Origin: Deltaproteobacteria bacterium
GTDB lineage: Bacteria; Myxococcota; Myxococcia; Myxococcales; 40CM-4-68-19
Assembly (NCBI GenBank): GCA_005879535.1
Contig: VBKI01000080.1
Location: 1 to 54,404, forward strand
Length of the DNA stretch: 54,404 nucleotides
Direction: 5' to 3'
The notes under the pieces are model-generated. The model ran no database searches. It had not been told where the DNA came from and saw only the letters and a program-made list of their open reading frames with translations. The first letter of the stretch is position 1, and each line of letters begins with the position of its first letter. Of the stretch, positions 1-54,404 are shown in pieces. Both the position numbers and the translations under genes were made by a program.

Positions 1-585
1 CGCGTCATCGAGCATCACCTCGACATGGTCTTCGACGATCGTCTTCGCGACGGTTGCAGGCGCCGCCGCATGCGGCGTCGGCGGCGGAGCCGGTGGCTTC
101 GGCGCGGGCCGAGCGCTCTTCGGCGGCGGCAGAGTGTCAGATGCCTGAGCCGGTTTCTTCGGCGGCGGCGGCGGCGGAGCCGGTGGGGCCAGTACGGCCG
201 CTTCCGGCGCGGCCGGCTGCTTCAGCAGCGGCGGCGGCTGCCCTCCCATCCAGGCCACGAGCTCGCGACCGGGATCGTCCATGCGCGCGAGCCACAGCGT
301 CATCCCCGAGTCGCGTACCGGGCCTTCTCCAGCCGCGTGGACTTTCTCCACGATTGCGTTGGCGCGGAAGCAATGCTTGCCGTCGGAGAGAGTGGCGATG
401 AGGCGGATGGGCGTTTCGATCGGACGCGGATTGGCCGTCCGAAGGAAGAAGCGGCGCGTGCTCAACTCGGGATGACGTGTGCGAACGTCGTCGAGAATCG
501 CGCAGGGAAGCTTCACCTGGAGCGCGACGCCCGACTTCTTCGAACCCCCCGGATTCGAAGGGTCAGGGGGTTTGTTCCCGCTCAC
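1..585 (-). CDS. PilZ-like domain protein with proline-rich linker, 3' end cut by the window
   Basis: An uninterrupted frame of 195 codons runs from GTG at 585 to base 1 and leaves the window, so the C-terminus is missing. Residues about 10-110 resemble the divergent PilZ-like domain of myxobacteria: LSTRRFFLRT, then IRLIATLSDG, then MTLWLARMD and LVAWMGG. Residues about 112-180 are almost pure Pro/Ala/Lys with runs of up to six prolines, a disordered linker. The last visible residues (TIVEDHVEVMLDDA) begin a new folded part. In myxobacteria such PilZ-like modules can precede an Hsp70-type ATPase; that is memory-based inference and not visible here. Nothing shows c-di-GMP binding; the RxxxR motif is not clear. 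The GTG start lacks a good Shine-Dalgarno. YchF lies upstream on the same strand, 114 bases away. Confidence 0.72.
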   Translation of the reverse strand, partial: MSGNKPPDPSNPGGSKKSGVALQVKLPCAILDDVRTRHPELSTRRFFLRTANPRPIETPIRLIATLSDGKHCFRANAIVEKVHAAGEGPVRDSGMTLWLARMDDPGRELVAWMGGQPPPLLKQPAAPEAAVLAPPAPPPPPPKKPAQASDTLPPPKSARPAPKPPAPPPTPHAAAPATVAKTIVEDHVEVMLDDA

Positions 586-699
586 ATCGCCATTGTCCGG
601 TGTCGTGCAAACGCTGCCAAGAAACCGGCGGATCCTGCGCACCCACCCCGGCGCCGGACCGCCCACTCCCTGCGCTTGCTGGTCGACCCGCGGCGGGCC

Positions 700-1725
700 T
701 TACCGCTTCGCACCGCCGGCGCGGACGTGCAGGATGTCGCCATCCTGCACCACGTAGTCTTTCCCCTCGAGGCGCAGCTTCCCCGTCTCGCGGGCCCGAT
801 GCTCGCTGCCGGCGGCGATGAAGTCCTCGTAGTGAACCACTTCGGCCCGCACGAAGTTCTTCTCCAGGTCGGAATGGATCTTTCCCGCCGCCCGCACCGC
901 GCGATCGCCCTTGCGCACGGTCCAGGCGCGCACTTCGTCCTCCCCGACGGTGAAGAAGGAGATCTGGTGCAGCAGCGCATAGACGGCGCGGAGGAACCGC
1001 GCGCGCGCGGTCTCGGTCAGGCCCAGCGAGCCGAGGTAATCGGGCTGCTCGTCGGCGGGCAGCTCGGCGATCTCCGCCTCCACCTCGGCGGAGAGCGCAA
1101 TCGCTTCTGCGCCCAGCGCCGCGGCCGCTTCCCGAAGGGCGCCCGGCACCTCCGCCGCCGCTTCCGATTCCGGCACGTTGACGACCACGAGAAGCGGCCT
1201 GCGGGAGAGAAATCCGAAATGGGCGAGCGCTTGTTCCTCCGCGTCGCTCATCGTCAGGGTCCGCAGCGAGGCGCCCCCTTCCAGGTGCCGGGCCACCCGC
1301 TGCAGCTCCTGCGTCTCGCCTCCGGAGTTTCTCTCCTGCCGCAGGCGCTGGAGGCGCTTCTCCGCCACCTGCAGGTCGGAGAGGATCAGCTCGGAGTCGT
1401 AGTCGCGCAGATCGCGGAGCGCATCGGCATCCGCCTCGAAAGCCCTGATCACGAGGCAGAGCGCGTCGACCTCGCGCAGCGCCTGCAGGGCTTCCGCCTC
1501 GAGCGACACTCCCTTGCTCCGCGGTCCGGGCAGGTCGGCGAGCAGCACCTCGGCGGGCGTCGTCTTGCGTGGCTTGAACATCGCGCTGAGCCGGTCGAGA
1601 CGCCCATCCGGGACCTTGATGGCGCCGAGGTGCAGCTTGGCTTCCGGTCCTCGTTTGAGGCCGGTGAGCGCATTGAAGAGGGTAGTCTTGCCCGACCTCG
1701 AAAATCCCGCGAGACCAGCGCGCAT
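700..1725 (-). CDS. ychF: YchF/Obg-like GTP-binding protein with TGS domain
   Basis: P-loop NTPase of the Obg/YchF group, a ribosome-associated cytosolic ATPase/GTPase family. Visible: the P-loop GFSRSGKT at residues 7-14, a G3-like ADLPGP near residue 65, a coiled helical middle (about 100-160), VVNVPE in place of the NKxD motif near residue 185, and a C-terminal TGS domain from about residue 255 (ISFFTVGEDEVRAWTVRKG to YVVQDGDILHVRAGG). The length of 341 aa is slightly short of the usual 363. The P-loop departs from the classical GLPNVGKS, so this is a divergent YchF. I chose ATG 1725 over 1740 because family members begin M-[KR]-[AV]-G. Its start faces that of the TerC gene, 122 bases away. 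Confidence 0.9.
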   Translation of the reverse strand: MRAGLAGFSRSGKTTLFNALTGLKRGPEAKLHLGAIKVPDGRLDRLSAMFKPRKTTPAEVLLADLPGPRSKGVSLEAEALQALREVDALCLVIRAFEADADALRDLRDYDSELILSDLQVAEKRLQRLRQERNSGGETQELQRVARHLEGGASLRTLTMSDAEEQALAHFGFLSRRPLLVVVNVPESEAAAEVPGALREAAAALGAEAIALSAEVEAEIAELPADEQPDYLGSLGLTETARARFLRAVYALLHQISFFTVGEDEVRAWTVRKGDRAVRAAGKIHSDLEKNFVRAEVVHYEDFIAAGSEHRARETGKLRLEGKDYVVQDGDILHVRAGGAKR

Positions 1726-1847
1726 GGCGGCCCCCGCCACAACGACGGAACCAAGCTGCCGAACAAGCCTATCACGACGGCATCCTGCGATGGCCAGCCG
1801 ACGCCGAAGCGCCGGCGGACGCGTCGGGCGCGAACTAGAACCTGGAC

Positions 1848-2825
1848 ATGGAACTGTTCGGCATGGAAACCGTGGGCAGCCCGGCCCTGTGGCTCGGGTT
1901 CATCGCGCTCGTGCTCGGGATGCTCGCCCTCGATCTCGGCATCTTCCACCGCAAGGCACATGCGGTCTCGCTCAAGGAGGCCGGCGTCTGGAGCGTCGTC
2001 TGGGTGGGCCTCGCGGCGTTGTTCGCGGCCGCCGTCTACGCCTGGTTCGGGCCGGAGCGAGCACTGGAGTTCACGACCGGCTACCTCATCGAGAAGGCGC
2101 TGGCGATCGACAACATCTTCGTGTTCGTCGTCATCTTCGCGACCTTCGGCGTCGCCGCCGCCTACCAGCACCGCGTGCTCTTCTGGGGCATCGTCGGCGC
2201 GCTGATCATGCGCGCGGCCTTCATTCTCGCCGGCGGCACATTCCTGCAGCGGTTCCACTGGGCCATGTACCTGTTCGGTGGGCTGCTGATCGCCACCGGC
2301 GTGAAGCTCTTCATCGACAGGAACAAGGAGCCTCACCCCGAGCAAAACCCGGTGGTGCGGACATTCCGGAAGATCCTTCCGGTCAGCAGCGAAAACCATG
2401 GGCCGCGCTTCACCATCATCAAGGATGGGCGGCGCTTTGCCACCCCGCTGTTCATCGCGTTGATCACCGTCGAGGTCACGGACGTCGTCTTCGCCGTGGA
2501 TTCCATCCCGGCGATCTTCGCGGTCACCACCGATCCCTTCATCGTCTTCACCTCGAACATCTTCGCCATCCTCGGGATGCGCTCGCTCTACTTCCTCCTC
2601 GCCGGGGTGGTGACCAGGTTCCGGTACCTGACCGTCGGGCTGTCCGTGGTGCTGGTCTTCGTCGGCGCGAAGATGGTCCTCGCCGACGTCTACGAGGTCC
2701 CCGTCGTCGCCTCGCTGGCGGTCATCGCCGCCATCCTTGCCGCGGCGGTGATCGCCTCGTTGCTCCGTTCGCGTGCCGTCCTCAATCGCGAGCGCAGAAC
2801 TGCTCGACGGTCTGCAACAGCGTGA
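1848..2825 (+). CDS. TerC/Alx-family integral membrane protein
   Basis: Polytopic inner-membrane protein of the TerC family, whose characterised members export Mn2+ or support metal loading of secreted proteins. It has about eight hydrophobic segments, starting at residue 13 (ALWLGFIALVLGMLALDLGIF). The family's acidic membrane motifs are present: DLGIFHRKAH, then KALAIDNIFVF, then EVTDVVFAVDSIPAIFA around residues 205-225, which carry the intramembrane Asp/Glu ligands. A cytosolic loop with a basic KxxxDRNKEP patch lies in the middle. Length 325 aa fits the family. The 3' end overlaps the convergent response-regulator gene by 44 bases. No yybP-ykoY-like riboswitch was recognised in the 122-base upstream gap. 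Confidence 0.92.
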   Translation: MELFGMETVGSPALWLGFIALVLGMLALDLGIFHRKAHAVSLKEAGVWSVVWVGLAALFAAAVYAWFGPERALEFTTGYLIEKALAIDNIFVFVVIFATFGVAAAYQHRVLFWGIVGALIMRAAFILAGGTFLQRFHWAMYLFGGLLIATGVKLFIDRNKEPHPEQNPVVRTFRKILPVSSENHGPRFTIIKDGRRFATPLFIALITVEVTDVVFAVDSIPAIFAVTTDPFIVFTSNIFAILGMRSLYFLLAGVVTRFRYLTVGLSVVLVFVGAKMVLADVYEVPVVASLAVIAAILAAAVIASLLRSRAVLNRERRTARRSATA

Positions 2826-3168
2826 CCAGGTCGACCGGCTTCCTCAGGAATCCCGCCGCCTCCATCTGCTCGGCAAGGCCGGTCGCGTCTGCGTGAGCGC
2901 TCAGGACTACCACCGGGATCTCACGAAGCGCTTCGTCGAGCCGCTGCAAGTTGCGGAATTCCTTGCCGTCCATCACCGGCATCATCATGTCGAGCAGGAT
3001 CACGCAGGGCCGAGGCGCGGCGCCGCGTAGCTCGTCGAGCGCATCCACGCCGTTCGACGCCTCGAGCGCGCGGTAGTTGCGGTCGGTCAGCACCTCGACG
3101 ATGGCGTCCCGGGTGTCTGCGTCGTCCTCGACGATGAGAACGGTCCTGGCGCACGCCGACGCGCTCAC
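2782..3168 (-). CDS. Single-domain (CheY-like) response regulator
   Basis: A stand-alone receiver domain of 128 aa. The acidic pocket is VEDD (residues 13-16), the phospho-acceptor is D60 in ILLDMMMPVMDG, and the conserved lysine is K110 in FLRKPVD. There is no output domain, so it would signal by protein contact or pass phosphate on. Its ATG overlaps the stop of the upstream hybrid-type kinase gene by 4 bases (ATGA), which indicates translational coupling and a cognate pair. The gene end overlaps the convergent terC gene. Confidence 0.93.
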   Translation of the reverse strand: MSASACARTVLIVEDDADTRDAIVEVLTDRNYRALEASNGVDALDELRGAAPRPCVILLDMMMPVMDGKEFRNLQRLDEALREIPVVVLSAHADATGLAEQMEAAGFLRKPVDLVTLLQTVEQFCARD

Positions 3169-5078
3169 ATCCGCGCCTGCGGGACGCGGTGCAGGCCCGC
3201 CACCGATGGAACGGTGAAACGGGGGAGCTCGACGACGAAAGTGGCGCCCTCGCCCGCGGCGCTGTCGACGGAAATCGTTCCCTGGTGCGCTTCGACGATG
3301 TGCCGGGTGATGTAGAGCCCCAGACCCATTCCGCCATAGTGACGAGTGGGCGCGGCGCGCTGGAAGCGGCCGAAGATGCGATTGACGTCCTGCGCGCCGA
3401 TTCCGATTCCCCGATCGGCGATGGCGAGCCGCACGACGTCCTCCTTGACCTCCAGTTTCACGGTCACCGGTTTGCCCGCTCCGTACTTCAGGGCGTTGGA
3501 CAAGAGGTTGACGAGGATCTGCTCGATCCGCAGACGGTCCCAGGTTCCTTCCGCCTTCTCGGGCAGCTCCAACTCCAGCAGCACGCGCGCGTTCGCCGCC
3601 GGGTCCCGGAAGTCGTCGGCGACCTGGCGCACGAGCGTGGACAGATCGAACTCCTCCGGCGACAACTCCAGTCGCCCTTGCGCGATCCGCGATACGTCGA
3701 GGAGGCGATCGATCAAGCGCGCGAGACGCTCGGTCTGGCGAACGGCCCCTTCCAGGCGCTCGGTTTTCTTGTCTGCGTCCCGCACCATGCCGCGCTCCAG
3801 CCCCTGCAGCTTGAGCTGCAGGGCGGTGAGCGGAGTGCGCAGCTCGTGCGCGGCGACGGAGATGAATTCGTCGCGCTCGCGCAGCGCAGTCTGCGCCTGT
3901 TGCGTCCTGCCCCGTTCCTCGAAAGCTTCCAGCTCCGCGTCGCGGAGCTGCTCCTCCACGTGGCTGCGAGCCACGGCCGAGGCGACCACGTTGGCAACTG
4001 CCTCCAGGAAGATGACGTCGTTCCCCGTCAGTTGCGGCGAGGCGCGCACCGTCAGCAGGCCGTACGGCTCGGACCCTCGGTCGGGTCCATGGACGGCGAC
4101 GGTCGCCGATCCGTCGGAGGGCACTTGCCCGCCGCGAAGGAGCCGGACGTCTTCGACCTGGAGGGACTCGCGGATTGTCCGCAGCGCCGCTTCCACCACT
4201 TCGTCGAGCTCTCGCGTTTGCAGCGCATGAAGCCCGAGGTTCGAAATCGCCGTCTGCTGCCGTGCGCGCTCCTCCAGCTGCTGAGCCGCGCGCTTGCGCT
4301 CGGTCACGTCGCGCGTCACCTTGGTGAAGCCGACCAGCTCGCCCTGCGGAGTTCGCACGGCCGTGAGCACCACGCTGGCCCAGAAGCGACTGCCGTCCTT
4401 GCGCAGGCGAAAACCCTCTTCCTCGAAGCGGCCGGTGGTCGCTGCGATCTCGAGCTCGCGTTGCGGCCTGCCCGACTCGACGTCGTCACGGGGATAAAAG
4501 ATGGAGAAGTGGCGTCCGATGATTTCCCCGGCCGAATAACCCTTCAGACGCTCGGCGCCGCTGTTCCAGCTCACAACGTGGCCGCCGCGGTCGAGGAGAA
4601 AGATCGCGTAGTCCTTCACGCTGTGGATCATCAGGCGGAGCCGCTCTTCGCTCTGCTTGAGCTGCTCCTCCACGCGGCGGCGGTCCGTGAGATCGCGGGT
4701 GACCTTGACATAGCCACGGACCTCGCCGTGGGCCCCGAAGATGGCGGACAGCACGACGTCGGCCCAGAAGTGCGACCCGTCCTTGCGCACGCGCCAACCC
4801 TCGTCCTCGACGCGGCCCTCGGTCGCGGCAATCCGCAGCAGCCGTTGCGGGCGGCCGGCGAGCCGATCCTCCTCGGTGTAGAAGCGATGGAAGCTTTGTC
4901 CGATGATCTCGCCGGGCGCATATCCCTTCAGCTGCCGCGCGCCGGTGTTCCAGGTCAGGACGCGACCGGACGGATCGAGCAGGAAAATGGCGTAGTCGCG
5001 AATGCTATCGGTGACTGCCCGCAACTCTGCCGAGCCTTCGAGCGACTGCAGTTCTAAAGGCACGCCGGCATTCTCCAC
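3165..5078 (-). CDS. PAS-PAS-GAF sensor histidine kinase (soluble)
   Basis: Cytosolic sensor kinase of 637 aa with no membrane segment. The order is PAS about 15-135, PAS about 145-265 (the two share DYAIFLLD, GEIIG and RKDGS-FWA, so they are recent duplicates), a degenerate GAF about 275-390, then HisKA with the phospho-accepting H411 in AAHELRTPLTAL, and HATPase with QILVNLLSNALKYG, DRGIGIG, FGRFQRA and GGMGLGLYITRH. PAC-like VTRDLTDR and VTRDVTERKR follow each PAS domain. The ligand is unknown; no heme or flavin residues are identifiable by eye. It is co-transcribed with the downstream receiver (4-base overlap). A perfect palindrome sits just upstream of the start. Confidence 0.95.
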   Translation of the reverse strand: MENAGVPLELQSLEGSAELRAVTDSIRDYAIFLLDPSGRVLTWNTGARQLKGYAPGEIIGQSFHRFYTEEDRLAGRPQRLLRIAATEGRVEDEGWRVRKDGSHFWADVVLSAIFGAHGEVRGYVKVTRDLTDRRRVEEQLKQSEERLRLMIHSVKDYAIFLLDRGGHVVSWNSGAERLKGYSAGEIIGRHFSIFYPRDDVESGRPQRELEIAATTGRFEEEGFRLRKDGSRFWASVVLTAVRTPQGELVGFTKVTRDVTERKRAAQQLEERARQQTAISNLGLHALQTRELDEVVEAALRTIRESLQVEDVRLLRGGQVPSDGSATVAVHGPDRGSEPYGLLTVRASPQLTGNDVIFLEAVANVVASAVARSHVEEQLRDAELEAFEERGRTQQAQTALRERDEFISVAAHELRTPLTALQLKLQGLERGMVRDADKKTERLEGAVRQTERLARLIDRLLDVSRIAQGRLELSPEEFDLSTLVRQVADDFRDPAANARVLLELELPEKAEGTWDRLRIEQILVNLLSNALKYGAGKPVTVKLEVKEDVVRLAIADRGIGIGAQDVNRIFGRFQRAAPTRHYGGMGLGLYITRHIVEAHQGTISVDSAAGEGATFVVELPRFTVPSVAGLHRVPQARM

Positions 5079-5086
5079 GGAGCGTC

Positions 5087-5099
5087 AGAGGTAACCTCT
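5087..5099. promoter_or_regulatory. Perfect palindrome upstream of the PAS-kinase gene
   Basis: AGAGGT-A-ACCTCT is a perfect 6+6 palindrome 8 bases upstream of the kinase ATG at 5078, in a locally AT-richer stretch (5100-5145). A TTGACT at 5120-5115 (minus strand) could be a -35 box, which would put the palindrome in the -10/start region, a typical repressor position. No partner is known; the paired receiver has no DNA-binding domain. Confidence 0.35.
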
Positions 5100-5148
5100 C
5101 TACGGTAAGAATGCAGTCAAATTCCATACATTGCAGGCAGACTTTCGC

Positions 5149-5856
5149 TCAGTCGATCGGAGGTCGCTGGTGAAAGGCGGCCACGAACGGCGACGCAGGC
5201 GCTCTGCGAAGCTCTTCCGGCGTGCCCTGCTGCACGATGCGGCCCCCCTCCACCACGGCAACGCGGTCGGCGAGCATCGCGTCCTGTGGATCGTGCGAGA
5301 CGATCAGCGCCGGCAGGCGCCACTGCTGCAGCGACGTGCGGAGGTTCGCGCGCAGCTCGCGCCGGGCGGAGGGATCCAGCGAAGCGAACGGCTCGTCGAG
5401 AAGCAGTGCCCGGGGCTCGCGCGCCAGCGCCCGCGCCAGCGCCAGCCGCTGGCGCTCACCGCCGGAGAGCGCGTCGATTCGCCGATGGGCGAGATGGGAG
5501 GCTGCGAGGCGCTCGAGCCAGGCCGCGGCGTGCGCGCGCCGTTCCCGCCGGGGAAGATGTGCGAGTCCGAAGGCGACGTTTCCGATCCCGTCGAGGTGCG
5601 GAAACAGCGCGTAGTCCTGGGGAACGTATCCGATGTGTCGCTCCTCGGGGGGAACGTCGATGCGCTCCGCGTAGAGGGTCCTGCCGTCCAACGCGATCCG
5701 TCCGTTGTCGGGACGGATCGAGCCCAACAGCAGGCGCAGCATGGACGACTTTCCGGCTCCGTTGGGACCGGCGACGACCAGCGTCTCCTTGCCCACCGAC
5801 AGCTCGAACGCGAGGTCGAGCGTGCCGAGGCGCTTTGCGACCCGCGCCTCAAGCAC
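5149..5856 (-). CDS. modC: Molybdate ABC transporter ATP-binding protein ModC
   Basis: ABC ATPase that powers molybdate/tungstate import. Visible: Walker A GPNGAGKSS at residues 30-38, Q-loop VPQDYALFPH, signature LSGGERQRLALARALA, Walker B ALLLDEPFASLD, H-loop VSHDPQDA. Length is 235 aa, against about 350 for E. coli ModC; the C-terminal MOP (molybdate-sensing) domain is absent, so regulation probably rests with the separate HTH protein upstream. The gene overlaps the end of modB by 8 bases and is the last gene of the mod unit. Confidence 0.92.
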   Translation of the reverse strand: MLEARVAKRLGTLDLAFELSVGKETLVVAGPNGAGKSSMLRLLLGSIRPDNGRIALDGRTLYAERIDVPPEERHIGYVPQDYALFPHLDGIGNVAFGLAHLPRRERRAHAAAWLERLAASHLAHRRIDALSGGERQRLALARALAREPRALLLDEPFASLDPSARRELRANLRTSLQQWRLPALIVSHDPQDAMLADRVAVVEGGRIVQQGTPEELRRAPASPFVAAFHQRPPID

Positions 5857-6637
5857 CGAGGGCCTCGCGTGCCATGCGCCGGAGCACGAGGAGCACGGCG
5901 AATGCGACCACGACCATGATCAGCGCCAGCGCCTGCGCCGCGCGCAGATCGGTCTCCATCGCCGTGTAGACCGCCAGCGGCAGGGTCTGCGTGCGTCCCG
6001 TCAGATTGCCGGCGAAGAGAAGGGTCGCCCCGAACTCGCCCAGCGAGCGGGCCCAGCTCATGGCGGCACCCGCGATCAGCGTCGGCGCGGAAAGCGGAAG
6101 CGCGACGCGGACGAAGGTGCGGAAAGGAGTCGCGCCCAGGGTGCGGGCCACGATGAGCAGGTTTTCGTCGACGCGGCGAAAGGCGGCGATCGCCGCCTGG
6201 ATGAAAAAGGGAGCCGAGACGAACGCCTCCGCGAGCACCACCGCCGGAGTGGTGAAGGCGAGGCCGTAACCTTCGCGCGCGAGGAAGGCTCCGACCAGCC
6301 CGCGGCGCCCGAACGCGAGCAGGAGCCCGACGCCCGCCACGGCAGGCGGGATCACCGCCGGCAATTGCGTCACTGTCTCGATCGCCCTCGCGAGCGGACC
6401 CCGATGCCGCGCCACCCACCACGCCACCAGGGATCCGAGAACCACCACCAGCATCAGGCTGCTGCTGCTCGTCGTCAGCGAAAGGCGCAGCGCCGGAGCG
6501 AGGAGAGGATGGCGGATGCCGGCGAGGAAGTCGCGCCAGCCGAGTGTCAGGGCGAGCGCCGCGACCGGCAGGAGAAGGAAGGTCACCAGCAGCGCCGTTG
6601 CGCCGATCTGGACGAGGTTCCAGGCCCGGCGGCTCAC
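5849..6637 (-). CDS. modB: Molybdate ABC transporter permease ModB
   Basis: Inner-membrane permease of 262 aa with about five or six hydrophobic helices. The ABC-permease EAA loop is visible as VARTLGATPFRTFVRVALPLS, followed by the ModB-like ARSLGEFGATLLFAGN. The start is GTG 6637, which overlaps the TGA of modA (GTGA), so translation is coupled. An open frame continues upstream, but that part is the shadow of modA. It partners with ModA and ModC. Confidence 0.93.
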   Translation of the reverse strand: MSRRAWNLVQIGATALLVTFLLLPVAALALTLGWRDFLAGIRHPLLAPALRLSLTTSSSSLMLVVVLGSLVAWWVARHRGPLARAIETVTQLPAVIPPAVAGVGLLLAFGRRGLVGAFLAREGYGLAFTTPAVVLAEAFVSAPFFIQAAIAAFRRVDENLLIVARTLGATPFRTFVRVALPLSAPTLIAGAAMSWARSLGEFGATLLFAGNLTGRTQTLPLAVYTAMETDLRAAQALALIMVVVAFAVLLVLRRMAREALGA

Positions 6638-7374
6638 TGGAACCCGAAACGAGACAGGATCGCGCGGCCGCCGGGCGAAAGGACGAGCTCCACGAAGGCG
6701 CGCGCCATGGCCGGGTCGCGCGCGCCCCGAAGCGCCGCGATCGGGTATTCCGCGAGGGCGTTCACCTGCCTGGGGATGGAGATGGCCTCGACGGTGTCGC
6801 GGGCGGCGAGCGCATCGGTGCGATAGACGATCGCGGCGTCTGCCTCGCCGAGCCTCACCTTCGCCAGGACCTGGCGCACGTTCAGCTCGCGGGACGCGAC
6901 ATGGGCGCCGACGGCTTTCGCGAAAGCAGGACCGTACAGCGCCGACGCGGCATCGAGGATTCGAAGCGCATACGACCCGATCGGGACCTCCGGCGCTCCG
7001 AGCACGATCCGTTGCGCCCGCGGAAGATCCTGCAAGCCGCCGATTCCCGCCGGATTGCCTGCGGGGACCACGATGACCGGCTCGTTGCGGGCGAAAATCC
7101 GCGGCGCGTCGATGAGACCCGCCGCCTCCAACGGGCGAAGCTGCCCTCCGTCCGCCGACGCGAAGACATCGGCTCCGGCGCCGTGCTCGATCTGGGTACG
7201 CAGCTCCTGCGAGCCCGCGAAGTTGAAGACGACCTTCGCGGCAGGCTGGGAGCTCTCGAAGCGGCGGCCCAATTCCTCGAACGCATCGCGGAGCGAGCTG
7301 GCGGCAAAGACGACCAGTTCGGCCGCGGCGATGGATGCGAAGGCCGTCATTCGGCACCGATGTCGCGTAATCAC
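6634..7374 (-). CDS. modA: Periplasmic molybdate-binding protein ModA
   Basis: Substrate-binding protein of the molybdate importer. Visible family blocks: ELVVFAASSLRDAFEELGRRFE near the mature N-terminus, FNFAGSQELRTQIEHGAGADVFASAD, VPIGSYA, and GEADAAIVYRTDA. It has a short export signal. GTG 7374 gives an arginine-rich leader (ITRHRCRM) before a short hydrophobic stretch ending AAA/E; ATG 7350 is the alternative and would fit a leaderless transcript from the promoter at 7358-7387. Neither start has a Shine-Dalgarno. The order modA-modB-modC is collinear on the minus strand. Confidence 0.93.
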   Translation of the reverse strand: MITRHRCRMTAFASIAAAELVVFAASSLRDAFEELGRRFESSQPAAKVVFNFAGSQELRTQIEHGAGADVFASADGGQLRPLEAAGLIDAPRIFARNEPVIVVPAGNPAGIGGLQDLPRAQRIVLGAPEVPIGSYALRILDAASALYGPAFAKAVGAHVASRELNVRQVLAKVRLGEADAAIVYRTDALAARDTVEAISIPRQVNALAEYPIAALRGARDPAMARAFVELVLSPGGRAILSRFGFQ

Positions 7375-7387
7375 GACATCGTGTCAA
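7358..7387 (-). promoter_or_regulatory. Candidate mod promoter with overlapping inverted repeat
   Basis: CGATGTCG (7358-7365) and CGACATCG (7374-7381) form a perfect 8-bp inverted repeat with an 8-base spacer. Reading the minus strand, TTGACA (7387-7382), an exact -35 hexamer, abuts it, and 17 bases later lies a weak -10 (GACATC, 7364-7359). An operator occluding the mod promoter is the natural reading; the candidate binder is the HTH protein encoded immediately upstream. If the promoter is real, the modA ATG at 7350 would be nearly leaderless. Confidence 0.45.
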
Positions 7388-7394
7388 GCGCACA

Positions 7395-8492
7395 TTACGG
7401 CAATTCGGTGACCAGATGTCCGGACCGGCGCGTGTCGTAGCCGCCGAGAGTCGCCAGCTCGCGGCGGAAGGCGCGCCCTTCCAGGGTCTCGACGATTCGG
7501 GCAGCCCGCGGATCGCTGCTCCACTCCTTGGGAAAGACCAGGTCGAACCGCTCTTCCGAAAGCGGAACGAAGTGCAGTCCGTGGGCGACCGCCGCGCTGC
7601 GCGCGACCACCCCGGCATCGGCGGCTCCCATCGCCACGGCCTGCGCCACCTGGAGGTGACCGCCGAGAAGGCGATCGTAGCCCTGCACGTCGGAGGGGGG
7701 AACTCCAGCCTTCCGGAGAAGGCGATCGAGGAGCCTGCGCGCTCCGGCGCCCGGCTCGCGGTTCACGATGCGGACGCCGGGCCGGGCGATGTCCGCCGGC
7801 TTGCGGATCCGACGCGGGTTTCCCGGAGCGACCGCGAAACCTTCTTCGAGGTGCGCGAAGGTCACTACGACCATCGGCCTGCCGGCGAGAGCGCGGCGCA
7901 CGAACGGGACGTTGAAGTCTCGCGCCTCCTCGTCGAAGAGGTGTGCGCCGGCGACGTGCGCCTCACCGCGTCCCAGGCTGGCGAGGGCGGCATCGCTGGA
8001 GGCGGGAATCCAGCAGACCCTCTGTCCGGTCCAGCGGTCCGCGACGTGTCCACAGAGCACGGCGAGGCCAGGATCGCATCCGGTGAGCAACACGTTGGCT
8101 TCCACCGCCTCCCGCGGGCGAAGAAGTCGGAGCCGGCCGTGGACCAGCACGGCGTCGGCGGCAGTGATGACGGCGAGGGGATCGTCGAGGCGCAGAGGGT
8201 GCGCGATCCAGCGGCCAGCGACTCTCCCTGCCAGCGCCCGCCGCGATCCCCGGGCCGGCGACGCGAGCCCGGAGCGGATCACGTCGCCCTCCTCCCGCAG
8301 CCAGAAGAGGTCCTCGACGCGGCAACCGAGGGTGCGCGCGAGGTTCAGCGCGATGGCCGTGGAAGGCTGGGCACGTCCGGCTTCGAGCGCGCTCAGAGTC
8401 TGCCGGCTGATCCCGGCCCGTGCGGCCACCTCCCCCTGCTTCAGGCCACTCCGCTGGCGCGCGCGCCGCAGGCCGCTCTCGAGCGTCGGCAT
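7395..8492 (-). CDS. XRE-type HTH regulator fused to a periplasmic-binding-protein-like sensor (probable mod regulator)
   Basis: Residues about 1-60 form an XRE helix-turn-helix (QGEVAARAGISRQTLSALEAGRAQPS). The rest, from about 130, resembles the PBP-like substrate-binding domain found in such regulators: VLLTGCDPGLAVL, HVAGAHLFDEEA, VNREPGAGARRLLD, MGAADAGVVARS. This is the architecture of one-component regulators that bind a small anion or cofactor. The location directly before modABC suggests molybdate sensing and replaces the ModE/MOP sensors missing here; that role is inference. I chose ATG 8492 because the HTH begins about 10 residues later; a frame extension to 8636 adds only low-complexity residues. 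Length 365 aa. Confidence 0.85.
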   Translation of the reverse strand: MPTLESGLRRARQRSGLKQGEVAARAGISRQTLSALEAGRAQPSTAIALNLARTLGCRVEDLFWLREEGDVIRSGLASPARGSRRALAGRVAGRWIAHPLRLDDPLAVITAADAVLVHGRLRLLRPREAVEANVLLTGCDPGLAVLCGHVADRWTGQRVCWIPASSDAALASLGRGEAHVAGAHLFDEEARDFNVPFVRRALAGRPMVVVTFAHLEEGFAVAPGNPRRIRKPADIARPGVRIVNREPGAGARRLLDRLLRKAGVPPSDVQGYDRLLGGHLQVAQAVAMGAADAGVVARSAAVAHGLHFVPLSEERFDLVFPKEWSSDPRAARIVETLEGRAFRRELATLGGYDTRRSGHLVTELP

Positions 8493-8568
8493 GCACGACG
8501 TGTGACGCGCCCGGCTGCTGGATGTCAACGCCTCGCTGCTGCCTCCCCCGTGAAACGCGGCGTGCGGT

Positions 8569-9054
8569 GTGGACCTGCTTTCCCGTCCCTGCCCCCACCC
8601 GCAGGAAGTTGCGCCACCTCGGGTGTTGCGCGTCAATGCAGGGGTGCCAAATGCGCCGCAACTCCACGCGGATCAGGAAGCCGTGGTCGTCGAGGACGAT
8701 CCGGACGCGCGGCGGCTGGTCGCGACGTGCCTGCGCCGGCTCGGGCTGCGCGTGCATGAGGCGGCCAGCGGCGCCGAGGCGCAAGTCCTGCTCGAGCGGG
8801 CGATCCCGGACCTGATCTGCCTCGATCTGCGTCTTCCGGACGCGAGCGGCCTGACCCTGTGCGAGCACATCCGGGCCACGCCGCGGCTGCGCGACGTCCC
8901 GGTCGTGGTCATCACCGCGCTGACGCGGCCGATCGACCGGGCGCAGGCGGAAGTGGCCGGCGCCGACGAATACATGACCAAGCCCTTCCGCGCCGACGTC
9001 CTGGTCGATTCCGTCCGCGAATTGATCGCTCTTTCGGCGGTCGCTCCGAGCTGA
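8569..9054 (+). CDS. Orphan single-domain response regulator
   Basis: Receiver domain only: acidic pocket VEDDPD, phospho-acceptor D86 in ICLDLRLPDASG, and K138 in EYMTKPFRAD (numbering from GTG 8569). The domain begins near residue 37, so the true start may be GTG 8623 or GTG 8644; none has a convincing ribosome site. No kinase is adjacent, so the partner must be encoded elsewhere. Transcribed divergently from the HTH regulator. Confidence 0.85.
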   Translation: MDLLSRPCPHPQEVAPPRVLRVNAGVPNAPQLHADQEAVVVEDDPDARRLVATCLRRLGLRVHEAASGAEAQVLLERAIPDLICLDLRLPDASGLTLCEHIRATPRLRDVPVVVITALTRPIDRAQAEVAGADEYMTKPFRADVLVDSVRELIALSAVAPS

Positions 9055-9060
9055 CTCAGG

Positions 9061-9088
9061 CCCGCAGCGCGCGGACGCGCTCCGCGGG
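9061..9088 (+). terminator. GC hairpin after the orphan receiver gene
   Basis: CCCGCAGCGCG (9061-9071), loop CGGA, then CGCGCT-CC-GCGGG pairs as an 11-bp stem with a 2-base bulge, 6 bases after the stop codon. There is no T-tract, so termination strength is uncertain; it may only protect the mRNA 3' end. Confidence 0.4.
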
Positions 9089-9156
9089 CGCCTGCCCCAC
9101 CTCCTTCCTGGCGGCCGCTTCGGGCGCGCTCCCGGCCCGATGCGCAATCTTCCCGG

Positions 9157-9414
9157 ATGGCGGACATCAAGAATCGCGGCGTGAACCAGGGACAACCGGG
9201 CGGAGCGCCCATCGGAAGCAGGCAGGGCGGAGCGCCGGATCGCGAAAACGAGACCGATCTCAACGAGACCGGGCGGCCGCATCGTTCGCGTACGGAGCGG
9301 GACGAACTGTCGCGCAATCCGGACCTGAACCAGGCCGACAATTCGCGCGGCTCGCAGGATCAGACGCAGGGATCGCAGACGGGAAACGACATCGACCTGA
9401 TTCCGGAACCCTGA
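9157..9414 (+). CDS. Small disordered hydrophilic protein
   Basis: 85 aa, almost without hydrophobic residues, rich in Asn, Gln, Gly, Asp, Arg and Ser (for example NQGQPGGAPIGSRQGGAP and SRGSQDQTQGSQTGN), with no Cys or Trp. No family recognised. The composition resembles hydrophilin-like or stress-associated disordered proteins, which would fit the KGG proteins elsewhere in the window, but this is only compositional. No clear ribosome site. Confidence 0.6.
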   Translation: MADIKNRGVNQGQPGGAPIGSRQGGAPDRENETDLNETGRPHRSRTERDELSRNPDLNQADNSRGSQDQTQGSQTGNDIDLIPEP

Positions 9415-9452
9415 TATCCGCGAGGGTTCTGGACAAACCAGGCCCCCTCGAA

Positions 9453-9611
9453 TTGCCGTTTCCGGACAGCCTCTGCCACCGCTGCGCTGCGCCGCCGCGC
9501 TACATCCGCACGCGCACGAGCGTCTTCATCTTCTGCCCCCTGGTTCCTGAGCGATACCCGCGCCAGCCGGTGCGCGAGTGCGCCTGGTTCCGGCCGAAAG
9601 CCGACACCTGA
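9453..9611 (+). CDS. Small four-cysteine (zinc-ribbon-like) protein, about 52 aa
   Basis: A short frame with CHRC near the N-terminus, then TRTSVFIFC, ERYPRQPVRECAWF and a stop at 9609-9611. The pattern CxxC, then SVF-x-x-C, then YP-x-QPV-x-x-C-x-F is one I recognise from short uncharacterised bacterial proteins; the four cysteines could hold one zinc. TTG 9453 is proposed as start because the conserved part begins 8 residues later; the frame is open farther upstream, so the start is uncertain. Convergent with the next gene. Confidence 0.6.
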   Translation: MPFPDSLCHRCAAPPRYIRTRTSVFIFCPLVPERYPRQPVRECAWFRPKADT

Positions 9612-9623
9612 TCCGCGAAGGCT

Positions 9624-9836
9624 CTACAGCCAGGTCTCGACCAGCGCCGGATCGTCCTCTGCTGCGCGGGGAACGCGGATCAAACCGCGGCGCGCAAGTG
9701 CTGCACGCGCATCGTGCAGGTTTTGGAAGAGCTGCCACTCCGCGGGAAGGAGACCATCGTCCTCGACCAGGACCTTGCGGACGGCACAGCCGTCCGGGTG
9801 ATCGACAGGATGGTCATAGACGCTCCAGATCTCCAC
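9624..9836 (-). CDS. Conserved hypothetical small protein (70 aa)
   Basis: Begins MEIWSVYDHPVDHPDG-AVRKVLVEDD and ends with GLIRVPRAAEDDPALVETWL. The pattern of an N-terminal WS-YDHP-D-P and a C-terminal DDP-LVE-WL occurs in short uncharacterised proteins with an alpha/beta look. No function is assigned. It follows lexA on the same strand, 39 bases downstream, so it may share its transcript. Confidence 0.62.
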   Translation of the reverse strand: MEIWSVYDHPVDHPDGCAVRKVLVEDDGLLPAEWQLFQNLHDARAALARRGLIRVPRAAEDDPALVETWL

Positions 9837-9875
9837 GGCACCACTGTAGGCGACCGCCCCGCGAGCGCCAGAAAA

Positions 9876-10556
9876 CTACTGCATCTTGCGGTAGACGCCG
9901 ACGACCACGCCGATGATCTGCGTCTCGCGGAAATCCTCCCTGCTGACGTAGATGGGCTTGAGGCGGGGGTTGGAGGGCTGGAACCGGACCCGATCGCCCT
10001 CGGGATAGAAGCGCTTGACCGTGGCCTCGTCCTCGATCATGGCGACGACGATCTCGCCAGCCCCGGCGTGAAGCTGCTTGCGCACGAAGATGTAATCGCC
10101 GTCGAAGATCCCGTCGCCGATCATCGAGTCGCCCGACACGCGCAGGGCAAAGACCTTCCTTCCCCCGTCGCCCAGCAGGACGCTGTCGATGCGCACGTGA
10201 TCGGTGATGTTCTCCTGGGCCAGGATGGGCTCGCCTGCGGCGACCTTGCCGACCACCGGGACCTCGACGACGTCGCCGTCGCCGACGGCGGAAAGCTCAC
10301 GCCGGGCAAGGCGGGGGAAGCGACCGGCCTGCGATCGGCCGCCCTCGATGACGCTGAGCGCGCGGCTCTTCAGCTCGCCCCGCAGCAGGTATCCCTTGCG
10401 CTCGAGGGCCTTGAGGTGGTCGTTCACGCCGTTCGTCGAGCGGATGCCGAAGTGCTCGCCGATCTCCCGGATGGTGGGCGGATAGCCCTGGTCCTGGATG
10501 CTCTTCTTGATGAAGGAGAGGATTTTTTCCTGGCGATCGGTCAGCGATTCCGTCAT
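9876..10556 (-). CDS. lexA: LexA repressor, SOS response
   Basis: Transcriptional repressor that self-cleaves when RecA filaments form. 226 aa. N-terminal winged HTH: LTDRQEKILSFIKKSI, then GYPPTIREIGEHFGIRSTNGVNDHLKAL (recognition helix about 39-52). Ala-Gly cleavage site A107-G108 in VAAGEP, catalytic S144 in SGDSMIGDGI and K181 in ATVKRFYPEG. ATG 10556 is chosen because the HTH starts right after it; the open frame farther upstream is a shadow of the lipoprotein gene. A candidate operator lies just upstream. Confidence 0.97.
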   Translation of the reverse strand: MTESLTDRQEKILSFIKKSIQDQGYPPTIREIGEHFGIRSTNGVNDHLKALERKGYLLRGELKSRALSVIEGGRSQAGRFPRLARRELSAVGDGDVVEVPVVGKVAAGEPILAQENITDHVRIDSVLLGDGGRKVFALRVSGDSMIGDGIFDGDYIFVRKQLHAGAGEIVVAMIEDEATVKRFYPEGDRVRFQPSNPRLKPIYVSREDFRETQIIGVVVGVYRKMQ

Positions 10557-10567
10557 GGCCCGCGCAC

Positions 10568-10595
10568 GGTACTGAACATGTGCACCACTGGTCAA
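10568..10595 (-). promoter_or_regulatory. Candidate lexA promoter/SOS operator
   Basis: On the minus strand a -35-like TTGACC (10595-10590) is followed by TGGTGCACATGTTCAGT (ending at 10573). The GTTCAG half matches the 3' half of the Myxococcus xanthus LexA-box consensus as I remember it, with about 12 of 17 positions agreeing. On the plus strand the same site reads GAACATGTGCAC, close to a GAAC-N4-GTTC box with two mismatches. Autoregulation of lexA is usual. Confidence 0.4.
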
Positions 10596-10606
10596 GTTTT
10601 CAGCCC

Positions 10607-13222
10607 TCAGGGGGCGACGCGGTACACGCGCACGGGTCCGGTGTCCGGGCGGGCGGCGATGTAGAGGAACTCCTTGCTGCTCATGGAAAGCCCATGCGCG
10701 TCGACGATGTGGGTCAAGCCGGCTCCCAGCCCGGCCGGAGCGACGAGCGTGAAATCCGGGATCTGCGAGGGCGTCGGATCCGTGGACCCGTAGATCCGGA
10801 TGCCGCCCGGAGAGTCGTAGCCGACGTAGACGTGCTGGGAGGTCGCAACCAGCAACGATACCGTCGTGAGCGTGCCGATGTTCATCTGCGACAGCTGGGG
10901 ATCGCCGGACGAGTTGCGGGCGATGAGGCTCCAATCGGAAGGACCGCACACGTTGGAACTGGGATTGCAGCCCCAGAGTTGCGGGCCCGCTGTGGTGTTC
11001 CGCGCCAGGTAGAGCCTTCCTCCGGAGGCGGTCATCTGCGGGATCGCCTTGTCGGAGGGAACGAAGTCGGAGGACTTGCCGACCGGCGTCACGACGACGG
11101 GCGATTTCGCCGTCCATTCCGGGTTGGTCGGCGCGCACGCGACCCACGTCGATCCGTTGTACCGCGAGCAGCCGCCGCCGTTGAAAGACCCATCGTTCGC
11201 GGCGTAAAGCCAGCCGCTGAACGCGATCATGGAGTCGATCATGCCGGTGCTGATCGACTTGAGCGCTTGCGGCGTGGGCACGATCGCGAGCGAGGGATTG
11301 AGGGGCTGCGTCGAGTCCGTCGGAAGACCGGTCATCTTCAGGAGGACGGGACTTCCCGAGCCGCCCCCGTCTACGAAGCCGACGTACAAGGCGGTTCCCA
11401 GCGCCGCGACAGCCGTCGTCCCGCGCGTCCCTCCGCCCGCATTCACAGCGACGAACGGGAACTGCGGCGTGGTTCCGGTATCGGTCGTCAGGTAGATGTG
11501 CTTGAGCAGGCTGCTCTGGCGCGCGCCGGCAGCGAAGAGCCATTCTCTTCCGCTCAGGACCACGGAACTGAAGAGACCGCGACCGTCCTCGTCGTCCGGT
11601 CCGCACTCCAGGGTGTCCGGCGTGCACCCGAGTGAACCGAGCGAGGGAAAGGCCGTCGGCGTCGGCGAGACGGAGTTCTTGATGTTCCCGAAATCGGTTT
11701 CGAATCCGAACCGCACGGTTTCCGTCGCCGTGCCGTCATACTTCATCCGCACCGCGGTCGCGCCGTCGCCGCTGGGGCCGAGATAGACGCGGCCGGCGTA
11801 GGAGAAAACGTAGGCGAAGGAGGAGCCGTCGGCGAACGGGTCGGACGAGACCGGCACGGCATCGCCGATCTGCGTGGCGCCGCTCGCGCTCGCCGTGACC
11901 GGGTTGCCGGATCGCGCGTCGGTCCCGGTAGCGGAGACGTCGAACTGCACGTCTCCGCGCGCGGAAGCCGTATACGTCCAGCTGAACATGACGGTTTGTC
12001 CCGCCAGAACGTCGGCAGCGGACGGAGGCGTCGACTGCAGCGTCACCCCGCCAGTTCCCGATACCGCGATCGAAGGCTGCACCGAGAGGGCGTCGACGAT
12101 CCCGGGGTTGTCGAGCTGCAGCGAGACCGTGAACGTCTCGTTGGGCAGCGCGCCGGGAGGAATCGACAGCGAGGGAATGAGCAGGGCGACGGCCCTGAAG
12201 ATGATGACGGTCCACTGCATCGGACCGACGGACACCGCCGCTCCGCCGGTCGAGTCTGTTCCGGCGCCAGAGGATCCGAGCGTTGCCGTTCCTTCGTCCG
12301 TCCCTTGAACGGTCCAGACGAGCTTCCGGGTCGCGCCCGCGGGGATGTCCTGCGGATCGGGCGGCGAGACGACGGTGACGAAGGCGGGCGCGGTGAGGGG
12401 ATCGAATTGCACGGCGAGCGCGTCCGAACCGCCGTCGTTCATGATGTCGGCGGAGATGTCGAAGGTCGGACCGGCGGGTTGGCTGGGAGGCGCGGTTAGC
12501 GAAACGATCGTCAGGTGGGCCGGGGTGACGACGCGCACCGACGCGTTCGCCTCGGCGCTGACGATGCTGTGGTCGACCTCGTCCGTGCCGGCGAACGGGA
12601 GCGTCAGGTCGAGGACTCCGGGCGCGCTCGCCTGCGCGTGCCAGGTGAAGGGGTGGGACGCGCCTCCCTGGATGTCGACGGTTTCGGGCGGCGGCTGCAG
12701 CGTAGCCGGCGGTCCGGAGACGATCGCGGGGCCCGCGCTGACGGCGAGCGCCGACATCCCGCCCGGGTTCGAAACGGTCACGTTGACCGTCACGTCGTCG
12801 CCGACGAGAACGCGCGCCGGAGCACTGGCCGTCGCAGCGAGCGAGGCGGGCTGGGCGGCGTCTACCTGGAAGACGCCATCGATGGAGCCACGGCCGTACG
12901 GCCCTTCCAGCGACAGGCCGTACATGCCGGGCGCCAGGGCGCCGGGGACGGTCGCGGAGATGGTGTGCGTATCCACCCAGCGCACGTCGCGGAGCTCCAC
13001 GGCGCCGAGGAATGCACGGAAACCGGCATCGACTTCGATCCGGCTTCCGCTGCCGAGCTGCTGCGCCACCGAAGGTGTGAACCCGTCGCCGTGGAGCAGC
13101 ACCGGGGTATCGCGGCCGGCGTAGGCCGCGGGTGGGTCCACCGCGGACGGTGCGGGCGGAGACGGCGAGGCGGAGATGCGCGTGCAGGCGGCCGCGAGGA
13201 ACAGGGCGCTAGCGCGTCTCAA
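10607..13222 (-). CDS. Surface lipoprotein with IPT/TIG and repeated CARDB-like domains
   Basis: 871 aa. The N-terminus is MRRASALFLAAAC, a short lipoprotein-type signal with candidate lipid Cys13 (AAAC is a non-ideal lipobox). Residues about 27-125 form an IPT/TIG-like domain (TPVLLHGDGFTPSVAQQL to YGRGSIDGVFQV). Three or four related Ig-like units follow, each with a VNVTVSNPGG / ISADIMNDGGSDALAV / VSLQLDNPGIVDALSV signature as in CARDB or NPCBM-associated folds. From about residue 470, repeated VYLG / LYVGF / LYLARNT strands suggest a propeller. No catalytic motif seen. It overlaps the upstream Ig/beta-barrel gene by 14 bases and ends the six-gene operon. Confidence 0.82.
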   Translation of the reverse strand: MRRASALFLAAACTRISASPSPPAPSAVDPPAAYAGRDTPVLLHGDGFTPSVAQQLGSGSRIEVDAGFRAFLGAVELRDVRWVDTHTISATVPGALAPGMYGLSLEGPYGRGSIDGVFQVDAAQPASLAATASAPARVLVGDDVTVNVTVSNPGGMSALAVSAGPAIVSGPPATLQPPPETVDIQGGASHPFTWHAQASAPGVLDLTLPFAGTDEVDHSIVSAEANASVRVVTPAHLTIVSLTAPPSQPAGPTFDISADIMNDGGSDALAVQFDPLTAPAFVTVVSPPDPQDIPAGATRKLVWTVQGTDEGTATLGSSGAGTDSTGGAAVSVGPMQWTVIIFRAVALLIPSLSIPPGALPNETFTVSLQLDNPGIVDALSVQPSIAVSGTGGVTLQSTPPSAADVLAGQTVMFSWTYTASARGDVQFDVSATGTDARSGNPVTASASGATQIGDAVPVSSDPFADGSSFAYVFSYAGRVYLGPSGDGATAVRMKYDGTATETVRFGFETDFGNIKNSVSPTPTAFPSLGSLGCTPDTLECGPDDEDGRGLFSSVVLSGREWLFAAGARQSSLLKHIYLTTDTGTTPQFPFVAVNAGGGTRGTTAVAALGTALYVGFVDGGGSGSPVLLKMTGLPTDSTQPLNPSLAIVPTPQALKSISTGMIDSMIAFSGWLYAANDGSFNGGGCSRYNGSTWVACAPTNPEWTAKSPVVVTPVGKSSDFVPSDKAIPQMTASGGRLYLARNTTAGPQLWGCNPSSNVCGPSDWSLIARNSSGDPQLSQMNIGTLTTVSLLVATSQHVYVGYDSPGGIRIYGSTDPTPSQIPDFTLVAPAGLGAGLTHIVDAHGLSMSSKEFLYIAARPDTGPVRVYRVAP

Positions 13223-15032
13223 GGCGCACCCCCGCGAAGAGCGACACTGTCCGCAGCGGACCGGAGAGGATCGACAGGCCGGGGCTCGTGATCCAGCCTG
13301 CCCGGGCTTCGAGGAACGGGATGAGCCGACCCATCCGGCGTTCCGCGCCGACGGCGGCGTGCAAGCCCGGAGCGAAGGCGAATCCGCGGCGGGTACCGGC
13401 GTCGGCTACCCTGACGCGTGTCCAGTAGGCGGCGGCCGAAGGTCCTCCGCCGACCCAGATCGCGTTCTCTTCGCCGAGCTGCCGTCGCCACGAGGCCGTC
13501 AGGTGCAGCAGCACGAGATCCAGGGAGGAATCGGCGGCCAGGTTCGTCCCGCCGGCGCTCACCAGATCCGACTGGCTGCGATGCGCGTAGTCCAGCTCGG
13601 CGGCCAGCTGCAGCTGCGGGCCCAGCCGGTCGGTTCGCAGCGCCGCCGCCACCCCGATCAACGGGGTCGAGAATCCCGAGAAATTGGAGAACATCCCCAC
13701 CTTCGCGCTCACGGCGCCGGAAGTGAGATTCGGGATCAGCGTCACTTGCGCCCGGCCGACGGTGGGGCCGACGCGCAACGCGAGCTCCGTCTCGGCCGGC
13801 GCGCGCAGCAGCGGCGGCACGTAGCTCGCGTACAGCGTCCCGTCGCGCTCTTCGAGCTCGGCGTGTCCCTGGCCTGCGGACAGCTCCGACTGCACTCCCG
13901 AGACGGAATTTCCGTACTTGTCGCGGAGGTGGACGGCAAGCCGCAGCGCGGTCAAACCGTCAGCGACGATGGCCTCGTTGGGGCGATCGAACGAGATCGA
14001 CTCCAAAGGGCCGGGGACGAGGGGAAGCGTCCGCGCCACCGATGCCCCGGCGCCGCGCGCACGCACTTCCACCGCCTTGCGCTCGCCGAACGCGGGCTCC
14101 AGCGACAGCGAAAGATCCCACTCCCCGGGTGCCGATGCGGTCGCGGTCAGCTGGCCGGCACTCGTTTCGAACGCGACGTCTTCGCCCGGTGGATTCCCCG
14201 CTGCGTCACGCGCGCTCACGTGGAGGTGCGCGCGCGGATCGTCGGCGCGGATCCGCTCGCGATCGGCGGAGATGGCGATGCGGGATGCGGGCCCTCCTCC
14301 GAGGATGAGCGCGGCCTCGGCGACGAAACCGGGCGCATCGTCGAGGGCGGCGCTGACGCGGACGTCCCCTGGCGCCCCGGCAGCCAGCGAGAGCCATGCC
14401 TCGTAGAGTCCGGATGCGCGCTCGCGGAGTGCCGAGAGATCGCCCCGCGTCGCGCGCAACCTCACCGCCGCTCCCGAGCGGGGCGCACCCTGCGGATTCA
14501 CCACCACCACGTAGACGATGGCGGTCTGGGCACGGTCCGCGGTGAGGGTGGTCTGGCCGAAGGCAATATGGATGGTGCGCGAGGGCGGCACGCGCAGGGG
14601 AATGATGCGCTTTCCGTGGTGCGCTTCGTACACGCCGGGTGGCACGACGACGGGGACGACCGCGTTTCCATGCGCATCCGCGACCACCGGCCCGAACGTC
14701 TGCGAGCCGATGTCGACGCTGATCCGCCCGCGCGGCCGCGTCTTGACCACGGCGTCTCCTTCAGCCCACAGCGGGATCGCCAGCCACGCCACTTCACCGC
14801 CGGCCGCCGCCGTCAAGATCGCCACCTGCGGAATCGCGTCGTCCGGCGGCACGTACTGCGCTTCCCAGATGCCATCCCGGGCGCGATGCAGGCCCTCGAT
14901 CGTTCCCACGCTGGCGGCGATTGCGGGCTTTGCGTCCGCCTGCACCCGCACCGCCGCGCGCGCGTCGCTGCCGAGCCTCATCAACGAGGGCTCCACTGAG
15001 AGCGCCAGGGCGAGGAGGGCCGCTCCCGTCAC
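13209..15032 (-). CDS. Ig-like (Big_1/invasin-type) repeat protein with C-terminal outer-membrane barrel-like region
   Basis: 607 aa from GTG 15032, which overlaps the stop of the fecR-like gene (GTGA). A short hydrophobic leader VTGAALLALALS serves as signal. At least three Ig-like modules of the invasin type follow: NPQGAPRSGAAVRLRATRGDLS, DAAGNPPGEDVAFETSAGQL, RDKYGNSVSGVQSELSAGQG. The last about 170 residues alternate polar and hydrophobic strands (AKVGMFSNFSGF, LQLAAELDYAHRS, LVLLHLTASWRRQL) and end VSLFAGVRLETR, consistent with a small outer-membrane barrel anchor. The longer open frame upstream is a shadow. Likely displays Ig domains in the periplasm or at the surface. Confidence 0.82.
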   Translation of the reverse strand: MTGAALLALALSVEPSLMRLGSDARAAVRVQADAKPAIAASVGTIEGLHRARDGIWEAQYVPPDDAIPQVAILTAAAGGEVAWLAIPLWAEGDAVVKTRPRGRISVDIGSQTFGPVVADAHGNAVVPVVVPPGVYEAHHGKRIIPLRVPPSRTIHIAFGQTTLTADRAQTAIVYVVVVNPQGAPRSGAAVRLRATRGDLSALRERASGLYEAWLSLAAGAPGDVRVSAALDDAPGFVAEAALILGGGPASRIAISADRERIRADDPRAHLHVSARDAAGNPPGEDVAFETSAGQLTATASAPGEWDLSLSLEPAFGERKAVEVRARGAGASVARTLPLVPGPLESISFDRPNEAIVADGLTALRLAVHLRDKYGNSVSGVQSELSAGQGHAELEERDGTLYASYVPPLLRAPAETELALRVGPTVGRAQVTLIPNLTSGAVSAKVGMFSNFSGFSTPLIGVAAALRTDRLGPQLQLAAELDYAHRSQSDLVSAGGTNLAADSSLDLVLLHLTASWRRQLGEENAIWVGGGPSAAAYWTRVRVADAGTRRGFAFAPGLHAAVGAERRMGRLIPFLEARAGWITSPGLSILSGPLRTVSLFAGVRLETR

Positions 15033-15967
15033 GGTCCCTTCTTCCTCCAGCGGATGGCGAAGTCCTTGATGCGGGCCACGCTTCCGCCAGGCCCGCAGGG
15101 CACCATCTTCGTGGTTTCCCGTCCGCCGGCATCCCGGATGGAGACCACCACGCTGGTCTTGTCCGGTGCGGCAGGAACACGCACGCGGAAGCGTCCGTCC
15201 TCCGCCACTGCCGCCGGGGCGCCATCCACGAGGACTTCCGCTCCGGACGGCGAGGTCCCTTCGACTTCCGCGCACAATCCCTCGCGCTCCTGCGCAGCGG
15301 CGGCATCCGCCACCTTGAGCAGCAGCCGGGCGGCAATCGGCTCTGCTCCGGACGGCGGCTTTCCCGCGACGGCGATGGACTGCGTGCCGGCCCGGACCTC
15401 GATGGTCTTGCCGTGGGAGCTCAGGTTGACCGCGCCGGTCTCGGTCGCGATCGCTACGGCCGTGCCAGTGGAGAGGACGCCGAACCGCGCCCCTTGCGTC
15501 TCCGCCACCGCTCCGCCATCGGCGCTCTCGATGCGGAGCAGGCGGGCTCCGTCCGCCTGGTAGTCGACGGCGATGCGGCCGCGCGTCAGCTTGAACCGGT
15601 GCACTTTCTCGGTGATCTCGCGCACCGTCAGCTGCGTTCCCTCGGCGATGGTGAGGCGGCTGCGCGCGCCCAGTTGCAGGTCCGTCCGGCCACCGCGTCC
15701 GGTGCGGACCGAATCGTCGGCGCGCAGGCGCTGGCCGACGGCGAGGGCGGAAGTGCCGCCGGTCGGCGACAAGCGGACGACGTCGCCGGCCACCGCGACG
15801 ACGATGGCCTCGTCGACCTTCGGATCCTCCGCCGCGTGCGCCAGCGCCGCGCCGGCAGGAGGGCGATACAGCGTCCCGCGGAACACCAGCCAGGCGCTGC
15901 CGAGCAGGACGGCGAGAACGGCCGCCGCCTCGACGATCGTCCGGACGGGTCCGCGCCGCGCCATCAT
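15029..15967 (-). CDS. Membrane-anchored FecR-domain protein
   Basis: 312 aa. One transmembrane helix near residues 11-29 (VEAAAVLAVLLGSAWLVF) anchors a periplasmic FecR domain, residues about 50-200: VAVAGDVVRLSPTGG, LRADDSVRTGRGGRTDLQLG, SRLTIAEGTQLTVREI, KLTRGRIAVDYQADG. A second beta-rich part (about 235-300, VEGTSPSGAEVLVDGAPAAV) resembles a PEGA/Ig-like unit. No sigma factor is next to it; instead two histidine kinases are, so it may act as a structural or sensory scaffold rather than an anti-sigma protein. ATG 15967 overlaps the upstream stop. Confidence 0.85.
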   Translation of the reverse strand: MMARRGPVRTIVEAAAVLAVLLGSAWLVFRGTLYRPPAGAALAHAAEDPKVDEAIVVAVAGDVVRLSPTGGTSALAVGQRLRADDSVRTGRGGRTDLQLGARSRLTIAEGTQLTVREITEKVHRFKLTRGRIAVDYQADGARLLRIESADGGAVAETQGARFGVLSTGTAVAIATETGAVNLSSHGKTIEVRAGTQSIAVAGKPPSGAEPIAARLLLKVADAAAAQEREGLCAEVEGTSPSGAEVLVDGAPAAVAEDGRFRVRVPAAPDKTSVVVSIRDAGGRETTKMVPCGPGGSVARIKDFAIRWRKKGP

Positions 15968-16689
15968 CCCTCCGCCATCTCGATCGCGAATTCGGTGACC
16001 GCCCACGGCAGTCGCCGCGCCTCGCCCGGCTCCACGAGGCGCACGTCGCCGCCGGTCCGCTGCATCGCCTGCCGCGCGATGTGCAGCCCCAACCCCGTCC
16101 CGCGCCCCGGCGCTTTGGTGGTGAAGCGCGCGTCGAACACCCGCGCCGCGTGCTCCGGCGCGATTCCACATCCTTCGTCGCTGATCCGGACCTGCAGTGG
16201 ACCGCGGAGCACCCGGACGGCCACCCGGCGGTTGCCGCCTCCGGCGTCCTCGACGGCGTCCACGGCATTGACCAGCACGTTGATCAGCGCGTGCAGCAGC
16301 GCCGTCGTGGATCCGAGCGCGTGATGGGGGGCCTCGCGCTGCCACTCGAACCGCGGACCGAGACGCCGCACGCGCCACGCCACCAGATCGACGGCGCGCT
16401 GCACCACGCTCTCGACGGCAAATTTCGACGCTGCCGCGGGCTCCGGAGCGAAGAGCTGCTGATAGCTGCGGAACAGCTCCTCGAGCCGCACGACCTGCGT
16501 GGCCACCATCTGCCAGTCGTCCAGATCGGTGACCTCGGAGCCGACACGGCGGGAGATCAGCTCCAGTCCCGCCTTGATGCCGACCAGCGGATGGCGCATC
16601 TCGTGGATGAGGCCCGGCCCGAGGAGCTCTGCCTCCTCGATTCGCGCCCGCTCGCTCACGGCGGTCCCTGTCCGCTTGGGCCGGTTCAT
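15964..16689 (-). CDS. Small soluble histidine kinase
   Basis: 241 aa kinase core without a sensor domain. H29 lies in IHEMRHPLVGIKAGLELI; the HATPase region has ALINVLVNAVDAV, ISDEGCGIAPEHAARVFDARFTT and GRGTGLGLHIARQ. With no input domain it probably reads partners, such as the membrane kinase whose gene overlaps its start by 4 bases (16686-16689). It also overlaps the fecR-like gene at its end. Two kinases in one operon with one receiver suggests heterodimer or relay control. Confidence 0.93.
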   Translation of the reverse strand: MNRPKRTGTAVSERARIEEAELLGPGLIHEMRHPLVGIKAGLELISRRVGSEVTDLDDWQMVATQVVRLEELFRSYQQLFAPEPAAASKFAVESVVQRAVDLVAWRVRRLGPRFEWQREAPHHALGSTTALLHALINVLVNAVDAVEDAGGGNRRVAVRVLRGPLQVRISDEGCGIAPEHAARVFDARFTTKAPGRGTGLGLHIARQAMQRTGGDVRLVEPGEARRLPWAVTEFAIEMAEG

Positions 16690-18500
16690 CGCAGGTGCGC
16701 CGCCGCCGCCGCCGCGGGGAGGACGATGGTGAACGTCGCGCCCTGTCCTTCGGCGCTATCGACGAGAAGCTTGCCGTGGTGGGCTTCCACGATGCTGTGC
16801 GAGATGGAGAGCCCGAGCCCGACTCCCCCCGGGCCCTCCTTGGTCGTGAAGAACGGGTCGAAGATCCGGTCGCGCATCGCCTTGGGGATTCCCCTGCCCG
16901 TGTCGGTCACGGAGAGCTTGAGCGCATCGCCGTTCACGTCGCTGAGCGTGACCTTGAGCCTTCCTCCCTCCGGCATCGCCGAGATCGCGTTCTGCACGAT
17001 GTGCGCGATCGCCTCCTGCATCTGCGCCGGATCGCCCTGCGCATCGCAGCTCTTGATCTCGGTGGCGAGCTCGATCCCCTTCTCGCGCATTTGCCGTTCG
17101 TAGAGATCGAGGGCGGCGAGCACCGAGGAGTGGAGGGGAAAGCGACGCCCCGGCTGCGTGCGCTCCTGATCGGCGAACGTTCGCAGGTTGCCGACGATGC
17201 TGGAGATCCTGCGCGCCTGCTCCTGCAGGGTGCGGAGCTGCTCTTCGTGGGGAGTTCCCTCGAGCTCCTTGCGAAGCAGCGCCGCGATGCCGGTGATGGC
17301 GGTGATCGGATTGTTCAGCTCGTGCGCCATTCCGGCGCCCAGCGAGCCGAGCGCGGCGAGGCGCCGGGCGCGGAGGATCTGATCCTGCGCCACCTTGAGC
17401 TCGGCGGTCCGCTCGTCGACGCGCTGTTGAAGCTCGCCGTTCCAGCGGCGGATCTCCTCGTCGCGCCGCACGATCTCGCCCGCCATCTGGTTGAACGAGC
17501 GCGCCAGCTCGCCGATCTCGTCGTCGCTGTCCACCTCCGCGGCCTGGGCACGGCCGAGCCGGAGCGCCTGCACGCCTTCGCGCAGCCGGTTGACCGGCTC
17601 GGTGACGCGACGGGAGAAGAGCACGCCGAGCGTCAGCACGAGGAGCAGCGAGACCGCGACCCAGAAGAGCGTGTACTGCCGCACCACCGCCGCCGGGCGC
17701 AGCGCCATCTCGGCGCGCTGGGCGACCACCACCATCCACCCGAGGGTACCGACGGGCGCGGCGCTGGCCAGCCAGCGTTCGCCGTCGGCTCGGACGATCA
17801 CGCGGGCCGCGGCTCCGCCGGAGAGGAGATCGCGCTCGTCCGCCGACAGCTCGACGTGATACGGCTGGGCGAGGACGGTGCCGCCGCGCGTGGCGACGTA
17901 TGCGAAGGTGCCACCCTGTGAAGTCTGCCGCATCTGGCGGCCGAGCTGGGCGAGGGAAAGCTCCGCCGCCAGGATTCGGTCGCCGGCGAGACGCAGCGCG
18001 ATGGGAAGGCGCATCGATCCGTCGCGCGCTGCGTACGGAGCGCCGATGGCGGTGCCGACCTGGACGGCGAGGCGCACCGGCGCCTCTCGCTCGAGGATCT
18101 CCAGCTCGGGGACCGGACGGCCGTTGCCGGTTTCGTAGACCGCGGGACCGCCGGGGATCCAGACGGCGTCGACGAATTCGAGCTGCCGGTACGGAATGCG
18201 CAGCACGCTCGCGAGCTCGTCGCCCGAGAGATCGCGAAGTGGCAAGATGGTGGCCGACAGGCGCAGGCTCTCCGCGGCCTGCGCGACGAACCGCTCGCAG
18301 GCGCGAGCCGCCTCCTCCGCCACCCGGGCCTGAGCCGAGGCAACGGTGCGCTCCACTTCGGCGCGGTTGACGGAGAACGACAGCGATCCGACCACCGCTG
18401 CCGGCACCACGCCGACGAGGGCCAGCATGGCGAAAATCTTGCTGCGAAATTGCACGTCGGCGCGCCCCCTCGCGACCGTCGAGCATAGGGCTCGCTTCAA
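16686..18500 (-). CDS. Membrane sensor histidine kinase (Cache-like, HAMP)
   Basis: 604 aa. TM1 about 22-45 (MLALVGVVPAAVVGSLSFSV), a periplasmic Cache-like sensor about 50-265 (LEFVDAVWIPGGPAVYETGNG, TFAYVATRGGTVLAQP), TM2 about 277-297 (FWVAVSLLLVLTLGVLF), HAMP (RRVTEPVNRLREGVQAL), a coiled coil, HisKA with H393 in AGMAHELNNPITAITG, and HATPase with HIVQNAISAMPEGG, DTGRGIPK, FDPFFTTKEGPGGVGLGLSIS. Start 18500 is the longest; GTG 18455 would also retain TM1. It likely senses an extracellular ligand and signals to the receiver protein encoded 60 bases upstream. Confidence 0.94.
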   Translation of the reverse strand: MKRALCSTVARGRADVQFRSKIFAMLALVGVVPAAVVGSLSFSVNRAEVERTVASAQARVAEEAARACERFVAQAAESLRLSATILPLRDLSGDELASVLRIPYRQLEFVDAVWIPGGPAVYETGNGRPVPELEILEREAPVRLAVQVGTAIGAPYAARDGSMRLPIALRLAGDRILAAELSLAQLGRQMRQTSQGGTFAYVATRGGTVLAQPYHVELSADERDLLSGGAAARVIVRADGERWLASAAPVGTLGWMVVVAQRAEMALRPAAVVRQYTLFWVAVSLLLVLTLGVLFSRRVTEPVNRLREGVQALRLGRAQAAEVDSDDEIGELARSFNQMAGEIVRRDEEIRRWNGELQQRVDERTAELKVAQDQILRARRLAALGSLGAGMAHELNNPITAITGIAALLRKELEGTPHEEQLRTLQEQARRISSIVGNLRTFADQERTQPGRRFPLHSSVLAALDLYERQMREKGIELATEIKSCDAQGDPAQMQEAIAHIVQNAISAMPEGGRLKVTLSDVNGDALKLSVTDTGRGIPKAMRDRIFDPFFTTKEGPGGVGLGLSISHSIVEAHHGKLLVDSAEGQGATFTIVLPAAAAAAHLR

Positions 18501-18560
18501 AGTCGCAGCAAGAAAGGGGCGGGTACGTCCGGCCGCGGAAATTCAGGGAAAAGTCCTACC

Positions 18561-19304
18561 TCAGCGGCTCTGCGCGTGACGCGCCAATGCCAGATGCTCC
18601 TCCAGCTTTTCCTCGATGCGCCGCAGCTCGCCGCGGTCGGCGCCGCCGGCGCCGCGAATGTGGCGGAGGTCGTCGAGCAGCGCCTCGCCGGAAAGAAGGA
18701 CCTCGCGGCCCGCGGCCTTGCTGGCGACGAGCCTGGAAAGCAGATGCAGCGAGCGCCGGCGCAAGTCGGAAGTCGCGTGTCGCACCCGCGCCTGGAGGAC
18801 CTCGAGCGGCGTCGCCTGTTCATGTCCTGCGGCGGCGACCTCGTCGTCCGGCGGATCGTTTGCCGCTTCGCTCCCCACCAGCCGCAGCTGCGGGGCGGCG
18901 CTGCGCCTCTCGTACTGCGCCTTCATCTGGCGGAGCGCATCGTCGATGCGCGCCGCGATGCGGTCGAGATCGTCGAACGGCTTCGCAATGTAGTCGACCG
19001 CTCCGAGGCGAAGCGCCTCCACCGCGCTCTCCGTCGTCGCGTAAGCGGTCATGACGATGCAGGCGCAATGCGGCTGCGACTGACGCACGCGGCGGACGAT
19101 CTCAATCCCGTCGAGGCCGGGCAGGTTCTTGTCCGCGAGCACGCAACCGAACTCCTCGCGCTCGATGAACGCCAAGGCCTCTTCGGCGTTGCGCGCCAGG
19201 CGCGTCGAGAGGCCCTTCTCGCCGAGAACGCGCTGGAAGACATCGAGGACGACGGGCTCGTCGTCGATCACCAGCACGGAGGAGAAGGTCGGAGCAGGCG
19301 GCAT
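18561..19304 (-). CDS. Response regulator, receiver plus helical C-terminus
   Basis: 247 aa. Receiver at residues 8-125: VIDDEPVV, D58 in VLADKNLPGLDG, switch T86, K108 in DYIAKPFDDL. The C-terminal part (about 125-247) is mostly charged helix (ARVRHATSDLRRRSLHLLSRL, RRIEEKLEEHLALARHAQ); no HTH or enzyme domain was recognised. The helix may bind the kinases or another protein. It is the first gene of the six-gene operon; a candidate promoter abuts its ATG. Confidence 0.9.
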   Translation of the reverse strand: MPPAPTFSSVLVIDDEPVVLDVFQRVLGEKGLSTRLARNAEEALAFIEREEFGCVLADKNLPGLDGIEIVRRVRQSQPHCACIVMTAYATTESAVEALRLGAVDYIAKPFDDLDRIAARIDDALRQMKAQYERRSAAPQLRLVGSEAANDPPDDEVAAAGHEQATPLEVLQARVRHATSDLRRRSLHLLSRLVASKAAGREVLLSGEALLDDLRHIRGAGGADRGELRRIEEKLEEHLALARHAQSR

Positions 19305-19311
19305 TGCCCGA

Positions 19312-19341
19312 ATCCTAGAGGCGGCTTCCTGTAGAGTTCAA
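19312..19341 (-). promoter_or_regulatory. Candidate promoter of the six-gene signalling/surface operon
   Basis: Minus strand: TTGAAC (19341-19336), an 18-base spacer, then TAGGAT (19317-19312). Start of transcription would fall at about 19304-19306, on the ATG of the receiver gene, implying a leaderless mRNA; no Shine-Dalgarno is visible in front of that ATG, which agrees. Confidence 0.45.
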
Positions 19342-19387
19342 GCAACGCTGCACCCACCCCGGGTCCACTTGGGGTATAGCGGGGGCA

Positions 19388-20188
19388 ATGCTGCGCGCGA
19401 GTCAGGCGGTTCGTCTCGGCTTTCGCGCCGCCTCGCGGAATCCGGAGCTTTCCTTCGCGAAGGCCCTCGTCGACCAGGGTGGGAACCTGCTCGCGATCCT
19501 GCCTTTGGCTCTCGGCGCCGTGCTGTTGGCCGCCGTCGCCCGTGGCGAACTCCTGCGAGCGGCCACGGCAGCGCTGCGCGCCATTCTCGCCCTGCGCTGG
19601 CCGGTGCTGGGCGGAATCGCCACGGCGCTCGTGATCGCGTTCGCCGGCAGCATGCTTTTCTGGGCCGGGGCCGCGCCGCTCCTCGCCGCAGACGCGGAGC
19701 TGGACCGGCGCCCACCGCCCGGCAACTTCGTCGTGCTGCTGTCGCGCGGAGCGGCGCGAACGATCGTGTCCGGAGCGCTCGGGTGGGGGCTCGCCGTGCT
19801 TTTCACGCTCGTCTGCGAGGCGGCGGCGGTTCTTGGAATCTCCGCCGTGCTCTTGCGTCCGTCGCCACACTTGTTCGCCGCGTTCGCGCTTCTCATCTCG
19901 GTGGCGGTGACAGGGATGTTTCTGCTCGACGCGCTCGCGCGCCTCACGATCGTGCGCGCAGCGGCCTTCGGCGATCCCGGGACCGCCGCGTTCGGGAAGG
20001 CGACTTCGTTGCTCGGCGCACGGCTGGGCGCGGCAATGCTGATCACCGTCGTGTTCGTCGGCCTTGAGCTGATCGTTGCCAGCGCCGCCGCCGGAGTCAC
20101 GGGTGTTCTTTCCGGCGCGACGTTCTTCGGCTCGAGGTCGCTCGCATGGGAGCGTTCGCCGCGCTCGCCGCGGATGCGGAAGGGCTGA
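19388..20188 (+). CDS. Polytopic membrane protein of unknown function, with probable frameshift near the 3' end
   Basis: 266 aa as encoded, with six hydrophobic stretches (for example NLLAILPLALGAVLLAAV, VLGGIATALVIAFAGSMLFWAG, LFAAFALLISVAVTGMFLLDALARL). Ribosome site GCGGGGGC before ATG 19388. The final about 25 residues (WERSPRSPRMRKG) are unlike a membrane protein. The -1 frame there reads LRLEVARMGAFAALAADAEG and runs to a stop at 20260-20262 with a proline/glutamate tail, a far better continuation. One base is probably missing between about 20090 and 20130, by mutation or assembly error. No function recognised. Divergent from the kinase operon. Confidence 0.75.
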   Translation: MLRASQAVRLGFRAASRNPELSFAKALVDQGGNLLAILPLALGAVLLAAVARGELLRAATAALRAILALRWPVLGGIATALVIAFAGSMLFWAGAAPLLAADAELDRRPPPGNFVVLLSRGAARTIVSGALGWGLAVLFTLVCEAAAVLGISAVLLRPSPHLFAAFALLISVAVTGMFLLDALARLTIVRAAAFGDPGTAAFGKATSLLGARLGAAMLITVVFVGLELIVASAAAGVTGVLSGATFFGSRSLAWERSPRSPRMRKG

Positions 20189-20262
20189 TCGCGCCCGAAG
20201 CTCCACCCGAGCCGGCACCCGTCGCCGAGCTGGTCGTGGAGGCCCTGACCGTCGAAGAATAG
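20068..20262 (+). other. Displaced C-terminal reading frame of the membrane protein
   Basis: Codons in phase with 20101 are open from 20068 to TAG 20260-20262. From about 20119 they encode DVLRLEVARMGAFAALAADAEG, then an acidic/proline tail ending ALTVEE. This frame has no start signal of its own, and its residues fit the end of the upstream protein, so it is read as the frameshifted 3' part of that gene. Confidence 0.6.
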
Positions 20263-20263
20263 G

Positions 20264-20800
20264 TCAGCGGACAGGGCGCAGCGGACGGAATGCGTGCTGG
20301 ATCGCCTGGAGGAAGTGCAGGGCGCGGTCGCGCAGGTTCACCTTCGCGCGGCGGGCGCCTCCGCGGCGCAAGAAACTGAGAATCGCATCGGGAGCCAGGG
20401 TCGCCCCGAGCGCACGCTGGCGCACGACGAGGCCGCGGTCGAGGAGAAACAGTCCCGCGCGATCCAGCATCCCCCAGCGCGACAGCGCGGTGCCGTCCGC
20501 GTCCGACAGCATCGGGAACGCGAATCCGCACTGCGATCGCAAGTACCTGAGGGCCGCCGGTTCGGCGGGACCGATCGCGCAGATGAAAGCGCCGGCCCGC
20601 ACCACCGGCAGCGTCGCGTCGCGGTAATCGCGCAGCAGCCTGATCCCTGCCGCGTCGTCCAGCCCGCCGAAGACGAGCACCAGGATCGGCGACCGGCGCG
20701 CCAGGGCAGAAAGGTGCACCGGCCGCCCCGACTCGTCGAGCAGGTCGAGGTCGGTCGCCTGCTCCCCGACCTTCGGAGCGCGAAGATCCCATGCCGGCAT
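20264..20800 (-). CDS. AhpC/TSA-like thioredoxin-fold protein lacking the peroxidatic cysteine
   Basis: 178 aa. The fold is recognisable by GEQATDLDLLDESGRPVHLSAL, SPILVLVFGGLDD, FAFPMLSDADGTALSRWGM and GLFLLDRGLVVRQRALG, as in bacterioferritin comigratory/AhpC-TSA proteins. At the position where peroxiredoxins have the catalytic Cys, the sequence is FGGLDDAAG. The only cysteines are in FICAIG and SQCGFAFP, outside the usual site. It is therefore probably not a classical peroxidase; it may be a redox-inert or altered-function relative. It lies 12 bases after the UbiB-kinase gene. Confidence 0.82.
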   Translation of the reverse strand: MPAWDLRAPKVGEQATDLDLLDESGRPVHLSALARRSPILVLVFGGLDDAAGIRLLRDYRDATLPVVRAGAFICAIGPAEPAALRYLRSQCGFAFPMLSDADGTALSRWGMLDRAGLFLLDRGLVVRQRALGATLAPDAILSFLRRGGARRAKVNLRDRALHFLQAIQHAFRPLRPVR

Positions 20801-20812
20801 GGAAGAACGTAG

Positions 20813-22513
20813 TCACTTGAGGAAGCGGCGCACGCTGATCTTTTTCAGCCGGCCGCCGAGCAGCGTCCAGGTGAGCGCGGCGCCGAAGAGCATTGCCGCA
20901 AGAGCGAGCCCGATCAGCGCCGCCAGCGGCCATACCGTCTGTCCCGCGCCCTCGGACGCGCGCCCGACCAGCGAGAACGCGCCGACGATCAGGCCCGAGG
21001 CGAGCATCCCGGCGAAGAGCAGGATACCGAGCGCCTTGACGTTCATGTTCAGCCGGGAAAGCTCCTCGCTGCGGACGTTGACGTTGAACTTGCCGCCTTC
21101 GAGATCCATCAGGATCTGCGAAAGCTGCTGTGGCGTGTCCTGCAAGAAGCCCTGCAGCTGGAGCAGCAGGCGCAAGAAGCCGCCGCTCATCGATCCCGGG
21201 CTGTAGCGGTCGTAGAGGAGCTGCTTGGCGTAGGGCAGCGCCACCTGCGTGACGTCGAGCTCGGGATCGAGCTGACGGACGATGCCCTCGGTGGTCGCGG
21301 ACGCCTTGGAGAGGACCGCGTACTCCTTCGGGATCTTGATCCGGTATTTCATCGCCAGGTCGACGAGCTCGCTCATCAGGACGCCGGAGTCGACCTCGGC
21401 GAGCTTGAGGCCCATGTAGCGATCGAGGATGTCGTGGATCTCGTGCCGGAACTGCTGGAGGTTGATGCGCTGATCGGGGACGCCGACCTTGTAGAGGAGC
21501 CGCGCCACCGTGTCGGGGTCCCGCAAGGAGGTCGCGAGCACGAGCACGATGATCGACTCCTGCATCTGCCGGGTCATCCGCCCGACCAGGCCGAAGTCGA
21601 GCAGGCCGATCCGGTTGCCCTCCAGCACGATCACATTGCCGGGATGCGGGTCGCCGTGGAAGAGGCCGTCGCGGAAGAGCTGCTGGAAGCTCGCCTCCAG
21701 AACGTTGCGGGCCAGCTGCTTGCGATCGATGCCGGCGGACTCGCCCGATTCGAGCACCGTCTTCAGCTTCACGCCCTTCAGCTCCTGCAGCGTGATCACG
21801 GTGCGGCTGGAGAGGTCGCCGTACAGCTTCGGGATCACGACGTAGGGCCGGCCCTCGTGGTTGCGGGCGAATTCCTCGATGTTCCGCGCCTCGTTTTCGA
21901 AGTCCAGCTCCAGCAGCATCGCGTTGCGGAACTCGGTGACGATGCCGGTGGGAGTGTAGATGCCGGTCTCCTCGATCACTCCCTCGAGGAAGCGCGCGAG
22001 GTAGAAGAGCAGGTCGGTGTCGCTGCGGATCTGTTCCTCGATCCCGGGGCGCTGCACCTTCACCACCACGTCCTCGCCGCTCGCGAGCCGCGCCCGGTGC
22101 ACCTGCGCGATGGAAGCGCTGGCCATCGGCTCCGCATCGATGGAGGCGAAAACCGCGTGCGCAGGCCTGCCCAGGCCCTTTTCGATCAGCTGGAACACCG
22201 TCTCCACCGGCATGGGAGCGGCGCGATCCTGGAGGTGCGAGAGCTCGGCGATGAAGTCGTGCGGCAGGATGTCCGGGCGGGAGGAGAGGATCTGTCCGAG
22301 CTTGATGAAGGTGGGGCCCAGCTCGGCGAGCGTCTCCCGGAACCTTCGCGCGGTGGTGGCCCGCACCTCTTCGCGCGAGGGCCGCTGGCCGTCCTCGCGG
22401 CGCCCGAGCACGTCCCAGATCTTCGCGCGATCCCAGAGCTCGCCGAAGCCGTGGCGCACGACGACGGCGCTGATCTCGCGCAAACGCTTGAGGTCCTGGA
22501 CGGCCTGGATCAC
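20813..22513 (-). CDS. AarF/UbiB (ABC1) family protein kinase-like protein
   Basis: 566 aa. UbiB-family atypical kinase, known for roles in ubiquinone or isoprenoid-lipid metabolism. Hallmarks: KxGQ motif FIKLGQILSSRPDILP, Ala-rich loop ASASIAQVHRA, catalytic loop FHGDPHPGNV, metal-binding DFGLVGRMT, and two C-terminal transmembrane helices (GILLFAGMLASGLIVGAFSLVG and VWPLAALIGLALAAMLFGAALTW). Expected at the inner membrane. It starts 12 bases after the DUF5916 protein gene, so the two are probably co-transcribed. Confidence 0.94.
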   Translation of the reverse strand: MIQAVQDLKRLREISAVVVRHGFGELWDRAKIWDVLGRREDGQRPSREEVRATTARRFRETLAELGPTFIKLGQILSSRPDILPHDFIAELSHLQDRAAPMPVETVFQLIEKGLGRPAHAVFASIDAEPMASASIAQVHRARLASGEDVVVKVQRPGIEEQIRSDTDLLFYLARFLEGVIEETGIYTPTGIVTEFRNAMLLELDFENEARNIEEFARNHEGRPYVVIPKLYGDLSSRTVITLQELKGVKLKTVLESGESAGIDRKQLARNVLEASFQQLFRDGLFHGDPHPGNVIVLEGNRIGLLDFGLVGRMTRQMQESIIVLVLATSLRDPDTVARLLYKVGVPDQRINLQQFRHEIHDILDRYMGLKLAEVDSGVLMSELVDLAMKYRIKIPKEYAVLSKASATTEGIVRQLDPELDVTQVALPYAKQLLYDRYSPGSMSGGFLRLLLQLQGFLQDTPQQLSQILMDLEGGKFNVNVRSEELSRLNMNVKALGILLFAGMLASGLIVGAFSLVGRASEGAGQTVWPLAALIGLALAAMLFGAALTWTLLGGRLKKISVRRFLK

Positions 22514-22525
22514 TTGCCGCTTCTC

Positions 22526-25177
22526 TCACAGCGCCGACAGCAGATCCACCTTCACCAGGAGGGTGTCTCCGTGCGCCACGCCCGTGGCGCTGAGCGCGGA
22601 AAGCTCGCCGGTGTAATCGAGCCCTCTCGGAACGCCGCTGGTGAGGTCGTTCGAGCTCTGGTGCGCGTACACCAGATAGAAGGTCGAACCTGTGCGCCAT
22701 TCCCAGCGAAGGATCAGGTTCAGGTTCAATCCGACCTGCCGTTCGTTGGCGTCGACATATTGGTCCGGGGGAAGCGGAACGAGCTGGTCCAGCTTGACGG
22801 TCGGTCTCCCCGCTCGAGCGACGGTCGCGCCGAGCTGGTTGCCGTAGGAGATCCCCGCGGTGAAGAGCTGCCCGTACGCCTGCAGCGTGAGGTGCGGGGT
22901 GAAGGAGTATGTCGCGCGCAGCGTGGCGCTCAGGCTGCGCGCTTGCTGCGGCGCGAGCACGTACGAGCGCGCGCGGCGGGTCGGGTCCAATTCGCCGGGC
23001 AGTAGCGCCGGCGTCGCGATCTGCCGGATGGTGCCGGCGTTTTCGTTGTAGGCGAGGTCGAGCGTCCCATCGAGCCGGGGCATGGGCCGGAACACGAGCG
23101 TGCCGCCGAGCTGGTTCAGCCGCTCGAAGCGGGGAAAGGAACGGCCCTCGGTCCAGTAGAACTGGACCTGCAGCGGCTTGCGCGAGTCGGTCGAGAGATA
23201 TCCAAACCATTGCCAATTCGCCTGGCGCTCGATGGGCGTTCCGTCCTCGAGCTCGCGGTCGTCGACGAAGGGCGACCAGACGTCGAAGCCGGTTTCCCAG
23301 AACCAGAAGGAGTTGGTGTTCACCCAGCCGTCCACGAACACGTCGCGGTTGAGGCGGTGGGCGAAGGAATAGTCGTGTAGCTCGCGGATCCCCAGGATCA
23401 GTTGCGCCGCTTGCCAGTTCGGCCCGGGATGCGGATCTCGCCAGCCGGCGAACGCCATGCCGCGGAAAAGGTTGGCGCGCTGCATGAAGCCGAGGTCGTT
23501 CACGTTGAACTCCGGCGAGAGCAGATCGCCCTGCACGCCGAAGATCCCGTGCTCTCCGAAGCGGCGGAGCTTGCCGGAGAGCGCGTAGCCGCTGGACGTC
23601 GATCCCCGCAGCGTGCCGTCGCGCAGGAGCGCGGCATTGGCGCCGTGCAGTGTCGAGGCCACGCCCTGCAGGTCGGTTTCCCAGACGCGGTCGGAGGTAT
23701 AGAGGGTGAGGTCGCCTTCGCCGACATGCGCGTGGCGGCGGTCCGTGAGCCGCAGGCTGGGGCTGGTGAACACCGGCTCGGCGGCGGTCGCGGTGACGCC
23801 GGCGAGGCCGTAGTCCCCGAGCGGGGTTCGCGCCCGCGCCACCGAAGTGAAGCGCGCCTCCGTCGAGCGCATGTTGTCGACCCGCTCGGGAAGGCAAGCG
23901 GTGCCCGAAGAATCGCAGGGCGTCCCCGGCTGCAGCACTTGCGCGAACACGCGCGGCTCGAAGGCGGTGAGCAGGCCGACGCTGGCCGATCCGACCGTGC
24001 CCGTCATCTTGACGGCGCCGAGAACGGGGACGAACGGCTGCTGGTAGACGATCTTCTGCTCGTCGGCGAGGTCGAGGTCGTCGCGCGTCGGCGTCCCCCG
24101 GCCGATGCGACGCGAGTAGAAGATCTGGTACACGTCGCCGCCGTTCGGGCCGCCCAGATCGGCGCGCAGCGCCGGCTTGAACAGATCGAGGCCCTCGAGG
24201 AAGAACGGCCGCTTCTCCGGAAAGAACGTCTCGAAGGTGGTGAGATTGAGGACGCGCTGGTCGGCTTCCACCTGGCCGAAGTCCGGATTCACCGTTCCCA
24301 CCAGCGCCAGATCGCTCGCGAGGTTGTAGCGAAAGTCGAGCCCGGCGCAGACGCCGCCCTGACGCTGCCGGTCGAAGGCCAGCGTCGCGCAGCTCCCCAG
24401 CTCGGACCGGGGCGTCGCGTAGGTCGGGACGTTGCGCACCGCCTTGAACCCGACATAAGGCCGGAGCTCCAGCTCGCGCACTGGCCGGATTCCTTCGATG
24501 CCGTCGATCAGGCCCAGCCGGCTGATGTCGCCCTGCCGCCCTTGCGGGCGAAAGCGCCACTGGTCCTCCTCCTTCCGCCGGGAGAGGATCCGGTAGACGT
24601 TGAAGCCCATGATCTTCGCGCTTTCGGGGATGCGCATGACGCGCAGGGGGATCCTCATCTCCACCGACCAGCCGTTCGGCGTTTGAGCCACCGCGGAGTC
24701 CCAGGCCGCGTCCCAGTCGGTAGTCATGTCGGTGTCGTTGAAGTGGATGGCGTCGAGCTGTTGGCCGGCGGCGTAGACCTGGAAGTGGTAGGCGGTCCGC
24801 CGATCGAACGTGGTGTCGAGGTCGAACTGCACCGAGTCGCCCTCGATGAACCGGTCGCGGCGGCTGAGGGTGGCGGTGGCGCCCTCCGGGTCGTCGCAGA
24901 CGGCGCCGAAATAGAGGTACTCGTCGTCCCAGAGGACGCGGAAGGCAGTGCGGACGGTCGCCGGGCGTCCCTCGTCGGGCGTCACTTGCGTGAAGCCGTC
25001 GTGGAGCGGAGCCGCCTGCCACGCGGGCTCGTCCATGCGGCCGTCGATCTCGATGCGCGGTCCCGTCCGCCGCGCGGCATGCGCGGTGCGGATGAACGTC
25101 GACTCCGGCGGCAGCTCCTTCTGCGCCTGCGCGACGGCCGGCGCTGCCGCCGCGAGGAGCAGCAGGGTTGCCCGCAT
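22526..25177 (-). CDS. DUF5916-type outer-membrane protein with N-terminal CBM9-like domain
   Basis: 883 aa. A signal peptide (MRATLLLLAAAAPAVAQAQ) is followed by a family-9 carbohydrate-binding-like domain: IEIDGRMDEPAWQAAP, RVLWDDEYLYFGAVCDDPE, VQFDLDTTFDRRTAYHF, WSVEMRIPLRVMRIP. The long C-terminal region, about 280-883, has alternating beta strands typical of an outer-membrane barrel. ATG 25177 starts exactly at the signal peptide; no Shine-Dalgarno seen. A sequence of this type often sits in envelope biogenesis or polymer handling, but the role is unknown. Three-gene unit with the UbiB kinase and the Cys-less thioredoxin-fold protein. Divergent from mutS. Confidence 0.88.
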   Translation of the reverse strand: MRATLLLLAAAAPAVAQAQKELPPESTFIRTAHAARRTGPRIEIDGRMDEPAWQAAPLHDGFTQVTPDEGRPATVRTAFRVLWDDEYLYFGAVCDDPEGATATLSRRDRFIEGDSVQFDLDTTFDRRTAYHFQVYAAGQQLDAIHFNDTDMTTDWDAAWDSAVAQTPNGWSVEMRIPLRVMRIPESAKIMGFNVYRILSRRKEEDQWRFRPQGRQGDISRLGLIDGIEGIRPVRELELRPYVGFKAVRNVPTYATPRSELGSCATLAFDRQRQGGVCAGLDFRYNLASDLALVGTVNPDFGQVEADQRVLNLTTFETFFPEKRPFFLEGLDLFKPALRADLGGPNGGDVYQIFYSRRIGRGTPTRDDLDLADEQKIVYQQPFVPVLGAVKMTGTVGSASVGLLTAFEPRVFAQVLQPGTPCDSSGTACLPERVDNMRSTEARFTSVARARTPLGDYGLAGVTATAAEPVFTSPSLRLTDRRHAHVGEGDLTLYTSDRVWETDLQGVASTLHGANAALLRDGTLRGSTSSGYALSGKLRRFGEHGIFGVQGDLLSPEFNVNDLGFMQRANLFRGMAFAGWRDPHPGPNWQAAQLILGIRELHDYSFAHRLNRDVFVDGWVNTNSFWFWETGFDVWSPFVDDRELEDGTPIERQANWQWFGYLSTDSRKPLQVQFYWTEGRSFPRFERLNQLGGTLVFRPMPRLDGTLDLAYNENAGTIRQIATPALLPGELDPTRRARSYVLAPQQARSLSATLRATYSFTPHLTLQAYGQLFTAGISYGNQLGATVARAGRPTVKLDQLVPLPPDQYVDANERQVGLNLNLILRWEWRTGSTFYLVYAHQSSNDLTSGVPRGLDYTGELSALSATGVAHGDTLLVKVDLLSAL

Positions 25178-25265
25178 CTGGATGGACAGAACGGCGGAGC
25201 CGGAGGAACATTTCACGGTCGTTCCCGCGGGTCCCGGCGCATGCGTCCGTGGTATCTGTGACGCG

Positions 25266-27902
25266 GTGGCCGAGCCGGTTTCACATCTCCCCGCCGAGGC
25301 GTCGGCGCCGGTCACGCCGATGCTCCGCCAGTACCACGAGGCCAAGGCGCAGGCGCGCGATGCGCTCCTCTTCTTCCGCCTCGGCGATTTCTACGAGCTC
25401 TTCTACGACGACGCGCGCCTCGCGGCGCAATTGCTCGGTATCACTTTGACGTCCCGCGCCAAGGGAGAAGACCGGGTTCCCATGGCGGGAGTCCCGCATC
25501 ACGCGGCGCGCGGGTACATCGCCCGCCTCGTCGCCGCCGGGCACAAGGTGGCCATCTGCGATCAGATGGAGGTTCCCGGTCCCGGAAAGCAGCTGGTGCG
25601 GCGCGAGATCGTGCGGCTGGTCACGCCCGGCACCCTCGTCGACGAGGAGGCGCTCGACGCCCGCGAGCCGCTCTGGCTCGCTGCGGTCGCCGTCGCCGAG
25701 GAGAGCGCCGCGGTCGCGCTGCTGGAGGCCTCGACCGGCGAGCTGCGGGCGCTGCCGGTCGGAAGCGCGCAAGAGGCCCTCGACGAGCTGGCGCGCGTCC
25801 GTCCGCGCGAGGTGCTGGTCGGGGACGAGCGGCTCTCCGAGGCGGTGCGCCGCGCCAGTGGCGCCGTGCGGGTCGAGGCGCGCGCGTTCCGCGATGCGCA
25901 AGGCGCGGAGCAGTTGCTGAAGCGACACCTCGGCGTCGCCACCCTGGATGGCTTCGGCCTGAGGGATGCGCTCTGCATCGAGGCGGCGGCGGAGGCGTTG
26001 GCGTATCTGCAGGAGACGCAGCGCTCCGCGGCAAAGCACGTGGTCCGCGTCGCGGTCGAGCAGCCCGCGCGCCACCTCTGGATCGACCCGACCGCAGCGC
26101 AAAATCTGGAATTGTTCCATGGGCCCGACGGGCGCCGCGGCGGGACGCTGCTGTCGGTCGTCGATCGGACGCTGACGGCGGCGGGAGGAAGGCTGGTGGC
26201 GCGCTGGCTGGCGTCGCCGCTGCTCGATCTGGCGGAGATCCGTGCGCGCCAGGACGCCGTCGAGGAGCTGTCGCAGGCCGCCGTTCTGCGTGAGGAGATC
26301 GCGGAGCGGCTGCGCCGGGTGCTGGACGTGGAGCGCCTTCTCGGCCGTCTCGCCATGGGCCAGGGAACGCCGCGGGATCTCGCCGGCCTGCGCGGCTCCT
26401 TGCGCGAGATGCCCCCGCTCGCGGCCCGGCTCGAAGGGTGCGCCGCACCGCTGTTGCGCGAGCTCGGGGCCCCGTTGCGGGCGCCGGCCGCGCTGGCGGA
26501 GCTGCTCCAGCGCGCGCTGATCGACGAGGTGCCCGCGGGTCGCGAGCCCGGTTTCGTGCGTCCCGGCTTTCGGCCGGACCTCGACGATCTGACGGATCTG
26601 GCGCAAGGGGGTCGCGCCGCCATCGCGGCGATGGAGGCGGCGGAGAAGCAGCGCACGGGAATCCAGAGTCTCAAGGTCCGCTACAACCGGATCTTCGGGT
26701 TCTACATCGAGGTGACGAAGCCGAACTTGCACCTCGTCCCGCAAGACTACCAGCGGAAGTCGAGCACCGTGGGGGCCGAGCGATTCGTCACGCCCGCTCT
26801 CACCGATCACGAGGCGCGGGTGCTCTCCGCCGAGGAGCGCCGCAACGCGCTCGAGCAGCAGATCTTCGAGGAGCTGCGACAGTCGGTCCTCGGCCAGAGC
26901 GCCGGGCTGCGCGCGTGCGCCGCTGCCGCAGCGCAGGTGGATGCGCTGCTCTCTTTCGCGCGCGTCGCGGCCGACTCCGGCTGGGTGCGGCCGGTAGTGG
27001 ACGAGGGTGACTCGATCGCGATCGAGGGCGGGCGGCATCCGGTGGTCGAGCGCGCGCTCGCGCAATCCGGCGACGGCCCGTTCGTACCCAACGACGTCCA
27101 GCTCGATACCGAGCGCCGGCTGATCGTGCTGACCGGGCCGAACATGGCGGGCAAGAGCACCGCCATGCGGCAGGTGGCGCTCATCGCCGTGCTCGCGCAG
27201 ACAGGCTCGTTCGTCCCGGCGTCGCGGGCGCGGATCGGGATCGTCGATCGGCTCTTTACCCGCGTCGGAGCGGCCGACGATCTCGCGCGCGGGCAGAGCA
27301 CGTTCATGGTCGAGATGGCGGAATGCGCCCGCATCCTCAACCAGGCCACGCCGCGCTCGCTGCTCATCCTCGACGAGGTGGGCCGCGGGACCAGCACCTT
27401 CGACGGGCTGGCGCTGGCGTGGGCCATCGCGGAGCACCTGCACGACCAGGTCGGTGCGCGGACCCTGTTCGCAACGCACTACCACGAGCTCTGCGACCTC
27501 GCCCGGGAGAGGCCGCGGACGGTGAACCTCACCATGGCCGTCACCGAGGTCGACGGGCGCGTCGTGTTCCTGCGAAAGATCCTCGCAGGGGCCGCCTCGC
27601 GCAGCTATGGCATCCAGGTGGCGAAGCTGGCCGGACTCCCCGACTCCGTCCTGCGGCGAGCACGGGAGATCCTCGCGAACCTCGAGGCGCAGGAGCTCGA
27701 CGAGGCGGGGCGGCCCGCGCTCGCGGCGGGACGGGGCAAGCGGCGGAAGCAGCTGGGACTGTTCGAAGCGGCGCCAGCCGAGCCGGCTCCGCCGCCGCCG
27801 GTGCCTGCGCTGGAAGGAGCGTTGCGCGCGCTCGATCTGTCGCGAACGACGCCGATGGACGCGCTCGTCTGGCTCCACGAACAGCAGAAGAAGCTGCGCT
27901 GA
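25266..27902 (+). CDS. mutS: DNA mismatch repair ATPase MutS
   Basis: Mismatch-recognition protein. 878 aa from GTG 25266, close to the 853 of E. coli. Mismatch-probing F42-Y-E44 in GDFYELFYDD, domain II connector, lever/clamp about 270-560, Walker A GPNMAGKST (624-632), Walker B with D703-E704 in LLILDEVGRGTSTFDG, and ATHYHEL. The C-terminus ends in LGLFEAAPAEP, a proline-rich stretch, and a helix MDALVWLHEQQKKL like the MutS tetramerisation tail. GTG 25266 is chosen because family members start 10-20 residues before MLRQYHEAK; no clear ribosome site. No mutL nearby. Confidence 0.97.
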   Translation: MAEPVSHLPAEASAPVTPMLRQYHEAKAQARDALLFFRLGDFYELFYDDARLAAQLLGITLTSRAKGEDRVPMAGVPHHAARGYIARLVAAGHKVAICDQMEVPGPGKQLVRREIVRLVTPGTLVDEEALDAREPLWLAAVAVAEESAAVALLEASTGELRALPVGSAQEALDELARVRPREVLVGDERLSEAVRRASGAVRVEARAFRDAQGAEQLLKRHLGVATLDGFGLRDALCIEAAAEALAYLQETQRSAAKHVVRVAVEQPARHLWIDPTAAQNLELFHGPDGRRGGTLLSVVDRTLTAAGGRLVARWLASPLLDLAEIRARQDAVEELSQAAVLREEIAERLRRVLDVERLLGRLAMGQGTPRDLAGLRGSLREMPPLAARLEGCAAPLLRELGAPLRAPAALAELLQRALIDEVPAGREPGFVRPGFRPDLDDLTDLAQGGRAAIAAMEAAEKQRTGIQSLKVRYNRIFGFYIEVTKPNLHLVPQDYQRKSSTVGAERFVTPALTDHEARVLSAEERRNALEQQIFEELRQSVLGQSAGLRACAAAAAQVDALLSFARVAADSGWVRPVVDEGDSIAIEGGRHPVVERALAQSGDGPFVPNDVQLDTERRLIVLTGPNMAGKSTAMRQVALIAVLAQTGSFVPASRARIGIVDRLFTRVGAADDLARGQSTFMVEMAECARILNQATPRSLLILDEVGRGTSTFDGLALAWAIAEHLHDQVGARTLFATHYHELCDLARERPRTVNLTMAVTEVDGRVVFLRKILAGAASRSYGIQVAKLAGLPDSVLRRAREILANLEAQELDEAGRPALAAGRGKRRKQLGLFEAAPAEPAPPPPVPALEGALRALDLSRTTPMDALVWLHEQQKKLR

Positions 27903-28017
27903 CGGACGGCGCTGCGGTTCCGCTACAAATCGCCGAAAACAAGGCCGTTTTTAGCGTGGCACTGAACGGATTGTCAGACCCCCTCCTTAGGCTTTGCGCA
28001 TGGATGGAGGAGGAGTC

Positions 28018-28290
28018 ATGACGGCGGACTCGAAGAAGATCTGGCGGTGCCCCTCGTGCAACCGCCTTCTCGTGGAGAAGACCGTGGACTACGCGAAGGC
28101 GCGCCACGCGGAGATGCTGGCGCGCACGCGCGGGGCGTCCCTGGAATTCGTGCGCGAGGCAACCTGGCCCGCATACCTGGCCTCGCTGAGGCGCTGCCGC
28201 TGCGGGAGCCGGCAGCGGCTCAAGGCCGTTCCGGAAACCGCGGGCCGCGGCCAGCTCGACCTGCAGGTCGACGCGGTGGTGCTGCAATGA
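28018..28290 (+). CDS. Small zinc-ribbon-like protein (90 aa)
   Basis: A strong ribosome site, GGAGGAGGAG at 28005-28014, precedes ATG 28018. CPSC near residue 12 and RRCRCGSRQRL near residue 60 form a probable four-Cys zinc site around a helical insert (DYAKARHAEMLARTRGASL). Function unknown. Its stop overlaps the ATG of the next tiny gene (ATGA), so the two form a coupled pair. Confidence 0.68.
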   Translation: MTADSKKIWRCPSCNRLLVEKTVDYAKARHAEMLARTRGASLEFVREATWPAYLASLRRCRCGSRQRLKAVPETAGRGQLDLQVDAVVLQ

Positions 28291-28430
28291 GCGCGCTCGT
28301 GTTCATCGCGGCTATTGCGCTCCTGGCCTGGTCGGTCGCGCGGGAGGCGGCGCGCAGGCGACGGTGGCGGGAGGCGGAGCGGCTCTCGCGCTGTCTGTTC
28401 GCAGCGGCGGGCATGCGCAGGTATCGGTGA
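28287..28430 (+). CDS. Micro-membrane protein (47 aa)
   Basis: ATG 28287 overlaps the TGA of the zinc-ribbon gene. The protein begins with one transmembrane helix (MSALVFIAAIALLAWSVA) followed by a strongly basic tail (REAARRRRWREAERLSR), which predicts a cytosolic C-terminus. No family recognised. The coupled start and the clean membrane/basic design support it as a real gene despite its size. Confidence 0.6.
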   Translation: MSALVFIAAIALLAWSVAREAARRRRWREAERLSRCLFAAAGMRRYR

Positions 28431-28489
28431 GCGTACGGTGGGGTGGGAGCAAAAATTGACGGATCGATCGCCTGTGCCAGCGTGCGGGC

Positions 28490-29995
28490 GTGCGCGCGCT
28501 CCTCCTCGCCGGCGTTCTTGCCGTCCTCCCAGACGCGGCCAGAGCCATTCCGGCGGGCGCGGTGCAGGCGCGCAAGCTGGAGGCGGGAAAAAGCGCGCTC
28601 GAGAGACTCAGGGCCGACCCGCGGCGGCGGCGCTACCGCGAGGGATGGGAGGCGGTGCTGCGAACGCTCGACGCGTCGGTGAAGGTGGCGCCGCGGGGAC
28701 CCCGAGCTGCAGAAGCGGCCCTCTTGGCGGGGCGCGCACGGGCCGAGCTGTGGGAAGTCTCGCGATCGCGTCGCGACGCCCGCGCCGCGATCTCCGCGCT
28801 GCGGAAGGTGGACGGGGATTATGCCGGTCCCCCGGGAGCGGAGGCGCTTGCGCTCGCCAGTCGCGTTGCGACCGGCGCGGACGAAACGAAGGAACGGGCC
28901 GAGATTGCGATGCGGATTGCCGCACGGTCCCTGCACCGCGAGGGTCCGGAGCACTCTCCGCCTCCAGCGACGGAGTCGCACGACGATGCGGGCAACGAAG
29001 GCGACGCGGAGGTGGATGCCCAGGCCTCGAAGGCCGTCGAACAGATTGTCGAGGACGCCAAGGCTCGCGCGACCGTCCGCTCCGGCGATGAGAGCGGCGA
29101 GGAAGAAGAGGAAACGGAAGACGGGCCACCGGAGCCGGAGGCGCCGGCCGACCCACCGATGCGCTCGACCCCCCTCGTCCGCGCGGTGAAGAGCGCGGTT
29201 GCCGCGCTGACCGAGCCCGAAGATGCTCCGGCCCGTGCGGCGAAGGCCCGGGAGATGCGCTCGGTTGCGCTCGGGTCGGGAACGTCCCTGGCGGCACAGC
29301 TCGGCCTCAAGGTCCGACGCGTGGTCGTCGACGCAGGCCATGGCGGCCGCGACACCGGGGCCATCGGGGCGCGGGGCGTCCGCGAGAAGGACCTCGCGCT
29401 GGCGATTGCGAAGAAGGTCGCGGCGCGGCTCAAGGCGCTCGGTTTCCAGGTGGTGATGACGCGCACCAGGGACGTCTTCGTCTCTCTCGACGATCGGACG
29501 CGCATCGCCAACGAGGCTCGCGCCGACCTCTTCGTGTCCATCCACTGCAACGCCGCCCGGCGGCGCAGGCTGGAGGGAGTGGAGACCTGGACGTTGAACG
29601 TGGCCAGCAACCGCTACGCGGCGCGGCTCGCGGCATTCGAGAACGCCGAGGCGGATCGCACGGTGAGCGATCTCCGTCTGATCCTCGCGGACCTGGCGAC
29701 CAAGGCAAACGCGAGCGATGCGCGCGACCTGGCGCAGTCGGTGCAGTCGTCGCTGGTGCGGACGCTGCGCAGCCGCGTCGGCCCGGTGCGCGACCACGGC
29801 GTGAAGCAGGCGCTGTTCTACGTGCTCCTCGGAACGCGGATGCCGTCCATCCTCGTGGAGACCGGATTCATTTCCAATCCGGCGGAGGAGGTCCGGCTGA
29901 AGAGCGGGCGGTTCCAGGACGGCACGGCAGAGGCCATCGCCCGCGGGGTCAAGGACTTCGTCGACTCACGCCGCCGCCTCGCCCGCGCCCCGTAG
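28490..29995 (+). CDS. N-acetylmuramoyl-L-alanine amidase (Amidase_3)
   Basis: Periplasmic zinc amidase that cuts the MurNAc-L-Ala bond, used in cell separation. 501 aa from GTG 28490, with signal peptide (VRALLLAGVLAVLPDAARA). Residues about 25-150 are a helical TPR-like region, about 160-230 acidic and disordered (DESGEEEEETEDGPPEPEAP). The catalytic domain is about 275-492: H284 in DAGHGGRDTGA, VREKDL, H352 in SIHCNA, E457 in VETGFISN. No SPOR or LysM targeting domain is seen; the TPR-like region may target it instead. Confidence 0.94.
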   Translation: MRALLLAGVLAVLPDAARAIPAGAVQARKLEAGKSALERLRADPRRRRYREGWEAVLRTLDASVKVAPRGPRAAEAALLAGRARAELWEVSRSRRDARAAISALRKVDGDYAGPPGAEALALASRVATGADETKERAEIAMRIAARSLHREGPEHSPPPATESHDDAGNEGDAEVDAQASKAVEQIVEDAKARATVRSGDESGEEEEETEDGPPEPEAPADPPMRSTPLVRAVKSAVAALTEPEDAPARAAKAREMRSVALGSGTSLAAQLGLKVRRVVVDAGHGGRDTGAIGARGVREKDLALAIAKKVAARLKALGFQVVMTRTRDVFVSLDDRTRIANEARADLFVSIHCNAARRRRLEGVETWTLNVASNRYAARLAAFENAEADRTVSDLRLILADLATKANASDARDLAQSVQSSLVRTLRSRVGPVRDHGVKQALFYVLLGTRMPSILVETGFISNPAEEVRLKSGRFQDGTAEAIARGVKDFVDSRRRLARAP

Positions 29996-30004
29996 TCTGC
30001 GCCG

Positions 30005-30199
30005 ATGCCCGAAAACGATCCGAAACCTGCGCCCGCGAAAGACCCGAAGCCAAAGGAACCAAAACGTCGGGATCCGCCGTCGAAGGAACCGCCGCGTCGG
30101 GAGCCACCGCCAAGTGCGCCTCCGCAGGGCGATCCTCCGATGCGTGCGCCCGTCCCCAAAAAACAACTTGGCGTGCTTGGCGGTCGATCCGAAGACTGA
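30005..30199 (+). CDS. Proline/lysine-rich small disordered protein (64 aa)
   Basis: Begins MPENDPKPAPAKDPKPK and has almost only Pro, Lys, Arg, Glu, Asp and Ala, with repeated [KR]-[DE]-P-P. No fold or family recognised. Short proline-rich proteins of this kind are common in myxobacteria, but no ribosome site is obvious, so it could be non-coding. It sits between the amidase and glnD genes. Confidence 0.45.
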   Translation: MPENDPKPAPAKDPKPKEPKRRDPPSKEPPRREPPPSAPPQGDPPMRAPVPKKQLGVLGGRSED

Positions 30200-30217
30200 T
30201 CCGTCTGCCATCTTGTT

Positions 30218-32896
30218 ATGTTGCGGGGCATGGCCAATGAGGTGGCGGTCGCGCGGGCCAAGGCGAGGATGGCGGAAGGTCGCGAGCAGATCCTGGCGCG
30301 CCACCGAGCCGGAGCGGGCGGACAGGAGGTGGTCCGCGCCAGCTCCGCGCTCACCGACGAAGTCATCTCGGAGCTGTTCCGCGCCATCCTCGCGCAGATC
30401 TCCCGTCCCGACTCCGTACCTCTCTCGCTGGTCGCGACCGGTGGCTACGGCCGACGCGAGCTCGCTCCGCGCTCGGACATCGACCTCCTTGCGCTGCTCC
30501 CGGGCGAACGCGATCCCGGCCGCGCGCGGGCGAACTCGGTCGCCGAGCAACTCCACCGCGCCCTCTGGGACATCGGGCTCGAGGCCGGCTACGCGGCGCG
30601 CACGCTGGAGCAGTGCGTCCAGCTCGCGCGCGAGGACCACACCATCCGGACCGCGCTGCTCGACGGCCGGTTGGTCGCCGGCGACGCGCAGCTCTTCAAA
30701 GGCCTCGAGCGCGCCACCGTCACCGAGCTCGAGCAGCGCCGCGTGGAGGAGTTCATCGGCGACAAGCTGGAGGAGTTCAACGAGCGGCGCCGCCGCTACG
30801 GCGGATCGGTCTGGCTGCTCGAACCGCACCTGAAGCAGGGGAAGGGCGGCCTGCGCGATCTCCAGGCCGCTCTCTGGATCGCACGCGTGCGGCACAAGGT
30901 CGCCGGACTGGGCGAGGCAGGGGAGCGCGGCCTGTTGCCGCATCGGGAGGTCACCGCCGCGCGCGCCGCCCGCGACCTGCTCTGGCGCCTGCGCAACGAG
31001 CTCCATTACGCGACCGGGCGCCGCGACGACCGCCTGACGTTCGACAACCAGCGGCGGCTGGCGCAGGCGCTCGGGTACGGCGACGATCCCGGCGGCGAGC
31101 TGGGCGTCGAGAAGCTGATGCGCGACACGTACATCGCGCTGCAGGAGATCGCCCGCGCCTCCGACGCGCTGATCAATCGCTGCGCCATCGAGGATGCACC
31201 GCGCAGCCTGCTCAAGCGCGTGCCGCGCCCCAAGCCGATCGATGACGCCTTCAAGGTCTGGAACGGCCGCATCACCGTCAACGACAAGGAAGTCTTTGCC
31301 CGCCGTCCCGCGGACATGGTCCGGCTCTACGCGGTCGCCGAGACCTGGGCGCTGCCGGTGTACAGCTACGCGCGCGATCTGCTGGTGCAGGAGCTGCAGC
31401 GCATCGGTCCTCAGCTCGCCACCGACCGCGAGGCGCACTTCGAGCTCTGGCAACTTCTCGTTCGCGACGGCGGTGACGGCAGCGCCCTGGTCCCCTTGCA
31501 CGAGTTGGGGGTCCTGGGCGCGCTCTTCCCCGAGATCGCCAGGCTGCGCGCCCGCGCGCAGCACAGCCTCTACCATGTCTACACCGTCGACACGCACACC
31601 GTGTTCGCGCTGGCGCACATGATGCGGCTCCGCTCCGGCGCGCTGGCGGACGCCGAGCCGGAGCTGACCCGCGTCGCGCGCGCGCAGCAGCGTCCGCTGG
31701 CGCTCATGCTCGGGCTGCTGTTCCACGATCTCGGCAAGGGGATGGGACCGGATCACTCGGCCCGCGGCGCGGAGCTGGTCCGCGGATACGCGCAGCGGAT
31801 CGGCCTCGATCCCGCCGATGCCCGCGACGTCGAGTGGCTTGTGCTCGCGCACCTGCGCATGAGCCATCTCTCGCAACGTCGCGACCTCGAGGACGCCGCC
31901 CTGATCGAGGCGTTCGGCCGCGAAGTGGAGACGGCGGAACGACTGGCGATGCTCTATCTGCTCACCTACGCGGACATGGCTTGCGTGTCGCCCGAGAACT
32001 GGACGCGCTGGAAGGCGAATCTGTTGCGAACGCTCTACGAGAAGACGCACGCCACCATGCTCGCCGAGGGTCTCGGCGCGCCGGAGCACGCCCAGTCGAT
32101 CGAGGCACGGCGGCAGAGGCTCGCCGACCGGCTCGCACCACTGGCAGGCGAGCAGGCCTCGCTCGCGCTCGAGTTCGCACGGGAGCTGCCGGAGCGGTAT
32201 CTCGCGACTGCGCTTCCCGAGACGGCCGCGCGCCATCTCCGGCTGTGGACCAACGCGCGCAAGGCCGGATTTGCCGGAGAGCTGCACCGATCGGCGGTCG
32301 GCGAAGCCGACCTGACGCTGCTCGCGACCGATCGCCCAGGTCTGCTTGCTCTCTTCACCGCGGCCCTCGCGGCGAACGGCATCGACATCCTCGGAGCCGA
32401 GGTGAACTCGCTCGCAGGCGGGATCGCGCTCGACACGTTCGTCGTCCGCGAGGCCGGTGGCGGCGCCCCATCGCCGGCGCGCTGGGAAGCGGCGCGCAAC
32501 GATCTGCTGCGGCTCCTCTCGGGCGCCGACGATCCGCATCGACTGGTGCAGAAGCGGCTACGGCGCGCGACGTGGGCGAGCTCGGCGGCGCCTTCGGTCC
32601 AAACGAAGGTCCGCGTCGACGACGTGAGCAGCGATGCGATGACCATCCTCGACGTGCTCACGCAGGACCGTCCTGGCCTTTTGCACACGATTGCCGATGC
32701 TTTACACAGGGCAGGCGTGAGCATCGAAGTCGCTCGAATCGCCACGGAAGGGAACCGCGCTACCGATGCCTTCTACCTGCGTGACCTCGCCGGCCGGCTT
32801 GGAAAGGCCAGCGGCAAAATTATGGACGCATCGCGGCGGGAGGCCGTCGTAGAAGCCGTCCAGACGGCGATCGCTTCCCTCGCGGGAGGGGGCTGA
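30218..32896 (+). CDS. glnD: PII uridylyltransferase/uridylyl-removing enzyme GlnD
   Basis: Bifunctional enzyme that adds or removes UMP on PII proteins according to glutamine level. 892 aa, matching the 890 of E. coli. N-terminal nucleotidyltransferase with GGYGRRELAPRSDIDLLAL (from residue 75; D-x-D ligands), GlnD helical part, HD phosphohydrolase with H503-D504 in FHDLGKGMGPDHSARG, and two C-terminal ACT domains (about 700-780, LLATDRPGLLALFTAAL; about 805-885, LDVLTQDRPGLLHTIADAL) that sense glutamine. Start could also be ATG 30230. No glnB or glnK is in the window. Confidence 0.97.
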   Translation: MLRGMANEVAVARAKARMAEGREQILARHRAGAGGQEVVRASSALTDEVISELFRAILAQISRPDSVPLSLVATGGYGRRELAPRSDIDLLALLPGERDPGRARANSVAEQLHRALWDIGLEAGYAARTLEQCVQLAREDHTIRTALLDGRLVAGDAQLFKGLERATVTELEQRRVEEFIGDKLEEFNERRRRYGGSVWLLEPHLKQGKGGLRDLQAALWIARVRHKVAGLGEAGERGLLPHREVTAARAARDLLWRLRNELHYATGRRDDRLTFDNQRRLAQALGYGDDPGGELGVEKLMRDTYIALQEIARASDALINRCAIEDAPRSLLKRVPRPKPIDDAFKVWNGRITVNDKEVFARRPADMVRLYAVAETWALPVYSYARDLLVQELQRIGPQLATDREAHFELWQLLVRDGGDGSALVPLHELGVLGALFPEIARLRARAQHSLYHVYTVDTHTVFALAHMMRLRSGALADAEPELTRVARAQQRPLALMLGLLFHDLGKGMGPDHSARGAELVRGYAQRIGLDPADARDVEWLVLAHLRMSHLSQRRDLEDAALIEAFGREVETAERLAMLYLLTYADMACVSPENWTRWKANLLRTLYEKTHATMLAEGLGAPEHAQSIEARRQRLADRLAPLAGEQASLALEFARELPERYLATALPETAARHLRLWTNARKAGFAGELHRSAVGEADLTLLATDRPGLLALFTAALAANGIDILGAEVNSLAGGIALDTFVVREAGGGAPSPARWEAARNDLLRLLSGADDPHRLVQKRLRRATWASSAAPSVQTKVRVDDVSSDAMTILDVLTQDRPGLLHTIADALHRAGVSIEVARIATEGNRATDAFYLRDLAGRLGKASGKIMDASRREAVVEAVQTAIASLAGGG

Positions 32897-33012
32897 GCCA
32901 TTTCCCCAGCGGTCCCGGACGGTTGGCAGCTTGCGGGGCTGCGCTCGCCGACCTAGCTTCCGTTCGTCAATGTGAGGTGCACGACATCCAACGTGCGCAA
33001 AGGTAGGTGCAA

Positions 33013-33348
33013 GTGGCAGGTCGGTTGCAGAGCAAGTCGCGTGGGGCGGGACGACGGAAGGATGGCAATCGGACGGGCAAGCGGCCGGCATCCAAATTGA
33101 AAATGCCGCGACGCCAGGGGGGGATGACCGTCCGCGAGGCGGGACGGCTGGGGGGCCTGATCGGCGGCCGGAAGGGTGGCCTGACCGTGAAGGCCGAGCG
33201 GGGGATCGAGTTCTACCAGGAGATCGGAAAGCTCGGCGGGCAGCGCGTGCGCGATTTGATCGCGGCGGGGCGCAAAGCCGAGCGGGGTCCTCGCCGGGGG
33301 TCGGCGCGGCGCGGACATAACCAGTTTGCTCCGGAACGGGGCGTGTGA
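33013..33348 (+). CDS. KGG-repeat stress protein, copy A
   Basis: 111 aa basic protein carrying the KGG motif of stress-induced bacterial acidophilic repeats. The first 30 residues are Arg/Lys/Gly-rich and unique to this copy. The repeat part is MTVREAGRLGGLIGGRKGG, then VKAERGIEFYQEIGKLGG and RVRDLIAAGRK. GTG 33013 is chosen because AGGTAGG lies 5 bases upstream; ATG 33103 would leave only the repeat domain. First of four tandem relatives. KGG proteins are tied to stress and desiccation in other bacteria; biochemical role unknown. Confidence 0.75.
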   Translation: MAGRLQSKSRGAGRRKDGNRTGKRPASKLKMPRRQGGMTVREAGRLGGLIGGRKGGLTVKAERGIEFYQEIGKLGGQRVRDLIAAGRKAERGPRRGSARRGHNQFAPERGV

Positions 33349-33359
33349 GGGGGGCGGGA

Positions 33360-33788
33360 ATGGCTGATGAGAGCACGGGCAAGAAGAAGGGCTCGATGAG
33401 CGTATCGGAGGCGGGCCGCAAGGGAGGCCAGACGGTGCGCGACAAATACGGGCATTCCTTCTATGAGGAGATTGGCCGCAAGGGCGGAGAAACGGTGAAG
33501 GCGGAGCGCGGCCGGGCCTTCTACGAGCAGATCGGCAAGAAGGGCGGCGACACGGTCAAGGCCGAGCGGGGGGCCGGCTTCTACGAGCAGATTGGCAAGA
33601 AGGGCGGCGAGGCGGTGAAGGCAGAGCGCGGCACGCCCTTCTACGAGGAGATCGGCAAGAAGGGCGGGCATCGCGTCCGGACGCTGATCGAGGAGGGCAA
33701 GAAGGCGGCAAGCGAGAGCGCCAGGTCCTCCGAGGACAAGACGCCGGCGCCGGGCGGCGAGGTCGTGCCGGAGCCCGCGCAGGAGTAG
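33360..33788 (+). CDS. KGG-repeat stress protein, copy B
   Basis: 142 aa, the longest of the four. After MSVSEAGRKGGQTVRDKYG, four near-identical units of about 19 residues follow, each FYE[EQ]IG[RK]KGG-x-x-V[KR]-x-x-x-G, ending HRVRTLIEEGKK; the C-terminus is acidic and disordered (PAPGGEVVPEPAQE). ATG 33360 follows a purine-rich GAGGGGGGCGGG and is better than the upstream start at 33345. The DNA repeats (33445-33675) are also near-identical, so copy number may vary by recombination. Confidence 0.85.
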   Translation: MADESTGKKKGSMSVSEAGRKGGQTVRDKYGHSFYEEIGRKGGETVKAERGRAFYEQIGKKGGDTVKAERGAGFYEQIGKKGGEAVKAERGTPFYEEIGKKGGHRVRTLIEEGKKAASESARSSEDKTPAPGGEVVPEPAQE

Positions 33789-33808
33789 CTGCGGGAAAGG
33801 AACGTTAG

Positions 33809-34066
33809 ATGATCAAGACCCGCGGCAATGGAAAAGGCGGCATGACGGTCTCCGAAGCCGGCAGGAAAGGCGGCGAGCGCGTCCGCGACGAGCGGGGCGT
33901 CGAGTTCTACCAGGAGATCGGCCGCAAGGGTGGTGAGCTCGGGGGGAGAAAGGGCGGTGAGGCCGTCCGCGACAAGTACGGTCCCTCGTTCTACGAGGAG
34001 ATCGGCCGCAAGGGCGGCCAGAAGGTCCGCGAGCTCATCGAGCAGGGCAAGAAGCGCATCCTCTGA
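33809..34066 (+). CDS. KGG-repeat stress protein, copy C
   Basis: 85 aa. MTVSEAGRKGGERVRDERG, two FYQEIGRKGG / FYEEIGRKGG units separated by an extra ELGGRKGGEAVRDKYG, ending QKVRELIEQGKKRIL. Ribosome site GGGAAAGG precedes ATG 33809. A perfect 13-bp hairpin spans its stop codon. Ends shorter and more basic than copy B, without the acidic tail. Confidence 0.83.
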   Translation: MIKTRGNGKGGMTVSEAGRKGGERVRDERGVEFYQEIGRKGGELGGRKGGEAVRDKYGPSFYEEIGRKGGQKVRELIEQGKKRIL

Positions 34067-34077
34067 TGCGCTTCTTG
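34048..34077 (+). terminator. Perfect 13-bp hairpin across the stop codon of KGG copy C
   Basis: CAAGAAGCGCATC (34048-34060), loop CTCT, GATGCGCTTCTTG (34065-34077). All 13 pairs match. The TGA stop (34064-34066) lies at the loop edge. No T-tract follows (GAAAACC), so it may be an mRNA-processing or attenuation element separating copies C and D rather than a full terminator. Confidence 0.55.
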
Positions 34078-34139
34078 AAAACCGAAGGGGCCGAAGGGGG
34101 ACGGGAGGGGGGTTCCTTCCAACCACCGGAGGCAGGGAA

Positions 34140-34496
34140 ATGGCGGAGGAGAAGAAGGGCGGAATGACCGTGGCCGAGGCCGGACGCAAAGGCGGCGTAA
34201 AAGTCGCCCAGGAGCGCGGCCGTGCGTTCTACGAACAGATCGGCCGCAAGGGCGGCGAGACGGTGAAGGCGGAGCGCGGGCACGAGTTCTACGAGCAGAT
34301 CGGCAAGAAGGGCGGCGAGTCCGTCCGTGCCGCGCGCGGTCCGGAGTTCTACTCCCAGATCGGTCACAAGGGCGGGCAGAAGGTCCGCGAGCTGATCGAG
34401 CAGGGGAAGAGAATGGCCCGCGAGGCCGCCGCCAAGAAGGAAGGCGGCCTGGACGAGATGGGCAACTTGAAGGGTGGCCGGCGCGACGAAGAATGA
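34140..34496 (+). CDS. KGG-repeat stress protein, copy D
   Basis: 118 aa. MTVAEAGRKGGVKVAQERG, three FYEQIGRKGG / FYEQIGKKGG / FYSQIGHKGG units, then QKVRELIEQGKR and a charged tail (REAAAKKEGGLDEMGN). ATG 34140 is preceded by GGAGGCAGGG. It shares its C-terminal KVRELIEQGK with copy C, suggesting duplication C to D. Two strong hairpins follow. Confidence 0.84.
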   Translation: MAEEKKGGMTVAEAGRKGGVKVAQERGRAFYEQIGRKGGETVKAERGHEFYEQIGKKGGESVRAARGPEFYSQIGHKGGQKVRELIEQGKRMAREAAAKKEGGLDEMGNLKGGRRDEE

Positions 34497-34513
34497 CGGA
34501 ACAGCCTACAACG

Positions 34514-34550
34514 TAGCCGCAAACCCGCGCCTTCGGCGCGGGAGCGGCTA
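34514..34550 (+). terminator. Nested GC hairpin after the KGG cluster
   Basis: TAGCCGC (34514-34520) pairs with GCGGCTA (34544-34550), enclosing CCCGCGCC-TTC-GGCGCGGG (34524-34542), an exact 8-bp stem with a triloop. No T-tract follows. Probably a 3' stabiliser or part of a double terminator with the next hairpin. Confidence 0.5.
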
Positions 34551-34570
34551 GCTTCCGGGGGTTCTCTGAC

Positions 34571-34632
34571 GGAGGCGGCGGCCCGCGAGGGCCCCGCCTC
34601 CGCGTGCTTCGGCGGTTTTCTGCCGAATTTTT
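34571..34632 (+). terminator. Strong hairpin plus small hairpin with T-tract
   Basis: GGAGGCGG (34571-34578) pairs with CCGCCTCC (34594-34601), with inner GGCCC-GCGA-GGGCC. It is followed by CGGC-N8-GCCG (34610-34625) and AATTTTT (34626-34632). The T-tract makes this the best intrinsic terminator of the window, closing the KGG block before the YrdC gene. Confidence 0.65.
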
Positions 34633-34657
34633 GCGCTGATGCGCGCGGCGGCGGAAC

Positions 34658-35293
34658 ATGGACCGCGTGGCGAAGCGCGCTCCCATCCAGCCCGTCGACC
34701 CGCGGCATCCGCAGCCGCGTCACATCCAGCGCGCCAAAACCGTGCTGCAGGACGGCGGGATCGTCTCCTACCCCACCGATACCTACTACGCGCTCGGCTG
34801 CGATGCGTTCCAGAAAAAGGCGATGGAGCGCCTCGCCCTCTTGAAGCGCCGCGACGGGAAGAAGCCGTTCGCGTTTCTCTGCGCGGACCTCGGGGACGTT
34901 GCGAAGTACGCGATCGTCTCCAACGAGAGTTTCCGCCTGATGCGGCGGCTCTTGCCCGGTCCGTACACCATCGTGCTCGATGCGACCAGGCTCGTGCCGC
35001 GCACGGCGCTCACCCGGCAGCGGCAGGTGGGAGTGCGCGTGCCCGATGCTCCGGTGGCCACCGCGCTGGTTCGCGCGCTTGGACATCCGCTGGCGACCAC
35101 CAGCGCCGCGCTCCCCGATCAGGAGCCGCTGACCGACGCGGCCGACATCCAGGAGCATCTCGGTCACGGAATCGACCTGATCCTCGACGGCGGCGTGACG
35201 CTGAACGAGCCCTCTACCGTGCTCGATCTGACCGGTCCGGCCCCGGTCGTGCTGCGCGAAGGCAAAGGCCGGCTCGAAGGAGTGGTGGCGTGA
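34658..35293 (+). CDS. Sua5/YciO/YrdC-family protein (threonylcarbamoyl-AMP synthase-like)
   Basis: 211 aa. The family makes threonylcarbamoyl-AMP for the t6A modification of tRNA, or is its YciO paralogue. Visible: GGIVSYPTDTYYALGCD (residues about 33-49, active-site entry), KRRDGKKPFAFLC, LLPGPYTIVLDATRLVPR, VGVRVPDAPVATALVRALGHPLATTSA. The second block, K-R-R-x-G-K-P, is typical of YciO-like members, so true t6A activity is not certain. The xerD-like gene starts inside its stop (GTGA). Confidence 0.88.
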   Translation: MDRVAKRAPIQPVDPRHPQPRHIQRAKTVLQDGGIVSYPTDTYYALGCDAFQKKAMERLALLKRRDGKKPFAFLCADLGDVAKYAIVSNESFRLMRRLLPGPYTIVLDATRLVPRTALTRQRQVGVRVPDAPVATALVRALGHPLATTSAALPDQEPLTDAADIQEHLGHGIDLILDGGVTLNEPSTVLDLTGPAPVVLREGKGRLEGVVA

Positions 35294-36207
35294 CCGAAGC
35301 GGTGCACAACGCGCCCTCGGCGCTGGACGAAGCCGTGGATCGGTATCTGGCGCACCTGCGCGTCGAGCGCGGGCTGCTCGACGCGACCCTCGAGGCCTAC
35401 GCTCGCGACCTGCGCGAATACGTGGACTGGCTCTCGGCGAGCGGGATCGCGCGGCTGTCGGAGGTGACGGAGCCCACCGTCCTCCAGCACCTCGGCGCTC
35501 TCCAGATTCGCGGCCTCTCGCGCGCGTCGCAGGCGCGGCACCTGGCCGCGGTGCGGGGCCTGCACAAGTTCGCGAACGCCGAGGGCCTCGCGCCCAGCGA
35601 TCCCTCGGAGGGAGTGGAAGCCACCCGCGGGTCGCGCCCCCTGCCGCATTTTCTCGGAATCGACGACGTCGACCGGCTGCTCGCGCAGCCCACTTCCTCG
35701 ACGGCGACCGGCGCACGTGACAAGGCGATGCTGGAAGTGCTCTACGCGAGCGGGCTGCGCGTCTCGGAGCTGGTCGGGCTTCCCCTCGGCGGCATCGACT
35801 CCATGATCGGCGTGGTACGGGTGCGCGGCAAGGGCGGCAAGGAACGCATCGTTCCCGTCGGCGCTCGCGCCCGCGAGGCGCTCGACGTCTATCTCGGGGG
35901 GCCGCGCCAGAAGCTGCTCGGGACTCGCCACTCCTCCGACCTCTTCGTCACCCCGCGCGGCGGCCACATGACCCGGCAGGGATTCTGGAAGCTGCTCGGC
36001 AGATACGCGCGCGCGGCAGGCATCGAGCAGCGCGTCTACCCGCACACGCTGCGCCACAGCTTCGCCACCCATCTGCTCGAGCGCGGCGCCGACCTGCGCG
36101 CCGTGCAGGCGATGCTCGGCCACGCGGACATCGCGACGACGCAGATCTACACGCATGTGGACCGCGAGCGCCTCAAGGCGGTCATCGCCAAGCACCCCCG
36201 GGCATAA
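35290..36207 (+). CDS. xerD: Tyrosine recombinase XerC/XerD-like
   Basis: Site-specific recombinase of 305 aa, the length of chromosome-dimer resolvases. SAM-like N-terminal domain about 10-95 ([30 protein letters not shown]), catalytic residues R157 ([10 protein letters not shown]), K in RGKGGKER, H252-x-x-R255 ([12 protein letters not shown]), H278 (GHADIATTQ) and nucleophile Y287 (IYTHV). GTG 35290 overlaps the yrdC-like stop. Xer by length and lack of phage context; XerC versus XerD cannot be decided by eye, and the symbol is provisional. Confidence 0.93.
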
Positions 36208-36294
36208 GCCGCGGTTTTCATGGCCTGACCCCCGGGCGATCCGCTACAGTCCGGGCCACGCGCGGCGTGAGCCGCCCGGACGAGCAGCCCCGAA

Positions 36295-37323
36295 ATGAGC
36301 GAAGCCGCCCAGAAGCCCCCACAGCGCCAGCCGCGCCGCGTCGTCTCCGGCATGCGCCCCACCGGGCGCCTCCATCTCGGCCACTACCATGGCGCCGTGA
36401 AGAACTGGATCGAGATCAGCCGGAAGGCGGAATGCTTCTTCTTCTCCGCCGATTGGCATGCGCTCACCAGCGAGTACAAGGACACGTCCGGGATCGGCGA
36501 GGCGCAGCGCGAGATGTTCGCCGACTGGGTCGCCGCCGGGCTCGATCCCGAGCGCTGCACGCTGTTCATCCAGAGCCACGTCAAGCAGCACGCAGAGCTC
36601 TATCTGCTCCTGGCGATGGTCGCGCCGCTCGGGTGGCTCGAGCGCGTGCCTACGTACAAGGAGCAGCAGGAGCAGCTCAAGGAGAAGGACCTCAATACCT
36701 ACGGGTTCCTCGGATACCCGCTGCTGCAGACCGCGGACGTGGCGCTCTACGGCGCCGACGCGGTGCCGGTGGGACAGGACCAGGTCTCACACCTCGAGCT
36801 CGCCCGCGAGATCGTGCGCAAGTTCAACTTCCACTTCGGCTCCCCGCAGAAGCCGGTGCTGGTCGAGCCGCACCCGTATCTCACCGACGTTCCGAAGATC
36901 CTCGGGCTCGACGGCCGCAAGATGAGCAAGAGCTACGGCAACGCCGTCGAGCTGGGCGAAGATCCGGAGAGCGCCCGCAAGCGGGTCATGGTGGCGGTCA
37001 CCGATCCGGCGCGGAAGCGGCGCCACGATCCCGGCCATCCCGAGGTCTGTCCCATCTACTGGCTGCACCGCGCCTACAGCACTCCGGAGCGGGTCGAGCT
37101 GGTCGATCGGGAATGCCGCAGCGCGGGCATCGGCTGCGTCGACTGCAAGAAGATGCTGCTGGAAAGCCTCCTTCCCGCGCTGGAGAAGCACCGCTCCGCG
37201 CGAGCCGAGCTGGACCAGACGCCGGGCCGCATCGAAGAGCTGGTGCAGCTCGGAACCCGCAAGGCCACCGCGGTGGCGGAACAGACCATGGCCGCGGTGC
37301 GCGACGCGGTGAAGCTGACATGA
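36295..37323 (+). CDS. trpS: Tryptophanyl-tRNA synthetase
   Basis: Class I aminoacyl-tRNA synthetase charging tRNA-Trp. 342 aa. Signature H27-L-G-H30 after [13 protein letters not shown], and KMSKS at 209-213 in [33 protein letters not shown] gives the Trp/ATP pocket. A Cys-rich [14 protein letters not shown] near residue 275 is a feature of the TrpRS-I/II group with a short metal site. The ATG of scpA overlaps its stop. Confidence 0.97.
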
Positions 37324-38112
37324 TGGAGGTGCAGGCCGCCCAGAACGGCGCTTTCGCCGTCGAGCTGCCCGTCTTCGAAGGGCCGCTGGATCTGCTGCTC
37401 TCGCTCATCCAGGACCACAAGCTCGACATCTTCGACATCCCCATCAGCTTCGTCACCGACCGCTACCTCGAGTACATGAACGCGGCGCAGGCGCTGAACA
37501 TCGATCTGGCGGCCGAGTACCTCCTGATGGCGGCGACGCTCGCGCACATCAAGTCGCGCATGCTGCTGCCGCGCGAGGAGGCGGCGGACGCTCCCGAAGG
37601 GGAGCTCGGGCCGGATCCGCGCGAGGAGCTGGTCCGCAGGCTGCTCGAGTATCAGAAGTACAAGGACGTCGCGCTACGGATCGGCGCGCTCCCGCAGCTC
37701 GGTCGCGACGTGTTCGTGCGCCGCGCCAAGGAGGACCTGCCCCTCGCCGCGGGCGCAGTCGCGTACCTGAGGCCGCCCGATCTCTCCGTCTACCGCCTGA
37801 TCGAGCTGATGGACCGGGTGCTCAAAGAGCGGAAGATCGAGATCCCGCACGAAGTGTTCATCGAGCGCCTCTCGATCGGCGATCGGATCTCGGTGATCAC
37901 CGATCGGCTGCGCGATCTCGATCGCATCACCTTCACCTCGCTGTTCGCCGATCTGGGCGATCGCGACCGCCATCGCATCGTTCCCACCTTCCTCGCCCTG
38001 CTGGAGATGGCGAGGCTGAAGCTGATCCGCGTCCACCAGCCCGAACGTCACGCCGAGATCTACATCGGGCGGACGGAGGCGCTCCTCACCTCGTCCGCGG
38101 AAGGAGCGTCGC

Positions 38113-38129
<17 letters not shown>
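37320..38129 (+). CDS. scpA: Segregation and condensation protein ScpA (kleisin)
   Basis: Kleisin subunit of the SMC-ScpAB condensin. 269 aa. N-terminal [25 protein letters not shown] (about 18-42) is the SMC-neck binding part, then [21 protein letters not shown]; the C-terminal winged helix is [36 protein letters not shown] 37320 overlaps the trpS stop; scpB starts inside its 3' end (17-base overlap). Confidence 0.95.
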
Positions 38130-39018
<889 letters not shown>

Positions 39019-39855
39019 ATGAGCGCCGAGAGGCTGCAGAAGATCCTCGCTCACGCGGGCGTCGCCTCGCGGCGCAAGGCCGAGGAGCTGATCGAGGCCG
39101 GACACGTCAGCGTCAACGGCAAGGTGGTGCGGGAGCTGGGCAGCAAGGCGGATCTGGATCAGGACCTCATCCAGGTCGACGGCCGCACCATTCGCGAGAC
39201 GCAGGACAAGGTCTACTACGTGCTCTACAAGCCGGCGGGCTGCGTGACGACGCTGAGCGATCCGGAGAATCGCCCGACCATCAAGGCGTACCTCGAGGAG
39301 ATCCCCGAGCGCGTGTATCCGGTCGGGAGGCTGGACTACGACGTCGAGGGAGCGCTGATCGTCACCAACGACGGCGATCTCGCCTTCTCGATGATGCATC
39401 CGCGGTTCGGCGTCCGCCGCACCTACCTGGCGAAAGTGCACGGCGTTCCGGCGGCGGAGCAGCTCGAGCGACTCCGCCGCGGAGTGAGACTGGAGGACGG
39501 CCGCGCCCGCGCGCTGGAGGCCGACCTGCACTCGCGCACGCCGAAGAACACCTGGGTGCGGGTGGTCGTGGCGGAGGGCCGGCAACACCTCGTCAAGAGG
39601 CTGATGGAAGCGGTGGGCGCGCCTGTGCAGAAGCTGCACCGGGCGGACTACGGCGGCATCGGGGTGGGGGGCATGCGACCCGGCGAAGTGCGCGAACTGA
39701 CTCGCGCGGAAGTGCAGTCGCTGCGCGCCCAGGCGGGAAAGAAGGCCGAGGCGAGCGACCGTCGTGCGCCGGTAGCGCTCCCCGCCCGGCGGCACGGCCA
39801 TGGGCCGCCGAGCCCAGGGGGTAGGACGCGCCGCGGCCGCCACAGCAGGCGCTGA
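39019..39855 (+). CDS. rluB: Ribosomal large subunit pseudouridine synthase (RluB-like)
   Basis: Isomerises a uridine of 23S rRNA. 278 aa. S4 RNA-binding domain about 4-60 (RLQKILAHAGVASRRKAEELI), catalytic D106 in GRLDYDVEGALIVTNDG, and KNTWVRVVVAEGRQHLVKRLMEAVG. A basic His/Arg/Pro/Gly tail of about 35 residues (APVALPARRHGHGPP) could add RNA affinity. ATG 39019 follows the scpB stop with no gap. Confidence 0.93.
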   Translation: MSAERLQKILAHAGVASRRKAEELIEAGHVSVNGKVVRELGSKADLDQDLIQVDGRTIRETQDKVYYVLYKPAGCVTTLSDPENRPTIKAYLEEIPERVYPVGRLDYDVEGALIVTNDGDLAFSMMHPRFGVRRTYLAKVHGVPAAEQLERLRRGVRLEDGRARALEADLHSRTPKNTWVRVVVAEGRQHLVKRLMEAVGAPVQKLHRADYGGIGVGGMRPGEVRELTRAEVQSLRAQAGKKAEASDRRAPVALPARRHGHGPPSPGGRTRRGRHSRR

Positions 39856-39895
39856 ACCTGACAGGCCCCCGCAAGCAAGGTTAGAAAGGGGGCGG

Positions 39896-41737
39896 ATGGC
39901 GAAAAAGCCGCAGATCGACATCCGCGGGCTGAAGGACGAGGTCGCCGAGCACCTCAAGAAGTCGAGGTGGGAGAAGGCGGCCGAGGTCCTCGAGCAGCTC
40001 GTCGCCCTGGAGCCCAAGGACATGGCCCAGCGGCTCAGGCTGGGCGAAACATACCGCCGGATGGATCAGCCACAACTGGCCATCCAGGCCTACCAGCACG
40101 CGGCGAAATTCTTCGGGGACGAAGGCCAGCTGATCAAGGCCATCGGGGCGGTCAAGATCATCCTGGAGATCGATCCGCGCAACGCCGAGGCGCAGAGGCA
40201 GCTCGCGGCGATGAACGAGCGCCGGATCGGGAAGGTGTCGCTGGGGCGGACCGGCCTGAAGAAGGCACCGCCGCCGGCGCCTCGCCCCGCCGCCGCGAAG
40301 CCCGTGACCGCCCCGCAGTCAGCCCGGGTCGTCGACACGACGGGACACATCGAGCTGCCGGAGATCGGAGACGACGAGCCGCTCGAGCTCGACCATGGGA
40401 TGGCGGCCACGCCGCCTCCGCGCGGTCGCCCGCAGACATTGAGCAGCCGCGCGCAGGCCTTGAGCGGCGGCGTGGCATTGAGCGGCGGCGAGCTGGAAGC
40501 GGAGATCCCCGACGAGCCTCCTCCGCCGCCTCCGCGCGGCAAGCAGCGCGCGATCGCTCCGCTGGCGCCCCAGCCGCAGGCGGGGATCGATCTCGATCCG
40601 CTTCTGCCGCCGCCGCAGGCGGAGGCGCTGCCCGATGACGCCATCCTCACCCTCCAGGCGGAGGACCTGGTCGCAGCGCCGCACGACGAAGAGGTCATCT
40701 CGGGCGAGGAGTTCGTACGCCAGACAGGTCCCATCGCGGACCTGCTTTCCAGCGGCGTCGAAGAGGAAGTCGAGCTGCTCTCCATCACCGCCGACGAGGA
40801 GTTGGCAGGTGCGAGGCCTACCGCCGCGCCTGCCGTGTCCGCCGAGGACGAGGACTTCGATCGCGCTTTCGGCAACATCGCCGCCCCGCCCGAAGAGCGC
40901 GCGTCGAAGATGAACGCGAAGAAGGTGCCGCTGTTCGACGACCTTCCGCAGGACGCCTTCGTCGCCCTGGTGAACCGGCTGAGCTACCACCGCCACGTTC
41001 CCGGCCAGATCATCATTCGCGAGGGCGACCCCGGACGGAGCTTTTTCATCATCGTCGAAGGGAGGGTCCGGGTCTGCAAGAGCGCCCCCGACGGGAAGGA
41101 GCTCACGCTCGCGCACCTCGGCGAGGGCGCGTTCTTCGGCGAGATGGCGCTGCTCTCGGGCGCGCCGCGCACGGCGAACGTCATCTCGGAGGAGGACACC
41201 GAGGTCCTCGAGGTGACCGACAACATGCTGCGCGAGCTGGCCGGCAAGTATCCCCAGGTGATCTCGTCGCTGAAGAACTTCTATCGGCAGCGGCTCCTGA
41301 ACAACGTGATGGCCATTTCGCCGTTGTTCAAGGACTTCGATCCCTCGCAGCGCAAGGCCATCGTGGAGAAGTTCCGCATGCGTCAGGCTGCTCCACAGGA
41401 GAAGATCATCGTCGAGGGGAAGAGCTCGGACGGCCTCTATGTGGTGCTCCACGGCATCGTGGAGGTCTCCACCCAGCAGCGACAGGTGGCGGTCCTCAAG
41501 GAAGGCGAGATCTTCGGGGAGATGTCGCTCCTCACCCGGGAGCCGGCCGCCGCGACCGTGAGCGCACAGACCAATTCCATCCTCCTGCGACTCCCGCGGG
41601 ACAGCTTCCAGGAGCTGGTGGTCACGCATCCGCAGATCCTCGCGCTGGTGAGCGAGCTGACGGAGAAGCGCCGCAGCGCCATCGAGGCGATCCTCGAGGG
41701 CCAGGGCGAAGGCCACGACGGAATGAGCTTCGTCTAG
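39896..41737 (+). CDS. TPR protein with two C-terminal cyclic-nucleotide-binding domains
   Basis: 613 aa. TPR-like N-terminus about 15-110 (LEQLVALEPKDMAQRLRLGETYRRM, AIGAVKIILEIDPRNAEAQRQLAAM), a long Pro/Ala/Glu-rich linker about 115-345, then two cNMP domains. The first (about 352-470) has the cassette FGEMALLSGAPRTANV with the phosphate-binding Arg. The second (about 480-600) has FGEMSLLTREPAAATV, without the Arg, so it probably does not bind cNMP normally. No HTH, so not a CRP factor. ATG 39896 follows AAAGGGGGCGG. Confidence 0.9.
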   Translation: MAKKPQIDIRGLKDEVAEHLKKSRWEKAAEVLEQLVALEPKDMAQRLRLGETYRRMDQPQLAIQAYQHAAKFFGDEGQLIKAIGAVKIILEIDPRNAEAQRQLAAMNERRIGKVSLGRTGLKKAPPPAPRPAAAKPVTAPQSARVVDTTGHIELPEIGDDEPLELDHGMAATPPPRGRPQTLSSRAQALSGGVALSGGELEAEIPDEPPPPPPRGKQRAIAPLAPQPQAGIDLDPLLPPPQAEALPDDAILTLQAEDLVAAPHDEEVISGEEFVRQTGPIADLLSSGVEEEVELLSITADEELAGARPTAAPAVSAEDEDFDRAFGNIAAPPEERASKMNAKKVPLFDDLPQDAFVALVNRLSYHRHVPGQIIIREGDPGRSFFIIVEGRVRVCKSAPDGKELTLAHLGEGAFFGEMALLSGAPRTANVISEEDTEVLEVTDNMLRELAGKYPQVISSLKNFYRQRLLNNVMAISPLFKDFDPSQRKAIVEKFRMRQAAPQEKIIVEGKSSDGLYVVLHGIVEVSTQQRQVAVLKEGEIFGEMSLLTREPAAATVSAQTNSILLRLPRDSFQELVVTHPQILALVSELTEKRRSAIEAILEGQGEGHDGMSFV

Positions 41738-41742
41738 GCGCG

Positions 41743-41805
41743 CCCGCCGCAGGCGGGTTAGCGCCTACGCAGTTTCTGGCTGTTTCCGCGAAGGCGGAAA
41801 CAGCC
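41743..41805. terminator. Two hairpins between convergent genes
   Basis: CCCGCC-GCA-GGCGGG (41743-41757) and then GGCTGTTTCCGC-GAAG-GCGGAAACAGCC (41778-41805), a perfect 12-bp stem with a 4-base loop. They lie between the stop at 41737 and the convergent stop at 41815, so the second can serve both strands. No long T-tract. Confidence 0.6.
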
Positions 41806-41814
41806 TTGAAAAGG

Positions 41815-42570
41815 CTATTTCCTCGCCGCGCGTTGCCCGAGCTCGCCGCGGCGGACGACGCCCTTGTCCTGGAGCAGGTCGACCAGCGCGCGGAAGGCGC
41901 GGCTCTGGGCGTTGATCGTCCGCTCCAACCGGATGATCAGCGCCTTCAGCTCCTCCAGCGCGTTCTGCGACGCGCCGTCCGGAGCGATGATCGCGATCTG
42001 ATCCTCGTCGTCCGGCTCCAGCATCGCTTCCGGAAACTCCGCCTCGGCCGTGCGGTCCGGCACCGATCGCGGCCGCGGCGCGCCCAGCGGGATGTCGGGA
42101 ATCGCCGAGAGCGGCTCGCCGAGGCGCGGGCGCGGGACCCGCTCGCCGAAGTAATACCTGCGCATCGCGCGCTCGATGCTGCTCATCGAGGCGAGTGCCG
42201 GCTCCAGCGCGTAACCGCAGATCCGCGCCACTTCCTGCAGGGCCTGCCGATCGGGCTCCGCCGTGGCGACGCGCAGGACGCGCTCGCGCTCGTTCACTTC
42301 GAGGGGAAAAACGCCGTACCGCTCGCAGGCGTCGACCGGCAAGCAGCGCAGGGCGCGGGAAGGAACCTCGGTGCCGTCGAGGTCGACGACGTCGAGCCCG
42401 AGCTGCTCGGAGAGGGCGATCATCAAGTCGTCCTCGCTGACGTAGCCGAGATCGACAAGCGTCTGCCCCAGCTTCCCGCCGAAAGCGCGCTGGTCGCTGA
42501 GGGCGGCGATCAGCTTCTCCGAGTCGATCACTCCGCGCGAGATGAGGATGTCGCCGAGCTTCCCGCTCAT
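41815..42570 (-). CDS. MshEN (GspE/PilB N-terminal-like) domain protein
   Basis: 251 aa. Two N-terminal repeats, GDILISRGVIDSEKLIAALSDQR and GQTLVDLGYVSEDDLMIALSEQLGLDVVDLDG, form the MshEN/T2SSE-N domain that in some ATPases binds c-di-GMP; LPVDACERYGVFPLEV and VATAEPDRQALQEVARICGY follow. No ATPase domain is present, so this is a stand-alone regulatory module. C-terminus has a coiled helix (ALEELKALIIRLERTINAQSRAFRALVDLL). ATG 42570 overlaps the upstream stop by 4. Confidence 0.85.
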   Translation of the reverse strand: MSGKLGDILISRGVIDSEKLIAALSDQRAFGGKLGQTLVDLGYVSEDDLMIALSEQLGLDVVDLDGTEVPSRALRCLPVDACERYGVFPLEVNERERVLRVATAEPDRQALQEVARICGYALEPALASMSSIERAMRRYYFGERVPRPRLGEPLSAIPDIPLGAPRPRSVPDRTAEAEFPEAMLEPDDEDQIAIIAPDGASQNALEELKALIIRLERTINAQSRAFRALVDLLQDKGVVRRGELGQRAARK

Positions 42571-43535
42571 CGCTTTTCCTCCGCGATGCGCACCGGCTCC
42601 CAGGCGGCCTTGCGCCCGTGCACGGTCAACAGCGCCGCCTGGCCTGCCACGGTCGAGCCGTCGGCCATCGGCCAGGGCGTCCGGTCCGCGGCGCCCGGGT
42701 TCAGGTAGAGCTGCGCAACCTCGGTCTTCGGTGGCACCGGGGCGCCGCGCCCGTCGACGGCGCGACCGCCGGATTCCCAAACCTGTCCGAAGATGCCGAA
42801 CTGCGCCTTTTGCAGGAGCTGCGAGAGCCGGGGGTCGCCAAGATTCTGGCCGTCGCTGACGTCGAGCGCGCGCACGTCCTGCCCGCGCGGCGGAATCGAT
42901 GCCACGAAGATCGCGGGAGCGGTGACGCGGTCCAGGGCGGCGGAAACCGCTTCGATGTCCTTCTGCACGTACACGCAGGCGCCCTCGGAGTGCAGCTGAC
43001 GCCGCTCGAACGCTCCGGGGAGGCCGACGACGGTCGCATCTCCCAGATCGGCGATCCGCGTATGGGAGAGGTCGACGATGCGCGAGCCTTTCTTGCGCAG
43101 CTCGGCCTCGACCGCATCGAGCTCGGAGCGCACCTCGCGGTTGCCCGCGATGGCAAGGACGGGGAGCCCGCTCTCCGCCAGGGATCCGAGAAGGGTCTCC
43201 TGTTCGTCCGGATTGTCGCCCAGGTCGCCGTCGGCGATCAGCGCCTCGGCACCTCGCCGTTTCAGCTCGGCGACGAGCTTGCGGATGAAGGCGACGTTCT
43301 CCTCGTCCGCATCCTTCAGGCCAGCCAGCACGCCGATCTTCAGCTCACCGGTCGCGGTCCGGAGCTTCTCGCGCGCGCCGGGAGCATCGAAGGGCGCCGC
43401 GCAGGCCGGGTCGCTCCGCAGCGCCGACACCTGCCGTCCCGGAACAGGCGTCGTCGGCGGCGCAACAGGAGCGACCACCTTCTCGCGACATGCCATCATC
43501 GCAAGGAGGATCAATCCGGAGATTCTGGAGCGCAT
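42567..43535 (-). CDS. Metallophosphoesterase-like lipoprotein, first metal motif missing
   Basis: 322 aa. Signal MRSRISGLILLAMMAC with lipid Cys16, so probably membrane-anchored and periplasmic. Calcineurin-like blocks: LIADGDLGDNPDEQETLL (GD-x-x-D-like), VLAIAGNREVRSE (GN-[RH]-E) and ATVVGLPGAFE. The first family motif, D-x-H, would fall at IGVLAGLKDADEE but has no His, and GNHE is changed to GNRE. Metal-dependent catalysis is therefore doubtful; it may be a binding relative. Confidence 0.75.
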   Translation of the reverse strand: MRSRISGLILLAMMACREKVVAPVAPPTTPVPGRQVSALRSDPACAAPFDAPGAREKLRTATGELKIGVLAGLKDADEENVAFIRKLVAELKRRGAEALIADGDLGDNPDEQETLLGSLAESGLPVLAIAGNREVRSELDAVEAELRKKGSRIVDLSHTRIADLGDATVVGLPGAFERRQLHSEGACVYVQKDIEAVSAALDRVTAPAIFVASIPPRGQDVRALDVSDGQNLGDPRLSQLLQKAQFGIFGQVWESGGRAVDGRGAPVPPKTEVAQLYLNPGAADRTPWPMADGSTVAGQAALLTVHGRKAAWEPVRIAEEKR

Positions 43536-43588
43536 CCACGCGCAGTTTCGGCGCTCTACGGCTTCAGATCAATGAAGGTTTTTGGTTT

Positions 43589-44986
43589 TCAGGCAGTGTG
43601 GGGTGGGAGGGCGCGGCCGAAGCGCGAACCGACTGCGGCGCCCAGGGCGAAGAACTGCAACAGCGCGAGGATGGAGACGCCCAGCCAGGGAACGAAGGCA
43701 ACGAGGAGCAGCACTGCCATTCCCATTCCGAGCGCGGCAGGAGCCACGAACCGCTGGCCGGGGCCTGCGGGCAGGGACTCGCCGATTCGCAGGGCGAACG
43801 AAGACAGCCCCATCACGATGCTGAGGAAGATGATCACCGGAAGCAACGGGATCAGCGGAATCCCGACGATGCTGATCGCGAGCAGCACGATGAGCGGGAG
43901 AAGCAGCAGCCAGCAGAGGAAGCCGACGGTGAAGCTGCGCACCGGGCTTTCGAACATGGCAAACCCGACGTTGCGGATCCGCTCCGGCCACATCCGCAGG
44001 ACCACGAGCCCGATCAGGTATATGAGCGCGAACAACGCGATCGTGGGGAAGAACCCGAACGGCCCAAGTCCGGTCCGCCATCCCCGATGACGGGAGCCGG
44101 AAAGCATCTTCCCGAGCCCTACCTGGACGTGCTCGCCCATCACCTGGCCGCCGCGCTCCACGTCGACGGATCCGAGCACCGCCACCGCCTGGCCCATCAC
44201 CAGCGCGCCCTGGTTGACGGTGACGCTGCCGCCAACGGCGACCGCATCGCCCTGGACCACGCTGCCGGGTTCCAACTCGATGGAACCGCCCACGCAGACG
44301 ACGTCGCCTTGGACGATCTGCCCTTGCTGGACAGCGATGTCGCCTTGGAACACGCGGACCACGTCGCGGCTGTTCCGCTTGCCGCCTTTCACGATGCCCC
44401 GATGCTCGCCGAGCACGCGCTGCCGCGATGACATCTTCTCGATCAGCATCCCGGCGGCGCCGCCAGCGTCGGGCGTGGCCACCACCACCAGCTTGTCGTT
44501 CTTGAGGACGCCCATCGCGCCGCTCTGCTTCAGCACCTGGCGCAGCGCCTCGCGCGGATCGGCGTCCTGGATGTCGACGTCGATGCGATCCTTGGGAGAC
44601 CCCACCAGGGTCATCGTCCAGCCCGCGGTCTCCGCGATGCGGTGCAGCAGTTGCGCCGTGGGGACGTTGCGGCCTTTCTCCGTGAAGTGGGGAAGCTCAC
44701 GCGCGCTTTGGGGGGAGAACCTCTTGACGCGCGGAGGTACCGGCGGGACCGGCGGAACGGGAGGGACCGGCGGAACGGGAGGCAGGACTTCCAGGTCGTC
44801 GGAATCCGCTTCCGCGTCGGCTTCCGCTTCCGCGTCTCCGGAGGCTTCCTCGTCAGGGCTGGTGACGTGGACGGTGAGCACGCGGTCCGCGATCCGGCCT
44901 ACCACCCGTCCGACGGCACGGTCTCCGAAATGCTCGACAAAGAACCCGCCGTGGGCCAGGAGAACGCTGAGCAAAAGTCCGGTCAT
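43589..44986 (-). CDS. Membrane protein with STN-like domain, beta-helix repeats and C-terminal TM bundle
   Basis: 465 aa. Order: acidic low-complexity (GDAEAEADAEADSDD), a PPV repeat (about 69-84), an STN/secretin-N0-like domain about 100-170 (LLHRIAETAGWTMTL to GVLKNDKLVVVA), a left-handed beta-helix of G-D-V-V-x-V-G-G-S repeats (QIVQGDVVCVGGSIELEPG, SVVQGDAVAVGGSVTVNQG, ALVMGQAVAVLGSVDV), then four TM helices with IVGIPLIPLLPVI. The beta-helix plus VGIPL bundle is known from bactofilin-like genes beside ECF sigma factors. The STN-like module is an unusual addition. 3 bases from the anti-sigma gene. Confidence 0.85.
   Translation of the reverse strand: MTGLLLSVLLAHGGFFVEHFGDRAVGRVVGRIADRVLTVHVTSPDEEASGDAEAEADAEADSDDLEVLPPVPPVPPVPPVPPVPPRVKRFSPQSARELPHFTEKGRNVPTAQLLHRIAETAGWTMTLVGSPKDRIDVDIQDADPREALRQVLKQSGAMGVLKNDKLVVVATPDAGGAAGMLIEKMSSRQRVLGEHRGIVKGGKRNSRDVVRVFQGDIAVQQGQIVQGDVVCVGGSIELEPGSVVQGDAVAVGGSVTVNQGALVMGQAVAVLGSVDVERGGQVMGEHVQVGLGKMLSGSRHRGWRTGLGPFGFFPTIALFALIYLIGLVVLRMWPERIRNVGFAMFESPVRSFTVGFLCWLLLLPLIVLLAISIVGIPLIPLLPVIIFLSIVMGLSSFALRIGESLPAGPGQRFVAPAALGMGMAVLLLVAFVPWLGVSILALLQFFALGAAVGSRFGRALPPHTA
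44737..44784. repeat. 9-base tandem repeat encoding PPV
   Basis: About five copies of a 9-base unit (ACCGGCGGG / ACCGGCGGAACGGGAGGG) encode Pro-Pro-Val on the minus strand. The DNA is internally repetitive, so the copy number may vary between strains. Confidence 0.7.
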
Positions 44987-44989
44987 CGA

Positions 44990-45484
44990 TCAGGACTTCG
45001 CGGCAATGCGCGCGTAGGCCGGCTTGAGCGTCCGCGAGAGGGCGGTGAGCACCACGGCCAGGAACACGAAAGCGCCGATCCCGAGCGGCACGCGGACGGC
45101 GTCGAAGACCGGGCTCAGCGCGACCCAGATGGTGCGAGCCGCGGAAACGCCGTCGATCAGATGATTGACCTGGGCGTTCAGGGCCCACCCCACGATGGCG
45201 AAGAGGGCGAGCGCGAACGCCGGGATGGCGGCGAGCAGCGTGTGGCGGCGGGTGACGAGCTGCGCCTCGCGCATTTCCACGGCGGCGAGGACGGTGGCGG
45301 TGAAGTCTGCCGGCACCTCGGGGTCCGTCAGCGCGGAGAGCCGGGTGGTGAGCGCAGAGTAGACGGACAGCTCCGCGCCGCACTGCTCGCAAGCGTCGCA
45401 GTGCTCACGCGCGGCGAAGCCCTCGGGCCCGCGCAGCGTGCCGTCGGCAAGCGACTGGAGCTGATTGTCGGTGAGGTGATTCAT
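44990..45484 (-). CDS. Anti-sigma factor, zinc-finger type
   Basis: 164 aa. N-terminal cytosolic ZAS-like motif HCDACEQC (from residue about 28) after LTDNQLQSLADGTLRG, the layout of anti-sigma factors that bind an ECF sigma. Two predicted TM segments (LLAAIPAFALALFAIVGWAL and LGIGAFVFLAVVLTAL). Overlaps the sigma gene by 4 bases (45481-45484), so the pair is translated together. It should hold the sigma factor inactive until an envelope signal. Confidence 0.9.
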   Translation of the reverse strand: MNHLTDNQLQSLADGTLRGPEGFAAREHCDACEQCGAELSVYSALTTRLSALTDPEVPADFTATVLAAVEMREAQLVTRRHTLLAAIPAFALALFAIVGWALNAQVNHLIDGVSAARTIWVALSPVFDAVRVPLGIGAFVFLAVVLTALSRTLKPAYARIAAKS

Positions 45485-46128
45485 GAGAGGTGCTCCGACA
45501 GCTGCGCCTTCAGCTCCTTGCGCGCGCGGTGCAACCAGGTCATGACGGTGCCCATCGGCACCCCCAGCGCCTGCGCGATCTCGACGTAGCTTTTATGCTG
45601 GATGTGAAAGAGCGCAATCACCTCGCGGTAGCGCGGCGGCAGCGCGGCGACGGCGCGCTCCAGGTCGCGCTGCGCTTCCTCTTCCTGGACCCGCTGCTCG
45701 CCGGAGACGGCGAAGTGGTCGGGAAGCTCCGGAGCGACGCCGGTCTCGGGTCCCTCGTCGCTCCGGCCTTCCGCGGCCAGCGTCAGCATCGGCCGGCGGC
45801 GGCGGAGGAGATCGATGCAGTGGTTCCGCGCGATTCGCAGGACCCAGGCGGCGAAGGGCTGGCGCGGATCGAAATCGCGGATGCCGGTGTAGGCGCGGAC
45901 GAACGCCTCCTGGGCAGCGTCGCGCGCCTCTTCGCCTCCGCCGAGGAGCCGGAAGCAGAGACCGTGGATGGACTGCTTGTGCTTCTCCACCAGGCGCGCA
46001 AACGCGGCCTTGTCACCGCCGGCGGCGGCGCGCGCCCACTCCGCCTCGTCGGCGGGGCAGGCGGAGCGGACCAGCTCAGTTCCGGGCGCCAAGGTCAAGG
46101 GCAAGGGAAGCGCGAGTGCCGTGTCCAC
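45481..46128 (-). CDS. ECF RNA polymerase sigma factor
   Basis: 215 aa. Sigma-2 region about 45-115 (AFARLVEKHKQSIHGLCFRLLGG, EEARDAAQEAFVRAYTGIRDFDP, FAAWVLRIARNHCIDLLRRRR) and sigma-4 about 155-210 (LERAVAALPPRYREVIALFHIQHKSYVEIAQALGVPMGTVMTWLHRARKEL). RpoE-type. Paired with the anti-sigma gene and the downstream STN/beta-helix membrane protein. A candidate ECF promoter sits directly upstream, which would mean autoregulation. Confidence 0.94.
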   Translation of the reverse strand: MDTALALPLPLTLAPGTELVRSACPADEAEWARAAAGGDKAAFARLVEKHKQSIHGLCFRLLGGGEEARDAAQEAFVRAYTGIRDFDPRQPFAAWVLRIARNHCIDLLRRRRPMLTLAAEGRSDEGPETGVAPELPDHFAVSGEQRVQEEEAQRDLERAVAALPPRYREVIALFHIQHKSYVEIAQALGVPMGTVMTWLHRARKELKAQLSEHLS

Positions 46129-46136
46129 AGGGCCTT

Positions 46137-46163
46137 CTACGGCCGTCAGGAGGGGAGTATTTC
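46137..46163 (-). promoter_or_regulatory. Candidate autoregulated ECF promoter
   Basis: Minus strand: GAAATA (46163-46158), 16-base spacer, CGTAG (46141-46137), then the sigma ATG at 46128. An ECF -35 (GAAC-like) with a CGT-type -10 is the pattern sought. Only a rough match. Confidence 0.25.
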
Positions 46164-46166
46164 ACT

Positions 46167-47417
46167 TCAGAAGTAACCCCGCTCGACCAGCAGGCAACCG
46201 ACCCCCACCGCCAGCGGGATGAAGGTGCATAACGCACCCAGCCAGAGGAAGCGCAAGAACGGGATTTTCCCTTTGTCTCCCGCAAGTTCGAGGACGATCA
46301 GGTTCGCGACCGAGGCCACGGGAGTGAGGTTGCCGGCGAGCGTCGAGACCAGCGCGAGCGACAGCCAGCCGAGATGCGGATCGGCGAGCTTCCGCACCCA
46401 CTGCGCCGCGAGGAGAACGAAGGGCACGTTGCTGACGATCTGGCAGGCGGCCACGGTGAACACTCCGAAGCGGACCGTCTGCTGCGTCGCGTCAGAGCCG
46501 AGCGCGGGCGCAAGAGCCGAATGGATACGCTCGGCGATCCCTGCCTGGGCAACGCCGTGGGTGACCACGAAGAGTCCGGCGAAGAACAGCAAGAGGGTCC
46601 CGTCGACCTGCGCGAACATTTCCTTCGGCGGCTGGCGGGAGAGCGCGAGCAGGAGCGCGGCTCCCGTCATCGCGGTCCAGGCGAGGTCGTACCCGAGCAG
46701 GAAGCCGGCGAGAACGAACGCGAGTCCGGCGGTGCAGAGCAGCGCCAGCTTTCGATCGAGCGGCGGCGCCGGCACGTCGACGGAGATGCGCTTCCAGGAA
46801 AGGTCCCGCCGGAACGCGACCAGCAGCACAGCGAGAACGGCGGCGAGCGAGAGCAGCGCCGGGAGCAGCAGCGCTTTGCTGAACTGCGCGTAGGAAATGC
46901 CGCTCAGGGTGCCGATCAGCATGTTCTGCGGATTGCCGGTGAGCGTCGCGACGGATCCTGCGTTGGACGAAAACGCAAGCCCGAGCAAATAGGGGAGCGC
47001 GGGAAGGGCCGCCGCCTCGACGAGGGCGACCACCAACGGCGTGCACATCACGCAGACGGTATCGTTCACCAGCAGCGCCGAGAGCGTTCCCGCGACCAGC
47101 ACGAGCACCGCGAGCAGCGCGCGGGGACCGTGCGCGCGGCGCAGCGCGACCCAGGCGATCCAGCGAAAGATTCCTGCGCGCGCCATCACGCTGGTGATCA
47201 CCATCATGCCGAGCAGCAGGACGAGCGTGTCCCAGGAGATCGCGTCCCGGTAGACCTGTGCCGGCGTGAGGACGCCGAGCGCGACCATCGCCACCCCGCC
47301 GGCGACTGCTCCTCCGGGCCGATCGAGCTTCAGGAACGGCAGCTCCGCGCCGGCGAGGAACAGGTACGTCGCGACGAAGATGATCAGCGCTGCGAGCACC
47401 TCGCGTAGCTGAACCAT
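46167..47417 (-). CDS. ArsB/SLC13-type anion permease
   Basis: 416 aa, about eleven hydrophobic segments. ArsB/NhaD/CitT ion-transporter superfamily signs: VNDTVCVMCTPLVVALVEAA, SSNAGSVATLTGNPQNMLIG (helical hairpin with the GNPQN motif) and, in the second half, NVPFVLLAAQWVRKL and TLAGNLTPVASVANLIVLE (the mirror-image NLTPVAS hairpin). Two inverted repeats of this type form an anion path. The substrate cannot be told from sequence by eye; arsenite, sulfate and dicarboxylate are all possible. ATG 47417 is back to back with the SDR gene. Confidence 0.88.
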   Translation of the reverse strand: MVQLREVLAALIIFVATYLFLAGAELPFLKLDRPGGAVAGGVAMVALGVLTPAQVYRDAISWDTLVLLLGMMVITSVMARAGIFRWIAWVALRRAHGPRALLAVLVLVAGTLSALLVNDTVCVMCTPLVVALVEAAALPALPYLLGLAFSSNAGSVATLTGNPQNMLIGTLSGISYAQFSKALLLPALLSLAAVLAVLLVAFRRDLSWKRISVDVPAPPLDRKLALLCTAGLAFVLAGFLLGYDLAWTAMTGAALLLALSRQPPKEMFAQVDGTLLLFFAGLFVVTHGVAQAGIAERIHSALAPALGSDATQQTVRFGVFTVAACQIVSNVPFVLLAAQWVRKLADPHLGWLSLALVSTLAGNLTPVASVANLIVLELAGDKGKIPFLRFLWLGALCTFIPLAVGVGCLLVERGYF

Positions 47418-47435
47418 GTGTGCGAAGAATGGGCA

Positions 47436-48173
47436 ATGTTTCCGACGTACCCGGACCTGGCGGGGCGGACGGCGCTGGTCACCGGCGCCTCCAGCGGCAT
47501 CGGCCGCGGCATCGCCGAGGCGCTGGTGGCGCAGGGCGCGCGCGTCGCGGCGCACCACCGGACGCACGAGCCGCCTGCCAGAACGTTCGCCGTGCGTGCC
47601 GATCTCGGCACCGAGCAGGGCTGCGTCGATGCTGTCCGCGCCGCCCGCGAGAAGCTCGGCGAGGTGAACCTGCTCGTGCACTCGGCCGGCATCTACAACG
47701 GGGGCGCGATCGGCAGGATCCAGGCGGTGACGCTCGAGGAGATGTTTCGCGTCAACGTGTTCTCGGCTTTCTACCTGGTGCGCGAGCTGCTCCCGGCCGG
47801 CCTGAAGAACGTCGTCTTCATCGGCAGCACCGCCGGACAACGCGGCGAGCCCGGCCACTCGCACTACGCCGCGTCGAAAGGCGCGCTGCAGTCGATGATG
47901 ATGTCCATCGCCGTCGAGCTGGCGCCGAAGGTGCGCGTCAACCTCGTGTCTCCCGGATGGGTGCGCACGCCGATGGCGGAGGATTCCCTGCGGCGGATCG
48001 GGCCCGCGCTGGTGCCGACGATCCCGAACCACCGGGTCGCGGAAGTGGACGACGTGGTCAACGCCGCGCTCTGGCTGGCGAGCGATGCCTCCTCGCACTG
48101 CATCGGACAGGATCTCTGCATCTCCGGCGGAGCGCTGTTGGTCGTTCCTCGGGGCCAGATGAGGCCGACGTGA
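47436..48173 (+). CDS. Short-chain dehydrogenase/reductase
   Basis: 245 aa NAD(P)H oxidoreductase. Rossmann TGASSGIG (residues 16-23), NLLVHSAGIYNGG, catalytic Ser in FIGSTAGQ, Y144-x-x-x-K148 in HYAASKG, and VRVNLVSPGWVRTPM. Close to FabG-type; substrate unknown. ATG 47436 is chosen over GTG 47418 because the Rossmann fold begins soon after. Only about 18 bases separate its start from the permease start. Stop overlaps the next start (GTGA). Confidence 0.92.
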   Translation: MFPTYPDLAGRTALVTGASSGIGRGIAEALVAQGARVAAHHRTHEPPARTFAVRADLGTEQGCVDAVRAAREKLGEVNLLVHSAGIYNGGAIGRIQAVTLEEMFRVNVFSAFYLVRELLPAGLKNVVFIGSTAGQRGEPGHSHYAASKGALQSMMMSIAVELAPKVRVNLVSPGWVRTPMAEDSLRRIGPALVPTIPNHRVAEVDDVVNAALWLASDASSHCIGQDLCISGGALLVVPRGQMRPT

Positions 48174-49021
48174 GGCTCTCGTCCAAGGAGCTGCGCGTTC
48201 GCGCCGCGGAAGCCCGCCGGCACTACGCGCGCTGCGATCTCTGCGCCCATCTCTGCGGCGTCGATCGGACCTCGGCCCCTGCCGGCGTCTGCCAGGAGGA
48301 CGACGGGCTTTCGCTCGCCGGCGCCGGGGTCCATTACGGAGAAGAGCCCGAGCTGGTTCCATCCGGGGTGGTCCTGATCGCAGGCTGCAACCTCGCCTGC
48401 CAGACCTGCGAGACCTGGTCGTTCTCGTTGGAGAGGCGCGACGCGGTGCGCGCTTCTCCCGCGCAGCTCGCCGCGATCCTCCTCGATCTGCAGAAGGCCG
48501 GGGCCGCGAACGCGAACTTCGTCACGCCCACGCATGTCCTGCCGGTGTTGCTGGAAGGGCTCGCAATCGCCGCAGAGCACGGCTTTTCGCTGCCCGTGGT
48601 GTGGAACTGCGGTGGATACGAGAGCGTCGAGGCGCTGCGGCTCCTGGACGGCGTCGTCGACGTCTATCTCCCCGACGCAAAATATGGTGACGATGCCGCG
48701 GCTTACGAGCTCTCGGGTTGTACCCGATACACCGCCGCCCTGGAGGCGTCGCTGCGCGAGATGCACCGGCAAACCAAGGTGATCGTGCGCCATCTCGTCC
48801 TGCCCGCCGGCGTGGCGGCACCGGAAAAGCTGATGCCGCGCATCGCCGCCGTGTCAAAGGCGATCTGCGTCAACGTCCTTTCGCAGTATCGTCCTCTGTA
48901 TCGCGGCTCGCGCTTCCCGGTCATTGCCCGCGGAGTGACCGACCGGGAAGTTTCTGGCGCGATTGAAGCGGCCCGATCCGCCGGCCTGCGCCACATCCTG
49001 ATGGACGGCAGGCCGGTTTGA
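48170..49021 (+). CDS. PflX-type radical SAM protein
   Basis: 283 aa from GTG 48170. N-terminal Cys cluster C22-x2-C25-x3-C29 and C41, followed by HYGEEPELVPSGVVLIAGC, and the radical SAM C73-x3-C77-x2-C80 (CNLACQTC). GGYESVEALRLLDGVVDVYLPDAKY continues the PflX/COG1313 pattern. Likely a [4Fe-4S] radical enzyme with an extra Fe-S or zinc site; substrate unknown. Operon gene 2. Confidence 0.9.
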   Translation: MRLSSKELRVRAAEARRHYARCDLCAHLCGVDRTSAPAGVCQEDDGLSLAGAGVHYGEEPELVPSGVVLIAGCNLACQTCETWSFSLERRDAVRASPAQLAAILLDLQKAGAANANFVTPTHVLPVLLEGLAIAAEHGFSLPVVWNCGGYESVEALRLLDGVVDVYLPDAKYGDDAAAYELSGCTRYTAALEASLREMHRQTKVIVRHLVLPAGVAAPEKLMPRIAAVSKAICVNVLSQYRPLYRGSRFPVIARGVTDREVSGAIEAARSAGLRHILMDGRPV

Positions 49022-49061
49022 CGCCTTGTCGATTGCGCAAGGCGCGATAGAGTCCGTCTGA

Positions 49062-50120
49062 ATGCGGGGCACGTTGGAGCTCGGCGAACGTCCGGCGCAG
49101 GCGGTGTTCGACGGTGCGATTGGCCTCGCGCTGGCGACGGGTGTTCCGCTGCGGCTGCGCGGTCCCTTGACCGACGCGGACCTGGCTCTGGCGGTAGCGG
49201 CGGTGAAGCTCGGCGGCGACGGCGAACCGGCGCGCGAGCAGCTCTCCGCCGAGGGCGAGATCGAGCTGACGCTGCCGCGTCCGCGCGCCGGGGTCCACCT
49301 GCTCGAGCTGCCGCATGCCGGCGCCGTCGCCCGCGCTCTCTGGACGCTCTCCTGGCCCCTTGCGCTCCTCGGCAAGCCGAGCGAGCTTCGCCTGCGCGGA
49401 CCGAACCACGGCGAGGGCGCTCCCACCTTCCACGATCTGCGGCTCGGATGGGCGCCGTGTGCGGCGCGCTTCGGTCTGAAGATCCGCCTGGAGCTTACCC
49501 AGGCAGGATTCGGGACCGACGAAGGCGAGATCGTCGCGTTGCTCGATCCCGCGCCCGCGCTCACCGCATTCCGCGCGGTGCATCGCGGAATTCTCCGCCA
49601 GGTCACCGTGGTGGCGGCCGTGGGTGGCGGACGCTACGAGGCGGCGCAGGAAGCGGCGCAGCAGGTCGTGCGCGCGATGCGGCGCCGGGGCGTCATCGCC
49701 GAGGCGGAGCGGGTCCCGTTGCCCCTGCCGTCGTCTTCGACGGCGCGCAGCCGCTGGGCCATCACGGCGACTGCGGAGTTCGAGAACAGCGTGGTCACCG
49801 TTTCCGCGCTCGGTCAGGCGCCGGCGCTGGTTGGACCGGAGCAGGGCGACCGGGTCGCGGAGCGGCTGTCGCGCTTCCTCGAGCGGCGCGGGGCGCTGGA
49901 CTCCGTGATGGCGGAGAGGCTGCTGCTTCCCGCAGTTCTCTGCGCCGGAGGATTGGGCGCCCGCGCCGGAACGCCGCCGAGCTGTCATTACACGACCAGC
50001 GAGGTGACCGGCTCGCTGCTGCAGCTCGCCACCACGGTGCGCCAGGCGCTGCCGGTGCGCGCCGTGGTGGACGGAGCCGAGGGAGAAGAGGGTGTGGTGG
50101 CGGTGGCGCCGCAGGCATGA
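49062..50120 (+). CDS. rtcA: RNA 3'-terminal phosphate cyclase-like protein RtcA
   Basis: 352 aa. RtcA converts RNA 3'-phosphate to a 2',3'-cyclic phosphate. Family fold blocks: LLELPHAGAVARALWTLSWPLALLG, LRLRGPNHGEG, RFGLKIRLELTQAGF, and the histidine block SCHYTTSEVTGSLLQLATTV with H309, the position of the E. coli nucleophile. But the N-terminal glycine-rich loop (EGGGQ-L-R-T-A) is absent, replaced by LGERPAQAVFDGAIGLALATG, so activity may be altered. No rtcB nearby. Operon gene 3, 40 bases after pflX. Confidence 0.86.
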   Translation: MRGTLELGERPAQAVFDGAIGLALATGVPLRLRGPLTDADLALAVAAVKLGGDGEPAREQLSAEGEIELTLPRPRAGVHLLELPHAGAVARALWTLSWPLALLGKPSELRLRGPNHGEGAPTFHDLRLGWAPCAARFGLKIRLELTQAGFGTDEGEIVALLDPAPALTAFRAVHRGILRQVTVVAAVGGGRYEAAQEAAQQVVRAMRRRGVIAEAERVPLPLPSSSTARSRWAITATAEFENSVVTVSALGQAPALVGPEQGDRVAERLSRFLERRGALDSVMAERLLLPAVLCAGGLGARAGTPPSCHYTTSEVTGSLLQLATTVRQALPVRAVVDGAEGEEGVVAVAPQA

Positions 50121-51712
50121 TCGCGCTGCTCTGCGCGGCGGTCTTCGATCTGATCCTCTCCGGCGGGCGCGTCGTCGACGGGACCGGGTCGCCGTGGTTC
50201 CGGGCGGACGTCGGGATCCGCGGCGACAGCATCGCCGCCGTCGGCGATCTTTCTCGGGAAAAGACGAAACGGCGGGTCGAGCTGCGGGATCTGGCGATCG
50301 CGCCCGGGTTCATAGATCTCCTCGGGCAGAGCGAGCTCAACGTGCTGATCGATCCCCGCGAGGAGTCGAAGGTCCGCCAGGGGATCACCACCGAGCTGAC
50401 CGGCGAAGGCATCTCGCCGGCGCCGATGAATGCCGCCTGGATCCACGAGCAGGAGCCCTGGCTCCGCAAGTACAAGCTGAAGATCGACTGGACGGATCTT
50501 TCCGGATACTTCCGACGGCTGCGCAAGGCCCGCCCGAGCATCAACGAAGCGGTGCTGGTCGGCGCGGGGCAGGTGCGCGGGATCGTCCTCGGATTCAAGG
50601 ACGTGCAGCCCGACGAGAAGCAGCTGGCGAGGATGCAGAGGCTGGTGCAGACAGCGATGCGGCAGGGCGCGTTCGGCGTCTCGACCGGCCTCATCTACCA
50701 GCCGGGAAGCTTCGCCCGTACTCCGGAGCTGATCGCCCTCGCCAAGGTGGCGGCGAAGCACCGCGGGATCTACGCGAGTCACATCCGGAGCGAGTCGAAG
50801 AGGATCGGCGACGCGCTCGACGAGGCGTTCACCATTGCCCGCGAGGCGCGAGTGCCGGTGGAGATCTGGCATCTCAAGGTCTCCGGGCGCGCCAACTGGG
50901 GCCGGATGAAGGAGGTCGTAGGCCGGATCGAGGCGGCGCGGGCAGCCGGGCTCGACGTCACCGCCGACATGTATCCCTGGATCGCGAGCGCGAACGGGCT
51001 GGACGCGACGATCCCGGACTGGGCGCACGAGGGCGGAGTGGACGCGATGTTGGCGCGCATCCGCGATCCGGCTCAGCGGGCGAAGATGATCGCGGAGATC
51101 GAGCCCGATCTCCACCCGGAGGACATCCTTCTGCTCTCCGCCGTCAACCCGGAGGTGAAGAAGCACGTCGGCAAGCGGCTGGACGCGGCTGCGCGCGATC
51201 TGGGAAAGACGCCTGCCGAGGCGCTCGTCGACCTCGTCGCGCTGGATCGGGCCTCCATCGGCGTGGCGCGCTTCGGCATGAGCGAGGACGACGTGAAGGT
51301 CGGCCTTTCGCAACCCTGGGTGGCCATGGACACCGACTACGGCGGGATGGGGATCGACGGTCCGTTCGCGGCCGAAGGAAGCGCCCATCCGCGCGCGTTC
51401 GCCAGCACCGCCCGGATCCTCGGCCACTACGCGCGCGACGAGCGCTTGTTCACGGTCGAGGAGGCGGTCCGGAAAATGACCTCCCTGCCGGCGCGCCGGC
51501 TGGGGCTGCAGGATCGCGGGTTGATCCGGGTGGGCATGAAGGCGGACCTGGTCGTGTTCGATCCCGCGACCATCCGGGATACCGCCACGTTCGAGAAACC
51601 GATGGCGTATCCGGAAGGTATTCCGTACGTGGCGGTGAACGGACGGCTCGTCCTCGACAACGGGAAGCGCACGAAGGAACGTCCCGGCCGGCCGCTCCTC
51701 CACTCGCCTTGA
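50117..51712 (+). CDS. D-aminoacylase/N-acyl-D-amino-acid deacylase-type amidohydrolase
   Basis: 531 aa. SPWFRADVGIRGDSIAAVGDLS, PGFIDLLGQSELNVLIDP, GVSTGLIYQPGSF, YASHIRSES, EIWHLKVSGR, DTDYGG. The HxH found in some amidohydrolases is replaced by DLLGQSE, as in the subgroup of periplasmic-type acylases; remaining His and Asp ligands are visible. The N-terminus MIALLCAAVF is a short leader. ATG 50117 overlaps the RtcA stop by 4 bases. The substrate is not identifiable. Confidence 0.88.
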   Translation: MIALLCAAVFDLILSGGRVVDGTGSPWFRADVGIRGDSIAAVGDLSREKTKRRVELRDLAIAPGFIDLLGQSELNVLIDPREESKVRQGITTELTGEGISPAPMNAAWIHEQEPWLRKYKLKIDWTDLSGYFRRLRKARPSINEAVLVGAGQVRGIVLGFKDVQPDEKQLARMQRLVQTAMRQGAFGVSTGLIYQPGSFARTPELIALAKVAAKHRGIYASHIRSESKRIGDALDEAFTIAREARVPVEIWHLKVSGRANWGRMKEVVGRIEAARAAGLDVTADMYPWIASANGLDATIPDWAHEGGVDAMLARIRDPAQRAKMIAEIEPDLHPEDILLLSAVNPEVKKHVGKRLDAAARDLGKTPAEALVDLVALDRASIGVARFGMSEDDVKVGLSQPWVAMDTDYGGMGIDGPFAAEGSAHPRAFASTARILGHYARDERLFTVEEAVRKMTSLPARRLGLQDRGLIRVGMKADLVVFDPATIRDTATFEKPMAYPEGIPYVAVNGRLVLDNGKRTKERPGRPLLHSP

Positions 51713-51747
51713 CTTGACCCGGCGCGCCGCGCACATTCCGGCGCCCT

Positions 51748-52854
51748 ATGGGCGTAACGGCGGAGCAGGTTCTTTCAGCGCTGAAGGATCTCAAGGACCC
51801 CTCGTCCGGCCGGCCGATGTCCGAGCTCGGGTACTTCAAGCATCCCGAGATGCTCGACGGCGGAGGCGTGCGGGTGCGCGTCGAGCTGCCGACGCCGGCC
51901 TCGCCGCACAAGGCGCGGATCGAGGAAGCGGTGCGGGCCATGCTCTCGCCGCTGCAGCTTCCGCGCGTGGAGGTGGCGTTCGGAGCGAACGTCCGCCCCT
52001 CGCCCGCCAAGCAGCACAATCCCAACGATCTCGTCCCTTCGGTGAAGAACGTCGTCCTGGTCGGCTCCGGCAAGGGCGGGGTGGGAAAGAGCACGGTCTC
52101 CGCCAACGTCGCCGTCGCGCTGGCGAATCTGGGGTGCAAGGTCGGCTTGCTGGACGCCGACATCTACGGCCCGTCGCTGCCTCTGATGATGGGCCTGTTC
52201 GGCGCGCGTCCGACCAGCGAAGACGGCAAGAGCGTCGTCCCGCTCACCGCGTTCGGTGTGAAGGTGATCAGCATCGGGTTCTTCGTCGATCCCGATCAGG
52301 CGATGATCTGGCGGGGCCCGATGCTGCACGGCGCCCTGGTGCAGTTGTTGCGCGACGTGCGCTGGGGTGACCTGGACTACCTGATCCTCGATCTGCCGCC
52401 CGGCACCGGCGACATCCAGCTCACCATCGCGCAACAGGTCAGCGTCAGCGGCGCGGTGGTAGTGACCACGCCGCAGGACGTGGCCCTGGCCGACGCCATC
52501 AAGGCGAAGACGATGTTCGACAAGGTGAACATCCCGGTGCTGGGGTTCGTGGAGAACATGAGCGGGTTCGTCTGTCCCCATTGCCACCATGAGACCGACA
52601 TCTTTTCCAAGGGTGGCGCGGAGCAGGCCGCCGCCAAGCTGGGAGTGCCGTTCCTCGGGCGAGTTCCCATCAATCCGGCGATCCGTGTCGGAAGCGACGA
52701 CGGGCGGCCCGTGGTCGCCGCCGACCCCGGTCTTCCCGAAGCCCAGGCGCTCACGCGGATCGCGCAGAACGTTGCCGACCGGGTCGCGCTCGCGAACATG
52801 ACCGCGGTCCCGCGCGGGCAGAAACCTCTCGTGCAACTGGGGAAGAAAGCGTGA
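51748..52854 (+). CDS. Mrp/ApbC/NBP35-family Fe-S cluster carrier ATPase
   Basis: 368 aa. N-terminal DUF59/MIP18-like domain about 1-90 (VLSALKDLKDPSSGRPMSELG), deviant Walker A GSGKGGVGKST (106-116), DADIYGPSLPLMMG, LDLPPGTGD, and Fe-S ligands C-P-H-C in GFVCPHCHHETDIF. A cytosolic carrier that loads [4Fe-4S] clusters; it may serve the radical SAM enzyme of the same operon. Starts 35 bases after the amidohydrolase. Confidence 0.95.
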   Translation: MGVTAEQVLSALKDLKDPSSGRPMSELGYFKHPEMLDGGGVRVRVELPTPASPHKARIEEAVRAMLSPLQLPRVEVAFGANVRPSPAKQHNPNDLVPSVKNVVLVGSGKGGVGKSTVSANVAVALANLGCKVGLLDADIYGPSLPLMMGLFGARPTSEDGKSVVPLTAFGVKVISIGFFVDPDQAMIWRGPMLHGALVQLLRDVRWGDLDYLILDLPPGTGDIQLTIAQQVSVSGAVVVTTPQDVALADAIKAKTMFDKVNIPVLGFVENMSGFVCPHCHHETDIFSKGGAEQAAAKLGVPFLGRVPINPAIRVGSDDGRPVVAADPGLPEAQALTRIAQNVADRVALANMTAVPRGQKPLVQLGKKA

Positions 52855-53309
52855 ACAAGACCTCGCTGGTGCAGTGCGACGACCAGATCGTGGAGCAGGG
52901 CGGCTTCGCCTTCCGGCGAAAGCGGCTCGGCGCAGCCGCCGGTGGAAAGGGCATCGGCGCGAGCTGGTTCGAGTTGCAGCCGGGCCAGAAGGCATTTCCG
53001 TTCCATTTCCATCTCGCGAACGACGAGGCCGTGTTCGTCCTCGAGGGCGAAGGCACTCTGCGGTTGGGCGAGGAGGAGCATTCACTGCGCGCGGGGGACT
53101 ACGTCACGTTTCCACCGGGGCCTCCGGGGCACCAGATCATCAACCGCTCGCAGGCCCCGTTGCGGTACCTCGCGATCTCCACCATGCGGGAACCCGAAGT
53201 AGCCGTCTATCCGGATTCGCGGAAGGTCGGCGTCCTGGCCCGCGGTCATGGGATCATGTCGGTGCACCGCCAAGGCGACGCCGTCGACTACTACGATGGC
53301 GAGAAGTGA
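52851..53309 (+). CDS. Cupin-2 domain protein
   Basis: 152 aa. Cupin motif 1 FPFHFHLANDEAVFVLEGEGTLRLG with two His and a Glu, and motif 2 LRAGDYVTFPPGPPGHQIIN, a mononuclear metal site in a small barrel. Function unknown. GTG 52851 overlaps the mrp stop (GTGA). Confidence 0.9.
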   Translation: MNKTSLVQCDDQIVEQGGFAFRRKRLGAAAGGKGIGASWFELQPGQKAFPFHFHLANDEAVFVLEGEGTLRLGEEEHSLRAGDYVTFPPGPPGHQIINRSQAPLRYLAISTMREPEVAVYPDSRKVGVLARGHGIMSVHRQGDAVDYYDGEK

Positions 53310-53737
53310 TGGGCGCGACGCATTTCGGAGGGCCGAGCATGCCGGAAGAGGATGACGATCTCCCACCCGAGGAGATGAAGAAGTTGTCCGGCATCGTTCC
53401 CGACATCGTGCGCCGCGCGGTCCTCACCGGCGTGGGTGCGTTGTTCATGACCGAGGAGGGGATCCGCAACCTCGTCGGCGACATGAAGATGCCCAAGGAC
53501 GCCCTGGCCTTCCTCATCGCCCAGGCGGACAAGACGCGCAGCGAGGTAGCGCGGGTGGTCACGCACGAAGTCCGCCGGTTCCTGGAGAGCGAGACGCTGC
53601 GCCGGGAGATCTGGAAGCTGCTCAACGGCGTCACGCTGGAGGTGAACGCCACCATCCAGCTCAAGCCGAGCGGCGATGCGGCGCTGAAGGCGAAGGTGAA
53701 ATCGAGGAAGAAGGAGCCCGAAGGAGGCGATGCGTAA
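53309..53737 (+). CDS. Conserved helical small protein, function unknown
   Basis: 142 aa. PPEEMKKLSGIVPDIVRRAVLTGVGALFMTEEGIRNLVGDMKMPKDAL, then helical EVARVVTHEVRRFLESETLRREIWKLLNGV, then a basic tail. I recognise this pattern as a short conserved myxobacterial protein with a phasin-like helical look. TGATG overlap with the cupin gene; ATG 53339 is a possible alternative start. Confidence 0.75.
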   Translation: MGATHFGGPSMPEEDDDLPPEEMKKLSGIVPDIVRRAVLTGVGALFMTEEGIRNLVGDMKMPKDALAFLIAQADKTRSEVARVVTHEVRRFLESETLRREIWKLLNGVTLEVNATIQLKPSGDAALKAKVKSRKKEPEGGDA

Positions 53738-54086
53738 GCTCGCTCCGCGCCTGCTCTTCCTTGCGGTGTTGGGTGGCGGCCTTCTGTTGTGGTCACAGCT
53801 CCGGCGCCCGCGCGACCTCAGGCTGGCCGTTGACCTGACAGCGGTGATGCCAGGCGACGTCACTGAAGTCGACGTGATCGTCCGCCGCGGCGGTCACGCG
53901 TTGGCGCGGCATGAAGTTCGGTATGGAGCGGAAGGCGCGCCGGCGACCGTGGAGCTCATCGTCCACGCGGCGCCCGGCGAAGCGGAGGTGGAGACGAACC
54001 TCGCGTACGCGAAGCAGCCTTCGAGGCGCAGCGTGGCGCGAGTGCAGCTGGCGACGGAGTCGCCAGCGCGGGTGCGGGCGGAGTAA
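53730..54086 (+). CDS. Small membrane-anchored beta-rich protein
   Basis: 118 aa. An N-terminal anchor (MRKLAPRLLFLAVLGGGLLLW) then LAVDLTAVMPGDVTEVDVIV and VELIVHAAPGEAEVETNLAYA, a likely beta sandwich outside the membrane. Overlaps the previous gene by 8 bases and ends the operon. No family recognised. Confidence 0.72.
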   Translation: MRKLAPRLLFLAVLGGGLLLWSQLRRPRDLRLAVDLTAVMPGDVTEVDVIVRRGGHALARHEVRYGAEGAPATVELIVHAAPGEAEVETNLAYAKQPSRRSVARVQLATESPARVRAE

Positions 54087-54090
54087 CGCG

Positions 54091-54404
54091 TCAAGCTGCG
54101 GCGCTGAGGACGTCCGAGAAATCGGCCGTTTCGCGGATTGTGCGCCAGCGTTGCAGCCACGGCGACCTCACCCGGGCGCGCCGCCAGCCGGTGCGGATCA
54201 GCCATGTCTTGGGCTTTGCGAGAACTCGGGCTGGATCGCAGGCGAGGGACGAGTACGGGTCGACGCCGCGGGAAGGGCCGTAATGATGCTCGTGGTTTCC
54301 AACAACGTATGCGATCGCGCTCACCAACTCGGTCGGCGATCGCAGCAGGCGCGAGTGATAATGGTCGTCGAACACGCTGCCGCGTCGCCGCATGATGTGG
54401 TTCA
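54091..54404 (-). CDS. Y1/REP-associated tyrosine transposase (RAYT-like), 5' end cut by the window
   Basis: C-terminal part of a Transposase_17 (IS200-like Y1) protein: NHIMRRRGSVFDDHYHSRLLRSPTELVSAIAYVVGNHEHHYG, followed by DPYSSLACDP and a basic tail ending TADFSDVLSAAA. The GSVF-x-x-x-YH and YV-x-NH-x-x-HHYG blocks match RAYTs. The N-terminal catalytic HUH region is beyond base 54404. Its stop lies 4 bases from the convergent gene, so it is integrated tightly at the operon end. REP hairpins associated with it would be expected elsewhere. Confidence 0.8.
   Translation of the reverse strand, partial: NHIMRRRGSVFDDHYHSRLLRSPTELVSAIAYVVGNHEHHYGPSRGVDPYSSLACDPARVLAKPKTWLIRTGWRRARVRSPWLQRWRTIRETADFSDVLSAAA

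Follow-up and report, generated by a model that had tools for sequence, protein, structure and literature searches.

A run of genes on the minus strand of a myxobacterial contig raises the question of how an envelope signal could reach an ECF σ factor whose anti-σ factor appears to offer almost nothing for sensing on the periplasmic side, and of which neighbouring genes belong to the same regulatory unit. The window (the whole stretch of DNA analysed, 54,404 nucleotides) comes from a genome of family f1 of its order; f4 and f6 denote related families. The genes concerned, listed in the direction of transcription, are as follows.

47429-46167, minus strand: CitMHS/ArsB-like transporter, upstream of the σ factor gene
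45481..46128, minus strand: ECF σ factor, SigW-like (Pfam Sigma70_r2 1.2e-19, Sigma70_r4_2 7.8e-18)
44990..45484, minus strand: ZAS (HxxxCxxC) anti-σ factor with two membrane helices and a short loop (invariance of H28, C32 and C35; hydropathy)
43589..44986, minus strand: STN/β-helix/multi-helix membrane protein, 465 amino acids (profile, AlphaFold, Foldseek, gene linkage)
42567..43535, minus strand: putative lipoprotein, 322 amino acids, a predicted calcineurin-fold pseudo-phosphoesterase; accessory module (Foldseek 1.6e-7, metal motifs lost)
41815..42570, minus strand: stand-alone MshEN protein, 251 amino acids; accessory module (PF05157 2.1e-17)

The σ factor/anti-σ factor unit and its conservation

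All genes named in a preliminary description of this DNA were present in the order and on the strand given there. The stand-alone MshEN gene placed near the unit was also confirmed, but at 42570-41815 it lies just beyond the interval 42567-46128 of that description. The genes for the σ and anti-σ factors overlap by ATGA, as do those for the lipoprotein and the MshEN protein; the remaining gaps are 3 nt (anti-σ factor to STN protein) and 53 nt (STN protein to lipoprotein). The transporter gene (46167-47429, minus strand) is found upstream of the σ factor gene in many members of families f1 and f6.

The σ factor consists of regions 2 and 4 only, as the ECF class requires (Pfam). Its best NCBIfam score was obtained with SigW (149.5 bits), below the equivalog cut-off of 209, and on this score the protein is classed as SigW-like, not assignable as SigW proper. 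The anti-σ factor matched no Pfam family, and its matches to NCBIfam anti-σ/ChrR models were weak; the ZAS residues His28, Cys32 and Cys35 were invariant in 15 homologues. Hydropathy analysis placed hydrophobic helices at residues 80-107 and 125-154. Since only about 20-30 residues separate them, the protein is predicted to be almost devoid of a periplasmic sensing part. As in SigW-RsiW systems, where the σ factor is set free by regulated proteolysis of its anti-σ factor, a membrane-anchored ZAS anti-σ factor is encoded next to the σ factor gene, and the coupling of the two proteins that had been proposed is supported.

Conservation of the unit was surveyed with a β-helix/TM profile over a phylum sample of 116 genomes. 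Matches were obtained in 76 of them, nearly all inside the same order, and 66 loci were usable. An ECF gene lay just upstream of the STN/β-helix gene on the same strand at 64 of these 66 loci, an anti-σ factor gene was present at 61, and at least one STN domain was detected at 62 (two or more at 13). Within this set the ECF neighbour went undetected in two units and the STN domain in three or four distant ones. Given these frequencies, the trio is an old, fixed unit, and by gene order it is the conserved core, common to one order of myxobacteria. Related families carry the unit as well, in some cases in genomes assembled completely into a single contig.

The STN/β-helix membrane protein

Four regions were distinguished in the product of the third gene of the trio.

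44729..44788, minus strand: Pro-rich hinge with Pro-Pro-Val (PPV), residues 67-86 (read from the translation)
44471..44701, minus strand: STN (secretin N0-like) domain, residues about 96-172 (PilQ N0 matched by the family profile at 3.2e-11; domain match)
44120..44359, minus strand: β-helix, residues about 210-289 (AlphaFold model)
43610..44071, minus strand: membrane domain with VGIPL motif, residues 306-459 (hydropathy, AlphaFold model)

With the window sequence alone, the Pfam STN match was weak (0.031, under the cut-off). Pfam STN matched 16 of 20 homologues, with a best value of 6.4e-20, and the family profile matched N0 domains from solved PilQ structures at 3.2e-11. In the AlphaFold model (overall pTM 0.45) a β-α-β domain at residues 101-170, a β-helix at about 210-289 and membrane helices at 312-459 were each predicted with high confidence. 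Foldseek neighbours comprised DotD, the N0 domains of PilQ and GspD, FpvA and a putative anti-σ factor; none reached an E value of 0.001, which is unsurprising given the small size of STN relative to the long query. The preliminary description had assigned an STN/secretin-N0-like domain and a PPV hinge to the 43589-44986 product and had put forward profile search and structure prediction as a check on the former. Both approaches found the similarity, the predicted STN fold falling at residues 101-170, and the domain is thereby borne out by family profile, homologues and fold; the hinge was located at residues 67-86.

With the N0 domains of the secretins PilQ and GspD and with DotD, the window protein has the domain fold and the profile match in common; it differs from them in lacking a secretin channel domain and in being fused to a β-helix and membrane helices. 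The likeness of the β-helix to bactofilin was weak, PF04519 matching three of 20 homologues (best 0.0049) and staying short of its cut-off. Two or three STN domains in tandem occur in homologues elsewhere in the order; one such protein (L044, from the order relative G012) carries an N-terminal PEGA domain followed by three tandem STN domains. Since a clear export signal is present at the N-terminus of many homologues, the STN domain and the β-helix should be periplasmic.

Promoter motif and predicted regulon

Sequences resembling an ECF-type promoter were found at two places in the window, where 0.01 matches were expected.

46138..46164, minus strand: ECF-type promoter of the σ factor gene, TGAAAT-N17-CGTA, with its end 9 nt ahead of the GTG start codon (family alignment)
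25190..25215, minus strand: second copy of the promoter motif (motif scan of the window)
22526..25177, minus strand: predicted regulon member, exported CBM9-like protein of 883 amino acids, starting 12 nt after the second site (CBM9_1 3.4e-14)

The SigW promoter consensus is TGAAAC-N16-CGTA, and a SigW-type autoregulatory promoter of the form TGAAAT-N16/17-CGT[AT] precedes the σ factor gene in family f1. When the upstream regions from 11 f1 genomes were aligned, TGAAATA was invariant and a CGT[AT] box followed 16-17 nt after the hexamer; loci without the transporter gene upstream have retained this promoter too. The position of CGTA 9 nt before the GTG start, with a spacing conserved in the family, suggests that the σ factor message may be leaderless or nearly so. 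Among 63 units, 20 had a close form of the motif before the σ factor gene, where 0.018 matches were expected per unit. At f6 loci, [TC]GAAATA-N15-CGTA was found in 12 of 12 cases at steady positions. At f4 loci, NGCAAT-N16-CGTA was likewise steadily placed in 13 of 14, a softer count because the variants were chosen as best matches.

Enrichment on the genome scale was judged with the reversed pattern as the only control: (i) TGAAATN16-17CGTW occurred 13 times in the window's own genome versus once reversed; (ii) TGAAATN16-17CGTA occurred 75 times versus 12 in 12 f1 genomes; (iii) TGAAATAN15-16CGTA occurred 26 times versus once in 10 other genomes. Of the 66 motif sites examined, 46 had a gene start no more than 70 nt downstream, compared with 12.3% of random positions, and at 25 the downstream product had a hydrophobic N-terminus (0.7% at random). 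In f1 the genes behind the motif code for peptidases (M16, M13, M3, S8, DUF885) and for Amidase_3, LolA-like, CBM9-like exported, TPR and small membrane proteins; in other families they include PspC, Yip1, DUF2807 and signal peptidase II. Sites before M16 and small-membrane-protein genes recur across species. The unit probably controls secreted peptidases and membrane-protection genes, with the caveat that the motif might also serve a different ECF factor encoded in this genome. Among the products behind the motif are one-helix membrane proteins of about 60-90 amino acids (L167, L174 from the window's own genome; L185, L198, L201 from relatives), which have an FPIALAI-W motif in common and belong to no Pfam family.

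The system resembles SigW-RsiW of Bacillus in the SigW-like score of the σ factor, the neighbouring ZAS membrane anti-σ factor, the autoregulatory promoter close to the SigW consensus and a regulon of membrane and envelope genes. It differs in having an additional STN/β-helix membrane protein fixed in the operon, in a two-helix anti-σ factor without a periplasmic domain, and in f1 targets rich in exported peptidases.

Candidate signal route and the lipoprotein-MshEN pair

We consider it fairly probable that the locus encodes an autoregulated envelope-stress ECF system into which the signal enters through the STN/β-helix protein. From the promoter sequences, the σ factor would drive its own gene from the SigW-like promoter, and the same promoter would serve the scattered genes for exported peptidases and membrane proteins; the adjacent ZAS anti-σ factor should hold the σ factor at the membrane. 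Because the anti-σ factor is almost without a periplasmic part, the signal would come in through the STN/β-helix protein. We infer this sensor role from the fixed linkage, the predicted periplasmic domains and the lack of a sensing domain in the anti-σ factor. The trigger would be contact of the periplasmic STN domain and β-helix with envelope material that is misassembled, with a secretin-like partner or with the wall, whereupon the membrane domain could destabilise or expose the anti-σ factor, and the freed σ factor would drive its own operon and the envelope regulon.

Each part is of a known kind; what sets the locus apart is the combination of STN on an inner-membrane β-helix protein with a ZAS/ECF pair and no TonB-dependent receptor. 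No description of the STN/β-helix unit was found in the literature searched, which did not take in the main ECF classification, so that it may have been noticed earlier. More tentatively, we put forward as possible, if doubtful, a new type of ECF input: an inner-membrane protein carrying a β-helix and between one and three STN domains on its periplasmic side would take the place of both the TonB-dependent transducer and the sensing domain of the anti-σ factor. It would monitor the envelope (perhaps the machinery of secretins or pili, with which N0 domains normally associate) and, across myxobacteria, would drive a regulon of exported peptidases, PspC and Yip1, to which one family would have added a c-di-GMP input. 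For this lineage, which has many uncharacterised ECF factors, the promoter and its target genes provide a concrete candidate envelope-stress regulon. The arrangement also suggests that a signal could pass from the envelope to an ECF factor by way of STN, with no need for a TonB-dependent receptor.

The main competing explanation, which we hold to be unlikely, makes the STN/β-helix protein an effector: a σ-dependent protective membrane scaffold, with the anti-σ factor sensing the state of the membrane through its two helices. In G126 the STN/β-helix gene has a promoter-motif copy of its own, which is also compatible with such a role, and further regulon members are membrane proteins. Moreover, a β-helix joined to a multi-helix membrane domain, with a link to envelope stress and PspC, is known from phage-shock partners such as Toastrack/LiaF (PMC11237479); the window protein differs from these in that it has no Toastrack family match, its β-helix is predicted to be periplasmic, and it carries STN in addition. 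The place of the gene beside that of the anti-σ factor, fixed in nearly all units, and the absence of any other obvious sensing domain from the anti-σ factor speak against an effector and for the sensor role favoured here.

The preliminary description had extended the envelope signal chain to the two downstream genes. The lipoprotein model adopts a calcineurin-like fold (best Foldseek match 1.6e-7), and Cys16 is invariant. Active metallophosphoesterases carry the ligand motifs DxH, GDxxD, GN(H/D), H and GHxH, in place of which the f1 proteins have GLK, GDLGD, GNRE, Ser/Ala and GQVW. Motif I (DxH) is absent from the family and from all relatives examined. The motif IV histidine, kept in 18 aligned relatives, is replaced by Ser or Ala in f1, and motif V reads GQVW or GEVW. 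The claim of a degenerate phosphoesterase without the first metal motif therefore stood, motifs III-V being degenerate as well; likeness to calcineurin-like enzymes is confined to the fold and to remnants of the GD and GN motifs. With its metal ligands lost the lipoprotein should be a pseudoenzyme, and an active phosphoesterase was rejected. Weak Pfam matches to Amidohydro_3 and TIM-barrel families were likewise discarded in favour of the calcineurin-like fold given by the model and Foldseek.

The MshEN protein contains PF05157 and two RLG...Q motifs.

42403..42561, minus strand: two 24-residue c-di-GMP motifs with a 5-residue spacer (pattern check against PMC5013675)

Both motifs are intact save for Arg to Lys at the start of each, an exchange that the relaxed MshEN motif allows (PMC5013675). 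The protein has both motifs and the spacer in common with the MshEN c-di-GMP receptors described there, from which it differs, apart from these lysines, in being stand-alone, with no ATPase. As the window's own genome has nine MshEN matches, one more such gene is unremarkable; 22 MshEN genes were reported in Myxococcus xanthus (PMC5013675).

A single pathway with STN as sensor, the pseudo-phosphoesterase as relay and MshEN as reader of c-di-GMP would suit the co-directional genes with their short gaps, the ATGA overlap of the last two and the conserved c-di-GMP motifs. The pair adjoins the σ unit in f1, a lipoprotein relative lies directly downstream of the unit in G135, and the pair is found, more loosely linked, 2 kb upstream of it in G062. 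Against this, most ECF units of the order are without both genes, and the pair occurs without the σ unit in several families (L061, L062, L067, L069, L078). Even inside f1 the arrangement is interrupted or incomplete: unrelated genes separate the STN/β-helix and lipoprotein genes in two genomes, and the MshEN gene is missing at two loci. A search upstream of the lipoprotein gene found no copy of the σ promoter, and the lipoprotein would be periplasmic and the MshEN protein soluble, which would put them in different compartments. We regard such a pathway as improbable; comparative gene order led us to reject it as the core reading and to view lipoprotein and MshEN as a separable pair, added to the σ operon in one family. 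Of the proposed chain, the periplasmic STN/β-helix input fits the conserved linkage and the near-absent periplasmic domain of the anti-σ factor, and the inclusion of lipoprotein and MshEN in the same chain is not upheld. A c-di-GMP input through MshEN is possible in f1, where the module may add c-di-GMP-dependent tuning to the system.

Fec/Pup-type cell-surface signalling with a displaced transducer was rejected as very improbable: an STN domain beside an ECF/anti-σ pair is common to the Fec, Fpv and Pup systems (TonB-dependent transducer, anti-σ factor, ECF factor), and Foldseek relates the STN fold to FpvA and a putative anti-σ factor, but the STN protein shows membrane helices instead of an outer-membrane TonB-dependent barrel (Pfam, AlphaFold), placing STN on an inner-membrane protein, and the 20-30 or so residues between the anti-σ helices leave no periplasmic STN-binding domain like the CJM-STN domain with which PupR binds its transducer (PMC7186176).

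Convergent with the MshEN gene lies a gene for a TPR protein with a double cyclic-nucleotide-binding domain (39899-41737, plus strand); the pair faces a cyclic-nucleotide-domain gene in the same layout at locus L067. The myxobacterial calcineurin-fold pseudoenzymes (42567-43535 and L061-L078) all lack motif I; one branch of the family travels with MshEN genes, and another, of the GHILE type, does not.
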